A DNA stretch of 64,000 nt, taken from the NCBI RefSeq assembly GCF_003324165.1, contig NW_025407876.1:95371-159370 (forward strand). The letters run 5' to 3'. A program made the translations under genes and the position numbers. Shown here one piece after another: positions 1 through 64,000 of the stretch (the first letter of the stretch is position 1; each line of letters begins with the position of its first letter). Under the pieces are notes generated by a model that was given only the letters and a program-made list of their open reading frames with translations, searched no databases and was not told where the DNA came from. Source of the stretch: Naegleria lovaniensis. Lineage: Eukaryota > Heterolobosea > Eutetramitea > Acrasida > Naegleriidae.

Positions 1-2
1 AA

Positions 3-1598
3 GTGTTGTCGTTTGAAGAGAGTCATCAACATTCGAAAAGTGGAACCAATCAAGAAGAATTGACAACACCTGTCATGCAGTTACCATCCATAGATGAGTG
101 GTATCATCAAAACTCAGAGAATGGTCCCATTTCTACTACTGGTAGATTGGAGAATAAGAATGACAAGTTGTCCAGGTTCATGCCACCATCCACATCCACT
201 TCAAATATTAAGAAGAGAAAAATTGAAAATCTTGTGCATGGGGATGATCAGATCCAACAGGATGATAATGATCAGAAGGATGATCCAAAACAACCAGTGG
301 TGTCTGGTGCTAGTCTGCCTCTGACCAATTCCAACACCCCTCCTCCTGTAATATCAAGTTTCACAAAATTAGGTGATGCACCGACAGGAATGGAAACCAT
401 GACCTCGATGCAAACAAATACCGTCGTCATGACCAACAACAATAACAACAACAAGAATTATCTCTCAAGCAGTGGTCATGATCGTTCTATGGATCGAAGG
501 ACTCTACATGTTGAATCAGAAGCATCGTTTGGTTTTTTAAAAAACCATCATTCACATGCTGTGGACACACCACAACCACATGGACACAAGATTAGTCAAA
601 GTGGACACTTGGAAACACCTTCTTCAGCAACAGCAACAACAACAACAACTGCAACACAACCGTTGATTCTCTCCGAACATCATGTGGTAGAGAATCCTCA
701 ATCCATGACCATGATTGGCATGTCATCCACGACTCCAACTGTTTATCATCAACAAGCACAACAACAACAACAAGCACAACAACAACAACAACAAGCACAA
801 CAACAACAACAACAACCAACCAATCATCCAACACGACATGTGTCCATGAACAACAGCAGCAGCAACATCAACAATAATTCTCAACCAATGACAAGTCCAT
901 ACTTGTATTCTGATTTTACACATGTGAACCCAAATGACGAATGGACGATGAAGAATGAAAAAAACATTTCTGTTCAACAAGCACAACAACAACAATTTCA
1001 AGTCATGAATTTTTCATTTCCCATTTCGAATTATCTTACACAACAGCAGCAGCAAATATCGACGAAGAATGAAGCAGTTTCGAATATGTATATTACTTCA
1101 ACTCAGTCATGCAACATGTCGCAGCAGGCAAGTCAGGTTGGACAACATGCAATGACAAGTGGCATGATTTTTACACAAGCTTCTTCATCCTCTTCTTCAC
1201 CTTTAATTCCATCCAATGCTCAGGCATCTCCCAGCCCAAGAATGAAAAAACCAAGAAAATCCAAATCCTCTTCTTCAACATCTGTCACTACTCAAAATGA
1301 AATTTCTTCTCCAAAACCTTCCAACCATTCTTCCTCCACTCGTTTCCCAGTAAAATACAACATTATCATTCCCTCTTCCAATCCACAACAACAACAACTA
1401 GTCGATTCCAATTCCAATAATTCATCTCCAAGAAATCAAACTTCCAGACGTCGAAAATCATCACCGACTGTCATTACCAATCCTACGAATGATTTTCTCA
1501 TGCAAAATGAATATGAACAATTCAATAAGGGAGAACATGATATTCAGAGAAAAGCAAAAGGAGAGAAAATTATTAAATATACACATTATAAATTTTGA
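3..1598 (+). CDS. Q/N/S-rich low-complexity protein, 5' partial
   Basis: An open frame runs from the first bases of the window to a TGA at 1596-1598, so the true start lies upstream. About 531 residues are visible. The protein is dominated by Gln, Asn, Ser and Thr runs, with a polyQ/QA tract encoded at about 744-818 and more Q runs near 985 and 1045. A basic patch KKPRKSKSSSSTS and a second basic stretch near the C-terminus (RRRKSSP) could be nuclear-localisation signals, but I recognise no folded domain. PolyQ/polyN proteins with basic patches are often transcription or RNA regulators in amoebae, which is only a suggestion here. The 3' flank is followed by a same-strand phospholipase gene about 370 bp downstream. 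Confidence 0.6.
   Translation: MLSFEESHQHSKSGTNQEELTTPVMQLPSIDEWYHQNSENGPISTTGRLENKNDKLSRFMPPSTSTSNIKKRKIENLVHGDDQIQQDDNDQKDDPKQPVVSGASLPLTNSNTPPPVISSFTKLGDAPTGMETMTSMQTNTVVMTNNNNNNKNYLSSSGHDRSMDRRTLHVESEASFGFLKNHHSHAVDTPQPHGHKISQSGHLETPSSATATTTTTATQPLILSEHHVVENPQSMTMIGMSSTTPTVYHQQAQQQQQAQQQQQQAQQQQQQPTNHPTRHVSMNNSSSNINNNSQPMTSPYLYSDFTHVNPNDEWTMKNEKNISVQQAQQQQFQVMNFSFPISNYLTQQQQQISTKNEAVSNMYITSTQSCNMSQQASQVGQHAMTSGMIFTQASSSSSSPLIPSNAQASPSPRMKKPRKSKSSSSTSVTTQNEISSPKPSNHSSSTRFPVKYNIIIPSSNPQQQQLVDSNSNNSSPRNQTSRRRKSSPTVITNPTNDFLMQNEYEQFNKGEHDIQRKAKGEKIIKYTHYKF
744..818 (+). repeat. CAA microsatellite encoding polyQ/QA tract
   Basis: Near-perfect CAA triplets interrupted by GCA encode alternating runs of glutamine with single alanines inside the partial gene at the left edge. 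Triplet tracts like this expand and contract easily and are likely length-polymorphic between strains. Confidence 0.8.
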
Positions 1599-1969
1599 AG
1601 TTATTGAGCATGTCAATGTTTAGAAAGTTGTTGTTGTTGTTTTATTGCAAGAATTTAATTCTTCCTTTGGAACTCTATTGAGGAAGGAAATGTGTGTATG
1701 TGTATGGTTAACCATCAATTTTGGAGATGGCTTTCCAGTCACTTGTCAAAGAATTTGGAAACTTCAGAAAAAACAAACGTAAAAAAAACGTAACGGTCGT
1801 GAGATTACTATCACCACACACACACTCTGATCTGACATCTTCGTCATCTCTCCCATTCGTTCAATAACCATCATCATCATCATCCTCGAATTGGTGTACT
1901 TTTTCAATACACACACACAAATCAACTCTTTTGTACAATTCATTCACTCTTCCTTCCAACATCAACAAG
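1599..1969. other. Intergenic region with CAT/CA simple repeats
   Basis: This gap separates two same-strand genes. It holds short CA runs (near 1813-1826 and 1909-1919) and a CAT triplet run near 1868-1884, probably 5' leader and promoter of the phospholipase gene. No RNA gene or further coding exon was seen. Confidence 0.5.
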
Positions 1970-4716
1970 ATGATTTCAGAATTAGTCAACAAACAATTCA
2001 TCGTCATTGATGATTTAGAAATTAAAACAAAAAAATCCGCTTCTTCTTCCAATACCAATAACAATAACAACAATACAACTTCTCCCATCGTATCGGGACA
2101 AGGCTCACCCAAACCTCTCTCCCCAATCATTTCCCCTCATAACAGTCGTCCCAGACGTACCAGTTCTCTCACCAAAGATCAATTAGAAATTCGTAAAGTC
2201 TATGATAAGATCTCTCAAAGTCCAGTCTATAACGTTCCCGATAAACTCATTGAGAAGAATCAAAAGAGTTTTTTACTATCCAATGATGAGAGTTTGTTGT
2301 TGTATTATTTTCGGGATTGGTTGGACGTGATGGAAGAGCAACCGTTAGAACAGTTGGATGATTTTAAGAGAACGAGTAGTAGTAATCATACGAATTCTTC
2401 TTCTTCTATGCAACAATTGAGATGGATTAAAAAGAAGGATCAATTACAAATGAAAGTCCACTTGTATGATTTGGATGATTATCCCTTGTATTTTCCGTTG
2501 AGTTTGATGAGTGATGGAAATTTCAATGATCCTGATTTTGTCAAGTTTGGAATTTCCTTTTCGGTCGTTCCTAGTGCGGCGACGAATCATGCTGTTCCTC
2601 AAGAAAAGACATTTGTGTTTATGGAAGATGGGTTGGTGCATATGGTAGAAAAGAATGAACCTTCTGAAGTTCATATTCCAAGAGATTATGAAAGTGAATC
2701 GTTGTGTGTGAAAAGTGTGACTCAAACTTGTAAAATATTGAAACGATTGCAACAAATTTGTAAAGTCATTAAGGAATTTAATGTGGACATGATGTATGGA
2801 GATAATGATAAGGGAGGATCATTTTACTTTTGTAGAGAAATGGCGAAATTATTTTCTGAAGAATCTTCATTGGTTTCATGTCTCTCAGAAAATGTGAAAC
2901 ATTTATTCAAAGTGTGGAAGGAACGCCACGACAAAAAGTTGAAGGACGAAGAAGATGAACTTGAGTTCCAAAATGATACCTTTTATTCACAAAATGAACA
3001 CGTACCCATGGATGACCTTTCAAAAATCATCAAACACGCCTCTCAATCCACACCTGAGGCCATTCGTGAACATTTAATGCATCCTTCTGCGTATGAAGTG
3101 ATTCTCGAGAAGGTGTGTTGCGATTTGCAATATTATCCAACATTGGTTGAATTTTACACACCTGTGAAAAAGCAACACTACAAATTCAAGTCATATGCAG
3201 AATTTGATCAATTCCTGTGCGAGCAGTACAATGATAGAAACAAAATTCGTGAATTGAGACAAAAGCATCCGATGGATTATTTGTATTTGAAGATTATGCA
3301 CCGAAAATTGTGGTGTTGTAAAGTTGCCAACTCGTTATATGATCCACTTGTCTCTCGAGACCACTTGTTTGACATCAAGGGTCGTCAAACATTCTTCAAG
3401 GATCCTGAAACATTGATTCATCACTTTGGAGATGCGTCTTCTGTTACCATTGACTATGAAGCATTGAAGAAATCCAAAGACGGCAAAACGGTCAAAGTCT
3501 TGTCACTCGACGGCGGAGGTATGCGAGGTCTTGTACTCATTGAACAATTGAAAGCCATTGAAGAATGTACTGGAAAGAGAATTGGTGAATTATTTGACAT
3601 TGTTTGTGGCAGCTCTACGGGCGGTATTATTGCCTTCTTCATTGAGGCTGGTTTCACAATGGATGAAGTCAAATCTCAATATTTGGCCATGGGTCGTGAC
3701 ATTTTCAACATGCATTCTCACTTTACGACACTCAAAAAGGCCATCAAATTTTTGAGAGGAAAGAGTTGGTACGAATCGAAAATTCTTGAAAAATACTTTA
3801 AGAAAAATGCTGGTGCTATTGATTTGTATTCGGCAACCAAGACCAAGCCATTTACTTTTGTTTGTGGAACGATCAAGCCAGAGAAGGCATTGGAACAAGG
3901 TTCTAAAGTTTCTACAAATTTCACGGAACAATTTCCATTCATTTTCAGAACGTATACGAATCCATTTATTTCAACAAAGGAGGCTGCTAAAAAGTTGTTA
4001 GATCCAGCCAATGATTTCATTTCGAAAAATATTTATAATGATTTGTTCTATGCTGGTACAACCACCGGTCGTGGTGTGAAAATTGTAAGTTGTTGTGGAA
4101 GTTTTAATAATTTTCCAAATTTATTCCATGTGGACAATATGTTAAATACTTTTTGAAAATTTCACAATAGACAAATGCATTGAGAGCAACCACTGCCGCA
4201 CCAATTTTCTTTGATGCAGCCTATATTGGAAATGATTATTTCACAGATGGTGGATTGACAGCTAATAATCCATCGGTCATTGCTCTCAGCGAGGCCATGA
4301 GAATGTATCTCGGTCATAATAAGTTTGTGTTTGTTTCATTGGGTACCGGAAAGAAGAGACGTTCACCTTCTCAAGATAGTGACCTTCTTAATTCCAACGC
4401 AAACGACACCATCAAAAAGACTCGAGGATTTATTGAAAATTTAATTGTCACAGCTTCTGATTTGAAACTGTTGGTGGACTTGGTTACTTCATCCGAACGA
4501 ATTCATGCACAAATGGTGACCATGGTGAAATTATTGAATGAGAGAGATCTCAATGCTGATATTAGTTATTACCGATTTGATCCACCAGAAGTCGGCAAAT
4601 ATGATTTAGATTCCGTGACACCTTCTGTGATTGAGGAATATGAAACAAAAACTCGTGATTATATTCGAACGAATGAAGAATTTCCAGCCATGTGTAAACG
4701 ATTATTGCAAGAATAA
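1970..4716 (+). CDS. Patatin-like phospholipase (calcium-independent PLA2 type), 2 exons
   Basis: Exons 1970-4084 and 4171-4716, joined across an 86-bp GTAAGT...AG intron in phase 0, give 886 residues. The start is the first ATG in frame; the frame is open upstream only through a TTG. The C-terminal half is a patatin domain: the oxyanion-hole motif DGGGMRG begins near residue 514, the nucleophile elbow GSSTG has its serine near residue 549, and the catalytic Asp sits in DGG near residue 731, just inside exon 2. Patatin enzymes use this Ser-Asp dyad to release fatty acid from phospholipids. The N-terminal ~490 residues have a Ser/Asn-rich start and then a region I cannot assign; no ankyrin repeats were obvious. 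No signal peptide or membrane segment is visible, so a cytosolic or membrane-peripheral location is likely. Confidence 0.9.
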
Positions 4717-5113
4717 ACCATGCAAATAACCTTTAGTGTCATCATGGGTTGGCATTCCTTGTATGTGCTTCTATAATACTATAATCACCCACCAACAGTT
4801 TCGAAGATTAAAGACTGGACTGTTATTTCAAGATAAAGTCAAAAGACAGACTTATTAAACCAAGACAGCCGAGCTCACTAAAAAGGAGCTAAAGAGTTGG
4901 AACAACATCAATATCTTCTATTCAAATCGTTGATACTCAACAGGAATTGGAAACAAATAATAACAGATCAAAAGATTTCAGAGCATGATTTCATCTCAGT
5001 CACAACATGCATGACACTTGGAGCTAATTATTTGTCAAAAAAATCAAATTAAATTTTAGTCTTTCGTACTCAAAACTCTCTACCCCAAGAACCAGCCACA
5101 ATTCCAGCAGCAA
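4717..5113. other. Convergent intergenic region
   Basis: This gap lies between the 3' ends of the plus-strand phospholipase and the minus-strand Crinkler-like ATPase. AATAAA overlaps the phospholipase stop codon (GAATAAACC near 4711) and is a probable polyadenylation signal. I see no gene in the rest. Confidence 0.5.
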
Positions 5114-7888
5114 TTATTTTTCAAAGTAAATCTTCATGTGGGTTTCAATTTCTTGTCGATTCCTAAAAAGTATACCATTTTCCTTAACCTTCTTTACAGA
5201 TTGTTCTTCCTCACCAGATTCATAAATGAAATACCAAGTGAAATGGACACCACCATAGGTTACTGAGTTTTCAAGGTTTCCATCTTTGATGAACGTTAGA
5301 TCGTCCTTTCGGGCTTGTAACAACTCTTCAGCTTTTGCTTCTGTTCCAACAATTCCGTGAAGTATCAATTCTAGCAATGAGAAATGATATTGCTCTGGAA
5401 CGTTTTGTGTCCTTTTCATTGCCTTTCCTTCTCTATCTAAAACATAACAACGTTCCAATAAATTATCCACATCTGTGTTGCCATTACTGTGACAATAATG
5501 AGAATCAATAGTAGAAATTGTAGTTTTTTTCAAAAAGATTTTCGCTGTCCTCCCTTTGTACATAACAATAGCATAATCAAAGCTTGGGAAAGTTTCAGAT
5601 TCTGGAATGAATAATACTCCTATTCCTTTCAAATAATTATTTCGATCAAGAGAGCTTAAATCCTTTAGATCCAAACTTGCATGTTTGTGAACGTAATATG
5701 ATAACGATAACGTGGATGTTGTGGTCGTACTCAACTTGTTTGTTACATAGAATTCGCTATCTAATTGTCTACGAAGTCCATATTCTTGTCTCAACAAGTA
5801 TTTCTTAAACATTGCCCCTTTCTCTGAATCAGAAATATTCTTGGGTATTTTTGGCATGTCAAGTCTGCAGTAGTGATTGAATAAACATCTCTTTGCTGGG
5901 TCGTTAATAATAAAAAGTTTTCCATTAGAATCCTTGTACAATAAACCAATATCGTATACAATTCCTGAAACATTATCAGGTCTTCCATTGAAAAGGCCAA
6001 GAGTAAAAAGATCTTCCAGTGTCTTTTCAAACTGTTCATTCTTATTTTTGTCCAGTTTGCGAACTAATGAATCCAGTCTTCGATCATATATGTTAACTCT
6101 TTCGTTGAAAAATAGGTTGAAATCTTTATCACTACCCTTTTTGTCCTTCAAAAAGTGTGCCAAGTAATTCAATTCTCTTGGGTTTCCTCCTGTTACATGG
6201 GCTATTCTTTTATCCTTTGGATCCAAACCGAAGTCTGTGATAAGTGTTTCAAACTCTGTAGGTGTTGGAGGAATCATTCTAACCAATCTTTTTTCTTCTC
6301 CTCTTGGTAAGTTATTTTCAAAGGAACTATGAGCACATCCACAATAGATAGTAACTGTGTTCTCCCCTGATGTAACTCCTGTCCATCTGGTAAAATCTTG
6401 GAAATATTCTTCACTAGCATGAATATTGTTATCAGTGTCAGGTCTGAATAATTCATTGTGTTCATCAAACAAGTAGAAAACCGATCTCTTGGATCCAAAT
6501 TCTTTGCTCAAATGTCGGAGTATATCTACAGATTTCTGTAACTCGATAATTTGTGTTTGAGAGAGAATGTCACTATTCAACGAAAAGAATAATCTGCGCA
6601 AGTAGTTATTGGCGCCAACATTCTTTTCGTAGTTGTAAGCACTAATCCAGATAAGACATCTTGGAACAAAAAGTACTGGAAATGAATTTACAAATGCATA
6701 GGCAGCTATCAAATAAAGTGTGTATGATTTTGAACTTCCATAAGGACCTGACAAAACCATTCCAGTACTTCCATTTACAACTGTTTTCAGAACATCAAAT
6801 CGTTGCTGAGTTAAAAGATATTTAGCATTTGGATTAAATGCTTTTGGAGACAATTCACAGTCTTTTGTTCCAAATACAGGAAGATCGATAAATGTTCCAA
6901 TGAGTTTTTCTAGTTTTTTCATGTTTGTTGGATCATGTAAATTACGGAGATAGTCATATCTTGGATTTTCTCTTTCCTTTCTTAAATCTTCAGATATTTC
7001 TCCTTTAAACTTCCAACGATCAAACAACTCGGATGGTATATTAATTAAAGAACCTCCTTCGCTGGCCTTTGTCAATTTGGTAGCAATCCACTCAGCAACG
7101 GCTTTGCAAGTAGATTTCGGTACTGAAGCAAAGTCCTTGTCGCTTTTTATCATCTTGATGGCATTTTTGATACATATTTCTTCTGTTATACCTTTCACTC
7201 TTTCCTTCTCTATGGCAGTACCAATTTTGATGAGAGTGTTGCCATCCAATGAAGAAACTTGATCAAGACTCAAATCAGCACCTCCTTTTGTTATTGGTTC
7301 GCTCAATTTTTGAATGATTTGTTTACTCACTGGCTCCAATTGCCATAGTGAATAGTGTCTGGTCATTAATTGGTTAAGCACCCAAAATACAACAGTTTTG
7401 CAAGTGTCGGAGAGTTGAAAAGTCATTTGGAAAACTCTTTCTTTTAAATAGTTCTCAAGTTGATCAAGAGCAAAGTATACGTCCTTCTTCTGGATATCCT
7501 CAACAATGTTGTGGAGAGCTTCGCCATCAAAACAACTCTCATACAAAGGCTTCACATCATCAACCGACAAACCAGCACCACCCAAAGATTCATCAGATGT
7601 CAATACTGATGCTACGTGTTGGGCATTCCAACTCTCGTAATCCATCAAATTGAGCGTAATTGGTTGAGAACGTATTTGGCCAAATGTGGTTGTTGTTGCT
7701 GATGTTGGATGATTCAACAATATGTTGTTATTATTGTTCGGAACAACAACATGTTGCAAGGTTTTGTTTGATTTCATCGATGAAGAAGAATTCAAAACAA
7801 AAACATAGTTGCTGTTGATAATGCTCAATGTGTTGCTGTGGGAATTTAATCCTTTCAAGATCTTGTAATGGATGGTTATTCTTTTCAT
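5114..7888 (-). CDS. Crinkler-like P-loop ATPase with duplicated N-terminal module
   Basis: Single open frame of 924 residues from ATG at 7888; an internal Met near residue 38 is an alternative start. A P-loop with Walker-A-like GPYGSSKS lies near residue 381 and an acidic FYLFDEHNEL (Walker-B-like) near 475, followed by a cysteine-containing sensor region. The C-terminal third contains FDYAIVMYKGRTAKIFLKK near residue 770, reminiscent of the degenerate restriction-endonuclease-fold domain that follows the ATPase in Crinkler (CRN/CR) proteins of oomycetes and other eukaryotes. The N-terminal ~300 residues hold two copies of a module with the pattern GG/GA-x-LS-x-D-x-V-x-x-L-x-G-x-x-L followed by a TCK-x-V-x-x-W helix. 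There is no signal peptide. Membership of the CRN family rests on architecture and motif style, not on a database match. It shares a divergent promoter region with the F-box gene at 8197. Confidence 0.6.
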   Translation of the reverse strand: MKRITIHYKILKGLNSHSNTLSIINSNYVFVLNSSSSMKSNKTLQHVVVPNNNNNILLNHPTSATTTTFGQIRSQPITLNLMDYESWNAQHVASVLTSDESLGGAGLSVDDVKPLYESCFDGEALHNIVEDIQKKDVYFALDQLENYLKERVFQMTFQLSDTCKTVVFWVLNQLMTRHYSLWQLEPVSKQIIQKLSEPITKGGADLSLDQVSSLDGNTLIKIGTAIEKERVKGITEEICIKNAIKMIKSDKDFASVPKSTCKAVAEWIATKLTKASEGGSLINIPSELFDRWKFKGEISEDLRKERENPRYDYLRNLHDPTNMKKLEKLIGTFIDLPVFGTKDCELSPKAFNPNAKYLLTQQRFDVLKTVVNGSTGMVLSGPYGSSKSYTLYLIAAYAFVNSFPVLFVPRCLIWISAYNYEKNVGANNYLRRLFFSLNSDILSQTQIIELQKSVDILRHLSKEFGSKRSVFYLFDEHNELFRPDTDNNIHASEEYFQDFTRWTGVTSGENTVTIYCGCAHSSFENNLPRGEEKRLVRMIPPTPTEFETLITDFGLDPKDKRIAHVTGGNPRELNYLAHFLKDKKGSDKDFNLFFNERVNIYDRRLDSLVRKLDKNKNEQFEKTLEDLFTLGLFNGRPDNVSGIVYDIGLLYKDSNGKLFIINDPAKRCLFNHYCRLDMPKIPKNISDSEKGAMFKKYLLRQEYGLRRQLDSEFYVTNKLSTTTTSTLSLSYYVHKHASLDLKDLSSLDRNNYLKGIGVLFIPESETFPSFDYAIVMYKGRTAKIFLKKTTISTIDSHYCHSNGNTDVDNLLERCYVLDREGKAMKRTQNVPEQYHFSLLELILHGIVGTEAKAEELLQARKDDLTFIKDGNLENSVTYGGVHFTWYFIYESGEEEQSVKKVKENGILFRNRQEIETHMKIYFEK

Positions 7889-8196
7889 TCTTCCATAAAT
7901 TCAAATATTGAATGAACGAAAGAATTCTTTTTGATGATCAGGTTGCGAGCTTGAAACTATGAAATGGAATGAAACGCATTTTTTGTTGAGGGCAAATTTG
8001 ATAGAGTTTCGTTTTTTGCCTTATTGCATCCTTGTTGTGGGATGATCTTTGAACTATAATCAGTCCCAAAGTAATTCAACTGACATCCTATATTGATGTA
8101 TGGATCATCTTGAATTATTTGCACTGTTTTACAGGATAGTAATATAAAGTTTAATTATTCAAATGTTGTACTCGTGTTGGTATTACTCTTTATGAA
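7889..8196. promoter_or_regulatory. Divergent promoter region
   Basis: These 308 bp separate the 5' ends of the minus-strand Crinkler-like gene and the plus-strand F-box/LRR gene and must hold the promoters of both. The sequence is AT-rich with no recognised element. Confidence 0.4.
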
Positions 8197-10326
8197 ATGT
8201 CAAAATTTTGCTGTAAACGTGCTGCAAATTTCAACATCAAAAAAATGAAACGATTGCAAATAGAGGCATCCCTTCCAGAAGCTGATCATTCTCTCAACGA
8301 ACAACAACCACAATCCAGCACTGGATTAATAATTTCTTCATCATCATCGGATCCTTTACAGAAAAAGATTAAACTTCAAACAATTGTAGAAAACCATCAA
8401 GATGATGCACTCTCCCAATCCCGTGAGAACCCGACTCGAATTTGTTCATCTTCTCTTGCCAAGTTATCGTTTGATGAAATTGAGTTGATTTTGGAATATT
8501 TATTGATTGGAGAACTATTAATGATGAGCCTTTGTTCGAAATGGTGGTATCAATCGGTTTGTGGTCTTGTCAAGGAAAAATTCTGTAAATATTATATTCA
8601 TGATGATGATGATGATTGGGTACTTACGAAAGCCTTGAGAAGTGCCAAATCTCTTTCCATATCGTATGCAAATATTGACCAAGTGAGAACAGTTGTTGAT
8701 GAAATTGTAGAACATGGAGACTCTCTCAATAATTTTTCGAAACGATTGGTGTTTGATTCGATAGATCCTACAGATATTTATGAAATTTTGAGTGCCCGTA
8801 TAGTGAAGCAAGAGTCAGCAACAACAACAATAGTTAAAACAGCTGTTTTGGGAGCTGTAGCTGATTTAGAAAAGAGAAGTCTTACGGATGGAGAAAGTGA
8901 CGAAAGTCATGATCAAGTTGCATTTAAACAAGTAGAAATTAAGGAAATTCCGATTGGTTTCGGTCTCAAAGAATTGTCACTTAACGACATATCGCTCAGT
9001 AGAATAGATTTGTATAGAATCTTATCAAAATGTTGTGCACTTGAAAAGTTAGATCTGGATGGTCTTCAACTAGCTTATTATCAACCCTTTGCCAGTGGCA
9101 AAGGCCGTGGAGGAAAAGGTTTACGTAGAGGAAAATCTACTAAAATTGAAGAGGACAATGATGAATTTTTTAATGGTCACGAAGGACAAGTATATGTTCC
9201 AGTATTTGGATCTCTCAAATCTTTGACCTCAAATGCAATATTTGACTATAATGCAGGGGAGAAATTTATGGTCGACATTTTGAAACTATGTCCTAACTTG
9301 GAGGAGCTACACTACATTTATCAATCTCCTGTAGATGATTCATTCTTGAGACATCTTTCCAAAATGTGTCCAAAACTCAAGAAATTTGTTAGTGAAGGTT
9401 ATGATGGAGCAACACCGATTGAAATAGAGGTCACCGATGAAGGCCTTTATGAATTGATGAAAGCACTTCCCCAATTGGAACATATTCATTTAAACCCATG
9501 CTGCAACATGTCAGGAGAAATTTTTAAAAAACTTGGTGAATTCTCTCAATTGAAACATTTTCATGTCAACAGAACTAGTTACAATAACGGCTTGGTGGAT
9601 ATGACATCTGACATTCATTTTGGAGGAGGAGTTCTTTCCAAACTCGAATATATCGATGTTGGAGGTTGCTATGATTTTGAAACACTTGAAGAATTTGAGA
9701 AATTCATCACAAGTCTGCGATCTGTTGCTCCTCATTTGAAAAATTTTGGAGAGCTAATGTTTTGCGAAAGCAGGAGAGATTCCTCAGGATCAATTATCGA
9801 TAAGAAAAAACTGGTAGAACTCTTCTCTGAAACGATCGCTCATTTAGATGTTGACCGTGCGGCAACAGACTTGGCATCTATTTTGCCCAAAAATCTTACT
9901 TCATTAAGCATGGAACTCACCCAAGAATTTGTCAACAAGAATGTTGTGACACAATTACAACCAAACTATGGCCTTAAAAAGTTAACCCTTCATCTGTACA
10001 ATGACAAACCAGAAATGGGTTCAGTTATTGAAACATTGGCTGTAAAAATTTATCCATGTGTGACACATCTTCGATTATATAACATATGTTTCGGAGATAA
10101 CTATGATGTTTTGGAGAAGATTTTAAGCAATCCCAATGCATGGCCCAATTTGAGATTTATGGATGGTGTATCGAATGTGAAAGAAATTTTAACAATTAGA
10201 CCAAATATTCGATTGAATCTGGAAGATGCTACAGATATCTTGAATGAAAATTGTTGTAGCGACGATGAACGTTCTGCTTTCTATTATAAATGGTTGATCG
10301 CTGATCAACCTTTTGATTCTTGGTAA
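8197..10326 (+). CDS. F-box/LRR protein
   Basis: Single exon, 709 residues, ATG at 8197; Met-17 (8245) is an alternative start and would remove a Cys/Lys-rich leader. After a Ser/Gln-rich N-terminus, an F-box-like segment starts near residue 88 (LSFDEIELILEYLLIGELL), followed by a conserved SLCSKWW turn. The rest is a series of irregular leucine-rich repeats such as LKELSLNDISLSRIDLYRIL and LEKLDLDGLQL, with long acidic loops between some of them. F-box/LRR proteins usually bind Skp1 in SCF ubiquitin ligases and recognise substrates through the LRR arc; the substrate here is unknown. It is one of four genes of this type in the window. Confidence 0.75.
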   Translation: MSKFCCKRAANFNIKKMKRLQIEASLPEADHSLNEQQPQSSTGLIISSSSSDPLQKKIKLQTIVENHQDDALSQSRENPTRICSSSLAKLSFDEIELILEYLLIGELLMMSLCSKWWYQSVCGLVKEKFCKYYIHDDDDDWVLTKALRSAKSLSISYANIDQVRTVVDEIVEHGDSLNNFSKRLVFDSIDPTDIYEILSARIVKQESATTTIVKTAVLGAVADLEKRSLTDGESDESHDQVAFKQVEIKEIPIGFGLKELSLNDISLSRIDLYRILSKCCALEKLDLDGLQLAYYQPFASGKGRGGKGLRRGKSTKIEEDNDEFFNGHEGQVYVPVFGSLKSLTSNAIFDYNAGEKFMVDILKLCPNLEELHYIYQSPVDDSFLRHLSKMCPKLKKFVSEGYDGATPIEIEVTDEGLYELMKALPQLEHIHLNPCCNMSGEIFKKLGEFSQLKHFHVNRTSYNNGLVDMTSDIHFGGGVLSKLEYIDVGGCYDFETLEEFEKFITSLRSVAPHLKNFGELMFCESRRDSSGSIIDKKKLVELFSETIAHLDVDRAATDLASILPKNLTSLSMELTQEFVNKNVVTQLQPNYGLKKLTLHLYNDKPEMGSVIETLAVKIYPCVTHLRLYNICFGDNYDVLEKILSNPNAWPNLRFMDGVSNVKEILTIRPNIRLNLEDATDILNENCCSDDERSAFYYKWLIADQPFDSW

Positions 10327-10628
10327 TTATGGATTTTTATTTGGGCAAAGCAGTCAAATTGAATATGTTCGACACAAATCAGCTCTATTTGATAAAGAAA
10401 TTGCCAAAAATTGTTATGCGTTAAAATTATTGGTCAGGAGCTCTTTGATGAGATGATAGCTCATTCTCATGAGAGTTGTTCCTATTTGCCTCAGTGCTAT
10501 TGGGATGATAAGATCATCACAATGAAAGATGAACTCTAATTTTGAAACATTGAAAAGGTCATTCTAATCTCGATCCAAACACTCTCACTCATCAACAACA
10601 GGTCCCAAATACAAATTTATTAAAAAAA
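10327..10628. other. Intergenic region, nothing recognised
   Basis: About 300 bp between two same-strand genes. It should contain the 3' UTR of the F-box gene and the promoter of the PX gene; no conserved structure was seen. Confidence 0.4.
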
Positions 10629-11159
10629 ATGTCATCCTCCAATACTCTCAGCTTCAGTATCACTGTAGATGGATATAATGTTGTCACGACCAAAGATAAA
10701 CATGCAACAGTGGTATACGATCTCACATTTATCGTGAAAAATCCAGTCGCTGTTTCTTCATCTTGCTATTCAAGTGTTGTCAATAATTCTTCTTCTGTCA
10801 GTAATCAACAAGTATTAATTGCCATGACGGTCGGCAAACGATATTCGGAACTTCGAGAATTATTTAAAACTCTCACATCTATTCTCATTCAACAACAACA
10901 TTCAACATCAACAACAACAAATTCCTCCTCTTCGACAAGTTCCATTTCTGTGAATGAATTTAAATTTGATTTTCCTCCGAAATTAATATTTGGAAATACC
11001 AATCCAGAAAATATTGAAAAACGTAAAGTGGAATTACAACACTTTTTTGATCAAGTTACAATGCAATTAGTTTTAGAAAATCGAACGGAGGGAGTTTCTG
11101 GAGAAATGTATAAAACAGTTTTGCAATTTTTTGAAGTTCAAAATACTCATTATATTTAA
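10629..11159 (+). CDS. PX (phox homology) domain protein
   Basis: A 176-residue protein beginning at ATG 10629. It is close to a bare PX domain: an N-terminal beta region, the GKRYSELRELFKTL segment matching the R-[YF]-S-x-[FL] phosphoinositide-binding motif, a proline-containing loop FPPKLIFGN, then an EKRKVELQHFF helix typical of the PX membrane-binding face. Ser/Thr/Asn-rich inserts lengthen two loops. PX domains bind phosphatidylinositol 3-phosphate and direct proteins to endosomes. No second domain (BAR, kinase, SH3) is present, so it resembles a small sorting-nexin-like adaptor. The basic Arg and loop Lys can be read directly; lipid specificity cannot. Confidence 0.72.
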   Translation: MSSSNTLSFSITVDGYNVVTTKDKHATVVYDLTFIVKNPVAVSSSCYSSVVNNSSSVSNQQVLIAMTVGKRYSELRELFKTLTSILIQQQHSTSTTTNSSSSTSSISVNEFKFDFPPKLIFGNTNPENIEKRKVELQHFFDQVTMQLVLENRTEGVSGEMYKTVLQFFEVQNTHYI

Positions 11160-11592
11160 TGGGTGATCCAATAAGAAATAATTCATCATCCTCTTACACG
11201 TGTAAATAATAAATTCATCATCATCATTTTCAAAATTAATTTTAATCGAACGAAAATGGCATTTGACAGGTCAATTATTCTAAATCAGAAGCCGAACCTG
11301 TCCGTCAGCGAATTCACAATACATTGACAATAAATACTAGTAAGTTTAGAAATATGAAATACCTAAACCATTCAAGTTGTCACGTATTTAAAACCATTTC
11401 GATCGTTCGGAATTGGCGACAGTTCTTTCAAGTCCGTTAAGGCAGTTACACCGTCATTTCAAATGTACCTAGACTTCCGTTGCTATAATGTGACACTGTG
11501 ATTTGATTAGTTGTTGTTGAAGAGTGGTCCATAAATGATCACACAAATGTGCCATCCATCAAACAAAATTCAATTCATTACAACAAAAAAAA
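11160..11592. other. Intergenic region, nothing recognised
   Basis: A 433-bp gap between two same-strand genes. A short open frame starting at 11535 overlaps the next gene in another frame and lacks coding character. I see no RNA gene. Confidence 0.4.
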
Positions 11593-12617
11593 ATGTTTCA
11601 ATCATCCTCATCATCGACTTGTATCCAAAATGTTCCGAAACGAGTGCCCCGAAATCATACAACAAATTCATCATCTCCAACGGTTCCCATGAAATTTGTA
11701 GTCATTTCCGATACACATTTATTACATGATTTATTAATCATACCAAATGGTGATGTATTGATTCATTGTGGGGATTTTACAAATTTGGGATTACCTGCGG
11801 AAGTGGAAATGTTTTTCAAGTTTTTAGTGGATCAGTGTGATTCAAAGTTTGAACATGTGATCATGATTGTGGGTAGGTGAGCGATCAGGTGTGAGCTGTT
11901 CCAATGCAATCCATTGACGAATTATATTCATGATGATGATGATTCTATTTCAATATGTATTTTTTTTATGAAAATGATGATATTCATGTCAATTTGAAAA
12001 ATAATGTTTTTGACATTATATTTCAATATATTTGAAAATGGATCATTTTTTCAAAATAATATTTCAATGTGCATGTTAATATATAATGACATGTATAACA
12101 AACAAAAGGAAATCACGAATGGGCACCTGATGTTGTGGTTGGTACAAAATTTAACACATTTTTCAGTCCAGAAAATCAGAAAAAACTTCATGCCAAATAT
12201 CATCTTCTTTTGGATGATACCATTACCATACAAGATAGAAACAAGAATCCCATCAAAATTCATGGTACTCGATATCGAGGAGCATGGGCCTTTCCAGTGT
12301 TTTTCAAAGATCAACGAAAAAAGACAACTTTTGAAATACCCAGCGACATTGACATTTTACTGACACATTTTCCATGTAATAAGAACAATATGGATGTTAT
12401 TTATGACGGAACTTCGAGAGGATCGGAAGAATTGACCACACTCCTCGAATCGACGAATTATTTCACAAATTTAAAAATTCACTGTTTTGGTCATAATCAT
12501 GACGGAAGAGGATTTTATTATGACACAACTCAAGATCGACTCTATATCAATGCAGTGTCAGTCATTGGTGATAAGAAAGACAAGATTGTGAAACCACCCT
12601 TTGTTTTTGAGTTTTGA
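11593..12617 (+). CDS. Metallophosphoesterase, MPPED/UPF0046 type, 2 exons
   Basis: Exons 11593-11872 and 12109-12617 join across a 236-bp intron in phase 1 to give 262 residues. The splice restores the motif GNHEW exactly, which fixes both junctions. All metallophosphoesterase motifs are present in order: DTH, GDFTN, GNHE, a THFP histidine, and GHNHDGRG near the C-terminus, so a dinuclear metal centre should be intact. The THFPCN and GHNH arrangement and length resemble the MPPED1/2 group, which hydrolyse phosphodiesters including cyclic nucleotides, weakly in some members. The first ~30 residues are Ser/Thr-rich; Met-33 (MKFVVISDTH) is an alternative start. The protein is probably cytosolic, and its substrate is unknown. 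Confidence 0.85.
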
Positions 12618-12794
12618 TTGTCTACGTGTGTGAATGATAATGATTCATACAATTCGCCCTTCCTATTTGAAAATTCAATTTTTTCTTTGTGAGCACACAA
12701 ACTCGCACAGTTTGGAACTTGAACAGAATTCTGATTTTCCAATTCTTTAAATTGTTGGATTTTGTGCTTTCGATTTAAATAAAAATTGAAAAAA

Positions 12795-15700
12795 ATGAGT
12801 AAACGAAATGCTGAGGAGGCTTTCTCGGTGCAGAACCATCATGCTCCAAATCAACTGCACCATGATGATGATGAAGATATATATACCCATCATCAAGAGG
12901 GAACGGCAGCAACAATGATGGAACACAAGAGTGGAGAATCCGAACATGATCGTTTCATTCCGTCCAGTAAAAGGGTGAAAGAAAATAATACATGTTTGGT
13001 TGCTCATACAACCAATGCTGATAATTGTAGTAGCAGCAACGCGATGAATGATGAGGATACGGCTGTAGATACTATGTTTTCGAAAATATCTCAGTCGATT
13101 GATCAGTACGAATTGGTGCTACGAAAAATTCGAGTATCACAGTCGGGCGTTGGCAATATCTTGTATAGAGATTTGAAACGACTCGGACAAGGTGCCATAT
13201 CTAAACTTAGGGAGGATTTGGAACGTTCTCATGGCAAGTTGGTTCAATTATTGAATGAACAAACACAATCGTCGAAAAAGAATGAAACAGAAATGAACCA
13301 ATCCGATGTGAATTATATTGACAAAAATTTGAATCAAGTTCTCCCACCCGATTTGTTGAGCTACATCTTTTCATTTTCATTGTTTTTTGACTTTATTCGA
13401 ATTTCTCACACATGTAAGCTCTGGAGAAATATTTGCCTCACCAAAGCTGAAGCTCTCACAGCCTTTGACATTTCAGACGATGTTTCTTTTATTAATGGAT
13501 TATTTTTATTCAACAGATTTATCGAATGGAGAATTGAGAATATTCGTCATGTTAGCATTTATGTGGATGTGTTTGCCAAGTGTGGCCACAAGTTCAATGC
13601 CGTGCGTAAAATAGACGCTTTCATTCAACACTCAAACATGGCTGGTTATCCAAATATTGAAAGAGTCAAAAAACTGTATACACGTCAGTTCACGTTCTTT
13701 GGCAATATCACGCTCCCAGGTATGTTGCAACGAAATTGAGTATCCACAAATAGGAGATGATTTTTTCATGAAAACGTTGAATACCAAATGGGACCTTTCT
13801 CATGCATGTATTCATCCATTTTTCAAATGATTCATTCATACTCTCCTTCAAATGGTAGGACTCGAGTTTTTACAATTTAAAAGCTTTAAAGATGCCATTA
13901 TCGACTTTTTCCACTTATCCATGTTCGGCCTGGCTCTCGTTGATACACTTCTGCCCATGTTAGATTTCACCAAGATTGATCGAATTCAACTCATTTCGAA
14001 CTTTAGATTACTTGCCTCGTTCATTCGATTTCAGCAAGATACAGATCCATCCAAAGCTGGAAGTAGAGAAAAAATCAAAACTTTCCTGACAAATATTAAT
14101 GATCATGTCAAGTATTTAATTTTAACTGCCAAAGACGATGACGAGTATGAAGAGGAAGAAGGAGAAGGAACTACAGAATCATCGCCTGACGAATTTCATT
14201 TGGCCTCTCTCGAAAAACTAACTGTAAAGGTTGGATCCTCAAAACTCTTCAAAATGTTGAAATTTAATCCTGCTAAACTCAAATCATGCACAATAGTGAA
14301 TTGGCTCGCAAAACATACAGTAGATGCATCTGAAATGTCAACCAAATCCGAAGAGGAAAGACTAGAAATTACAGAATTTCATTCCATGTTGGATCGACTC
14401 TGCAATGTTTCATGCTTGCGACTTGAATATGTGCCTTTCATATTCTTCAAATCTTATTCATTTGAAAAGTTCACAAATCTCAAATCACTCAAAGTATTAG
14501 AAATTGAAGGAGAAGTCATTGAACGATTAGCTCCAAAATTGACATCTCTCAAAGTTCAACGAATTTCCAACTTTACACCACAATGTAAGTATTTACAGAG
14601 AGTATTAGTCTTGTCAATATTTTAAATTTCTTACGTGCTTGATCATGATGCACACTGAACATTTCCACGATTGTTCTGAATCATCAATACCACAGTAATT
14701 GAAAATTGTACCAAGTTAAAACATTTAGTGCTTGGTTCACGATTTTTAGTAGACGTTGACATTCAAAAACTTAAAACGTTGAAAAAGTTGCACATTCTCA
14801 GTTCCCAAAAACACAAGCTCTCGAAATTTAAAATTGAGTCTCCAACCATCGAAGTATTTCTTTGTTATGCTGATATTCGATCACTTGAAGTCACTTGCCC
14901 AAATTTATATCGAATTCATTGTGCCAATTCATCACCTATTGAAGAGTTAACGATCAAGACCAACAAGCTTCAACATTTCACGGTAGAGGATACCACCATC
15001 AACTCCTTGTCCATACTCTCGTATCCCATCCCCAACCAAACAGCTGAGCAGGTTTCTCCACTGATTCGAGCTGCATTTTTAGATTATGTTCAAGTATGCA
15101 AGCAACTTGAGTGCCCCTATTTGAGATGCATCAGCATTTCAAACATGGAAGTGCTCAAAAATATGATTACACTTTCACAAACTCCATTACTCGTGAATAT
15201 TGTCGTTACTGAAACAATTCTTGACACATCATTGTTGATTCAAGCACTGAAAACGTTTCCCATTGAAACAATTTCCATTTCCAATTGTTCAACCACAGAA
15301 TGCACAGATAACTCTTTGATGGATTTGGACAGAGTGCAATTGAAAGAAATTCATGTCAAGGAATGTGATTTTGGTGTGTCCAAATTTATTGTGGAAGCAT
15401 TTTCTAAATTCGAAAATATTGATACACTTGCAATTCAAGATTGTTATTTGGATCCTGAGTTTGTGAGATCAATTTGTCAGCCTACAGAAAATGAGTGGAA
15501 AAATTTACAAAGTCTCGAAGTGGACATTTGTGCAAATTTATCTGGTGATGAATTGTGCACGTTATATTCAAATATTGAACATTATGAACATTTGAAAAAT
15601 TTATCACTCTTGATTTATCCAGATCGTGAAACGGAAAGTCTACACCATGCTAGATTTCCACAAACTTTGGAAATGTTCAACGGTACATTTAACACTCTTG

Positions 15701-16071
15701 AAATTGTTCCATCCAAGTCGGTCTCTTCGCCCAACGCTTGCCATTTGAAAACTCTCATTATTCAACCATGCCCTAGTTCCAAGTTTTTTAATGTGAATAG
15801 TTTATTTCAAGCATTGAATGATTTGTTTGTTGTTGGTGGTGACAAGGACGATGAAAATTCTTCAGAGCATAGTCCACTCTTTGAGTCACAGCTGGAGAAT
15901 ATTTTCACAGATGATGTTCATGAGTTGGATGTTGAGGCACCTCGAATGAGTTTGCTGACTCGTGTCATGAAGAACCTTCCTTCTTTGAGATATGTCTCAA
16001 AATCCTTCTTTATTGATGAACCTGTTGATTTGGTGTCATCAAGACCTGACATTAAATTCCAAGAAGATTAA
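12795..16071 (+). CDS. Large F-box/LRR protein, 3 exons
   Basis: Exons 12795-13719, 13859-14584 and 14696-16071 (introns 139 and 111 bp, both phase 1) encode 1008 residues. The junctions restore LPG-LEFLQF and FTPQ-LIENCTKL, which continue the LRR register. A His/Asp-rich N-terminus is followed by a helical region and an F-box from about residue 178 (LPPDLLSYIFSFSLFFDFI, then CKLWRNIC). The remaining ~780 residues are irregular LRRs, for example LKSLKVLEIEG and LKTLKKLHILSSQKH. The protein probably acts as an SCF substrate adaptor, a family-level inference. It converges with the aminomethyltransferase gene, and the two 3' ends are only about 110 bp apart. Confidence 0.78.
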
Positions 16072-16133
16072 TTCCTTTAAGAAGAAATAAACATGATCAA
16101 TGATGGTTGTTTTTCCTATTACATAAAACTCTC

Positions 16134-16148
16134 AATAAAACCTTTATT
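16134..16148. terminator. Overlapping opposite-strand polyadenylation signals
   Basis: AATAAA at 16134-16139 on the plus strand and TTTATT at 16143-16148 (AATAAA on the minus strand) lie three bases apart between the convergent F-box/LRR and aminomethyltransferase genes. The arrangement suggests the two transcripts end in overlapping 3' UTRs. Confidence 0.5.
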
Positions 16149-16181
16149 GATTTTCAAAAATTCCAAATTAAAAACAAAAGT

Positions 16182-17543
16182 CTACTTGGCATATCGAGTT
16201 GGAACAAAAGGCATCTTGGTAATCTTTGCAACTTGCAAAGTATTTCTAATTTGAATTCCAAATTCAGTTCCCTCTTTGGCGTATTCACTTTTAATGTAAC
16301 CCATACCAATTGGGTGATTCAAAATTGGGCTCAAAGTACCGCTTGTCACATAACCAATTTCTTCACCAGTTTTCAAGTCCTTGAATTTGTAACCTTCACG
16401 AGCAATGACTGCTGTCTTTCCAGTTCCAACAAGCTCTTGACCATATGAAAAGCCAACTCTCAACTTTTCTACACCTGACTCGAGTTGCTTCTTAATGACT
16501 TGTGCACCTGGGAAACCACCTTCTTCACGACGACGTTTAGCAATTGTGAAGTTTAAGGCTGCCTCAATTGGAGTGATTTGAGGTGTCATATCATGACCCA
16601 TGAGACACAAACCAGCCTCCAAACGCAAAGTATCTCTGCAGCCGAGACCAGCCAATCGAACAAGAGGTTCACTTCCACCAACTTGCAACAAGGCTCTAGA
16701 CAAGTCAACAGCGGCTTCATCAGGAACAGAAATTTCAAAACCGTCCTCACCTGTATAACCACATCTGGAAACTTGAACAGAGAAGGATGGCTTTTTACTG
16801 CCAGGTACTACTACAACTTCATCTGAGCATGTCATGAATTTGAGATTTTTAACTCTGTCTCTTGCTTCATCGTTGGCGAGCAATGGTAATAATGCCTCAA
16901 CGGCCTTTGGTCCCTGAAGAGCAATCAAACTCTTTCCTGGAATCATGCTAATTTGCAAATCAGATTCTGAGAATGTCTTTCCAGTTCTATCACATTTGAG
17001 ATTTTTCAATTGATTTTGTAAATGTGCCATGTCACTCTCCACACAAGCAGCATTAATCACCACATAAAAATCAAAATTTCCGTTACTCTCTCCTTTTTTA
17101 GTGATCATCAAATCATCCAAAATTCCACCATTTTCATTTGTGAATTGGGTGAGACGTGCCTGACCAATTTTGAGTTGAATGATATTGGCAGGTGTGACTT
17201 TTTCGAGAAATTCTTGAGCATCGGCACCAGTAATCTTGACTTGACCCATATGAGAGACATCAAACAAGGCAGCAGAATTTCTGCATTGTAAATGTTCTCT
17301 CTTGAGAGCGTCTTTAAATTTGCTCAATTGATACATGACTGGCATTTTGTAACCGGCGAATGGGACAAATGTAGCCTCATGTTCAGCATGGAAATCATAG
17401 AGAGAGGTCTTTTTCAAGGCTTCCGATGAATCCATTCTTACGGTTTCATGATGGAAGGAACGTTGTTGAAGAGCCACATTTGGAGAGGCAATAATCTTGT
17501 TACAATTGGAGGAGATTCTTCTAGAAGAAGTAATACGGAACAT
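16182..17543 (-). CDS. gcvT: Aminomethyltransferase, glycine cleavage T-protein, mitochondrial
   Basis: Single exon of 453 residues from ATG 17543. It matches the T-protein along its length: the start of the fold at KKTSLYDFHAEHEA with the FAGYKMPVMY segment, the CRNSAALFDVSHMGQ motif, the tetrahydrofolate-site region with the SRCGYTGEDGFEI signature, and the GLGCRDTLRLEAGLCLMGHDM motif. The N-terminus (MFRITSSRRISSNCNK) is rich in Arg/Ser with no acidic residues, as expected for a mitochondrial targeting peptide. The enzyme transfers the aminomethyl carbon from H-protein lipoate to tetrahydrofolate in glycine breakdown. No other glycine cleavage genes are nearby. Confidence 0.96.
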   Translation of the reverse strand: MFRITSSRRISSNCNKIIASPNVALQQRSFHHETVRMDSSEALKKTSLYDFHAEHEATFVPFAGYKMPVMYQLSKFKDALKREHLQCRNSAALFDVSHMGQVKITGADAQEFLEKVTPANIIQLKIGQARLTQFTNENGGILDDLMITKKGESNGNFDFYVVINAACVESDMAHLQNQLKNLKCDRTGKTFSESDLQISMIPGKSLIALQGPKAVEALLPLLANDEARDRVKNLKFMTCSDEVVVVPGSKKPSFSVQVSRCGYTGEDGFEISVPDEAAVDLSRALLQVGGSEPLVRLAGLGCRDTLRLEAGLCLMGHDMTPQITPIEAALNFTIAKRRREEGGFPGAQVIKKQLESGVEKLRVGFSYGQELVGTGKTAVIAREGYKFKDLKTGEEIGYVTSGTLSPILNHPIGMGYIKSEYAKEGTEFGIQIRNTLQVAKITKMPFVPTRYAK

Positions 17544-17735
17544 GTTGTAGCTATATTTTGGAAGATGATGATATGAAATATATAATTATGAGATCGAGTG
17601 GCTTGATGATATTCAGCTATTGATGATTTCTGCTGATGATCAACGCTGAAGCAAATCAAAATTTTTTTGGTAGTTTTGTACTTTACAACATTTTGTGTTG
17701 GAGGACTGGCGTTTTGGGAAAGTAAGAAATATGTA

Positions 17736-19135
17736 TTAAAGGATCATTATTTCGTCGTCTGCCAGAGCAGAATCGTCAACGTGTTTTTTGATTACAATTG
17801 CTAGCAAGGGCATACCGTCGTCTGATGTGATCTTACAAGCTTTAAAAGTTGAAATATCCAAATGTTCGCCAATGTACTCAGTGACCACAATAGGCCTGGA
17901 TTCCATTTGGCTAAGTTGTGTAAATGCAGAGTCTCCAATATCCAAAGTTTTTGCCATTCTTTGAAACAGAGCTGAAGCATTGGGTAGAGGATTAATTTTG
18001 AATGTGATCGTCAAATGTCTGTTTCTTGGTGTTGGTTTGTTAATAGTCATGTCTAAATGCTGTGTTAATCTATAAAAGATGGCAAGATGAGTTTGATTTT
18101 CATAATGTAAGGGTGAAAACAAATGCTCTGCTTGATGTTGTTGTGGGATATTTTGCAACTCTGTCGATGGACGATTGGAAATACCATCATTGCTCTTTTG
18201 GGCAAAGATAAGTCTGTGTTGATCTTCTGGTAGTGGTTCTTGAATAGAATCTCGTTTTACCTTGTTCTCCAATTGTTCTGAGCCAACGACTTTTTCTGAT
18301 TGAACTGGATCCCGTTGCAAACTATTGTCGGCAAGTGTGGTTGTTGAGGAGACAACAATTGGTGTAGTAATTTTGGATCCGTTTGTTTTTTTGCTAGCAA
18401 TGTAAGTTCTTAACGCTTGCACATCTTCGTCAGTCATGACATTATTTTGGTGAGCAGGTGGAGTAGCTCCAACGTCGTCGGTTTCTGCATCTCTGATTGA
18501 GAGTTTTCGTTTCTTACAACCTAATTGTTCATCACCAGCTATGCAAGAACGAGCTACATCTGCTGACTCCACATGATGATCACTTTGCTTGTGTTCTTTG
18601 GAGTGGAGTTTTCTTTTTAAATGGTTTTCCTTTGCTCCATTCTCATCAACCACTGCTATGGACTTTGGAATGGCAACTTCGCCACTAATGTAAGGATCAT
18701 CCACTTCCACGTTCACAATCTCATGTCCTGAAACTTGAACCCAATCTCTAACACGAAGGGTTACTGACACTGCTCTAAATACAGCATCTCCGTTGAGCAT
18801 ATCCCTAGCAAACAGAACAAAGGGATTCTCCTTCAATACCTCTCCAATGATGTTTGAAGTGGTAGGATTAATTGGTAGGTCAAGGAAAAAACCTCCCGTT
18901 ACTACTTTGCTTACACTCTTATCTTGAAGTATTTGATCACCTTCCTTCTCAGGTTTGTAGGCGTTTAATATTTTGGAAATAATTCCTGTTTGCTTTCCCT
19001 TTCTGATCTCTCTTGAGATTTCTTGGCCTTAAAAAAAATTTTTCTAATAAACCTAGTTCCTAATGTACTAAACTTACGAAATAAAACCGTAAACCTGATG
19101 GTGTTAAAGGTTATAGGTCTTGGAGGGTTTGGCAT
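17736..19135 (-). CDS. Unknown protein, 2 exons
   Basis: The frame opens at 19027 without a credible ATG downstream before 18836 (a TTG). A 58-bp first exon 19078-19135 beginning ATG (MPNPPRPITFNTI) joins 17736-19027 across a 50-bp GTAAGT...AAG intron in phase 1, giving 449 residues. I do not recognise a family. The N-terminal ~150 residues look folded (FFLDLPINPTTSNIIGEVL, then LFARDMLNGDAVFRAVSVTL). A long polar middle follows, with a Lys/Arg-rich patch GCKKRKLS that could be a nuclear-localisation signal, and a second folded region starts near HLTITFKINPLP. No membrane segment or signal peptide is visible. The first exon is an inference from frame and splice consensus. Confidence 0.55.
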
Positions 19136-19236
19136 TGCGTATTTTTTTTTTACAGGTTTCAAGGGTGGCGGGAAAATACCCGTTTTCCCATATTCAATTT
19201 AATTCACGAACAATAATTGATTTCTTTCACAAATTT

Positions 19237-21147
19237 TCACTCATGACAACAACTTCTCATCTTGTACGTAATCAGAGGTCTCAAAATTGCCACCACCTCA
19301 ATCACTCCAAAATGTTCCAAATCAGAAATTACTGTATCAATATCCTTGTACGCTGCAGGTTGTTCCTCAAACAGCAAAGTCTTGTCTTCACAAATGACTC
19401 GGGAACCTAGATCTGTAGTAGTGAATGATTGAATACTTTCCCTACTGCCACTACTACTACTACTGCTAGACATCATTCCCACTGATTTTGAACGTTTCCA
19501 TTTTCTACCAGCGCCGTGAGCAGCACTGAAATTGCATCGAATTTGACTTGCTAAATCTTCGGATCGTCCTCGAACGAGATAGGAAAAGGAACCTCGTGAA
19601 CCGGGAATGACAAAATACCCTTCATCGGTTGGAGCTGCCCCTTTTCTGTGAATGAATAAAGTTTCATCTGCAATACGCTTTTCAACGACGTTGTTGTGAC
19701 AAATGTCAAGAATTTGTTGACCTGTTCCATTTAAGCATGTTAAAAATTTTCTTGCAATGAGACCTCGATTGGCACGGGCCCATCTGCATGCATTGTCGTG
19801 ATGTTTCAAGTAGTATTGTGCATCAGGAGAGTCAGCCAGTAATCCCTCATTTCCAAACTTTTTTTCATGTTCTTCCAAAATGTGATCGCCGAGAGAACGA
19901 CTTCCACTGTGAACCATCAAGTAACAACAATCTTCAGTAAGGCCTAATTCCTGATGGAAAATTTGTGAATTGCATACTTTTTCAATGATTTGTAATTCTG
20001 CAAAGTGATTCCCGCCACCGACTGTTCCTAATTGTCGAATGGCAAATTCGAGAGCCTTATTTTCATAGGTATGAGTGTGTTGTGAAGTCCAAGTCTGCTG
20101 TGGTTGTTGCTCTTGTGATACTTCTTCTTTCTCAAGTTGCTCGAGTTCTTCCAGAGAAGGTGTCACATCTGCCAAACTTCCCAAATCCACTTGGAAATAT
20201 TTTAAATAACGTTCAATAAAATCAGAAGCTTGTTGATCGTCCACTAATGGTTCATGTTGAGTCTCACTGGAAAGTTCTTCATCTTCTACTTCGTGTTGTT
20301 GATCTGCTTGAATTGATTGTTGACTTGTTGGTAGTCCACTTTCATCAAATAATTGCTTCTCAATATCGAGAACTGGTCTCGTTTCGTCGCCAGTAATTCC
20401 TCCTCTTTCCAAACCATGTAATCGTTTCACCCATTTCTCAACTTGTTTCACACCAGTGAGAGATGACAAATTAGTCTTGTACAAACTCATGCCACAACCA
20501 ATATCATTTCCAACCAATGGAGGATAAATATAATGTTGAGTAGCAATGGCAGCACCTACTGGGAATGTCTTTCCAGGATGAAGGTCAGGTTCACCCACTA
20601 GACGACGAGCTCCTTTGAGAGTTCGAGCTGTTTCTTGAAGTTGCTTGATCGCTCCATCATCGAGCCAACTGTCTTTGATGAGAATGGTCACTTCGGGAGG
20701 TGGGGTTGTGCTTTCTGAGAATTGCTGTTGTTGCTGAGGTGTTGATTGTTGGAGTTGCTGAGTAGTAGCTTCTACCTTTCCTTGAAATTTTTGTTTTTCA
20801 TTGATTGAAAAGACAAAGAAAAGATCATCTGATGGTTTGGCAGTTCCCAAAGTGATTCCTGAACTATTCGATTGATTTCTTCTTGTATCAATAAATTCCG
20901 AAATTAAATTTTCAAAATGAGTGGGGTTTGTCAATTCTTGACCAGTTTTTCCATTATAAATTGCAACAATTTTCTTTTTCAAATTTAACTTGGATTTTGC
21001 CATCTTTCCAAACTCATCCAAATTTGGAATTTTACTCGAATCCATCATGATAAATTTTTCATCTTTGATTTTCGCATTGTCAGCAATTCGAACTCGGAAT
21101 TGAATTGATGATGAACTCGCGGTATCGGAGGAAGATGTCGAAGGCAT
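19237..21147 (-). CDS. RtcB-family RNA ligase with N-terminal extension
   Basis: ATG at 21147 (the frame upstream has only a TTG) gives 636 residues. The RtcB core is clear: LHPGKTFPVGAAIAT, DIGCGMSLYKT near residue 215, GTVGGGNHFAELQ near 375, VHSGSRSLGDH near 410 and FIHRKGAAPTDEG near 499. The Cys and His residues that bind two metals in RtcB are therefore present, and the later SAAHGAGR segment matches the conserved GMP-linked-histidine region in general layout. DIGCGM and SRSLGDHIL resemble the bacterial release-factor-H-coupled RtcB subgroup more than canonical archaeal/animal RtcB (DINCGVR). The first ~120 residues form an extra domain with a PB1/ubiquitin-like look, and an acidic Gln-rich insert of ~80 residues splits the core. 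Likely activity is GTP-dependent RNA 3'-phosphate ligation or end healing; substrate unknown. Confidence 0.85.
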   Translation of the reverse strand: MPSTSSSDTASSSSIQFRVRIADNAKIKDEKFIMMDSSKIPNLDEFGKMAKSKLNLKKKIVAIYNGKTGQELTNPTHFENLISEFIDTRRNQSNSSGITLGTAKPSDDLFFVFSINEKQKFQGKVEATTQQLQQSTPQQQQQFSESTTPPPEVTILIKDSWLDDGAIKQLQETARTLKGARRLVGEPDLHPGKTFPVGAAIATQHYIYPPLVGNDIGCGMSLYKTNLSSLTGVKQVEKWVKRLHGLERGGITGDETRPVLDIEKQLFDESGLPTSQQSIQADQQHEVEDEELSSETQHEPLVDDQQASDFIERYLKYFQVDLGSLADVTPSLEELEQLEKEEVSQEQQPQQTWTSQHTHTYENKALEFAIRQLGTVGGGNHFAELQIIEKVCNSQIFHQELGLTEDCCYLMVHSGSRSLGDHILEEHEKKFGNEGLLADSPDAQYYLKHHDNACRWARANRGLIARKFLTCLNGTGQQILDICHNNVVEKRIADETLFIHRKGAAPTDEGYFVIPGSRGSFSYLVRGRSEDLASQIRCNFSAAHGAGRKWKRSKSVGMMSSSSSSSGSRESIQSFTTTDLGSRVICEDKTLLFEEQPAAYKDIDTVISDLEHFGVIEVVAILRPLITYKMRSCCHE

Positions 21148-21383
21148 TTTTTTTTGGTTGTGAAATTCCAACTTGAAGTTGTTTTAGTTTTGAATGTTGG
21201 CAAGCAATTTCAAATTGGAGTTTGAAATTTAAGGAACGTGTGTTGCAATTCTGCTGTGGTATATTGTATGGGGAAATAGTTCATTATTCTTGAACCATTG
21301 TTGACTGCACCACCATCTGGCATTTGACATGTTTAGTAATTTCACATTTTAAGGCAACCTCTTGCACTCTCAAAAAAAACGAA

Positions 21384-21785
21384 ATGAATTTTAACTTTTC
21401 CAGTTCTGGTAGCAGCAGCAGTGGAGGAAGTTTCAATCTTCCAAGCAGCAGCAGCAACACCAATCCACAAATTCCTTCTTCTCAACCAACACCTCCTGGA
21501 ATTCGTTCCTCCAATGTTGGTCATGATGATGTCCATCCTCAAATCAATCCTCCAATTCATATTCCTTCCTCAATCAGTGATGAAGGATCCAGCGGTAGTA
21601 GTGGTAGTCAGGTGGGTCCTCATGATCCCATGTTTTCAGGAACGCATCGACCTTCGGAACAGCATCCTCATTTTGATCCCGTATATCCTCATAATCCAAT
21701 GGGAGATCCTATACCAGATCATCAGAGAGTACCCCATGATTTGGGAAATGAGGACAACATGATGGAAGGACATCACGAGCAATAA
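21384..21785 (+). CDS. Small Ser/Pro/His-rich low-complexity protein
   Basis: A 133-residue frame from ATG 21384, preceded in frame only by a TTG. It is almost entirely Ser, Gly, Asn, Pro and His (SSSGSSSSGGSFN; HPHFDPVYPHNP) with an acidic end. There is no signal peptide, membrane segment or domain. Composition is like other disordered proteins in this window. It could be a genuine small gene divergent from the RtcB gene or chance retention of a frame; the clean low-complexity pattern with few rare residues favours a real gene. Confidence 0.5.
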   Translation: MNFNFSSSGSSSSGGSFNLPSSSSNTNPQIPSSQPTPPGIRSSNVGHDDVHPQINPPIHIPSSISDEGSSGSSGSQVGPHDPMFSGTHRPSEQHPHFDPVYPHNPMGDPIPDHQRVPHDLGNEDNMMEGHHEQ

Positions 21786-22175
21786 AAGAGTTGTTTGGAC
21801 AGAAATAATAGCTTTGTGGTTCGAGTGGGATCTAGACTTTTGCTTACAACAAGAGGATTCGCTGTTCTGGAATTGTTCCCGAAATTATTCGTGGATAGAT
21901 TGTTTTATTAATTTCTTATTCCTTGCTTTCGTCTATTTCTTGTTGGTGTGTTGGAAATGATTCATTTGGCATTGAAAATTCCAATGTACAAACCTTTGCC
22001 AAAACAATTTTGTAAATGCCATGAATGAGATTTTTTCACTCCCAACTCCGGCCAATTAGAACTGCACGTCTAGACTCTTTCATGAACTCCTTGTAATGAT
22101 TCTGTTCTGTTCATAGAACAACCTTCAAGAATCCTCAGGAAATCTTTGCAGCATCTGATTCCTTATCGAAAAAAA
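21786..22175. other. Intergenic region, nothing recognised
   Basis: A 390-bp gap between two plus-strand small genes. It should hold the 3' UTR of the first and promoter of the second. No RNA gene or coding exon was seen. Confidence 0.4.
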
Positions 22176-22625
22176 ATGGTAAAACACCTCACCCCATCAG
22201 CTTTGGCCATCATCATGTTGGCCATGCTTGCCTTGATGACGATTCATTGTGTGTCATGCAGTGAAGATCCAACAATTAAGAATCATCCGTCATCCGACGT
22301 TAATATCACTCCATGGACAGGAAAATGGATGAATGGATTCGTTCAGCTCTCTCCCAATTATTACAGTGCCCGAATTCTTAATGGAATGAGCTTTGATCAG
22401 GTGAAATTTGAATTTAAGGTTAGTTCAGGAAGTGCTGTGAATGTTGCTATTAAGAAGAATTCGGTACCTAAAAATTGGCAAGACGTGGATTACAGGTGGT
22501 TGGATGAGCAGTCTCAAGGATCATTCCTCTATTCTGGCATTGGCCCAAATGACATTTTCTATGTGATGATTAATGGAGCTTCAGCCACTTGGAATTTGTA
22601 TGCCTTGAATTTTGAATTCAATTAA
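22176..22625 (+). CDS. Secreted small protein, unknown family
   Basis: ATG 22176 gives 149 residues. The N-terminus MVKHLTPSALAIIMLAMLAL is a classical signal peptide ending near a small-residue site VSCS-ED, so the protein is probably exported. The mature ~118 residues contain no Cys and alternate polar/aromatic strands (GKWMNGFVQLSPNYYSARI; FEFKVSSGSAVNVAIKK; FYVMINGASATWNLYALNF), suggesting an all-beta fold such as a jelly-roll or lectin-like sandwich. No family is recognised. It lies tail-to-tail with the RCC1-BTB gene, 140 bp apart. Confidence 0.72.
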   Translation: MVKHLTPSALAIIMLAMLALMTIHCVSCSEDPTIKNHPSSDVNITPWTGKWMNGFVQLSPNYYSARILNGMSFDQVKFEFKVSSGSAVNVAIKKNSVPKNWQDVDYRWLDEQSQGSFLYSGIGPNDIFYVMINGASATWNLYALNFEFN

Positions 22626-22765
22626 GAATAAAGAAAGAGTGGTGACAGTCCTGTAGAGCATATGTTCGGTCGAGATGTTGTTTGGACAGAAAAACTCGAG
22701 ACCCAATCACAATCTTTATCAATCGTATAATAACGTTAATTGTTCAAAACTCATGAACAATTTGA

Positions 22766-25444
22766 TTATTTCAACATTTGGTTCTTATTGGTCAAGTCTT
22801 GTAATACTCTCAAGCGCTGAACGAAGGATGGCACAAACTTGTCATCATATCTCTTAATGAGTTCGATCAATTCGCTTTGTTTCATTTCTCTTGCACATTG
22901 AATAATGAACCTATCAGTAAAATCTCTACAATTAATGTCCACCTCCAAAAGTGAAGCAAGGTGGAACAGTGACGGTAGATCCAGTGGTGAATTCTTCAAA
23001 GAAGGAATTCTATTGATCAACATGGCACATAAATGTTTCACAATGAATTCCATTTGAAATTGGTGAGCAATTAACAGTACACAAATGAGAGTCGATAAAT
23101 CAAGTCCTGAATCAAATTTGGAATAACACATTTCCAAGAGGATGCGTAAAATTTCACATCTACTTTTTGGACATGCGTTGAAAAACATTTCAGTCCACTC
23201 ATCCTGCATCATTAAGGAAAAGTCGTAAAGATTGATCAATGATGATTGAGAAGTGTCGTCATGGTCACGGAATAGGGCTGCTAGAACGGGACTATTTGTT
23301 GCAAGTACATGTTTGTGTAAGACTAGCTCTTCCTTATTATTTTCATCTATAATCACAGAAATGTCACTAGTTAACGACTCATTGAAGAGTGTATTGAGAC
23401 ATGAAACAAGATCCTTTTCAATTTCGTGTTCACTCCAATTCACTTGAATTTTGAAAAAATCTGTTTTCGCATCACTAATCTTTGGTTTGATGACAGAAAA
23501 GTTTTCTCTATGGGAGTACAATTTCTCAATTTCTGGGTAATTATTTTTCATATAGGAGAGACACTTCTGAACCGCTAAGAGTACCAAGCTATTCTTTGAC
23601 TTTTTCAGCACCTTAATTGTGAGATAGGTATTGAACTGCTCCAAAATTGGTAGAGAATTTTCTGTCGAGACATTATTGAACAATTCATTGAAAATAAATG
23701 CTTTGAAATGAACTCCAATATCTGAAATGTCATTCAACAGAAATACACACGCAGCCAAATCACATGAAATATCTTCCTTTTGTGAGTGAACTCTAATTGT
23801 TGTGAGAAATCGATCAAAGATGGAGAATAAATATGATGTATAAGGATCAAGTCCGTCGTCCTCTGCATTTTGATCTTTAGATAGGGTATCTGGCAAAACG
23901 AGAGCCAATTCACAACAAATGAATTGCACCAAATGTTTCAACATGCGCATTTCTCGTTCTTTCAAATTTTCAATGAATTCATGATTGGTGAGAAGGGCAT
24001 GCAAATCAGGTGAAATACTCTTCACCAATGGAAGAGAGACGTGAATGGAAGAGATGTTTCCCATTTGATGATAGTTATTCGTTGTTTCAGGAAGATACTG
24101 CTGTTGTAACATGACCACACGCTTTGCAATTTGAATTTCAACGACATCCTTTGGTTTTTCAAGCATGATGAATGTGCAATTTCTTCCAGCAAAAACGTGA
24201 ACTTGATCATTTTCTTCCCATGTGAATGGAAGCAACATGGGTTTCAATTCTCTGAAAGACTCTCTCGTAGAAGTGTTTCCAAGTCCGAGCTCACCAAACG
24301 TATTGCAACCAAAAGAGTACAATTTTCTTTGCGAACTTTTCAGAATGACATGAAAATGTCCACAAATTGCATCCTCAATCCTTTCATTATTTCCCAAAGA
24401 AATTCTCTCAAAGTCACGAACTCTGTCAGCAGTGCCCAACATTTCAGCTCCACCACACACCAAGCAGTCACCATCCTCCAAAATAAAAATAATATTATAC
24501 TTGGAAAAAACAACCTTTTTCACATTGTGATATGAGTTATGGACTGGAATGATGGCATAACATGGCTCAGGAGTTGGCTTGTTCTGGTCAAATTCATACA
24601 TGTAATTTGACGAATGGGTAATAAATAACGTTCCATCCCCGAAGAGAAATCCAGTATTTACATCTGCTCCAAAAATACTCTTCACAGGCAACCCCTTCGA
24701 TTGTTGTTTGACTCTTCTTGAAATACTCGTCGGCTCTGTTAAGCGAAAAATACTCTTCCCGTAGATGTTCATTCGGGGATCATCACAAAATAATTCATCC
24801 AAGTCGTTTTTTCCACACGCATAGATTGTCTCTTTTTCTGAAATGAAGAATGATTGATAAGGTCCCACGAAAATCTTTCGAATGGGTGAATCAAAATAGG
24901 TTGATAAGATTTCCTCAGGCACATTGAGCTCCTTCTTGTGACGAGAGCCAAGTTGTCCAAACTCATTCGATCCACATGAAAATACCCTTCCCTGTTGTGA
25001 GAGGAACAAGACATGCTTCTCTCCACATTTGAAATCCACAATTTTGTCATTGGTATGATCTAGATCAGGAAATTCAACAAGAGTCGGTATTTGTCTCGAT
25101 TCCAAATCTCGGAGGCCCAAAACACCACATACATTCTTTCCGAATGAAAAGACACGGCCTTGATGAGATAACATGAAGTAAAACTCGTGTGAAAGGTCGA
25201 ATTGTTGAATGGAATCATTGACAGGAGTCAAGAATTCGAGCATATCAATGGATTGAAAATTGCTGCTGTGGTTATGTTTCTGCTCTGCCGTGTCGTTGAA
25301 CGATTTAAAGGATTGCCATGGAATGGTTTTGCTCCAAAAACCTTGGCCACACCCGAAGAAGTACTGCTGCTTGCATGAGATGTGTTGCATACTATGGAGG
25401 TAACAATTTTTTGATTGTGTCCAGAGCTCGAACTTTAAATACAT
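22766..25444 (-). CDS. RCC1-repeat and BTB/POZ domain protein
   Basis: Single exon of 892 residues from ATG 25444. The N-terminal half carries RCC1 blades: VFSFGKNVCGVLGLRDLES, VFSCGSNEFGQLG, YACGKNDLDELF, LVCGGAEMLG and LYSFGCNTFGELGLGN. A helical linker follows, then a BTB domain from about residue 690 with DISVIIDENN, the LHKHVLATNSPVLAALF core and an LRILLEMCYSKFDSG helix. RCC1-BTB proteins are typically Cullin-3 substrate adaptors or small-GTPase-linked regulators. Several blades are degenerate and I cannot say whether seven are present. Met-19 (MQHISCKQQYFFG) is an alternative start. Confidence 0.85.
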   Translation of the reverse strand: MYLKFELWTQSKNCYLHSMQHISCKQQYFFGCGQGFWSKTIPWQSFKSFNDTAEQKHNHSSNFQSIDMLEFLTPVNDSIQQFDLSHEFYFMLSHQGRVFSFGKNVCGVLGLRDLESRQIPTLVEFPDLDHTNDKIVDFKCGEKHVLFLSQQGRVFSCGSNEFGQLGSRHKKELNVPEEILSTYFDSPIRKIFVGPYQSFFISEKETIYACGKNDLDELFCDDPRMNIYGKSIFRLTEPTSISRRVKQQSKGLPVKSIFGADVNTGFLFGDGTLFITHSSNYMYEFDQNKPTPEPCYAIIPVHNSYHNVKKVVFSKYNIIFILEDGDCLVCGGAEMLGTADRVRDFERISLGNNERIEDAICGHFHVILKSSQRKLYSFGCNTFGELGLGNTSTRESFRELKPMLLPFTWEENDQVHVFAGRNCTFIMLEKPKDVVEIQIAKRVVMLQQQYLPETTNNYHQMGNISSIHVSLPLVKSISPDLHALLTNHEFIENLKEREMRMLKHLVQFICCELALVLPDTLSKDQNAEDDGLDPYTSYLFSIFDRFLTTIRVHSQKEDISCDLAACVFLLNDISDIGVHFKAFIFNELFNNVSTENSLPILEQFNTYLTIKVLKKSKNSLVLLAVQKCLSYMKNNYPEIEKLYSHRENFSVIKPKISDAKTDFFKIQVNWSEHEIEKDLVSCLNTLFNESLTSDISVIIDENNKEELVLHKHVLATNSPVLAALFRDHDDTSQSSLINLYDFSLMMQDEWTEMFFNACPKSRCEILRILLEMCYSKFDSGLDLSTLICVLLIAHQFQMEFIVKHLCAMLINRIPSLKNSPLDLPSLFHLASLLEVDINCRDFTDRFIIQCAREMKQSELIELIKRYDDKFVPSFVQRLRVLQDLTNKNQMLK

Positions 25445-25816
25445 CGAACGTTCGAATCTTGTGGAACACGGTTACACGACCAAACTGTGCATGTTGGGTG
25501 TTGCATATTCCATTTCACCTGATTCGAACCTCCTTTGCACAGTGAATTAAAAAATGTTCTTGACACAAAATCACACTTGAATGAATTCAATGTTATTCTT
25601 GACCTGTATTCAAATTATTCCGAATAATAATTAATAATTGTTATTAATTTTTACAATCATCCAATCAACAGCTGTCCTTGTAAACTAAAGGAAGAACAGC
25701 ACAATCACGATTGATGATAAATTTTTCGAAAACAACGGACAACGAGATTGATTTATTCCAATAACGAAAGATTTTTATAGTGCCGCACAAAATACAATTG
25801 TGGTGTTTCTACATTA
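25445..25816. other. Intergenic region upstream of RCC1-BTB gene
   Basis: Spacer of about 370 bp between the RCC1-BTB start and the 3' remnant of the split CCCH gene. It contains AT-rich sequence with TAATTAATAATTG-type runs near 25628-25650. No gene was seen. Confidence 0.4.
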
Positions 25817-25876
25817 TCAATACAAAATCACCACATCTTCATGATGGTGCATGATGGGATGAAAGCTCCGAGACGA

Positions 25877-25894
25877 GGGCGAGAAATACGAAGG
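25877..25894 (+). repeat. Left terminal inverted repeat core
   Basis: GGGCGAGAAATACGAAGG, matching the minus-strand sequence at 28047-28030 at 16 of 18 positions. Confidence 0.6.
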
Positions 25895-26072
25895 TGAAAT
25901 GAGAAATTTTTGGCAAATTTTGTCTATTCTTTTCCGAAGCTTTCTTTGCTCTTCCATCAAATTTCAAAGAATCATCAAAAAAAATGCTTCGTCTTGTTGT
26001 ATTTGTGAAATTCTTTCAAATTCTTTCAAATTTGTTCGGATTCTGTTAAATTCTTTTAAATTCCATCGGATT

Positions 26073-27841
26073 TTATGGGCAAGACATTTCAAAGTCTTTA
26101 TTACTATATCTCGTCCAATTTAAGTTGCAAAAAGCACCAACAACTACCCATCGCATATGAGCAATGCGTAATACTTCAGTTTTGCTTTGGGTTTTGATTC
26201 TAATTCGTTCTTTGCAAGATTTGAATATCTTGATTTCCCTGAACTTATTTTCTACTCTAATACGAACACTAGAGAAAATTTTGCGCAAGGATGGGTCGTC
26301 TGGAGGAGTAATTACACGAGGAAGCCCTTTAAAACCACTGTCGCCAAAAATGAATTCTGATGCATCCATTTCACTCAACCAATGAGAAGAGGTTTTGTTG
26401 AACAATTCATTATCATTAACTCTTCCTGGAAAACAAGGCGAAAGATATCCAATATGGCCAGAAGGAGTCATTGCCATCAGGATTGTGATGCTGTGTTGGT
26501 TTTTTTTTGCAGAATAGAATTCAAAATCCAAAATTGCGGAATCACAACAAAATGCAGGCTGTTCTGATCCGTCTATTATTATGGTAATCAAATGCTTAAA
26601 ATATTCTTCACTATTATCCATTCTGAATTGCAAGGTTTGCATACATATATAACGTTTTAGCTCGATATACAACCAATCAAGAACTCTAATTCTTATAGTG
26701 GTTATTGCTCGTTTTTCAATTTGAAAAATGCAACTTAAAAATTGGTCCGTACAATATTGCCGCAAATGTGTAAGTGTTATCATAATTTCATCTTCCACTG
26801 GAATTTCTATTGGTCTTCCTAACGCATTGAGTCGTGTTTGCTTTCTCAATTGGATTAATTCATGAAAACCTTTTTCACATATTCCAGTAATTTTATGAAT
26901 TACATTGCAATCAATGACATACTGAGTGAAATTACCTTCGAAAACATGAGGAGAATTTGAAATATTAGAAAAATTTATTTTTTGATCAACTTACTTGGAG
27001 TGGTATGAGTTTCAATTACATCATGCTCACATTCATCATCCGTTTCACTTTCATCAATAATTTGATCTTTGGTTCGTTTTTTGGATGATCTGTTAGTTAC
27101 GGATGAATTGGGGTTAGTTTTTTTCTTTTTACCTGATTTATGGGAGCAATAATGGCGAACCAAGTATTTGATTAAGTGAGAACCTTTACAGAAAAAAATA
27201 TTAGACTCGGTTTGACCTTTTTTTTCCTTAATGTAAAGGGTTCCCTTACAAACAGCGCCACACATTGAAGAAGAGTCAACATTTTTACAACCACTACACA
27301 TAACGTCTTCAATAGCATTCTCTTCATCAGATTCTCCATCAAGAATTGACTGCTTTGAATCATTGGTTGAAATGACCTCATCATTGATTTTGTCAATCAT
27401 TTCAGCCAATCTTTTATTCTCAGTGTTGTCCAGAGCATGAGATTTCTTGCATAGTATTAGTGTTCGATATTTTCCGACGTAAATTTTGGGGAATCCTTTG
27501 GCAGCCGTACGGATGGTGCAACAAATACATTCTTTACCGCTAAGTTTATCAGGATGAAGCTTTGGAGAGACATCTTCGCTGAAAGTCCCTAAGGATTGTG
27601 TTTGAGACATTGATCCCAATGTCGCTGGAGCCGTTACAGACCTTCTTTTATGGGGAGTGGTTGAATTTTGTATTTTGTGGAGAAAATCACCATCATGTGT
27701 CTTTATTCCTTTACATATCAAACATGTGCACAGTGGAATCTCTTCATTGGCAACACATGACTGATGATAGCATTTGGGAATGTGACGATTGAACGCAAAT
27801 GCATCAATGTTGGTGTTGCAAATAGGACAATTTTTCTCCAT
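26073..27841 (-). CDS. DDE-superfamily transposase with N-terminal zinc fingers, 2 exons
   Basis: Exons 26995-27841 and 26073-26935 join across a 59-bp GTAAGT...AAG intron in phase 1, giving 569 residues with no stop. The ATG at 27841 starts MEKNCPICNTNIDAFAFNRH, a C2HC-type finger with Cys/His spacing like UBZ fingers. A second Cys cluster (CSGCKNVDSSSMCGAVCKG) and a basic KKKKTNPN region follow. The C-terminal part is a DDE_Tnp_4 catalytic core: IIIDGSEQP near residue 404 (first Asp), FIFGDSGFKG near 478 (second Asp), and RVENKFREIKIFK near 511 (Glu). The LSPCFPGRVNDNELF segment is typical of this family. All three acidic residues are present and both exons are intact, so the copy may still encode active transposase. 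No separate Myb-like partner gene, common in Harbinger elements, was found. Confidence 0.8.
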
Positions 27842-28029
27842 GGTGTGCTGCTGTTTTTTTATCTGTTTTTGACTGAGGATTCCGTTTGCTTCTTCACGTT
27901 TTATGAATTTCCGTTCAAATTTTCGGAATTTTGCAAAACTGATTGGAAATACCGAGAAAGAGGCTGAAGCATTCGGAAAGCATGGGAAAGTTATGAATTG
28001 TCTAAAATTTTCTGGTGTTTTTGCAATTT

Positions 28030-28047
28030 CCTTCGTATTTCTTTCCC
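28030..28047 (-). repeat. Right terminal inverted repeat core
   Basis: On the minus strand this reads GGGAAAGAAATACGAAGG, the partner of the repeat at 25877-25894. Confidence 0.6.
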
Positions 28048-29565
28048 ATACCCCCGTAAGTACAACCTTCTGCCGAGAAGAAGTATTTACAAGGTTTTTT
28101 GCCTTGCAATGTGTGGTCACTTGTGGATTCATCACCAGCAATAACAGACTCAATTAAGTCAAAATCGATTGAGGATACTGATGAATTGTTGGTTTCATTA
28201 TGACTGTCATGCTGTAAAGGATGTTGTTGCTGTTGTTGGAAGAGTTGGAATCCAATACTATTTTGGAACGAATTTAGAACAGTTGGACAGGACATGGACA
28301 TGAACCGACGTGACAATGGTGATGATGGTTGTGGTGATATGTTGAGATGATTGTTTAGTGCTGGCTGTTGTTGGTAGTTGTGGTGATGATGATGATGATT
28401 CTGTTGACCACTCACATGATGGAAGGAGTTGAATTCTTCCATGTCATCCGACAGTACCTTGCCGACGACTGATCGAACAAACATGTTCACATTGATTCCA
28501 TCGTCATGACTGAGATGTTGAGAACGACTGTGATTGTGACCCACCTTGGGAGAATCAAGTAATAGCATGGTGGGATCCACGTGTTCTTCAGCCATATTTG
28601 TCATGACGTTATTTGAACAAACACTAGTGCGAGAGGGAATTTCAAGCTCTGTTGGCACTGAATTCGTTTGAGTAGGTCCAAACACCGAGTTGAAAGTACT
28701 GGTGGCAGCAGATCTGCCTCTCACAGACGAGTTGTGTCCCATAAGAGATATGTCATCCATAGAGGATGAAAAGTCAAAAGACGAGGAACCTGTGGTGATT
28801 CTGCGTTGGTGGGTGCCGAGTTGGTGATGATGACTGTTGGAAAGAAGAGAAGTACCGAAATGTTGATGATGATCTTGTTGCGGTATGGTATTGTTAGGAT
28901 GTTGTTGGGAATGATGATGATTACCACCCGAAGAGGATAACCATGTGGTCATGTTGTTATTCGCACTGTTCATACTTTGACTCTTGGTGTGATGATAACC
29001 GTTAGGTTGAGGAGATGATGATGAATGATTTCCTCCATTGAAACCCATCACATAATTCGGAGGACTCATTCCCATCCATCCTGTTGCAGCCGTACTCGTG
29101 CTCAGTAGAGATGAATTGGTGCTGTTCACGCTATTATAACTCCCAATACTGCTGCTACTCAAATCGGAAGCGTTAGAAAAACTTGATGAAAGTAAACCAG
29201 CACCATCCGACATGTAGGAAGATGATCCTAACGTATTCCTCTCCGCCGTGATATGATGATCAAAACTTCCATGATGATGATCGTGTTGATCCTTTCTGAA
29301 CGGAATATTCATGATGATATCCACACACAAAATAAACACAATGATGATGAAAAGAATTGACTCTGTGGGCGAGATCTTTTCTAAAACATCACGGAGAGTG
29401 AGTGCCCAAAATCTCTCTCAAAGATGTCCACTTGGATGATACTCGAGTGAGCAGCGAGAGACGATGAATCTAACTGTTACAGGTGCAGCAGTTGTTAACG
29501 TTGAAAATAATCTCCGTATGCTTCCTATTCTGTATCAACAATTTTTTTTCTAAAAACAACTTAAC

Positions 29566-31333
29566 ATGCTCGACAAGGTTCCAACTTGGAAGAAAAATTC
29601 TCATCATCAAATCCTCAGATCGGCATGGTAAGAAGAAACAAAAAGGAGTTTTAAAAGATGAATGTATTAGCCTTTGTGTACATTGTTCCAATCAAGGAGG
29701 ATGATGAAAATCTTTTTTGAGGACATTTAAGGCTGGTAACGGGAAATCATATTTACTTCAAGTACACAAATTGAACTTTTTCATTTCGTTGTGACTTGAG
29801 ATTTTGTGTTTCAGTGCCAAATCAAAAAAAAAGTTCATCGAATCCTTCTCTCCGATTTTCTTTGACAAACTTTTTCAAATGCCTTTGGAAACATCTGTCA
29901 ATGAGCATAAAAATTGTGAAAGAACTGTCGACCATAACTCTTTCCAAGAACAATATTCTGAAAACAACACTTCGGAACAATTTATTTATGAACAAGCTCC
30001 CTATGTCCATCGTGGTATGATTCACAAAAAACCATCATCTGATTCCGACTCCAAATCCAATCATTCCATTTTATGGCAGTTTCTGAAACAACTTTCTCCT
30101 CAGACTGATTTGCTCAAAATGTGTTCGCCAGTGTTCTTATTAAGACCCATTTCAACTCTTGAATTATTTACTTATTATTGTGAACCAACCGCTGGTTTGA
30201 AAGTATTGAGTTTTTTGGACAAGAAATTGGATCGAATGTTGATGTGTTTAATGTTTGCGTTAGGATCCTGTTCGAATACGAGGGGAGATAGTTTTGAAGG
30301 AATTAAACCTTATAACCCAATTTTAGGAGAAATTTTTAAAGCAAAATGGAAACCTTTGAATCCATTCGAACATGATTTGGCAACTGACAGCTGTTCAAAA
30401 CCCTCTCAAACTCTCCCTTGGTTTTCTAAATGGTTGTCCTCTCAATCAAATTCACATAATTTCTCTACTCTCCATCATTGTCTCTTCCAATCGAATACTT
30501 CAGTTTTGGCCGAACAAATTTCTCATCATCCACCAGTGAGTGCGTTTTATATGGAAAACTCGGAAGCAAACTTTAAAATGGAATCCACGTTTCAAATTGT
30601 AGTGAAATTTCGAGGAAATTCCGTTGCAACATGTATTGCTGGAAGTCATGTGTTGAATGTCAAATGTGGAGTGCAAAAGGATTTGGAAGAAGAGTATTCA
30701 TTTGTATTACCAAATATGGTTGTCAATGGACTGTTTTTTGGTTCGTCCCATGTTTCGAATGGTGATGTGTTGAAAATTTCATGTCCACAGAGTGGACTAG
30801 AGGCGAACATTTCCTTTAGTGGACAAAATGATATTAAGGGAGAACTTGTACAATGTAAGAATCAGAAATTATTTACTTTTAAGGGAAACGTTGGAGGTAA
30901 AATTTTCATGACACCATGTCAACCTTTCGACATGTTATGTGAACAAAGTGAACTACTACCATTCATCCATGACGCAAGTACCGAATTGAATGCCGATTTC
31001 AAATATTCCTCCAAAAAGACGAACAACCATCGATGGTTATTCTATCAAGCGTCATTAACGAATGCCATCCCAGAATTTTCAAACAAACTTTGTGTGAAAC
31101 CTTTGCATGAACAAGCTGAAAATGAATCTCGAAAAGTATGGCATCCCCTTACGTATGCTCTTCAAATGGGAGATTTGGATGGTGCCTATCAAGAGAAACA
31201 CCAAATTGAACAAGTACAACGAGAAAAACGAATGGAAGAGAATCAAGCGTTTGAGCCCAAATATTTTAGGTTGAAAGAAAAGACAGTGAAAGTGAGTGAT
31301 CAACTGCAAATTCCTCTCTATGAACACAAGTGA
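29566..31333 (+). CDS. Oxysterol-binding protein-related protein (ORP), 2 exons
   Basis: A 62-bp first exon 29566-29627 (ATG) joins exon 29815-31333 across a 187-bp GTAAGA...TTTCAG intron in phase 2; total 526 residues. The junction reads RSA-C-AKSKKKFIESF. The ORD domain is unmistakable: the signature EQISHHPPVSAFYMEN lies near residue 252, preceded by GVKPYNPILGEIF-like sequence (here IKPYNPILGEIFKAKW). The C-terminal helical part carries WHPLTYALQMGD and a Lys/Arg-rich end. There is no PH domain or FFAT motif, so it is a short ORP. Short ORPs exchange sterols or phosphoinositides between membranes at contact sites. The first exon is inferred from the splice sites; the rest is certain. Confidence 0.9.
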
Positions 31334-31431
31334 ATTCAGTGAAATCAATGAAAGAAGGAACTGAGAACTTGTGCAAATAAATTCTTCTTCTTGCTTGATT
31401 CAATAAAAAAAAACCAAAAATTTTGAAAACA

Positions 31432-32646
31432 ATGTCCTTGGTCGCTTCTTCTCAACAACCACCTCTGGTTCCTGCCATTTCTTGTCTATGCTTCAATAAG
31501 GATCGTTCACTTGCAGCCTTATCTCCAGCAAATTCTGAAATTCACATTTATGACACTTGTCAGTCTGAAAGTTTTCAAGATTGGACACTTCAACATGTCC
31601 TTTCCGAACATGCGAGTTACATTACTGCACTCGATTGGGCTCCAAATTCCAACAAGCTCTTGTCTTGCTCCCAAGATAAAAATTGCTTTGTTTGGGAATT
31701 TCATTCATCTGAAAACAACGACAAAGGAGAATGGAAACCAATTCCTGTGTTAATATACATTTCAAAATCTGCAACATGTTGTAAATGGTCTCCCGATGAA
31801 TCTCGTTTTGCTGTGGGAAGCTCTTCGAAAACTGTTTCTATTTGCTGCTATGATAAGGAAAATAGATTTTACTATTCAAAACGATTTACCAAACATAAAA
31901 GTACTGTCACTTGTCTCGCATGGCATCCACACGATCCAACACTGCTTTTGACCGGATCATGTGATTTCAAAAGTCGATTATTTAAGGTGCATATGAATGA
32001 ATTGGATGGTAAAAACCCTAACAAAGATCAAAAATTTGGAGATTGTTTGGCAGAATTCCACTCCAAAGGTTGGCTCCATGATGTTCAATTTTCACCCAGT
32101 GGACGATGGATTGCATTAGTGGCTCATGATTCTACGGTTCAGTTTGTGGATTTGAATAATTTTGATTTCAAAAACCAATTAGCTCAACCATTGCACTCGG
32201 CTCAAATTGTTCGACATTCCAAATTACCATTCACGAGAGGTCTCTTTTTATCGGATCATTCATTCATTGCTGTTGGTCATGATTGTGTACCTTATGCTTT
32301 TGCTTTGCAAGAAGGAACTTCTCAATGGATTCTCAAAGGATCGTGTGACGATGGAAAAGGTGTGACAACTCCTCAATCATCATCTGGACAATCAGTGCCA
32401 TCTGTCAAAACGGTTATTGGTCGTATCCAAGCACAAAATGTCATTGGATTACATAATTTGCAAAATTTACAAATCCCAACGACTCGACACTACCGATCAA
32501 TCACATCCATTTGTTCGTTATCATCCATGAGTTCCTCTCAAAAAGAGTTCTGCATTCAAAAGTTCTCAACAGCTGCCTTAGACGGAAGAATTGTGTATTG
32601 GAATTTGGATGAGTTGAGCAAGTCCTTAGGAATCTCATTGTATTGA
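31432..32646 (+). CDS. ARPC1: Arp2/3 complex subunit 1 (p41-ARC), WD40
   Basis: Single exon of 404 residues from ATG 31432. The sequence follows ARPC1 end to end: AISCLCFNKDRSLAALSP, the first blade ITALDWAPNSNKLLSCSQDKN, VLIYISKSATCCKWSPDESRFAVGS, TCLAWHPHDPTLLLTGSCDFKSRLF, and the final blade with SIAAL-type DGRIVYWNL. ARPC1 is a seven-bladed propeller that holds the Arp2/3 complex, which nucleates branched actin in pseudopods. A Gln/Ser-rich loop (GVTTPQSSSGQS) corresponds to the variable insert before the last blade. The gene lies about 100 bp downstream of the ORP gene on the same strand. Confidence 0.96.
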   Translation: MSLVASSQQPPLVPAISCLCFNKDRSLAALSPANSEIHIYDTCQSESFQDWTLQHVLSEHASYITALDWAPNSNKLLSCSQDKNCFVWEFHSSENNDKGEWKPIPVLIYISKSATCCKWSPDESRFAVGSSSKTVSICCYDKENRFYYSKRFTKHKSTVTCLAWHPHDPTLLLTGSCDFKSRLFKVHMNELDGKNPNKDQKFGDCLAEFHSKGWLHDVQFSPSGRWIALVAHDSTVQFVDLNNFDFKNQLAQPLHSAQIVRHSKLPFTRGLFLSDHSFIAVGHDCVPYAFALQEGTSQWILKGSCDDGKGVTTPQSSSGQSVPSVKTVIGRIQAQNVIGLHNLQNLQIPTTRHYRSITSICSLSSMSSSQKEFCIQKFSTAALDGRIVYWNLDELSKSLGISLY

Positions 32647-32739
32647 TCAATATTGGTATACAATTTTGTAAATTATAAATTATCAAAACAGTTCAAATCA
32701 TGACCTGTTAAAAATTCTATTGCCCACACGTGAAGAGTG

Positions 32740-34623
32740 TTATTCAAGTTTCATGACTTTGAAAGAAACAAATCCGTCATAATTCACTTCTACAATTTTG
32801 ATTTTCAAGCGAACAGTGGCACCTTCATCGATGCGAATGGTTGTGAATGTGAAACGATCATCAATGAGATGGTCACACAGCTCTCTATTCTCTCCATGAA
32901 TTAATTTCAATAAAGTATTGGTTGCTTCCAATCTTGTTTTCACATCCTGCTCAACGTCCTCAAATGTCTTGTCGCATCCCTCAGCCATAATGTTGATATT
33001 CACAATTTTCAAATTTGGTAAATGTTGGAATAATTGTTGAATAGTCATATTTGCTGGGAGTGATTCAGAGTGGCCATTTAAAATTTCAATGCAAGGATAT
33101 TTCTTGTGAATAGACTGCAAGGTCTTTTCAGCTCTCTTTGATTCATTATTTACTTTATCATCTCCCGTTTCATCATTCTCTTCTTGATCGCCATCTTCTT
33201 CATTCTCTTCTTGATCGTCGCCTTCTTCATCTGTATTGAACAAGTAGTTCAAGTCAAAATTTCTCAGTCTTAGTTTCATGTCATTCAAAAAGTCCTGTAT
33301 GGAATAATCATCGCCTTCATATTCCTCACTTGTTGAGAAATAGACAAGATTTGTACATTTTGCAGCAATCTCTCTCAAGTCTTCTTCGTAGGGCATACCT
33401 CCATCGAAATGTAAACTTTCAAGTTGAGTCATTGAGTTGAAAATTATTGGCACATTTCCACTTTCATGCAAATATCGTTCACCAAATTTCAAATCCAACA
33501 ATTTCTTACAATTGGTGGCAATCGATTGAAACAGCTCATTAGAATAGCACATGTGATACCCCATAGTGAGCTTTTTCAAGTTTGGAATGGTCTTGAACAG
33601 ATAATCAAAATTTTCTTCGGGAAAGTAGTACAACAGATCCAATTCTTCCAAGCTGTCAAAAACAAGGTGGTCTCCAAATGGCTGTGTACAACAGAGACCA
33701 CATTTCAACGACTTGAGTTTTGTGCAATTGGTGAGAAGAGTCTTGTAGAGCATGTATGTCAAGGACTGAGGCGGCATTTCATTGGAGTAGTCTTCCCACG
33801 AATCCAACGAAGGTACTTCCAAATGCTCCAAATTCTTCAAGGTTGAAAACCAAGCCAGCAGCACTTGCATTTCGTCCTGTTTCAAGTTTTTCACAAAAGT
33901 GTGAAAGGAACAACCAAATCTTAATCGTTTCAGTCCTGTGAATATTCCAGTTTGTAATGCAAATTGAAACATTTCCATCGAGAAATTCATCTTAACCAGA
34001 TCATTGCAATCACCTTCCCTTCCCAAATCCAAATATTTGCATCCATTCACTGGATTGCACTTGTGAATGATTTTAAATAATCTCAACATGAAATCACTCG
34101 AGAATTGAATATTCTTTTTAGTGGCATAGTATCGTGTGGGGCATCCTGTGGGTTTGAATCCTAACGAAACCTTTTCATAGAGTGAATGGAAATTACGGCC
34201 ATCTTGTTTTTCATTCTTCTGTTCCTTTTCATTGTGCACGAGTATGCTGTTCTTTCCATCATCATGATGAGAAGCTTGTTGATCATTCGGAATCAACACC
34301 TTGTTGTCCAAAGCATCCAAAGCAATTCCTCCGGTGAGTTCATAACATCGTCGACAAGTTCTCATGATACTTCCGAGAAGATCATGGAGCGGATGAAGAA
34401 ATGAAAAAACATGAGCCAACGAGTCATCATCTAATTTCAAAAGACTCACCATTCCATCATGATGATGAGTTTGTAATTGTTGATCCGAATCGATAGAAAC
34501 AATCACGGAGGGGTCTTGTTCATGAACAGTAGGAGGAGTGTGTTTCACTTTTTTAGTACAGGTATTCAGGTCGTGGTTGTTGGTGGTCGAAGTGAGTGAG
34601 ACTTGATCCGAGGGTCGTTTCAT
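32740..34623 (-). CDS. F-box/LRR protein
   Basis: Single exon, 627 residues, ATG 34623. A His/Asp/Gln-containing N-terminus precedes an F-box near residues 61-105 (LLKLDDDSLAHVFSFLHPL, then MRTCRRCYEL). The body has LRR-like segments such as LKRLRFGCSFHTF, LEELDLLYYFPEE and LKKLTMGYHMC, and an acidic insert of Glu/Asp/Gln repeats (EEGDDQEENEEDGDQEEND) near residues 465-490. The repetition of QEEN within that insert suggests a slippage-derived expansion. The expected role is as an SCF adaptor. Confidence 0.75.
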   Translation of the reverse strand: MKRPSDQVSLTSTTNNHDLNTCTKKVKHTPPTVHEQDPSVIVSIDSDQQLQTHHHDGMVSLLKLDDDSLAHVFSFLHPLHDLLGSIMRTCRRCYELTGGIALDALDNKVLIPNDQQASHHDDGKNSILVHNEKEQKNEKQDGRNFHSLYEKVSLGFKPTGCPTRYYATKKNIQFSSDFMLRLFKIIHKCNPVNGCKYLDLGREGDCNDLVKMNFSMEMFQFALQTGIFTGLKRLRFGCSFHTFVKNLKQDEMQVLLAWFSTLKNLEHLEVPSLDSWEDYSNEMPPQSLTYMLYKTLLTNCTKLKSLKCGLCCTQPFGDHLVFDSLEELDLLYYFPEENFDYLFKTIPNLKKLTMGYHMCYSNELFQSIATNCKKLLDLKFGERYLHESGNVPIIFNSMTQLESLHFDGGMPYEEDLREIAAKCTNLVYFSTSEEYEGDDYSIQDFLNDMKLRLRNFDLNYLFNTDEEGDDQEENEEDGDQEENDETGDDKVNNESKRAEKTLQSIHKKYPCIEILNGHSESLPANMTIQQLFQHLPNLKIVNINIMAEGCDKTFEDVEQDVKTRLEATNTLLKLIHGENRELCDHLIDDRFTFTTIRIDEGATVRLKIKIVEVNYDGFVSFKVMKLE

Positions 34624-34830
34624 GGTGTTTGTATATTTTTTTTTCTCGAAAAGAATGGAATTTCAAAGTCCCGAACGATTACATGAAAAGGCAGATCAGA
34701 TCTGAACAAAACATCAATAGTTTCATGTTAAGAAATTACCAGAGGTAATGCTGCAACGATTACAATTCCGTACACAAGAATACTTTTCTGCCTTGTTGGT
34801 AGACTCCATCGTAAGCTAATAGGTGTTCAA

Positions 34831-35612
34831 ATGGGGTGTGTTTTGACAGCCAGCGATGTTTCCCAACCAATAAAACACATAGTAACGGATCCAATCAGAA
34901 CTTAATTCCTGAAGTTCATTTTGTTTTACAAGACGCCCAAGAATTCTATATTGCCACTACGGATGCCATGACTTACGGTCATCAGTTTGTGGAGTTCAGT
35001 AAAATAGAACGTCCATCCCAAAGAGACAGTTCATACACTCACACATCTGAGAGCTTTTGGGGAAATTTGGAAGAATGTTTAACAAGCCATGAACCTGTTC
35101 GAGGTGAATTCGATAACAATTTAGAACTCTAAATGGAAGACGTGTTGAACGAACAGGCACGCGATTTCATGAAGCAGGTAACAGTGGTGGATGTACTTTG
35201 TTGAATTTAGTGTTATCTGACGTGTTTGGAAATCCTGATAATTTTACCAAGAGGATCTGTAAAGTTGGAAGATTTCAGATACAATCTTCATGAGTTGGAG
35301 GAAGTAGACTTTTTATACTTTTTATCAGGAAACGGAAGTTATAATTATGTGTCTGCTCATCGTTGTTTGAGGTTTCCATTGCGAACACGTCCTGCTATCA
35401 TTCGGGCGAGGAATATTGCAAATGAATTGTTTTCCAAAGGTGGACCATTGTTCGAGGAAGAAAAGACCATGACTGCATTGGAGGGTTCTGAACAGCTTTG
35501 GAAATTGTTTTCATCAGAGAAGGCAATAATGCACTTACAAGATAAAATCGGCCAAGTGTTGCAAAAGGTGACACATAATATTGAAGCGTTCAAGAAGCAT
35601 ATAATTACTTGA
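34831..35612 (+). pseudogene. Frameshifted gene remnant, family unknown
   Basis: Four open stretches in the order of frames 1, 3, 2, 3 abut with no plausible intron between them. They are 34831-34905 (begins MGCVLTASDVSQP), the frame ending at 35132 (IPEVHFVLQDAQEFYIATT; TSESFWGNLEECLTS), a frame read through 35165-35293 (RFHEAGNSGGCTLLNLVLSD) and the frame 35226-35612 (FRYNLHELEEVDFLYFL; RPAIIRARNIANELF). Each stretch has protein-like composition, and the joins suggest single-base indels. The N-terminal MGC resembles an N-myristoylation context. I do not recognise the family. It may be a decayed gene or may reflect base-calling errors. Confidence 0.5.
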
Positions 35613-35759
35613 ATAAGAATTCATCCGTGTCGATAAAATAGAGTTCGGTGTTGTTTTGAAATGAATGAGTGCGAAAACATCTTCTAATGCTTGGTCTCCT
35701 CATATTTTCTTTTTTTGTTTTATTTGCATGCTCTTGCTCACGAATTATTCTGTTATCTC

Positions 35760-36368
35760 TCAACCTGATTTAAATAGTAATATTGTTAAGCCAGAGAAAA
35801 TAAAGTAAATAAAACACTTGGATTCGTATGTGACCTGGTAATGATGTAGTAATCGCAATGTTAGTTGCATTTGATTACGTTTCCAACGGTTGACAAGTGT
35901 CGTTCATGACATTTCCCAAATATAAAGCACACAATCCAAATCAATCGTTTAAAATCATGGTTACACCAATCAATTGCACATGTGTTTGTTCATTTTCAAT
36001 ACCATCATTAATTTTGTCCATAATATTAATTTTGTTTTTTCAACCAATGATCATTCCAATAATATTCAACAAAATTCTTTCGTTCCGATCATGAACTCAC
36101 TCCAAAAAAAACATACCATACTTCCGAAACTCTTTCCGACGATACAATGCCAATATTTTCCATACACTTCATCAAATTGTTTTTTAATAAACGATGCAAT
36201 ATCCTTTTCGATTGTATATTTTTCCATGGCTTGTTTTGTGACCGTTACTGCCATGTCTTTCATTTCTTCGGTCATGTCGACGGTTTTAATGACTATTTCC
36301 GAGGATGTTGTCGAGGACGATGCTGCTGATGTGTTCAGACCCGATGAAGATGCTTGATGTTGGGACAT
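35760..36368 (-). CDS. DYNLL: LC8-type dynein light chain, 2 exons
   Basis: Exon 36117-36368 (ATG at 36368) joins a 75-bp last exon 35760-35834 across a 282-bp intron in phase 0, giving 108 residues. The first exon carries the LC8 helices and [19 protein letters not shown], then [14 protein letters not shown]; the second reads [20 protein letters not shown] and ends FKSG. This matches the LC8 ending (VTHE...FIYF...LLFKSG), which proves the small exon. LC8 is a dimeric hub in dynein and many other complexes. A ~20-residue Ser/Thr-rich N-terminal extension is unusual. The first-exon frame read alone gives a false C-terminus. Confidence 0.93.
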
Positions 36369-36494
36369 TTTTTTTGTAAAGTGTGAAAAAATAGCTTTTA
36401 GTTTGAAATGATATTAATAAATATTGCAATAATTGAATCAATGAATACCACGCTCCAACACAACCAAAGCATCGATCTCCTTATCATACACACA

Positions 36495-37582
36495 TTAATA
36501 CACAGTAGAATTCTCAGAAACTTTCTTCACATAATCCTCTCCCTTTCTATAACTACCGTAACCAGTTTTTGGTTCAGTATACACATAGATCATCAAGACA
36601 CCATTCGAATGGCCGACCATTCTCATTGTGGCAAACATGGCCAATCCCTTCTTTTCAACTGTAAGTGGTATTTCCAAAATGTGTGTAATTTCCTTATTCT
36701 TTGCATGAGCTTCAGGCACAAGATCCTTCTTTTCTCCAATTTCCACTTTCGAATATTCCTTTTTCATTTCACGAAAACGTTCTTCTGTCAAATTCTTGGA
36801 AACTTGATCCCAATTCAATTCACCAATTTTACAATAAGTGACTACAATGACATGTCCAGTGTTCATGTTGGCCAACACTGCTGCATGAGATCCGGAAACT
36901 TCACTTGAGGAGAGCATGGTGAAATCTTTGGGGACACATAATTGTGCAGCCAAATTAGGGTTGGTTCCGAGTGGAATGTAACTGTACTCATGATCCAACA
37001 CGTATTGTTCGTGTCGACATAATTTGTACGAAATGTACAAGGTACCACTTTTGACATCTTGTAATTTTAGAGTTTCTTCATAGACCTTTTCGTGTTCGAG
37101 TTTGTCGTTGTGAAGGATCAATTCGGCTTTGCCAATGAAATCCTATATGAAATATATATTTTTCAGAAATTTCAGATATTTTCATCATCATCCGAGATCA
37201 ATAAATCCAAATCAGGAATTCATGAATTATTGCATCAGAAAGAAGAAATAAAAACAATGAACTCACGTACATCTCGGGAAAGCATATCCCAATCATAGAC
37301 CTTGAACAACAACTTGATTCCTTCATTCTTCTTATCCAAATAATCCAAATGATAAAAAGTCTTGGTTTCATTCCACTCCGGATTCAAATTCTTTTTCTTA
37401 ACACTCGTCTTTTGTTTCCATCCTTTAGCAATATCTTTCAGATAGGATGGAATGGCATCGGTTGAAAGAGATTTGGCTTGAACCAATACATAGGGATCAC
37501 TTTTACCATTGAAATCTGCAGCTTCAAGATCGGCAGCACGTTTTACAGTTATTGAGAGAGAATCTAAGAAGGCGAAAGGCAT
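36495..37582 (-). CDS. C2-domain protein, 2 exons
   Basis: Exons 37271-37582 and 36495-37142, with a 128-bp intron in phase 0, give 319 residues. ATG 37582 starts MPFAFLDSLSITVKRAADLE. The C2 domain has the usual calcium ligands: AADFNGKSDPYV in the first loop and YDWDMLSRD-DFIG in the second, the latter restored by the splice. A C-terminal ~200-residue region has no recognised domain (SYIPLGTNPNLAAQLCVPK; THILEIPLTVEKKGLAMFA) and resembles a conserved protist architecture. No membrane segment is visible. The likely role is calcium-dependent membrane binding, inferred from the acidic residues. Confidence 0.8.
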
Positions 37583-37950
37583 GCTGGGTGATGTTAAAAG
37601 GAATCAAGAGGAATCGTTTTCAATGATTTTTTTTTGATGTTGTGATGGAAATGCAAGAAAAGTTCATTTTAATTCTAAAGTGGAATCAAGAAAGAGCGTT
37701 TTTGTTTTTTGAAACATTTGTAAAATGGAAGGTCGATCTTTGTGAACACAGTCAGAACAATGAAGAAGCGTCTTGGAGCGAGAGATGGTTAACAGGTCAC
37801 TCAATGCTACGACTTTATCGATTGTTCCTTTGAATTTCGGTATTAAATAATTCATGCCAGCAATGCAATGAAAAAGAGTCAATTTCTGAAACAATTTACT
37901 TTCACATGTTACAACAACAATCAACTCATTTCCAAATCATTGTGTGCTTC
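37583..37950. other. Intergenic region, nothing recognised
   Basis: A 368-bp stretch between two minus-strand genes: upstream of the C2 gene and downstream of the secreted peptide gene. Short frames on both strands (37642-37833 plus; 37664-37924 minus) show no coding character. Confidence 0.4.
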
Positions 37951-38526
37951 TTAATAAACACACTTCTGACCAAACAATCTTGCCCATGAAAAAGCACCAG
38001 TTGGAATACAACGAGGACCCCATTCAGAATCTGCCATTTCTTCTGCGTCCTCTTCTTGCTCCTCTTCTTCAAAGGCATCTTCTTCGAGTAATTCCTTCCA
38101 AGCAGCACGAAGCACTTGTAATTCTTCCTTTAATTTCTGTTTCAACAATACGGAATCTTGTTTATGACGAGTTTCCATATTCTTTTTCATTCTTTCAAGT
38201 TGTTCGACAATTCTTAAATCAGCCATTTCGACCACACTCTTCTCAGCAGACTTTCGTGCTGGTTGAATCAACCAACGTTTGTTTTGACGTTGTTCTTGTT
38301 CGAGATTTTGACGAATGGTTTCAAGAGATGCATCGGTTGGTAATAAATCAGCTTGTGGAGATGATCTACGAAGTTGAGAAAGGAGATGTCTCAACTCGGA
38401 TGCAAGGTTGTTTTGTGGATGGACAGCTGGCAAAATATCATTTTGTTGTTGTGCATGTGAAACGTTCAAACTCAACAAGGCAATGATGACAAGTGCCAAA
38501 ACACTACACACGACGATGGATTTCAT
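37951..38526 (-). CDS. Secreted peptide precursor with C-terminal Cys-x15-Cys loop (paralogue A)
   Basis: ATG 38526 gives 191 residues with a clear signal peptide (MKSIVVCSVLALVIIALLSL, cleavage near SHA-QQ). A polar middle contains a Lys/Arg/Glu-rich predicted helix or coiled coil (ERMKKNMETRHKQDSVLLKQ), then a strongly acidic stretch (DAFEEEEQEEDAEEMADSE). The end is GPR-CIPTGAFSWARLFGQKC-VY. The only Cys residues after the signal peptide are the two bounding this 17-residue loop, so a single disulfide ring is likely. The same layout and motif recur in the gene at 43417-43839. The architecture recalls a prohormone or antimicrobial precursor, but no known family was recognised. A TATTTAAAG box lies about 40-50 bp upstream of the ATG on the minus strand. 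Confidence 0.78.
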   Translation of the reverse strand: MKSIVVCSVLALVIIALLSLNVSHAQQQNDILPAVHPQNNLASELRHLLSQLRRSSPQADLLPTDASLETIRQNLEQEQRQNKRWLIQPARKSAEKSVVEMADLRIVEQLERMKKNMETRHKQDSVLLKQKLKEELQVLRAAWKELLEEDAFEEEEQEEDAEEMADSEWGPRCIPTGAFSWARLFGQKCVY

Positions 38527-39066
38527 GTTTTTTTCAATGGTCTCAGGTTGATAACGTTGGAAGGACTCTTTAAATACGTGCTTTGAAATTTCTTGATGTG
38601 TTGCATGGTTGTGGGGGAGTTCAGTTCGTGTTTTCAGTTAATGGAAGTGACTGTAACCAATTCAACACTTCCAAATCTGGCTCTATTACAACAATGATTT
38701 GCTTGAACATCAACTTTGATTATCTATCTGATAATACAGTAGTTGATAAGATTCCTGTCCTATCCAACAATTAAAAAGACCAAGTCCTAAAGAAATATAA
38801 ATTGTCCAAAAAGTTGCAATCTTTCCATCTGTCATTGGTTTCAACTTACATTTGAAAACACAATTCTCGAGCGGTCGAATAATTGAATTATTGTGTCCAT
38901 CCTAGTTTTCCTCTCTTCCAGGTAAATTGAATTGTGATATTCTCCAAAATAAGGTTGGAAATCAATTGGGGTGATGAACATGCTGAGATTATGATATAAA
39001 ATTCTCCGTAAAGTGAACAGCTACTACTGGCTGAAAGTACTCCAACGAAAACAAGTGAACCATAAT
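38527..39066. other. Intergenic region, nothing recognised
   Basis: A 540-bp stretch between the secreted precursor promoter and the 3' end of the F-box/LRR gene. A 63-residue plus-strand frame (38583-38774) has no domain or supporting signal. No RNA gene was seen. Confidence 0.4.
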
Positions 39067-41078
39067 TCATATAAAATGTCTCTGCCTTTGTATGACAACT
39101 GTTGTCAAATATTTGAATGTGGATAGTCGTGTGGCAATCTCTTCGTATGTATTACCCCCAAATACATTGCCTTGCATGTCGAGCTCTTGCAACTTGGTCA
39201 AGTACTTGCTTGACACAATAGCAAGAGCTCCTGTTGATGAAATGCAATTACAGGACACATGTAACCCTATTATTGTTAGATCAAGCATGTGTGACAAAAA
39301 TCCATTGAAATAATAAACAACACACCTGTTAAGTTTTGCATCAATTCGCTTGAGGCTAATGCCACGGCACCCTTCGATCCAATATTGCAATTATTCAACC
39401 TTAAACATGTTAAATTCTTCATATTAACACTGTTGGCAATAGAGATTGCACCTTCGCTGTAAATTTGTGAATTCGCAAAAAGATTGAGATGTGTCAGATG
39501 TTTCAAATGCTCGCTCTCACAAAGAGAAGCAATTCCATAGTCACCAATCCCATTGCTACTCAGCTTTAAAATAGTTAAATTGCTCAAATATTTGCAGGAC
39601 GCCAATGCTGAGAGTCCTTGGTCGTTAATGGTATTGTAGTTTAAATTCAATTCTTTAACGTTCCTTAATAATCGAGAGCATTGGGACATCAGAACAGCTC
39701 CGTCAGACTTGATACCGTTCGAGCTTAGATCTAAAGATGTTAATTTTTCGAAATGATTTGTTGTGTACATGGATGAGTTAAATAATAACGTGCCGTCTAA
39801 TTGGTTCCCACTCAAATTTAAACTAGTTAAATTTACCAAATGTGGGCTCTGCATGAGTAAAGCACCCGCTTCTTCGCTGATTTTACAACAGATCAAATGA
39901 AGCGTTTTGAGACGTTTCGAACTTTCGTGGGCAGCTAATTCCTTTGCTCCATCAATGTCAATTGGAGAAAACGAAAGTTTCAAGTACTGCAAGTTGTGAA
40001 GTACGGTAATATCCTTCATAAACGCCTTGGGTACGACAAAACGAATCTGTATGGATAAGTGGGTTAAACTACTGTTGAAAACGCTGGAGGCAAACATTGG
40101 AAAGGGATGTTTTGGAGTTATTCTTGGCGAATAAACTCCTTCTAAATTCAATTGTGTTAAATTGCTCATAGAGTGACTTGTAATGAGCACCTTCACCCCT
40201 TCATCATCAATAGCATTTGCCAAATTTAACGTTCTAATGTTATTCAAATATTTGCTTGAGGCAATACATCTTGCACCCACAAGACGAACAGCATTATGGC
40301 TTAAATCCAATAGAGTAAGATTTTTCATGTTGCTACTTTGTGTCAAGCATTCAACATCGCAGGCTTGAATCTTATTATAAGCAAGATCCAATATTGTAAG
40401 ATTTGTCAGAGTCTTGCTATTTCCAATTGCTTCAACACTTGCTCTGGTGAGCGAATTTGTTTGTACATAAAGCTCGCGTAAGTTGGACATGACTGGGCTT
40501 GCTGCAATAGCTATTATTCCTTCATCTTCGAGTGTTGTAGCATTGACATTCAAACTTGTCAAGTTAGACATGAATTTACTCCATACGAGTGAAAAAATTG
40601 CACTGCAAGACGACGATGAAGATGAACTATTCCGACTGAAATCGTTTGCAGAAAGATCCAATGATTTCAAATTTTTCAAGTTTTCGCACGAGGCTAGAGT
40701 ATTCAGTTGATCTTGTCCCAATAAATTGTTGGATAAATTCAAGCAAGTAATATTGGAAATTGGAGGACTTAGGATAGAATAAATTCGTGTTGCTTCCGAA
40801 ATTGTTTCTGCTTCTCGTAGCTCTGTTGAAGGCTGTTGTTTGGTCATTGTTGAACCAGTTTCTGAAATTTCTTCTTCTTGCTCCAACAACAATGAATGAT
40901 GATCAACTCTCGGACGCAAACGACTCTTTGAAAAATCCAAATTCAAAGGCATTTCCATTACTTTCCCATACCACTGCTTGGAAACAAGCCTGCACACGAC
41001 AATAAGGCTTCGGTCTTCCACGTATTGAAAAATATGGAAAAGCATATCATCTGCAAAAAGTTCATCATGTTGGAGCAT
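39067..41078 (-). CDS. F-box protein with ribonuclease-inhibitor-type LRRs, 2 exons
   Basis: Exons 39326-41078 and 39067-39266 join across a 59-bp intron in phase 1 (junction QNLT-G-LHVS), giving 650 residues from ATG 41078. An F-box lies at residues about 5-50 (LFADDMLFHIFQYVEDRSL, CRLVSKQWYGKV). About 18 regular LRRs follow, many with the pattern x-L-T-x-L-x-L-S-x-N-x-[IL]-x-x-x-G-[AV] typical of RI-type repeats, for example LTLLDLSHNAVRLVGARCIA and LTHLNLFANSQIYSEGAIS. Near-identical repeats imply recent internal duplication. The protein is probably an SCF adaptor with a horseshoe ligand-binding surface. Confidence 0.85.
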
Positions 41079-41203
41079 TTTATTAGTAACTACAAAATAG
41101 AGTTTCAGTTTCTATTTTCAAGGATGACATGGGCGTGATTTATTCTGAATGCGGAGTTTGATGGAAGAAAACGTTGGGAAATCGGTTTATCATTAATTAA
41201 AAA

Positions 41204-43164
41204 ATGTTTCCAAATAATCATGGAGAGAGTTGTTATACCAACAACAACAACGACCAATATCAACAACAACAACAAAAACCACGGCCGTGTGCTAGAGTCA
41301 TCAACCAACATCATCAAGAAAGCAATGGTGTTACATACACGGACAATGAATTTTTAAATCTTGAGGATTTTCTGGTGGATGAGTCCAAATCACAACGGAA
41401 TGCAAATGATGACGGATATTCATCATTCAGTTCTGGACAACAAGTTTTAGGTTCATTCATTCATCGGGATGGAGATGGGAATGAACTCATACCATCGGGA
41501 CAACATTGGACAGACAATAATAACGACCCTCTCCAACACTTGCAGAGTTTCATCGGTAGCTTTATCATACCTTCGTTTTCTTCAAGTACAACTGCACAGG
41601 CTAATATCACTAGTAATAACGAGAGCAATAATGTAAATAATTTATCAAACAGTAGTGACGAGAACAGTTCGGAATTTTTTCCAATCGCTTGTGAACAGGT
41701 ATGCAATTAAGCATTTATTTATGGTAGTAGTAATGAATTTATTAAATAACATTATTTATGAAATGACAGTGCCGACAACAGCATCGAAGGTGTGATAAAC
41801 GATTACCAAAATGTTACTTGTGCACCCAACGAAAAGTTGAATGTGTCTATAGAGAACCTAGAAGAAACAAGAAAACCAATCATGATAACAATGTAAAGAC
41901 TCCAGAAAACTCCAGAAATCACTCATCGAACGTACACCAAAGAAATGTAAATAATCCATCGACCCATTCCATGAACCCATTATTCTCACCTTATCCTCTT
42001 GGGAAAAAGTCAGTTAATGAAGAGTTGAAAACTTCCGAGTTATTGAGCTCACGAGCTGTCTTTGATCTTTATTTTGATGTGGCATGTGAAGGCTATCCGT
42101 TGGTGTCACGAGAAGAATTGGAAAATTTTATCACACATTTTCCAAATTGTGATGATGTTGGAAATGACACTAACAAGTTGCAAAATTGTGAAATGTTTGC
42201 CATGTATTTTAGTGTTAGGGCATTGTGTGAATCTCGAAATGGATTGTTTGAACAATCAGAAAAAAGCATTCAAAAATCTAAAGATTGTCTTTCCAAAGTA
42301 TTTGATCGAACATCAATCACCGTAGCTGCAGTATATGCACATTTGGTAATGTATGAATTATACACTGGAAAGACAGAACAAGCCAAATTCTATTTTACAA
42401 TTCTCGACTTTTTATCAAAGAAATTATTTGCACCAGAAGACTCTGAGAGTGTTACTCCATCCCAACCAACTATTTATGAAAAGAATTTGGAAGTATGGAT
42501 CTATAGCTACAATGCTGCTCTAAAATTGGGTATTATAGAAGATTTCGATAAGGTATCTGTTGAAAATTTTTTGTCTTGCATTCCTGAAATATATTCTTTT
42601 TTTTGTCAAGAACCATTGCCTCAAGAATGGATTCAATTGATGACTAGCAAAGTGACACCTGAAAATTGTTTTGAGATTTGGAGCATTATTGAATTACTTG
42701 TGAATAAGTTCAAAAATATCGAAAAATCAGACATGCTTTCAATACCTGACACAGTGAATAGGCTTGAATTTGTTGAACCTCTTTATCAAATGATATTGGA
42801 CAGTTTGAGGATAGCAATATTGTCAAAATCTCAATCATCCATCACACGAGAAGTTATTGAACAGAGTGCACTTAGCATTACCAATCACACCGAAAATCCT
42901 CTTTACCCACTATTTCCAATTGATGTTGTGTTTTGTGTGAAACAAGCAGTCGAAAAACATTTAGAAATATGCAACTCCATACTACAACAGGGAGGGAATG
43001 ATTTTGTACATAATGGAGTCGACTATTGCAGCATTTTAAAAAAGGATTTACGTGCTTTCACTGTGATGAAACCAAAATTCAAAGCAGTGAACAAATGGAT
43101 TAATAACATTTCCTCTCGAATTGAGGAAATGATTGCCACTATTGAACGAGTCAAATTTCAATAA
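41204..43164 (+). CDS. Zn2Cys6 binuclear-cluster transcription factor, 2 exons
   Basis: Exons 41204-41698 and 41770-43164 (71-bp GTATGC...ACAG intron, phase 0) encode 629 residues. The splice creates a complete Gal4-type cluster: CEQCRQQHRRCDK followed by CYLCTQRKVEC. That is C-x2-C-x6-C-x6-C-x2-C-x6-C at residues 163-190, with the basic residues expected for DNA contact and a basic linker (REPRRNKK). The N-terminus is Asn/Gln-rich and likely disordered; the C-terminal ~380 residues are helical and could be the middle-homology or regulatory region. It is divergent from the F-box/LRR gene with 125 bp between starts. The family is abundant in fungi, so its presence in this lineage is notable. 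Confidence 0.88.
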
Positions 43165-43416
43165 TGCATGTTGACATTGCAATCTATATCTGGTTTGTAG
43201 CTTTGGATCTGAACATGGAGAATGTCACACTTCATGTTACAGTACTATAACATGCGGCTCCCATCAGCCATGAAATGACAGCGATCAAAACCTTGAGGTA
43301 CATCTACTATTATTGGACCACAGTTCTGGTGCTACTACCGAAATTATATCCAACGCTCATGAAATTGATGTATCATATTGCTCTCGTTTACTAATAACAT
43401 AATTTAAAATACATCA

Positions 43417-43839
43417 TTAATATCCAGTTCCTGTTCTGCATTGTTGTCCCATCAATCTTGCAAATGAAAACATTCCTGTAGGAACACAAGGACGACGACG
43501 TGCACTGTCAGACATTGGTACTTCTTCAAATTTTTCATCCATTGATTCCTCTTCAAGTACTTCCTCCAAAGCAGAATGAATGAGTTGTTTTACTCTGTTC
43601 AAGTGTTTTTTATGACGTTCTTTCAATTCATTTGTCTCTTCGTGAGTGAATCTTGCCAATGACCAATCTTCTTGTTCTTCAACATACTTGGGAAGACGAT
43701 TGTAGAGTGGTTTTATAGACCAATCTTGAGATCTATAAGCTTGTTCTTCAAGGTCATGACGTTTTGCATGAACTGAATGACCAGCACACATGCACCATAC
43801 TACTGCAAGCGCCAATACAACTGCGAAAAGTAATTTCAT
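43417..43839 (-). CDS. Secreted peptide precursor with C-terminal Cys-x15-Cys loop (paralogue B)
   Basis: ATG 43839 (MKLLFAVVLALAVVWCMCAG) begins a signal peptide with cleavage near VHA-KR; upstream in-frame codons to 43896 lack this character. The 140-residue product has repeated Trp motifs (QDWSIKP, EDWSLAR), a basic helical segment (ELKERHKKHLNRVKQLIHSA), an acidic segment (LEEVLEEESMDEKFEE), a tribasic RRR and the loop CVPTGMFSFARLMGQQC, then RTGTGY. The loop matches paralogue A at 11 of 17 positions (C-P-T-G-F-S-A-R-L-G-Q-C pattern). Both genes lie on the same strand about 5 kb apart. The RRR directly before the loop would suit proteolytic release. Confidence 0.76.
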   Translation of the reverse strand: MKLLFAVVLALAVVWCMCAGHSVHAKRHDLEEQAYRSQDWSIKPLYNRLPKYVEEQEDWSLARFTHEETNELKERHKKHLNRVKQLIHSALEEVLEEESMDEKFEEVPMSDSARRRPCVPTGMFSFARLMGQQCRTGTGY

Positions 43840-44164
43840 TGTTTTTTTGTTGTGAACGAGAAATGAGCGAGAAAGAGAACGTATGCAAAATAGCACTTGA
43901 TATTCTGTCCGTCAAAAGTCCTTTGAAATTGGTTGCATGGGTCATCTCGAGTTCGCTACATGTTGACACTGAAAGTTACAGTTCGGATAAAAATTTTCCA
44001 AACCTGTCTTTGATCTTGGATCTATCTGAAGATTCCAAACGAGTGATTGTCTGGACGCTGGACGCTTGTTGAGACAAGAGCGTCCAGAATAATTATTTAC
44101 AAAACCTTACAGTTTGAAACCCAATTATAATAGGACTTGTTCTGTTATAATTACATTTATGCAA
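43840..44164. other. Intergenic region, nothing recognised
   Basis: Between two minus-strand genes, 325 bp. It includes the promoter of secreted paralogue B. A plus-strand frame at 43764-44072 overlaps that gene antisense and is not supported. Confidence 0.4.
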
Positions 44165-45325
44165 TTACTGGAAAAAAACAACCCTTTGAGAGCTTGAGTC
44201 ACATATTAATAACTCTCCTGTCAAATAATTGATACACATTGCACGGGGAGTGATAAAATCTTCGTTTAGCATTGCTTGAAAGGTTTTCACTAATTCTCCA
44301 GAGGAGGTGAAAATTTGAATATATCCAGCGGCTCTTTGGTTTGAAATGATGATATGGTGTGAAATTGAGTCACATAATATGCTATGATATCGATGACCAT
44401 TGTTTATAGTTTTCATTTTCACCCAAGAATCATCTTTCCTGTTATAGATGGAAACACCATGGTCATCACAGAGAACCATTGTAGAAGAGTCCACAAAATC
44501 AATGTGGGAGAAACTAGATAACTGTGATCCCAAGTCAATTCTCTGAATAAATGTTCCAAAATGTAAATTTAACACAACCAATGAGTAGTTTGAATCACAA
44601 ATATAGCATTGGTTGGTTGAATTTAAAATCGTAATTCTTCTTGGAGAAAGAAAGCATGACTCGCTCTTCCAAACATAATTTTCCATAAATTTGAATTCAT
44701 TTCCACTCTGTAATAGCATTGTTTTCAAGTCACATTTGTAAACATGCTTAGAGGTTGAATGCATAATAATTGCATCATTATTATGCCCATCATAATTTTC
44801 CTGTAATGCAAATTCGAAGGAATCGTTTTCAGAAATTGAAAAATCAATTGTTGTTTTAAATTCTCTTGTGTATAGATCGAACACTTGAATGACATCCTTC
44901 ATGGAAGCCTCGTTATACAATCTATTCATATCATAGACTTTCAATAATATACAAGAATGATTGTATGAAATGTAAATAAGTTCTGGAATGTATGTGCTCT
45001 TTGGTTTCGGAACTATCTCTTGAACAAAATGGAAATTCATTAAAAATCCCTTTTTCTTTTTGTTTTTCGTTATATTCATCGTTTCTTTTAATTTTTTCAT
45101 CATCATCCATTCATCATCCTCATCTTTCAATTCCATTGAGCATGTAAAATTCTCTACAAACGAGCATAAAATTAATTTCACGTCTGGCTGATGAGGATGA
45201 TCATGATGATAATTATGAGTATTATTAAATTTCATCCGATCATGAGCTGTATCCATATGATTTTGCATTTTTTTTGAAAATAATTTCAATCCAATCAGAA
45301 AATGATTTCTTTTGTCAAGATTCAT
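44165..45325 (-). CDS. Beta-propeller (NHL/WD-like) protein
   Basis: ATG 45325 gives 386 residues; the TTG five codons upstream is not needed. After a His/Lys/Asp-rich start, repeated strands such as NQCYICDSNYSLVVLNLHFG, FSHIDFVDSSTMVLCDDHG and the terminal YLTGELLICDSSSQRVVFF resemble NHL repeats, where each blade ends in a hydrophobic V-x-V-F pattern. No RING, B-box or signal peptide is visible. Related orphan propellers are common in amoebae. The function is unknown; the propeller call rests on repeated strand patterns alone. Confidence 0.6.
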   Translation of the reverse strand: MNLDKRNHFLIGLKLFSKKMQNHMDTAHDRMKFNNTHNYHHDHPHQPDVKLILCSFVENFTCSMELKDEDDEWMMMKKLKETMNITKNKKKKGFLMNFHFVQEIVPKPKSTYIPELIYISYNHSCILLKVYDMNRLYNEASMKDVIQVFDLYTREFKTTIDFSISENDSFEFALQENYDGHNNDAIIMHSTSKHVYKCDLKTMLLQSGNEFKFMENYVWKSESCFLSPRRITILNSTNQCYICDSNYSLVVLNLHFGTFIQRIDLGSQLSSFSHIDFVDSSTMVLCDDHGVSIYNRKDDSWVKMKTINNGHRYHSILCDSISHHIIISNQRAAGYIQIFTSSGELVKTFQAMLNEDFITPRAMCINYLTGELLICDSSSQRVVFFQ

Positions 45326-45581
45326 TATGATGAAATTCAAATCAATACTATAAGTAATTTGGAGACCCTAGAACCTTGTTGATTGGACATTCAATTAGTT
45401 CATTATCTCGAAATTCAGAAAGTGTTACAAAAAAAATGCATACCTTCTTTTCTCATGATGAGGCTTGATGATTCAATGCCGAAAATAACCGAGAGACCGA
45501 TACTGATACGTGATGATAATTTTGATTCTCTTCAAATTTTGCACATGTAAAACACAGCTATTTTTCAAAATATTAAACAAC

Positions 45582-48500
45582 ATGATCATGATGAATCGGT
45601 TGTTTCGTGGTGCTTATGGTGCAGTGATAGGTCCTCATTTAGGAGTGATTATATTGGCATGTATGATGACGACAATCATCATGGGTGCAACACCAAGATC
45701 GGAAATGAAGCTCTCATCAACGGCAAAGGAACAATCATCAGCAGATTCCTACTGCACGGATCACACAACAAGCATAAACTGGGTATATTTTGTTGGGACG
45801 CCACAAAATCCATCATTGAGCAATATTTCTTGTACACTGAACAGGACAGAGCAAAATCCGTGCTGGTCTTTCAATGAAATTTTTACACATCTTTCAATAG
45901 ATATCCTTAACAGATTACCAAAATCAAATTCTACTGATTATGTATGCCTTAATTACACTGTAACCATCAATGTAGTCAGTGACATGGTTGAGAATAGAGG
46001 TCGGCGTACAGCTTGTTACAACAATCTTCCAGATGTTGATCTTACAGTGAACCGAGTGCATATTGCTTTGACAATTACGAGTACAGATGCTCTAACTCCC
46101 AAAGTCATCTCTTGCTTTAAAGAGGAGAGGCACATTCTTTCACATCCACCATTTCTATTGGAGCCTCAACCAATGACATCAATCATTATTGACAATGTTA
46201 AGGTTCACAATATGTTTTTGCGTGCTCATGGAATACGCCGTACAATTTTGCAAGACGTCATTATTCAGGACAACCATGTGAACACTGACTTTTTCAAAGC
46301 TGAACACTCCAAGCTAATTGATTCTTCAATCATTTTACCTGAAACAGATGAAGTATTTCTTGAAAATACGACATTCTCTGGCGACTTGCTGATCGATGGC
46401 TGTAAAACAGTTTACATCAATAACCTATGGTATCATGAGAACAATATGTCTCGTTTAAAATTTACAAACTGTAACACGGTGCTTATGGAGAACTCAAAAT
46501 TCCATATAGCACAACGTACTGCAATCATTTTTGAGACAACCATCAATGTTGCTATTTCGTCGTCAGAGTTCGAATACATACATACAGAGGATGGTGAAGA
46601 AGACGAGTACACAATCACGGTTTCCTTAGTATTTAACATGAAGATTTTAGGGAGCGTGTTTAAAAACAAGAAAGGAGGTGGATGGATCAAGATGGTTTCG
46701 GTAGGGAAAGTATTTGCAGCTCTGACAGCTTCTAACAACACTTGTACAAAAGCAGAAACTATCTTCTATTTCTATTTGTGCAAGATTGTTGAAATATCGA
46801 ATTCCTTGTTATCAAATAACTCCGCATCTCATAGTGGTGCAATGATTGTCATGAAATCAGATTCTGTCACTATAGGTAACACAATACTCGATGGAAATAC
46901 TGCTATCAAGAATGGTGCAATTTCTCTTGCAGAAATTTGTGACACAATTAGCGTTTATAGCTCAGTTTTTACAAATAATCATGCACTGAAAGGCAGTGGA
47001 GGAGCAATGTCGGTACTTGGAGGCAGAAACAAGATGTATCTGATGGACAACGATTTTTCAAGTAATGGAGCCAAAATATCAGGTGGTGCTTTGCATGCCA
47101 TGCATGTTCATCATCTGGAGATTAGTTTAACCACTTTTCAGAGAAACACAGTAGAATACATAATTCGTGACGACTCATCATTTTATCTTTCGAGTGGAGG
47201 TGCAATATCCTTGTTCAATTGCCAAGCGACAACAATTACGGATACCAAGTTTATCAACAATCAAGCAAACCGTGGTGGTGCATTATACACTGGAGATGCT
47301 ACAGCCATTAGCGATTCACTGTTCAAGAATAACTTTGCATTCGATACTGGAGGAGCAATATTCTATGCAAGTTCCTTTGGTAGTGAGTTTGATTATGTAA
47401 ACCAAACACTCCCAGTTTTATTGGACAATGTGTTAATGGAAGAGAATAGAGCCGCAATTTACGGCTCAAACATTTCATCACCAATTGTTTCCTTTTCAGC
47501 GTCCATTGTTGAAAAGATGACAGACGGAGGAATTTTCAAATATTATCCAGGAGAGAAAATGGTACTGCAATTCAATCACATGCTCGACAGACAAGGAAAC
47601 AATATTCCAGTGTTGTATGAGTTACCCTCAATCAAAATTTCAGATAACAACTTTGTGCTGGAAACAAATTATTCCAAGCACAAAGAAAACCTCATTGAAA
47701 TTCAAATAGCCATTCAACAAACGAGCACGGTTGATTTGACAAATTACCATGCACCAATTTCCATCAGCATTTCTTTTTCAGAAACGAATTTTTCTATAGT
47801 CATACCTTTTTTAATTGACGAATGTCCACAAGACTTTGTCGTCAGCTATGGCAAATGTGTGAGCGGATTTCCACTAAGCAAGGTCATTCCAGCCATCGTT
47901 GCAACATCTATTGTATTGACGTTTCTGGCCATTGTTGGAGGTGCCTTTATTTGTGTCTTTTGCGGTCTTTGCTCTTGGAAAATGATAAAAGTTGCAAGAG
48001 GTGTCTATGTAAGACAAAGATCTGAAAAAGAAATTGAGGAAAAATTATTACAACAGAATATACCAATTGAAGAATATGGTTCTGTGAACTCTGACGAACA
48101 TAATAGGTCAGCTGCAACTCACAACAATGATTACTATATCATTTCAGCTCACGAATTGAAAATTAAAAAGAAAATTGGAGAAGGCTCGAGTGGAAGGTAT
48201 GTAATGTCACGAACAAACATTTTATTAATTTCAAAATAACTTGTGAATCACTAACAGCGTCTACAAGGCCAAGTACAACATGATGGACGTTGCTGTGAAG
48301 AGTATTGTCAGGAGTGATGACACTCATGAAAATTTTGAAAAAGAAGTTATGCTCCTTGTGCAACTCAGACATCCTAATATTATCAGTTTTTACGGTATTT
48401 GCATTTCTGAAAGCCAAATGTGTATGGTCGTCGAGTTGGGCCAAAATGGAAGTTTGGAAGAAATGATTAAGGAAATGAAAAAAGGAAAGATGAAAATGAC

Positions 48501-49284
48501 ATTTAAAGAAAAATTGAAAATATTAATTGGAATATCGAATGGAATGAAATATCTCCATAGTATTCAACCCAAATGCTTGATTCACAGAGATTTGAAGCCA
48601 GGAAATATCATTCTTGATCATTCAAATACTCCCAAAGGTATGTGTTTCTATCAAGGGTATTTTGAATTTATATTTTTATTTTGGAATCAACATGACTTGT
48701 GTTTCGATGGAAAATACAACATACCAGTTTGTGATTTTGGTCTAAGTCGTGCTGTTTCCATTACCACCCAGACGAACTCTCTCACAGCCAACATTGGTAC
48801 GTTAATATACATGAGTCCTGAATTAATTCTCGAAGACGACAGCTCTGAAGAAAGAAGTAACAACAATTTACTGTTACTACGAGAAAACGCCACGAAAATA
48901 GACGTCTATTCATTTGCTATCATCATGTACGAATTATTATTTGAGGAGACACCATACTGGAACGAGAATTGTGAAAAGCTAAATTATTTTAATCATCACA
49001 ACAATGGTACGAGTTCAGAAAAGAAAATCAAAATGTTCAACTTGCTGTATCACGTTGCAAATAATGAGAAAAGACCATTGATTCCATTTTCCAATGTGGA
49101 TGAAATGTGTATTTGGTGTGAAAAATTCATGACCAACGATGACGCAACCAATGAAGATTTCTTAATTGGATTTGACATGTATATCAAATTGATGAAGCAG
49201 TGTTGGTCAACGAATCCCAGAGAAAGACCTTCTTTTGAAAGAATTCTTCTCAAATTGACTGACATTTTCAACATGGATCTTTGA
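45582..49284 (+). CDS. Receptor-like protein kinase with beta-helix ectodomain, 3 exons
   Basis: Exons 45582-48196, 48258-48637 and 48728-49284 encode 1183 residues. The first junction restores the glycine loop GEGSSGSVYKAKY; the second (90-bp intron, phase 1) restores TPK-VCDFGLSR. Because the second intron is a multiple of three with no stop, unspliced message would carry a 30-residue insertion. The N-terminus has a hydrophobic signal (GVIILACMMTTIIMGA). The ectodomain has repeated SSNGAKISGGALHA and NNQANRGGALYTG motifs of the right-handed beta-helix/POMP type. A membrane segment spans about residues 768-797 (IPAIVATSIVLTFLAIVGGA). The cytosolic kinase has VAVKSI, HRDLKPGNII, DFGLS and MSPELI and looks catalytically complete, TKL-like. 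The ATG at 45591 is an alternative start. Confidence 0.88.
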
Positions 49285-49391
49285 GATCAAGAATTAGGAA
49301 CTGCTTTCTCAACGATTTTTACTATTTTACACAATTCGGCAGCATTCATCAAACGGAGATTTAAGATGAAATCAGAATTTTGTTTCGACAC

Positions 49392-51609
49392 TTAAAATCG
49401 ACTAACATCCCGTCCAAAAAGTGTCGTTCGAATCCAATCTGATGCCAAACAATATCTATTCTTCCATGACACCTGTTTTGAGAAATAAGCAGCTCGATAA
49501 AGCCACCAAGTAGTGAATCCACCCATTTTCATTGCACCCAAATCTGCCACAGCATGATTACTTCCAATATATGCAAACGATCCCAAATGTTTGTACATGA
49601 ATGGTGTAAGGTTGACATTTTCCTCGTTTTGTTCCTCTATTTGATTCAAACATTCAGCCAAATATTTTCCTTGACGTGAGGCCACTTGAGCTGTCAATGG
49701 CAATGGAGAATAATATTCATTATCAATTTGTTCTAATAAAGTCTTGAATTCTTCCTTACTCAACACGCCATCATGATTGATATCTGCCTTCTCGAACAGT
49801 TTTTTCAATTTTTGATTAATAATCACAAAATGTGGATATTCTTTTTCCTTCTTCTTGATAAGAGCTTCTAATTCTTCATACGTCAAAATTCCATCGTGAT
49901 TGGTGTCTGCCTCTTCATAGAATGATTCGTATTTTTTGATGAGTTGAGGTTGTTGAATTTTGCTACAATCTCCAAGTGCGTAGACATTTTGCAAACCAAT
50001 GACTTGCAAATATCCATTAATGACCAGTGACTTTTCATTCTTTTGAGCAGGAATCTTGTCAACAATTGTTTTGACAAGTGGCACTTGTGAAATACCAGTC
50101 GTCCAAATACAAACACTGAAAGGCAACGAATAAGGTTCTGATTTGTTTCCACCATCGACCTTATTAGCAACTAGTAAATCCTTTTCTCGAACTTCAATGA
50201 CTCGTGCATTTGTTCTCACGTCGACATTATTAAGTTTGAATTGTTTTTCAGTTAATTCAACAATTTTAGCGTCGTACATGTTGAGAATATGATCAGAGCT
50301 GTGAATCATGATAATTTGAATCTTGTCGACAATATCTTTTGGAAATAACTTGCTCACATCTTGTTTGATAAAATCCACCAAATAACCCACTGTGTGAAAT
50401 TTTTCAATGTTTTTTATATTTTTGTAAAGTGTGAAAAATTAAATCTCAACAGTTCATCTTTCCAACAACTTACCTGATTCAATTCCTGTTGGTCCTCCAC
50501 CAACCACAACAATCTTCAACGCATTTCTTCTCTCCTCTTCAGTCAAATGAGGTAAGCAAGCAGATTCCAAAGCATCCAACAATCGTTCTCTCAACATTTG
50601 AGCGTGTTCAGGTTGTTTCATTGGAACACTAAACTCCTCCACTCCCTTCACTCCAAAACTATTAGGTTGAGCTCCTACAGCAATCACTAATTTATCATAT
50701 TTCAATTCAAATTGATTGGCTCCATGATGGGCATGTTCCACGACAAAATTGGACATGTCTCGACATTTGACAGTTTGAGAAATGGGATCGACGTCGAAGC
50801 ATTCAGCTTCGAAATACTCAATCAAACCAATATTGTCATGAGATTGAGATTTTCGACGTTTTCGTTCCAACACTCGTCGAATAGGTTCAATAATGGATTG
50901 TAATGAAACAGTTCCAACCAATGCTGATGGAAGCATGGGTGTGAATAAAAAATAATTTCGAGGAGAGACGACATAGACATCGTATAAATTGAGATCAATG
51001 TCACTAATCAAAGAAACACTTCCCCATCCACTTCCTGTGTGAATTTATAAAAGTATTGGACATTCAAAAGTATTTTACAATGTAAAATGTGTTGTAAAGT
51101 GTGAAAAATCAAGATCACTTACCTAACACAACCAATTTCTTCTTTCCAGTTCCATGATGTTCATTAATCACTCCATGATGTCGCGTGGTTCGAGGTGTCA
51201 TGGTCGTTGCCGCTGAATCCTGAACCGACAACAACAATAAACCATTCTCCTCTTGATCATCCGTTTCAATCCAATATAAAGTAGACCCAATTCCAATGGC
51301 AATCAACCATGCGAAAAGAATCTTTTTTCTCGATCCCAATGAATGAATTTTTTGATCATCATGACGAGAATCTTCTCCTCGAAAGTCTTTTCTTTCATAA
51401 TTGTTAGAAAATTGTTTTGAAATGATATTACAAGAGGAAAAGAAACGATCGTGGCCATGATGATCATTCAGAGATGATGTGAGATTCTCCGGTGATGAAT
51501 GATTCAGTAAGGATGATCGTGAAAGGAAGGAAATTTGACGATCAGAAATGATCGATCGTGATTGGAGAAATTCGAGTCGGTGAATGATCTTGTGGAATTG
51601 TTTTTTCAT
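49392..51609 (-). CDS. Type II alternative NADH dehydrogenase with EF-hands (NDE-like), 3 exons
   Basis: Exons 51123-51609, 50474-51034 and 49392-50389 (introns 88 and 84 bp, all phase 1) encode 681 residues. The first splice restores the FAD-binding KKLVVLGSGWGS motif and the second continues VVVGGGPTGIES, the NADH-binding glycine motif. Between the NADH region and the C-terminus lie two EF-hands: EADTNHDGILTYEE and KADINHDGVLSKEE, near residues 505-565. The C-terminus has the family's AYIGSNHAVADL and WWLYRAAYFSKQVSWKNR membrane-attachment segment. The N-terminus is basic with a hydrophobic segment (ILFAWLIAIGIGSTLYWI). The enzyme oxidises NADH and reduces ubiquinone without proton pumping; calcium regulation is expected from the EF-hands, as in plant and fungal NDEs on the outer face of the inner mitochondrial membrane. 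Confidence 0.93.
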
Positions 51610-51686
51610 TTTTTTTGTTGTTGTTTTCAAATTTCATTAAGCTGTCAGCTGTTGATCAATCCACTTGTCAATAAATACTTCAGAGT

Positions 51687-52979
51687 TTATTTGGAGTCGG
51701 TCGATGACGATTGTGGTTGTTGCTTGTTCTTTTTTTCATTGTTTAATTTTTCCAAGTGCATGGCATAACGTTTGGCAGGAAGGAATTTAATGTCTTTGAT
51801 TTGCATTTTGCCAACGCTTGGGTGTAAACACATCCATAGTTTTCCTTCTAGTACTGTTCTCCACACAAATTCTTCAACTCCATTCGATTGATATTCAATA
51901 TCGGAGAAGGAAATATTTTCCAAATCTTCGTCACAAATTGAAATGCCACTCACAACGACTGGATGATCAAACGATCCAAGAATTGGTGGAGATGTTGGAT
52001 CTAATTCAGACATTTTCACTTTGTTGTCATATAATGCAAACCAAGTTAAACATGATTGTTGGTCATTGAAGAATGGTAATAAATAAAATTCATGTTTGGG
52101 ATAATACTTTTTGAGTGGACCAATGGGTTTCATTAAATTGAAATAGCAAGCTGTTGGAGATTCTGCGTCCACGGTCTAATGGGTTTGTGTGTGACATGAG
52201 AATTGTCATAATGTTCATATGTGAATAGATCCAATGTTGCATTAATGTCACAAGATATAAAGTTATAAAGCACCTCCAACTCGATACGTACCAAAAACAT
52301 GTGATAAACACTATCAAATAATGTTCTAATCACTGGAGGAATTAATTCAAGATCACCTTCTTCAAATTCTGAATCGACATTTATCAATCCAAATTTGCTA
52401 TTGTCGCCTTCTTCTTGCTCCTCCTTTTCTTCAAGTTCTTTCTTTCTCAATTCTTGATATTGTTCGATATCTTTCTTCATACTATCAAGCTTCCATTTCC
52501 AATCACCTACATGATGATCGTCAATAATGTGAATACACATGAATAATAATAAATGAACCAAATCATATTGTGATAATGATCGTCAACACAGAATAACAAT
52601 TTTCACACACACCTTTAAATACTCCATCAAATGTAAATGTTGATTCTTCGGGATCTTGTCCAGTCTTTTTATGAACATCCTCAGCACTAGGTAATTCATG
52701 ATATGGAAAACGTTCATAGGTCGAATATTCATTCTGTCCAGGACGTATAGGATCCAACGGAGTAAAATACCAACCCTTCGGAATGGCGTTGATCAATTGT
52801 TGAACATCTTGAGCCAAATTTTGCAAGGTTGCTTGATTTTTGTTGCTCTCGGAACTTGCTTCTGTAGAAGTTGGAGATGCTTCTTCCAATGTTCGTTTTC
52901 CCAAATTACTACTCGTCGTTGTGGTGGTGGTTGAAGGAGAGTTGCTGCTTTCTTCGTGTGTGGGTTCTTCTGAGGACAT
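51687..52979 (-). CDS. Unknown protein with possible SMI1/KNR4-like fold, 3 exons
   Basis: Exons 52613-52979, 52292-52506 and 51687-52175 (introns 106 and 116 bp, phases 1 and 0) give 356 residues. Without the second intron the frames conflict; splicing from GTACGT to the ATTAG before ACC resolves it. The N-terminus is Ser/Thr/Glu-rich and disordered. The folded part has LELIPPVIRTLFDSVYHM and HEFYLLPFFNDQQSCLTWF, then FDHPVVVSGISICDEDLEN, vaguely like the pattern of SMI1/KNR4 (SUKH) proteins. That match is weak and unverified. The C-terminus is Lys/Gln-rich. No targeting signal is visible. Confidence 0.62.
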
Positions 52980-53185
52980 AATATTTTTTTTGTTTTGGGA
53001 AAACATAAATTTTGGCAACGAACGAAAGAGGCGCCAAATAAAAATGTCCAAATCAAGAGTTTGAAAGCCATTTGAAAATTCACCAAAGTAGAGAAATAAT
53101 CATGATTTAATTAAAAGCAAGTTGATGGTATCCATTCAAAAATTAGGGAATGAGCAGAGGAGAACTACTATTCAATGCTCGTTGA

Positions 53186-53829
53186 TTATTGTTGAGCAAC
53201 ATTCTTCACAGCTTCTTCGTTTTGTTTCATGGCATTTTCAAGAATCCACTGGTCATATTCGTGAACTTCCCTAGAGATGGCATATTGTTGAAGTTTTTCT
53301 TGTGGAATATGTTTCCATAAATCCTTTTTCAAGGCTCCGTGAATCTTTTCGTGTGTTTCAGATCTTGCTTTGCCATGATAATAATGAATGCCCCAAGCAG
53401 TACCATGTTTACCATCCTATTGTGTAAAAATTGCAATGCATTTCATTCCATAATTATTATTGTTATTGCAAAAATTGAAAATATATTATCGTCATCATCA
53501 TGACAAGTTCCGAAGAGAAAATTCCAATTCATCCAAACACAATTATCATCACAGCAAAATCATAAATAATAAAATGATGAATTCCAATCATCATCTCTAT
53601 CCAAAATAATAACAACAATAACACCTACAGCACTCAAAATCACTTTGGTAATTTTATAATAAGTATCAAATCTCCAATTTTTACGTTTATAGCAACTATC
53701 CACTCCATTCTTTGGTGTTCTTGAAAGCAAATCAAACAAATTTGCTCCCTTCTTATTGAATTTCTCGGTTGTTGCGATGGCTTCTTTCACGTATTCGGAG
53801 GCTGCTTTGATTCCTTTTTGAACGGACAT
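53186..53829 (-). CDS. MRPS34: Mitochondrial small-ribosomal-subunit protein mS34, 2 exons
   Basis: Exons 53629-53829 and 53186-53416 join across a 212-bp intron in phase 0 to give 143 residues. The order LFDLLSRTPKNGVDSCYKRK, then NWRFDTYYKITKVIL, then the splice, then DGKHGTAWGIHYYHGKARSE matches the conserved core of mS34 (L-x-x-G-x-G-x-x-V-x-R-x-x-W ... Y-W-x-I-T-x-V ... HG-x-x-WG-x-x-x-x-G-K). The C-terminus is a basic helix. The second exon is too short to stand out as a frame by itself. The protein would join the mitoribosome small subunit. No strong N-terminal presequence is visible; the first helix (MSVQKGIKAASEYVKEA) may serve. Confidence 0.8.
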
Positions 53830-53986
53830 TTTTTTTTTTCTGAATTTCAAAAAAAAATTACCGTCAAAACTATTCCTGCCAAATTCTTCAAATTCTTCAA
53901 AAACGTTTTTCGGAATGAACAACCCAAAGGAAAGAGAAGCAACACATTCTTAGGAAGAACAATAATCATACCTATTTCAAGAGATT

Positions 53987-55821
53987 TTATTGTTGTTTCC
54001 TCTTTTCCTGTTGTACTAATGGAAGTTTCTTTCTCATGATGGATAACTTTTCAAACAAGGGCATCAAATGAATGAGGAATAAGGAAAAGAATCGAGAAGA
54101 TTTCCATGCAACATGGGGATCAATGAGCAAATCCTTAGAAACGTGTGGTTTTTGGGGAGTAGGGAATTTCTCTCCGACCACACTTGCCAATACATCTCCT
54201 ACTGGATATTTCATTGAGTCTTGTAATTGGATTAATTTAGCAAGCATATCACAGGATGAAGTCAATAATGGACCAGCTCCATATCTGGGTTGACCAAGTC
54301 CAACATAGTACAAGAACTTTTTGTGTGGAACAAAAATTCCAGTGTACAATTTTGGATATCCAAATTCACTCTTTTCTACAAATGGTTCGAGCAATGGAAT
54401 GGAAGTGTTATAACCAGTACAGCACACAATCAAATCGATTTCAACTTGTTCTCCGTTTTTGAACTCGATGGTTTTACCTCCTTTAAAGCGCAAAATGTCT
54501 CTGTGAGGTTGAATTTTTCCTAATTTCACAAATTGCAACAATTCAGAATTAATGGTTGGATGACATTCGAAAAGATTGTGATCTGGATTTGGTAAATTGT
54601 ATTCTTTTTGATAGTCAATTCCAGTAACTACGAGAAGAATGAGTTTAAACATTATTTGTTGGATAAAGACCGGAAGGAATGCTGGAATGAGCTCGACTGC
54701 TGGTTTTCCAAATAAGGTACGAGGTAAAAAGAAGTATCCTCTACGCATGGAAATGTGACTCTCAGCACCAAAGCGAGCAGCTTCAACAGCAACATCACAA
54801 CCACTGTGTGTTGTTGTTGTTGGATTGAAAAATTTGGTTTGGGGTTTCAATTCAAATGGTTGAAAAAAGGAATGACATTCAATTTCACACATGTCAAATG
54901 CCATTTACAATATGAACAAAATCAGATGCACAAAATATAATCCAATGACATACCTATTTCCAGCACCAATTACTAACACGCGGTGTCCCTTTAATTGTGA
55001 AGGCTCCTTATAATCCTTACTATGAATAATGTTTCCCGTAAATTGTTCTTGATTTTCATATTTAGGCATTCTTCGAGACCAATGATGTCCATTATTAATG
55101 ATCACTCCCTTATATACTCTTGAAAACGTTTGATCTCCTTGTTTAAATTCCACAACATAGGCATCTCCATTTTCAGAAATTTTTGTCACTTCTGTATTGA
55201 GTGCCAATCGTTCATTGATTCGATAATGTTGACAATAATCAAGAAAATATTCTAACATTTGTTTTGCCGATGGGAAATCGGGATATGAAGAAGGCATTGG
55301 ATAATCTTTCATTTCTGTAGTTTTTCTGCTGCTGATAATGTGAACCGTTTCATAAACTCCAGAAAACCAATTTCCTCCGATTTGATTGTTTACCTCTTGA
55401 ATATTCAAAATAATATATCATAATTGTACATGTTTATCATTATATTTGAAAAGTTTAAAAGAATAGGATTAAATATGTCGTTCACAAAATATTTAAATTA
55501 TTAAATTTCACACTTGTCATTGAATCATGAAAATACGAAAAACGTACCAACCACATCAAATGGAATACCATATCGAGTGAGTGCTGCACTTGTTGACAAT
55601 CCACTGAAACCACATCCGACAATTAGAATTTTCTTTTCAGTCTTTTCGAATGGTTTATCACAAAAGATTTCATCATACTTTTTAATGTCGTATTGATAGG
55701 GGAATTCGGATGGAGGACAATTGACAGGATCTGTCCAATAAAATACATAGTCTGTGAAAAACACCACAAAGAATGCAACGACAAGAATGGTGAGAACGAG
55801 TAACCAGATCCATAGAGACAT
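53987..55821 (-). CDS. Flavin-containing monooxygenase (FMO type), 3 exons
   Basis: Exons 55548-55821, 54954-55395 and 53987-54803 (introns 152 and 150 bp) encode 510 residues. The second splice restores GAGNSGCDVAVEAA, the NADPH-binding motif, through an AG-T codon. The N-terminus (MSLWIWLLVLTILVVAFFVV) is a membrane anchor, then comes the FAD motif ILIVGCGFSGLSTSAAL, the FMO motif FTGNIIHSKDY, and the C-terminal DLIVCCTGYNTSIP. FMOs oxygenate soft nucleophiles on N or S with NADPH and oxygen. The basic Lys/Arg C-terminus (RKKLPLVQQEKRKQQ) suggests a cytosolic tail with membrane retention, though the anchor could equally place the enzyme at the ER. Confidence 0.92.
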
Positions 55822-56013
55822 TTTTTTGTCGCAACACAACGTTCAATTTGACACTCCTTTTCTCCTAAACGGAGTTTAGACAAAAAAGAATGCCTCACTG
55901 CAAGTGTTCGTCATGATGTGACGCAGTGTGTATGGCAAATGATAATAATATTAAAATTTTAATGTCATTATGAAAGCATCAAAACATTTGTGATTTGAAA
56001 AAACTAAATGAGT

Positions 56014-59000
56014 TTAGAGTTCTTCTTCCTCATATTCAGCATCATCTTCACCAAAGTCACCCATCTCATAAAGGTTCAAATGCTTGGAGGCAGCATATTC
56101 TCTGTCCTCTTCATAGGATGCCAATAAATTCTTGAAATGTCTTTGAAGAACTGTTCGGTCAATAAATGCCAAACCACTTCGCACAATTTGAGAGTTAATG
56201 GTATCTTGATTCTTGGCATTCTTTGGTTGCAAGGTGACATATTCAATACCATTATCAGCATACTCAACAGTTAATAACCATTCACCTTCCATTAAAGTAT
56301 CTCTCAAAAGGGTTTCCAAATCAACTCTGAACAATTGTCTGTGTGGTTTAACGAAAGCCAAACGAGCCTTTTGAGCGCATGGCTTCATCTTTAAGAGTTC
56401 ACTTTCAGCTGGAACTTGTTTAAGGGAGGAGAGTGGCTTCTCTTCACTGTTACCAAAGTCAGAATACAAAACAATGCAGTTGGAATCATTGATAGAAACA
56501 ATCTTGGCTCTGTACCAATTGTTATCTTCAGTGAATTGTGAAAGACACAAAGCACCAACAGATGGAGTGGAAAGAGTTGGGAGTGATTCTGGGTTGAGTT
56601 GTTGAATTAATTGGTCAATATCCTTCAATCTATTCACAACATCAGCACCATGGTAATAGAAGGTAGTGACATCGTCAAAATCAGTGACTCTAATAGTTTG
56701 AGCATTTCTTGCTGAAGAAACAGAGAAACGTTGGGAAATTGGTCTTTCAACTTCCTCTTCTTCTTGTTCTCGGACCTTCTTCTTTCTTTGTGGGAACAGA
56801 GAAAATGGTTCAGCTGATTTCCAAGCACCCTTCTTGGCCTTCTCAGCTCTGTCTTGAGCTTCCTTCATATCATCAAAGTACTTTAATTTTCTAGCAAAAT
56901 CTTGAGTAATGGCCAATCCATTCTCGAGTAAATTGTAAGCAAAGTTCTTTCCTCCGATCAACAATTGACCACACAAAACTCCTTGCTTGACACCTTGTTG
57001 TTGCTTGTCTCCTGAAGTAAGGACACTTTCGAGAACAAGTTCAACATCTCTGCATGAAGTGTTGAGCAAGGTATATTGGAAAGCTTCCTTTGCCAAGTCA
57101 TTACCAGTGGTTGGGGTAGCAATACCAGACATGGAGAACTTGATTGTAGAATTATCACCAGGAAGGTTAATAACAAATCTGTTGGTAGAGAGGACCTTTT
57201 CAATATATCCCTTTGTGGCAGTTGACTTTCCACTCAATAATTTGTACAATTTGGAGACAGCGTCAAAAGTAGTAACGTTTGTAAAGACTTGATTTGGTGC
57301 TCTTCTCTTTCCATGAATACCTTTTTGTCTCTTTTGAGCATCATTCTCAGCCAAAATAAGTTGGTCAAAAGCAGATGATCTCTCCTCATCAGCTCTGAGT
57401 TTAATGACAGAAGCAAATCCCTCTCTCACCAATTCGACTGCAACTGACTTCTTATTTACCAAAACTGTGCAGTATCTTCTCACTTCCTTTGTTGATTGCA
57501 TTTCCTTCTTGTAGTCAACTTCAACATGGATTTCCTTTCCGGCTACTTTGCTTCTTAACAATTCCTTAGCTTCATAGCCCCATGGTTGACTTTCACCCTT
57601 CTTTTCGGAATCACCTTCCTTTTCTTCCTTCTTTTCTTGTTGCTTCTTAGCATATGGATTATATTTTGGTGTCTTGATGTTGGAGAGACTGATCTTCTCT
57701 TCAGTTCCATCATTCTTGATAATCTTCAAGGTATCACCTGACAAGACTTCCAAAACTCTAGCTGTGAAATCGGTATCAGTTTGTTCCAATGATTGTTTCT
57801 TTGGTTGATAGTCAACCCACAAACATTTTCTTTCATCCTTTGCCTTTTGTTCTGCTGCTCTGAATCTTTGTGCATATTTAGATTTTGGAGCACTTCTTTC
57901 ATCGACAGATGCATAACCAGTCAATAACAATTCTTCTTGATAAGTGACTGGCTTATCGCTGGTTTCATCGGCAGAAATAATGATACTTCCGTGCAAGTTA
58001 CCAGTGTTATCAATACCCTCAAACAAAACAGTAACATCTCTGTTCAACAAACGATATTCAGTGTGAAGCTTGGCTTCCTTTGCGAAAGGTTGAGCAAGTT
58101 CTGTTCCTTCCTTCTTATTCTTGATGAAGAGTGGGCAATAGACACCAGTTAAATTCAACAAGACAACTTCATGAGTTGGAAGTCTGACCTTCAAAGTAGC
58201 ACCATTGAGTACATATTCGACAATGACATTGATGGCCTTCGACTTGAATGATTTCAACAATTGTTGAGTATCAATTTCGGCATTGTTGGATGATGTCTTG
58301 GCAATCTTTTTGTTGCCAGAATCCCATCTTCCAATCTTGTTTTCTTTGGCAACTTTTTGGAGTTCGAGCAATCTCTTGTGATCCTCGCTTGGATTCTTGA
58401 CCTCTTTGACTTCACCAAAACCAGCCTCCACAACAGCCTCGTTCACATTTTCGTCGCCCAAAAAGATGGTGGCATAATTCAAGCCGGTTTCTTTCACAGT
58501 GTAATCGACTCTGAACTTGATTGGCTTACCAACAAGCTTCTTTCTCAAGAATTCTCTTGCTTCGAAGGCAAAAGGCTATTCGAAGAGAATCATGAGCCAC
58601 ATGATGATGATCGTGTGTCATTTGAATGATGGTGGTCATTATCCGAATCCATAATAATAACAATACGGAGTGGAAAGAGTGATCCAGAATGTTGTTGTAC
58701 CAATGATGTTGTTAATCAGACGAATTGAAATAATTCAATTGAGAACGATGATTATAATGAATCAGCAATAATACATTGGATGATATAATTCAAGTCGTTT
58801 GTACCAATGTAAATCATAACGAGCAAATATATAATGATTCACGATGAGTTAATTTATAACAACTATTGGATAAGAACATACCTCGTCTTCATCGTTTTTG
58901 GATCCAATACGTGGAGTCTTGACATCGGCAAGTACTAACACTTTCTCTTTATCAGCTCTTTGAGGATGGCAAACTTTGATGGTGTTACCACTAACCACTG

Positions 59001-59031
59001 ATTTGACAATACCGTCGAGGGAAGCAGACAT
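56014..59031 (-). CDS. SND1: Tudor staphylococcal nuclease (Tudor-SN, SND1), 2 exons
   Basis: A 150-bp first exon 58882-59031 (MSASLDGIVKSVVSGNTIKV) joins 56014-58575 across a 306-bp intron in phase 0 (junction NDEDE-PFAFEAREFLRKK); total 903 residues, the family's usual length. Four staphylococcal-nuclease-like domains follow each other; the first begins in exon 1 and later ones start at FKSKAINVIVEYVLNGATLK and FTARVLEVLSGDTLKII. A Tudor domain near the C-terminus reads YRAKIVSINDSNCIVLYSDFG, embedded in a fifth partial SN fold. The protein ends acidic. Tudor-SN acts in RNA decay, stress granules and splicing. Catalytic residues of true nucleases are only partly kept in individual domains. 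Confidence 0.95.
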
Positions 59032-59323
59032 GATGATGAAAAAAGAATGAATACACACTATCTAGTGGGAAAACAAGCACACTTAATTGTATGAAGTAAA
59101 ACAAAGATTAATCTTTTCTTATAGTAGTAGGATTGTACTAGAAAAGAAGATCTTTACAAAACCAGTAGTAACTATGGGAAACGAGTTCGGTAATACGATG
59201 ATGATGAATTTTCCTTCTCTCAGAAATCAATCGCAAGGCTTGCCAAGGTGATGATTGGAGGAAAGATGTTTTGATATTTTTTTTTGCAAGTGCTGGCACG
59301 TCACGGAGGTTGCAGCATGATTT

Positions 59324-59493
59324 TTTGTAAACTTGGATAGCTGCTCACCCATACTTCCTGAATCAGCAATACCGCCGTTAAAAATTAATACATGTTAAAA
59401 CAACCTTAATTAGGCACTCAAACGAAGCATGTGAACAAGTAGTTTGACCCAAAATCAAAGAAGTGTCTCTGTGATGTTTTGTAAACTTGGATA
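59324..59493. repeat. Direct repeat TTTGTAAACTTGGATA
   Basis: The 16-mer occurs at 59324-59339 and 59478-59493, 154 bp apart, in the gap downstream of SSRP1. Confidence 0.7.
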
Positions 59494-59658
59494 TACAAAT
59501 TTCCTAAACAGTCCCATCTAGGGTGTCAATTTTTAATATTGAATGCCAATAATCATAAATAGGTTTCTCATAGGGAGAGAAGAGAACAATGGGAACACAT
59601 CCACACGAGTTCAGCACGACACGTTTAAACAACCTTAATTAGACACTCAAACAAAGCA
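59394..59658. repeat. Direct repeat near the SSRP1 3' end
   Basis: Bases 59394-59429 and 59623-59658 are near-identical (they share ACAACCTTAATTA, then CACTCAAAC, then AAGCA), 229 bp apart. Confidence 0.65.
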
Positions 59659-59708
59659 GGCACAAGTTTTTTACTAAATTACTGCTTCTTCTTCTTTGAT
59701 TTTGGGTC
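59446..59708. repeat. Inverted copy of the last SSRP1 codons
   Basis: GACCCAAAATCAAAGAAG at 59446-59463 is the exact reverse complement of 59691-59708, which encodes DPKSKK at the SSRP1 C-terminus. Together with the flanking direct repeats this suggests a fold-back or duplicated 3' end. Confidence 0.7.
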
Positions 59709-61361
59709 AGAGGAAGCATCGTCACTGCTGCTGGTTGCTTTCTTTCGCTTCTTACTTGACAAATCGTCAATGTCACCAGCATCTTTAAGAAGTGCTTCCG
59801 TTTCGGATTGAAGGGCATCCTTTTCCTCCACGAACTTTTCAAATTCTTCGTCGTCATCTTCCTCCTCCTCTGCCTCTTCATCGGACTTGGAATCAACAAA
59901 GTCTTCGTCATCTTCTTCATCGTCTTCACCTCCTAGTATTTCATTAATATTTGGTTGTTCCCTAGAAATGATATTTTCAACATTGAGACCCTTACTTGGA
60001 AGGAATTCTGCAAGAGCGTCGTATTCATTCTTGTCAATGTTGGAGAAGGTGTGATTTTTACCGTTCTTTAACACAAAAACTAAATCAAAGAATCTCGAGC
60101 CACTTCCAGTCGTATCAGCTCTTTGGAATTTGATGGATTTGATTTCGTCATGTCTCAAATAAATAACAGGTTTGTGAAGGAAGAAGACAGATTTTTCAAG
60201 GAAGAACAAGAATCCTTCGTTGGCTTTGAGTGAGCACTTGATTCCCTTCTTGCCATGGAAACTATTGTACTTTCCAGGTCCAATGAGTTTCTTTCCTGTC
60301 AAGGCTCTCAAAACTTTTGCAAAAACTTCATAAGTCTTTCCGCTCATTGTGGGAGAGAGTGCATCTTTTGGATAGTCATTTGGATCATAGTTAAGTTGGA
60401 GTGGATCTGCTGGTTTGATTTTGGCTTCCTTATCAAACTGAAAGACAATATGGAAATGAGATTTTTGACCTTGTCTAACAGGTACATCCAAGCTAAGTAC
60501 CAAATACATGTGTTTCTCGTCAGGTTTTGGAAGAAGGAAGAGTGTGGAAATTTGTTTGTAGAAAATCTTGTGAGCATAAGTTCTACCGTATAATCTGAGG
60601 TTATTCTTGTAGAGATCGACATTGTATTTACCTCTAGGAATGACCACAGGTGTTTGAGAAAATGAAGCAATGGCATTGGCAGTATCATTGGAGAAGGCTG
60701 TTCTTTTAGCAATTTCTTCATGAAGTGTTTCAGCCGAGTATGGATTTTGTTTCTTTTCAGTGCTCTTTTCTTTTGTTCCATCTTCTGCAGCTCCGTCTTC
60801 ATCGGTATCTTCCGGACATACTAGCCGAATTTCAGTGAGCTGTATCGAATTCTTATCGGCTGGATCATCGTCTCTGAACTCTAGTACTAATTCAGAATTC
60901 TTTGGAATGTTTTGACAGTTTTTGACATCATCGGCGAGTGAAATTGAAAAGATTTCCTTATTATCAAAATACATGGTCATGTTGTTTCCTTTGATGGCTG
61001 GTTTGCCCCAATTGACACCAGTTACGCAAGCGTCAACCTTGTTAAATGGCTTATCATTTTCTAATTGTAATTGTGTAATTTGTGATTCTAAAGCATCATA
61101 ATCGGCTTCTTTAAATCCAATGTATTCGACCATATCTTCATTGTCCTTCCAAATCCGCAAGCAAAAACCTTTTGTTGTGTAGAGCCATTCAAACTTTTCA
61201 ATTTCGTTCTTTTTAACGACAGAACTTCCTGATGATATGATCGCTTCGTTACCTATAGGTTTCCATATAAATGTTTCATCTTTTTTTGCATCAACTGTGA
61301 GTGTACCTTGTGGTCCGGCCGTACGACCGAGCAAGATTGAATTAAATTCTTTGGATGCCAT
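59679..61361 (-). CDS. SSRP1: FACT complex subunit SSRP1/Pob3
   Basis: ATG 61361 gives 560 residues; a longer frame to 61433 lacks another ATG in a good position before MASKEFNSILLGRTAG. The order is the SSRP1 N-terminal domain (GQGTLTVDAKKD-like start), the dimerisation and PH-like structured region with IEFKEADYDALESQI, and the middle double PH domain containing FHGKKGIKCSLKANEGFLFFLEK. A Glu/Asp-rich tail (EEEDDDEEFEKFVEEKD) and a short basic end (KKRKK, KSKKKKQ) finish it. There is no HMG box, so the protein is built like yeast Pob3. With Spt16 it reorganises nucleosomes during transcription and replication. Spt16 is not in this window. Confidence 0.94.
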   Translation of the reverse strand: MASKEFNSILLGRTAGPQGTLTVDAKKDETFIWKPIGNEAIISSGSSVVKKNEIEKFEWLYTTKGFCLRIWKDNEDMVEYIGFKEADYDALESQITQLQLENDKPFNKVDACVTGVNWGKPAIKGNNMTMYFDNKEIFSISLADDVKNCQNIPKNSELVLEFRDDDPADKNSIQLTEIRLVCPEDTDEDGAAEDGTKEKSTEKKQNPYSAETLHEEIAKRTAFSNDTANAIASFSQTPVVIPRGKYNVDLYKNNLRLYGRTYAHKIFYKQISTLFLLPKPDEKHMYLVLSLDVPVRQGQKSHFHIVFQFDKEAKIKPADPLQLNYDPNDYPKDALSPTMSGKTYEVFAKVLRALTGKKLIGPGKYNSFHGKKGIKCSLKANEGFLFFLEKSVFFLHKPVIYLRHDEIKSIKFQRADTTGSGSRFFDLVFVLKNGKNHTFSNIDKNEYDALAEFLPSKGLNVENIISREQPNINEILGGEDDEEDDEDFVDSKSDEEAEEEEDDDEEFEKFVEEKDALQSETEALLKDAGDIDDLSSKKRKKATSSSDDASSDPKSKKKKQ

Positions 61362-61537
61362 GGGTGATGGTGATGATGAGTGGTAAGGCAACCAAGTGTG
61401 GGTTTTCGATATTTTTTTTTGTGAATTTTTCAAATATTTTTGGTGTGGCGGGATTTGCTTAGATATCCATATCGTTCAACCAAAACAAAGAACTGCTCTC
61501 TTTACATTTTATTGTTGATGAAAGTTTGCTTTTGGTT

Positions 61538-62682
61538 TTAAAATTTCATGCAGTTATAAAAAGCATAGCCTAGTGCAGAGTCTGGATCATTGACAGCAAC
61601 AATAAATTCTTCATAGTCAATTGCACCACTTCCGTCTAAATCCATTCGATCGAATGCAAAGGAAAGATGTTGTTCCAACGTATGCCACCTTTCATGCGAG
61701 AGCCTGTATCCATTCATTTTGGCTTGTCCAACTGTATGTGTCATATTTGACATGATACAATGTTGGATTAATATAATTACAAGGAACAATGCTTTGTTCT
61801 CACAAAAACCCCCGAAAATACTACAAGTACTTACGGTAAAACTTCTTGAAGAATGCTAATAGCTCATTCTTTTCAACGGTTCCATCGTTGTTGATATCAA
61901 TCAAGCTGTACACAACTGTGCATTAAAGAGGTCAAGATAAATAAAATAGACGAATGATAATTGTTATATTTTGGTGAGGTTATCGCCCAATGATCTCACC
62001 ACTTAGCAATACTTACACTTCAATAGCTCCTTCTTATCAGTGTACAAGGTATTGCTCAAACCAGTAGAGAGTTCAACAAAATCGACGTGTCCAGTCTTAT
62101 CGCTATCAAAAACATCAAAAATCTTATTTACGGAAGCGAGTGCCTGATGATCTAGAGAACTTGACAAGGTGGTTCGGATCACCTCTTCGAATTGTTCCCG
62201 ATTGATTCGACCCTTACTATCACTCTTCTTCTTAAAGTTGGCTAAAAGAATTTTCATATCCTTTTGTGTTACTATTTGGCATGATTGGAATGAGGAGGCA
62301 CAACAATTCATTGCAACAACGCGTCATGAGAGAAGTATAACCAAGAACAACCATTCGTCGTCATTTGTTCATGCGTGAATGGGTTTTCCCGATCATGGTC
62401 AAATTTTGATAAGCGTCAAATAAGGCATTAATGATGGTGCAAGTTCAAAAATAATACAAAATGCCAATCTCATCCATACAACCCCAGCACAACACACTAC
62501 TTACATTTCAAATGTTTTGAATGCTCCTGTACAACATTTACACCACCACTACTTCCGATGCCTGCTCCTCCCTTCATGAGTGAGTCCGAGGGAGTGTTGG
62601 CATCCATTTTAACGGAACCTAATCGTGGACGAGCCTTCTTCTTGCTATCCATTAACTGAGCAAGCAATTCCTCACTGTTCAT
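61538..62682 (-). CDS. Calmodulin-superfamily EF-hand protein, 4 exons
   Basis: Exons 62505-62682, 62017-62271, 61835-61915 and 61538-61731 (introns 233, 101 and 103 bp, all phase 1) encode 235 residues. Splicing restores ELLK-FVYSLIDINNDGTVE and KKFYR/L-GQAKMNG. After a Gly/Ser/Lys-rich N-terminus (MNSEELLAQLMDSKKKARPR) come four EF-hands. The first is degenerate (KKKSDSKGRINREQFEE); the others are FDVFDSDKTGHVDFVEL, LIDINNDGTVEKNELL and FDRMDLDGSGAIDYEEF, all with standard calcium ligands. The layout is like calcineurin-B or neuronal-calcium-sensor proteins, but I see no myristoylation start. It is a calcium sensor with unknown target. Confidence 0.85.
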
Positions 62683-63007
62683 TTTTGAATTCTTTTTTGA
62701 ATGAAGTCTCACTACAGCGATATCAACCGTGTTTCTCTCTCCCTCACCGTTTTTCTGGTTTAACACGTCAATGCATTTCAAAGATCGATGAAGGCTTCTT
62801 TGATGATAATTATGGAGAGATATGACAAATGAACGACTTTCCTTATTACGTTCACCCTCAAACTTTTTCATTTCTTTCAATTCAGCGATAATCATATGCA
62901 TTGTCGACACATATCATCTCGAGATTCACAAGTATACATTATACAATATTTACAGATTACACAAACGTGTTATTACATGTCATTTTGGTACCATCTCGAT
63001 GACAGTA
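62683..63007. other. Intergenic region, nothing recognised
   Basis: A 325-bp gap between two minus-strand genes: promoter of the EF-hand gene and 3' flank of the coiled-coil gene. A minus-strand frame continuing up to 62910 is an upstream extension of the EF-hand exon without ATG support. Confidence 0.4.
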
Positions 63008-64000
63008 TTATTGCAATTTTCGAGGTGAGCTAAATACCCTCAACGGAGGCATGCTTGTGTAGATCATGTCTTTTTCCTTTGAGGTACTCGTGGCATGTTG
63101 CTTGGATTCAGCTGCATTCGTGTCTCTGTCTTTTCGTAAGGTCAAAGTTGCACTTGTAGCATTGTTGAAATTGTTGCGTGAGGAAGGGCTTCTTGGCGAA
63201 GACATCATCACTCCACCCATTAAACTGGCTTGTGACACCATCTTTTTCAGATTCAAGATTTGAGCAATGATGGTGGCTTCTTTATCCAATTGAATGACTT
63301 GTTTGTTTTCTGTCATTCGGCAAACATTGAGTAAATGTTCCTTCTCAATTCTAGTCATTTCATCCTCGAGTTGCTTAAACAATTGTTGAAGACGTTCCTT
63401 TTCAGACTCAATAAATTGTTCGGTGAGAGCTTGTTGTTGTACAAGTTGTTCAATTTTGACTTGATAGTCCTTTCTCTCTTGTTCGAACGACAGCTTTTCC
63501 ATGGTTAGATATCGATAGTCTTCTTCGAGTTGTAGCTTCTCTGTTGTGTTTTTAAATGTTGCTCTGACACATTCTCAATGACATCTCTCATACGTTTCAA
63601 TTCAGTACCATATAGGTCGATGGATTCCTGCAGTTCAATATTCTTGGCAAAGGCCTTATCCAACTGGGAGTGTTTTTCTCTCAATTGATCTCTCAAATTA
63701 TTGCACAGATCACGCAACTCAGTGCTCTCTTCTATGGTACCTTTCAAACTGCTATCCAAAATTTCAGTTTTCTTCATTAATTGCTGTTTTTCTTTTTCAA
63801 TTTGCGATCGTTCTTGGGAGAGTGTAGCGAGACTATTGGACAAAGTGGAGACCTTGAGTTCCTGATCTTTGAGAAGACATTCCAATTGCTTATTCTCGTT
63901 GCAAATTTGTTCTTGAATCTGTGAGGCCTTATTTTCAAATTCAACGAGCTTTTGATGCTCCAACTCGACTTGTTGCTCATAAAATGTTTTGGTTTCTACA
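63008..64000 (-). CDS. Coiled-coil protein, 5' partial, at least 2 exons
   Basis: Exon 63594-64000 (open to the window edge) joins 63008-63540 across a 53-bp GTATGA...AACAG intron in phase 1. The join changes two unrelated-looking C-termini into one continuous coiled coil (GTELK-Q-KLQLEEDYRYL). The visible ~313 residues are long Glu/Lys/Gln/Leu heptads such as CNENKQLECLLKDQELKVST, then a Ser/Asn-rich tail with SPRSPSSRNN and VFSSPRK motifs that look like kinase or microtubule-associated sites. It could be a basal-body, flagellar or Golgi tether protein; the family is not identified. The start lies beyond the right edge. Confidence 0.65.

Follow-up and report, generated by a model that had tools for sequence, protein, structure and literature searches.

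Two genes on the minus strand of the 64,000-nucleotide stretch of Naegleria lovaniensis DNA analysed here (the window) encode secreted-type proteins that are diverged paralogues, and a 17-residue ring near the C-terminus of each looks conserved at the protein level. We put at about even the chance that these are lineage-restricted secreted helical proteins that work through a C-terminal disulfide loop; the disulfide, the export and the role of the loop are the parts of this reading that we infer. The two proteins would enter the secretory pathway via an N-terminal signal peptide and form a long helix turning from basic to strongly acidic, and a 17-residue loop at the tail would be closed by the sole two lumenal cysteines. 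The loop would then bind one conserved partner, with the rapidly changing helix and the acidic linker serving as a spacer, a solubility tag or a pro-segment, and we lean towards a loop presented on a helical stalk rather than cut free. Both open reading frames lie on the strand and at the coordinates that an earlier note on this DNA had given, and the features needed first are these:

37951..38526, minus strand: gene A, a secreted-type protein of 191 aa, single open frame
38452..38526, minus strand: gene A signal-peptide-like segment, residues 1-25, hydropathy rank 3/124 ORFs
37960..38010, minus strand: gene A ring CIPTGAFSWARLFGQKC, residues 173-189, from the sequence and six-frame scans
43417..43839, minus strand: gene B, a secreted-type protein of 140 aa, single open frame
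43765..43839, minus strand: gene B signal-peptide-like segment, residues 1-25, hydropathy rank 6/124 ORFs
43438..43488, minus strand: gene B ring CVPTGMFSFARLMGQQC, residues 118-134, from the sequence and six-frame scans

The N-termini do look signal-like, as had been proposed. When the ATG-initiated ORFs of at least 60 aa in the window were ranked by N-terminal hydropathy, A came third and B sixth of 124, and part of the ORFs placed above them are probably not genes. The hydrophobic, signal-like segment ends at about residue 25 of each protein with S-H-A or V-H-A, a cleavage site assigned by eye. Cysteines occur at residues 7, 173 and 189 of A and at residues 16, 18, 118 and 134 of B, so the ring pair are the sole cysteines after the signal in either protein: exactly two, spaced C-x15-C near the C-terminus, in agreement with the earlier note. 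The last residue of both proteins is tyrosine.

The claim that both proteins carry the same C-terminal ring, better kept than the rest of the protein, was upheld by the alignment. The two rings are identical at 12 of 17 positions, whereas 34 of the 117 aligned columns that precede the ring, those of the signal among them, are identical (Fisher p 0.0017). The highest count in any 17-column stretch located entirely ahead of the ring is 7 identical columns. Half of the identical ring residues (6/12) are encoded by different codons. In a Nei-Gojobori style count of A versus B, pN was 0.207 and pS 0.719 in the ring, and 0.415 and 0.536 over all aligned codons; the pre-ring part gave 0.457 and 0.464, from an alignment that is gapped and uncertain, so that misalignment may account for part of a pN/pS this close to one. 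After rounding, the nonsynonymous changes per site came to 8/40 for the ring versus 106/233 for the pre-ring part (Fisher p 0.0029). With pN well under pS, the ring would therefore be constrained as protein, and these selection estimates are rough because they come from two sequences in a gapped alignment. The rings also differ at 5 of 17 positions, so the loop may be purely structural. Six-frame scans of the window with either ring, allowing up to 9 substitutions in 17, returned only A and B and no further ring copies.

The relationship of the two genes extends beyond the ring. BLASTP aligned A and B over 123 columns at 31% identity (E 2e-15), and in an all-against-all comparison of the same 124 ORFs they were the sole pair with E at or below 1e-4. 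Local alignment of the mature proteins scored 153, and the highest of 2000 shuffles scored 74. Without the ring the score was 90, and none of 5000 shuffles came up to it, the highest being 79; this score should be read with the acidic composition in mind, which lifts both the mature alignment score and the shuffle scores. The earlier description of the middles as showing little conservation thus stands insofar as they have diverged, but not if it is taken to mean that they are unrelated, given a ring-less score above every shuffle. Pieces common to both middles are R-x-x-LE...W-x-I-x-P and R-H-K. There was no third copy in the window, where the next tblastn matches had E values of 0.15 for B and 0.44 for A.

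The two genes also have a sequence block in common upstream of their start codons:

38581..38608, minus strand: upstream block CCATGCAAC-N9-AATTTCAAAG, 54 nt ahead of the start codon of gene A, pattern scan
43921..43940, minus strand: upstream block CCATGCAACCAATTTCAAAG, 81 nt ahead of the start codon of gene B, pattern scan

In a scan that tolerated one mismatch per half, CCATGCAAC followed by ATTTCAAAG within 20 nt was found at just two places in the window, one upstream of each gene, and both copies are exact and in the same orientation. The first half by itself has 3 occurrences in the window (the third at 54104), and the second half has 7. The score of the two exact blocks as a chain was reached by 40 of 19,710 random 200-nt pairs, in statistics computed after the block had been spotted, and a plain local alignment of both 200-nt upstream regions was unremarkable, with 213 of 2958 random pairs scoring at least as high. 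The block may have been left over from the duplication, or it may be a control site common to both genes.

Between the signal and the ring, the charge profile of each protein agrees with the basic-then-acidic layout that had been described, running from basic to strongly acidic and then back to +2 over the ring and the residues after it. The segments are as follows:

38077..38226, minus strand: confident core of the predicted gene A helix, residues 101-150, AlphaFold2, block pLDDT 80-95
38023..38106, minus strand: gene A acidic stretch, residues 141-168, net charge as low as -10 over 15 residues
43555..43644, minus strand: confident part of the predicted gene B helix, basic to acidic, residues 66-95, AlphaFold2
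43504..43569, minus strand: gene B acidic stretch, residues 91-112, net charge as low as -7 over 15 residues

AlphaFold2, run on two-row alignments (depth 2), predicted a helix over residues 65-165 of A, with block pLDDT of 54-72 over residues 61-100, and over residues 43-99 of B, with block pLDDT of 85-92 over residues 61-90 and 72 over residues 91-100. The ring and tail were modelled with low confidence in both proteins (block pLDDT 41-50), and confidence was confined to a single helix in each model (pTM 0.27 and 0.29). The B model contains a four-residue helical turn at residues 126-129, and the A model contains none.

A run of basic residues adjoins the ring in gene B:

43489..43500, minus strand: gene B RRRP adjoining the ring, residues 114-117, from the sequence

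Dibasic pairs in A are found only at residues 53, 83, 91 and 114, leaving none near the ring, which starts at residue 173. The RRR that the earlier note had placed directly before the ring of B does exist (residues 114-116), but it is not contiguous with the cysteine, as a proline stands between them (RRRPC), and kexin/furin-type enzymes disfavour proline at P1'. With no site at the ring of A and a proline after the RRR of B, no common release mechanism is visible. A dibasic-processed prohormone family would carry a dibasic site beside the peptide in each member, and A does not. The layout of a prohormone or antimicrobial precursor is therefore present in part: the signal-like N-termini, the paralogy and the conserved ring stand, while a maturation site common to both proteins is missing, and we regard this reading as possible but weakly supported. 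Judged by its sequence, A does not support a release-and-signal model, and B seems the likelier of the two to release its loop.

Known secreted proteins with comparable rings or layouts were considered next to A and B. Natriuretic peptides (ANP/BNP/CNP) are made as secreted precursors that carry a disulfide ring of 17 residues at their C-terminus or close to it, and the Cys-x15-Cys spacing of A and B matches it, the disulfide of A and B being putative. In contrast, the D-R-I-core signature is matched at only 2 of 9 fixed positions, both of them the cysteines, and the Pfam matches listed for the two proteins up to an E of 10 do not include ANP, in a search whose HMMER filters drop most matches above about 0.1. 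Membership in the natriuretic family was rejected on these two grounds, and the comparison holds for ring size, which is as far as the earlier note had taken it. Naegleriapores and amoebapores, which are saposin-like, are likewise small secreted amoeba proteins, and their saposin domain has six cysteines; A and B have two after the signal and no saposin match in Pfam, and membership was rejected. Granin-type sorting loops of animals, proposed as targeting or aggregation signals, combine an acidic body with one disulfide loop much as A and B do, but in A and B the loop is C-terminal and there is no granin match in Pfam. The BRICHOS antimicrobial precursors (arenicin, alvinellacin and capitellacin) run from signal through linker and pro-region to a C-terminal peptide (PMC4002450), and the order in A and B is similar. 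The corresponding region of A and B differs in being predicted helical and acidic and in having no cysteines between signal and ring; for that reason, and with no BRICHOS match in Pfam, membership was rejected. The antistasin-like proteins of Naegleria and Willaertia are described as secreted, disulfide-bearing proteins with cysteine-rich antistasin-like domains (PMC12482156), from which A and B differ in having no antistasin-like Pfam match.

The earlier note had named membership of the ring in a known domain as a result that would undo the family idea, and neither Pfam nor NCBIfam gave an above-threshold match for A or B. Neither A (best Pfam E 0.091, in a search reporting E up to 10) nor B (best Pfam E 0.053) came up to the family cut-off, and the best NCBIfam matches, with E values of 0.044 and 0.035, also fell short of theirs. 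Against PDB sequences, the whole proteins found nothing significant (best E 0.045 for A and 0.14 for B, to helical proteins), and the tail fragments had no match. A tblastn search of phage records with B only likewise had no match. In IMG/VR, a search with B, whose seed set took in the end of the B ring, gave 4 pattern stretches, and one with the A/B alignment gave 134; the same alignment gave 587 in GTDB contigs, and none of these stretches was confirmed. The alignment searches could miss ring-only relatives because their seed patterns lie outside the ring; the full degenerate ring was found 0 times in GTDB contigs. These DNA collections are prokaryotic or viral, and "new family" here means a family absent from these libraries.

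A relaxed, partial ring pattern did retrieve 4 loci in IMG/VR, with 8 to 10 of 17 positions differing from the ring of A. Cysteine at ring position 17 was present in 0 of the 4; one locus (L001) has a stop within the 17 ring positions, and another (L003) has a cysteine at position 18, with no stop in the stretch shown, and may be a phage terminase, judging by a motif. We judged all four to be chance matches and rejected them as relatives.

Several more specific explanations overlap in part with the presented loop that we favour, and we place each of them lower. In one of them, A and B would found a new heterolobosean family of secreted disulfide-ring ligands. A specific receptor or target would recognise the ring, whether freed or displayed, in signalling or defence independent of animal peptide hormones and saposin-type pore formers; we consider this possible but on balance doubtful. 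Rather unlikely, in our estimate, is an antimicrobial or phagosomal precursor, in which the acidic pro-segment would silence a cationic ring whose release in the phagosome or outside the cell would attack bacteria. The ring-to-end charge of +2 directly after an acidic segment in both proteins and the RRR ahead of the ring in B fit such a precursor, as does the mention of antimicrobial peptides for the Naegleria phagosome in PMC9928731. Nevertheless, a cleavage site common to A and B is absent, and the ring moments are low at strand-like periodicity (0.08-0.18), with 0.34-0.35 at helical periodicity. A charge of +2 is also low for an antimicrobial, and conservation of a specific ring sequence is commoner for a ligand than for membrane lysis.

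A third explanation, an autocrine or population signal whose released ring would bind a receptor and so control encystment or conversion into the flagellate, draws on the order of signal, variable spacer and conserved ring, on conservation that is specific to the ring and on two paralogues with a common upstream block. We think it quite unlikely, since A has no dibasic site at its ring and B has a proline after the RRR; moreover, the Naegleria papers listed for proprotein convertase and for kexin contain neither term in title or abstract, and kexin, subtilisin and furin occur 0 times in the main text of PMC8296547 (N. fowleri). A secreted helical protein with a structural role is unlikely too, though we place it slightly ahead of such a signal; it might belong to the cyst wall or the cell coat, for example, and use its ring to cross-link or to dock. 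Both models contain a long helix, confidently predicted in its core, which speaks for this role, while the middle has a pN close to pS (a rough estimate), unlike a tightly packed coiled coil, and the titles and abstract openings searched showed no cyst-wall evidence. Least probable among these alternatives is a sorting loop, in which the disulfide loop and its acidic neighbour would direct the protein into secretory or lysosomal vesicles, by targeting or aggregation, and would not be an active product. An acidic helical body with one conserved loop does resemble the granin layout, and the ring is kept while the body varies, but only two carriers are found in 64 kb.

If the ring is a ligand, it offers a concrete 17-residue molecule with which to probe peptide communication or secreted defence far from animals; if it is a structural tail only, A and B are one more lineage-specific secreted protist protein. 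Whether or not the family is an orphan, the ring is a clear, small and testable unit. The titles, abstract openings and passages covered by the literature search contained no description of the A/B pair.

As to the surroundings of the pair, a segmental duplication carrying neighbours was considered and rejected, because A and B are the only pair at E at or below 1e-4 among the 124 ORFs. The neighbouring genes are of F-box/LRR, C2 and zinc-cluster (spliced) type, none with a second copy in the window at that threshold, and SSRP1 also lies in the window; SSRP1, the F-box/LRR genes and the spliced zinc-cluster gene are marks of a eukaryote. The GC content of the window, 36.7%, is consistent with the 35-37% given for Naegleria genomes in PMC9928731.

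Besides genes A and B, the paralogous genes for putative secreted-protein precursors with a C-terminal Cys-x15-Cys ring, the window holds a further small frame with a strong signal-like N-terminus, listed here with other features.

Additional features of the window
22176-22625, + strand, small ORF of 149 aa with the signal-like N-terminus
37986-38486, + strand, open frame of 166 aa antisense to gene A
41204-43164, + strand, Zn2-Cys6 cluster gene with a putative intron at 41699-41769
45513-49284, + strand, two consecutive ORFs

The product of the small ORF retrieved no match in a Pfam search with E values up to 10, and cysteines are absent beyond residue 30. The open frame that overlaps gene A on the opposite strand is probably a by-product of that gene's codon pattern.

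Situated between genes A and B is the spliced gene, whose exons, once joined at the junction (which was checked), encode a Zn2-Cys6 cluster of the fungal type, matched by Pfam Zn_clus at E 8e-10. Zn2-Cys6 cluster regulators are best known from fungi.

The two consecutive ORFs together look like a single putative receptor-kinase gene. The first has matches to Beta_helix at E 1.8e-9 and to Chlam_PMP at E 3.7e-8, along with a hydrophobic stretch close to its end; the second encodes a protein kinase, with an E value of 1.7e-39.
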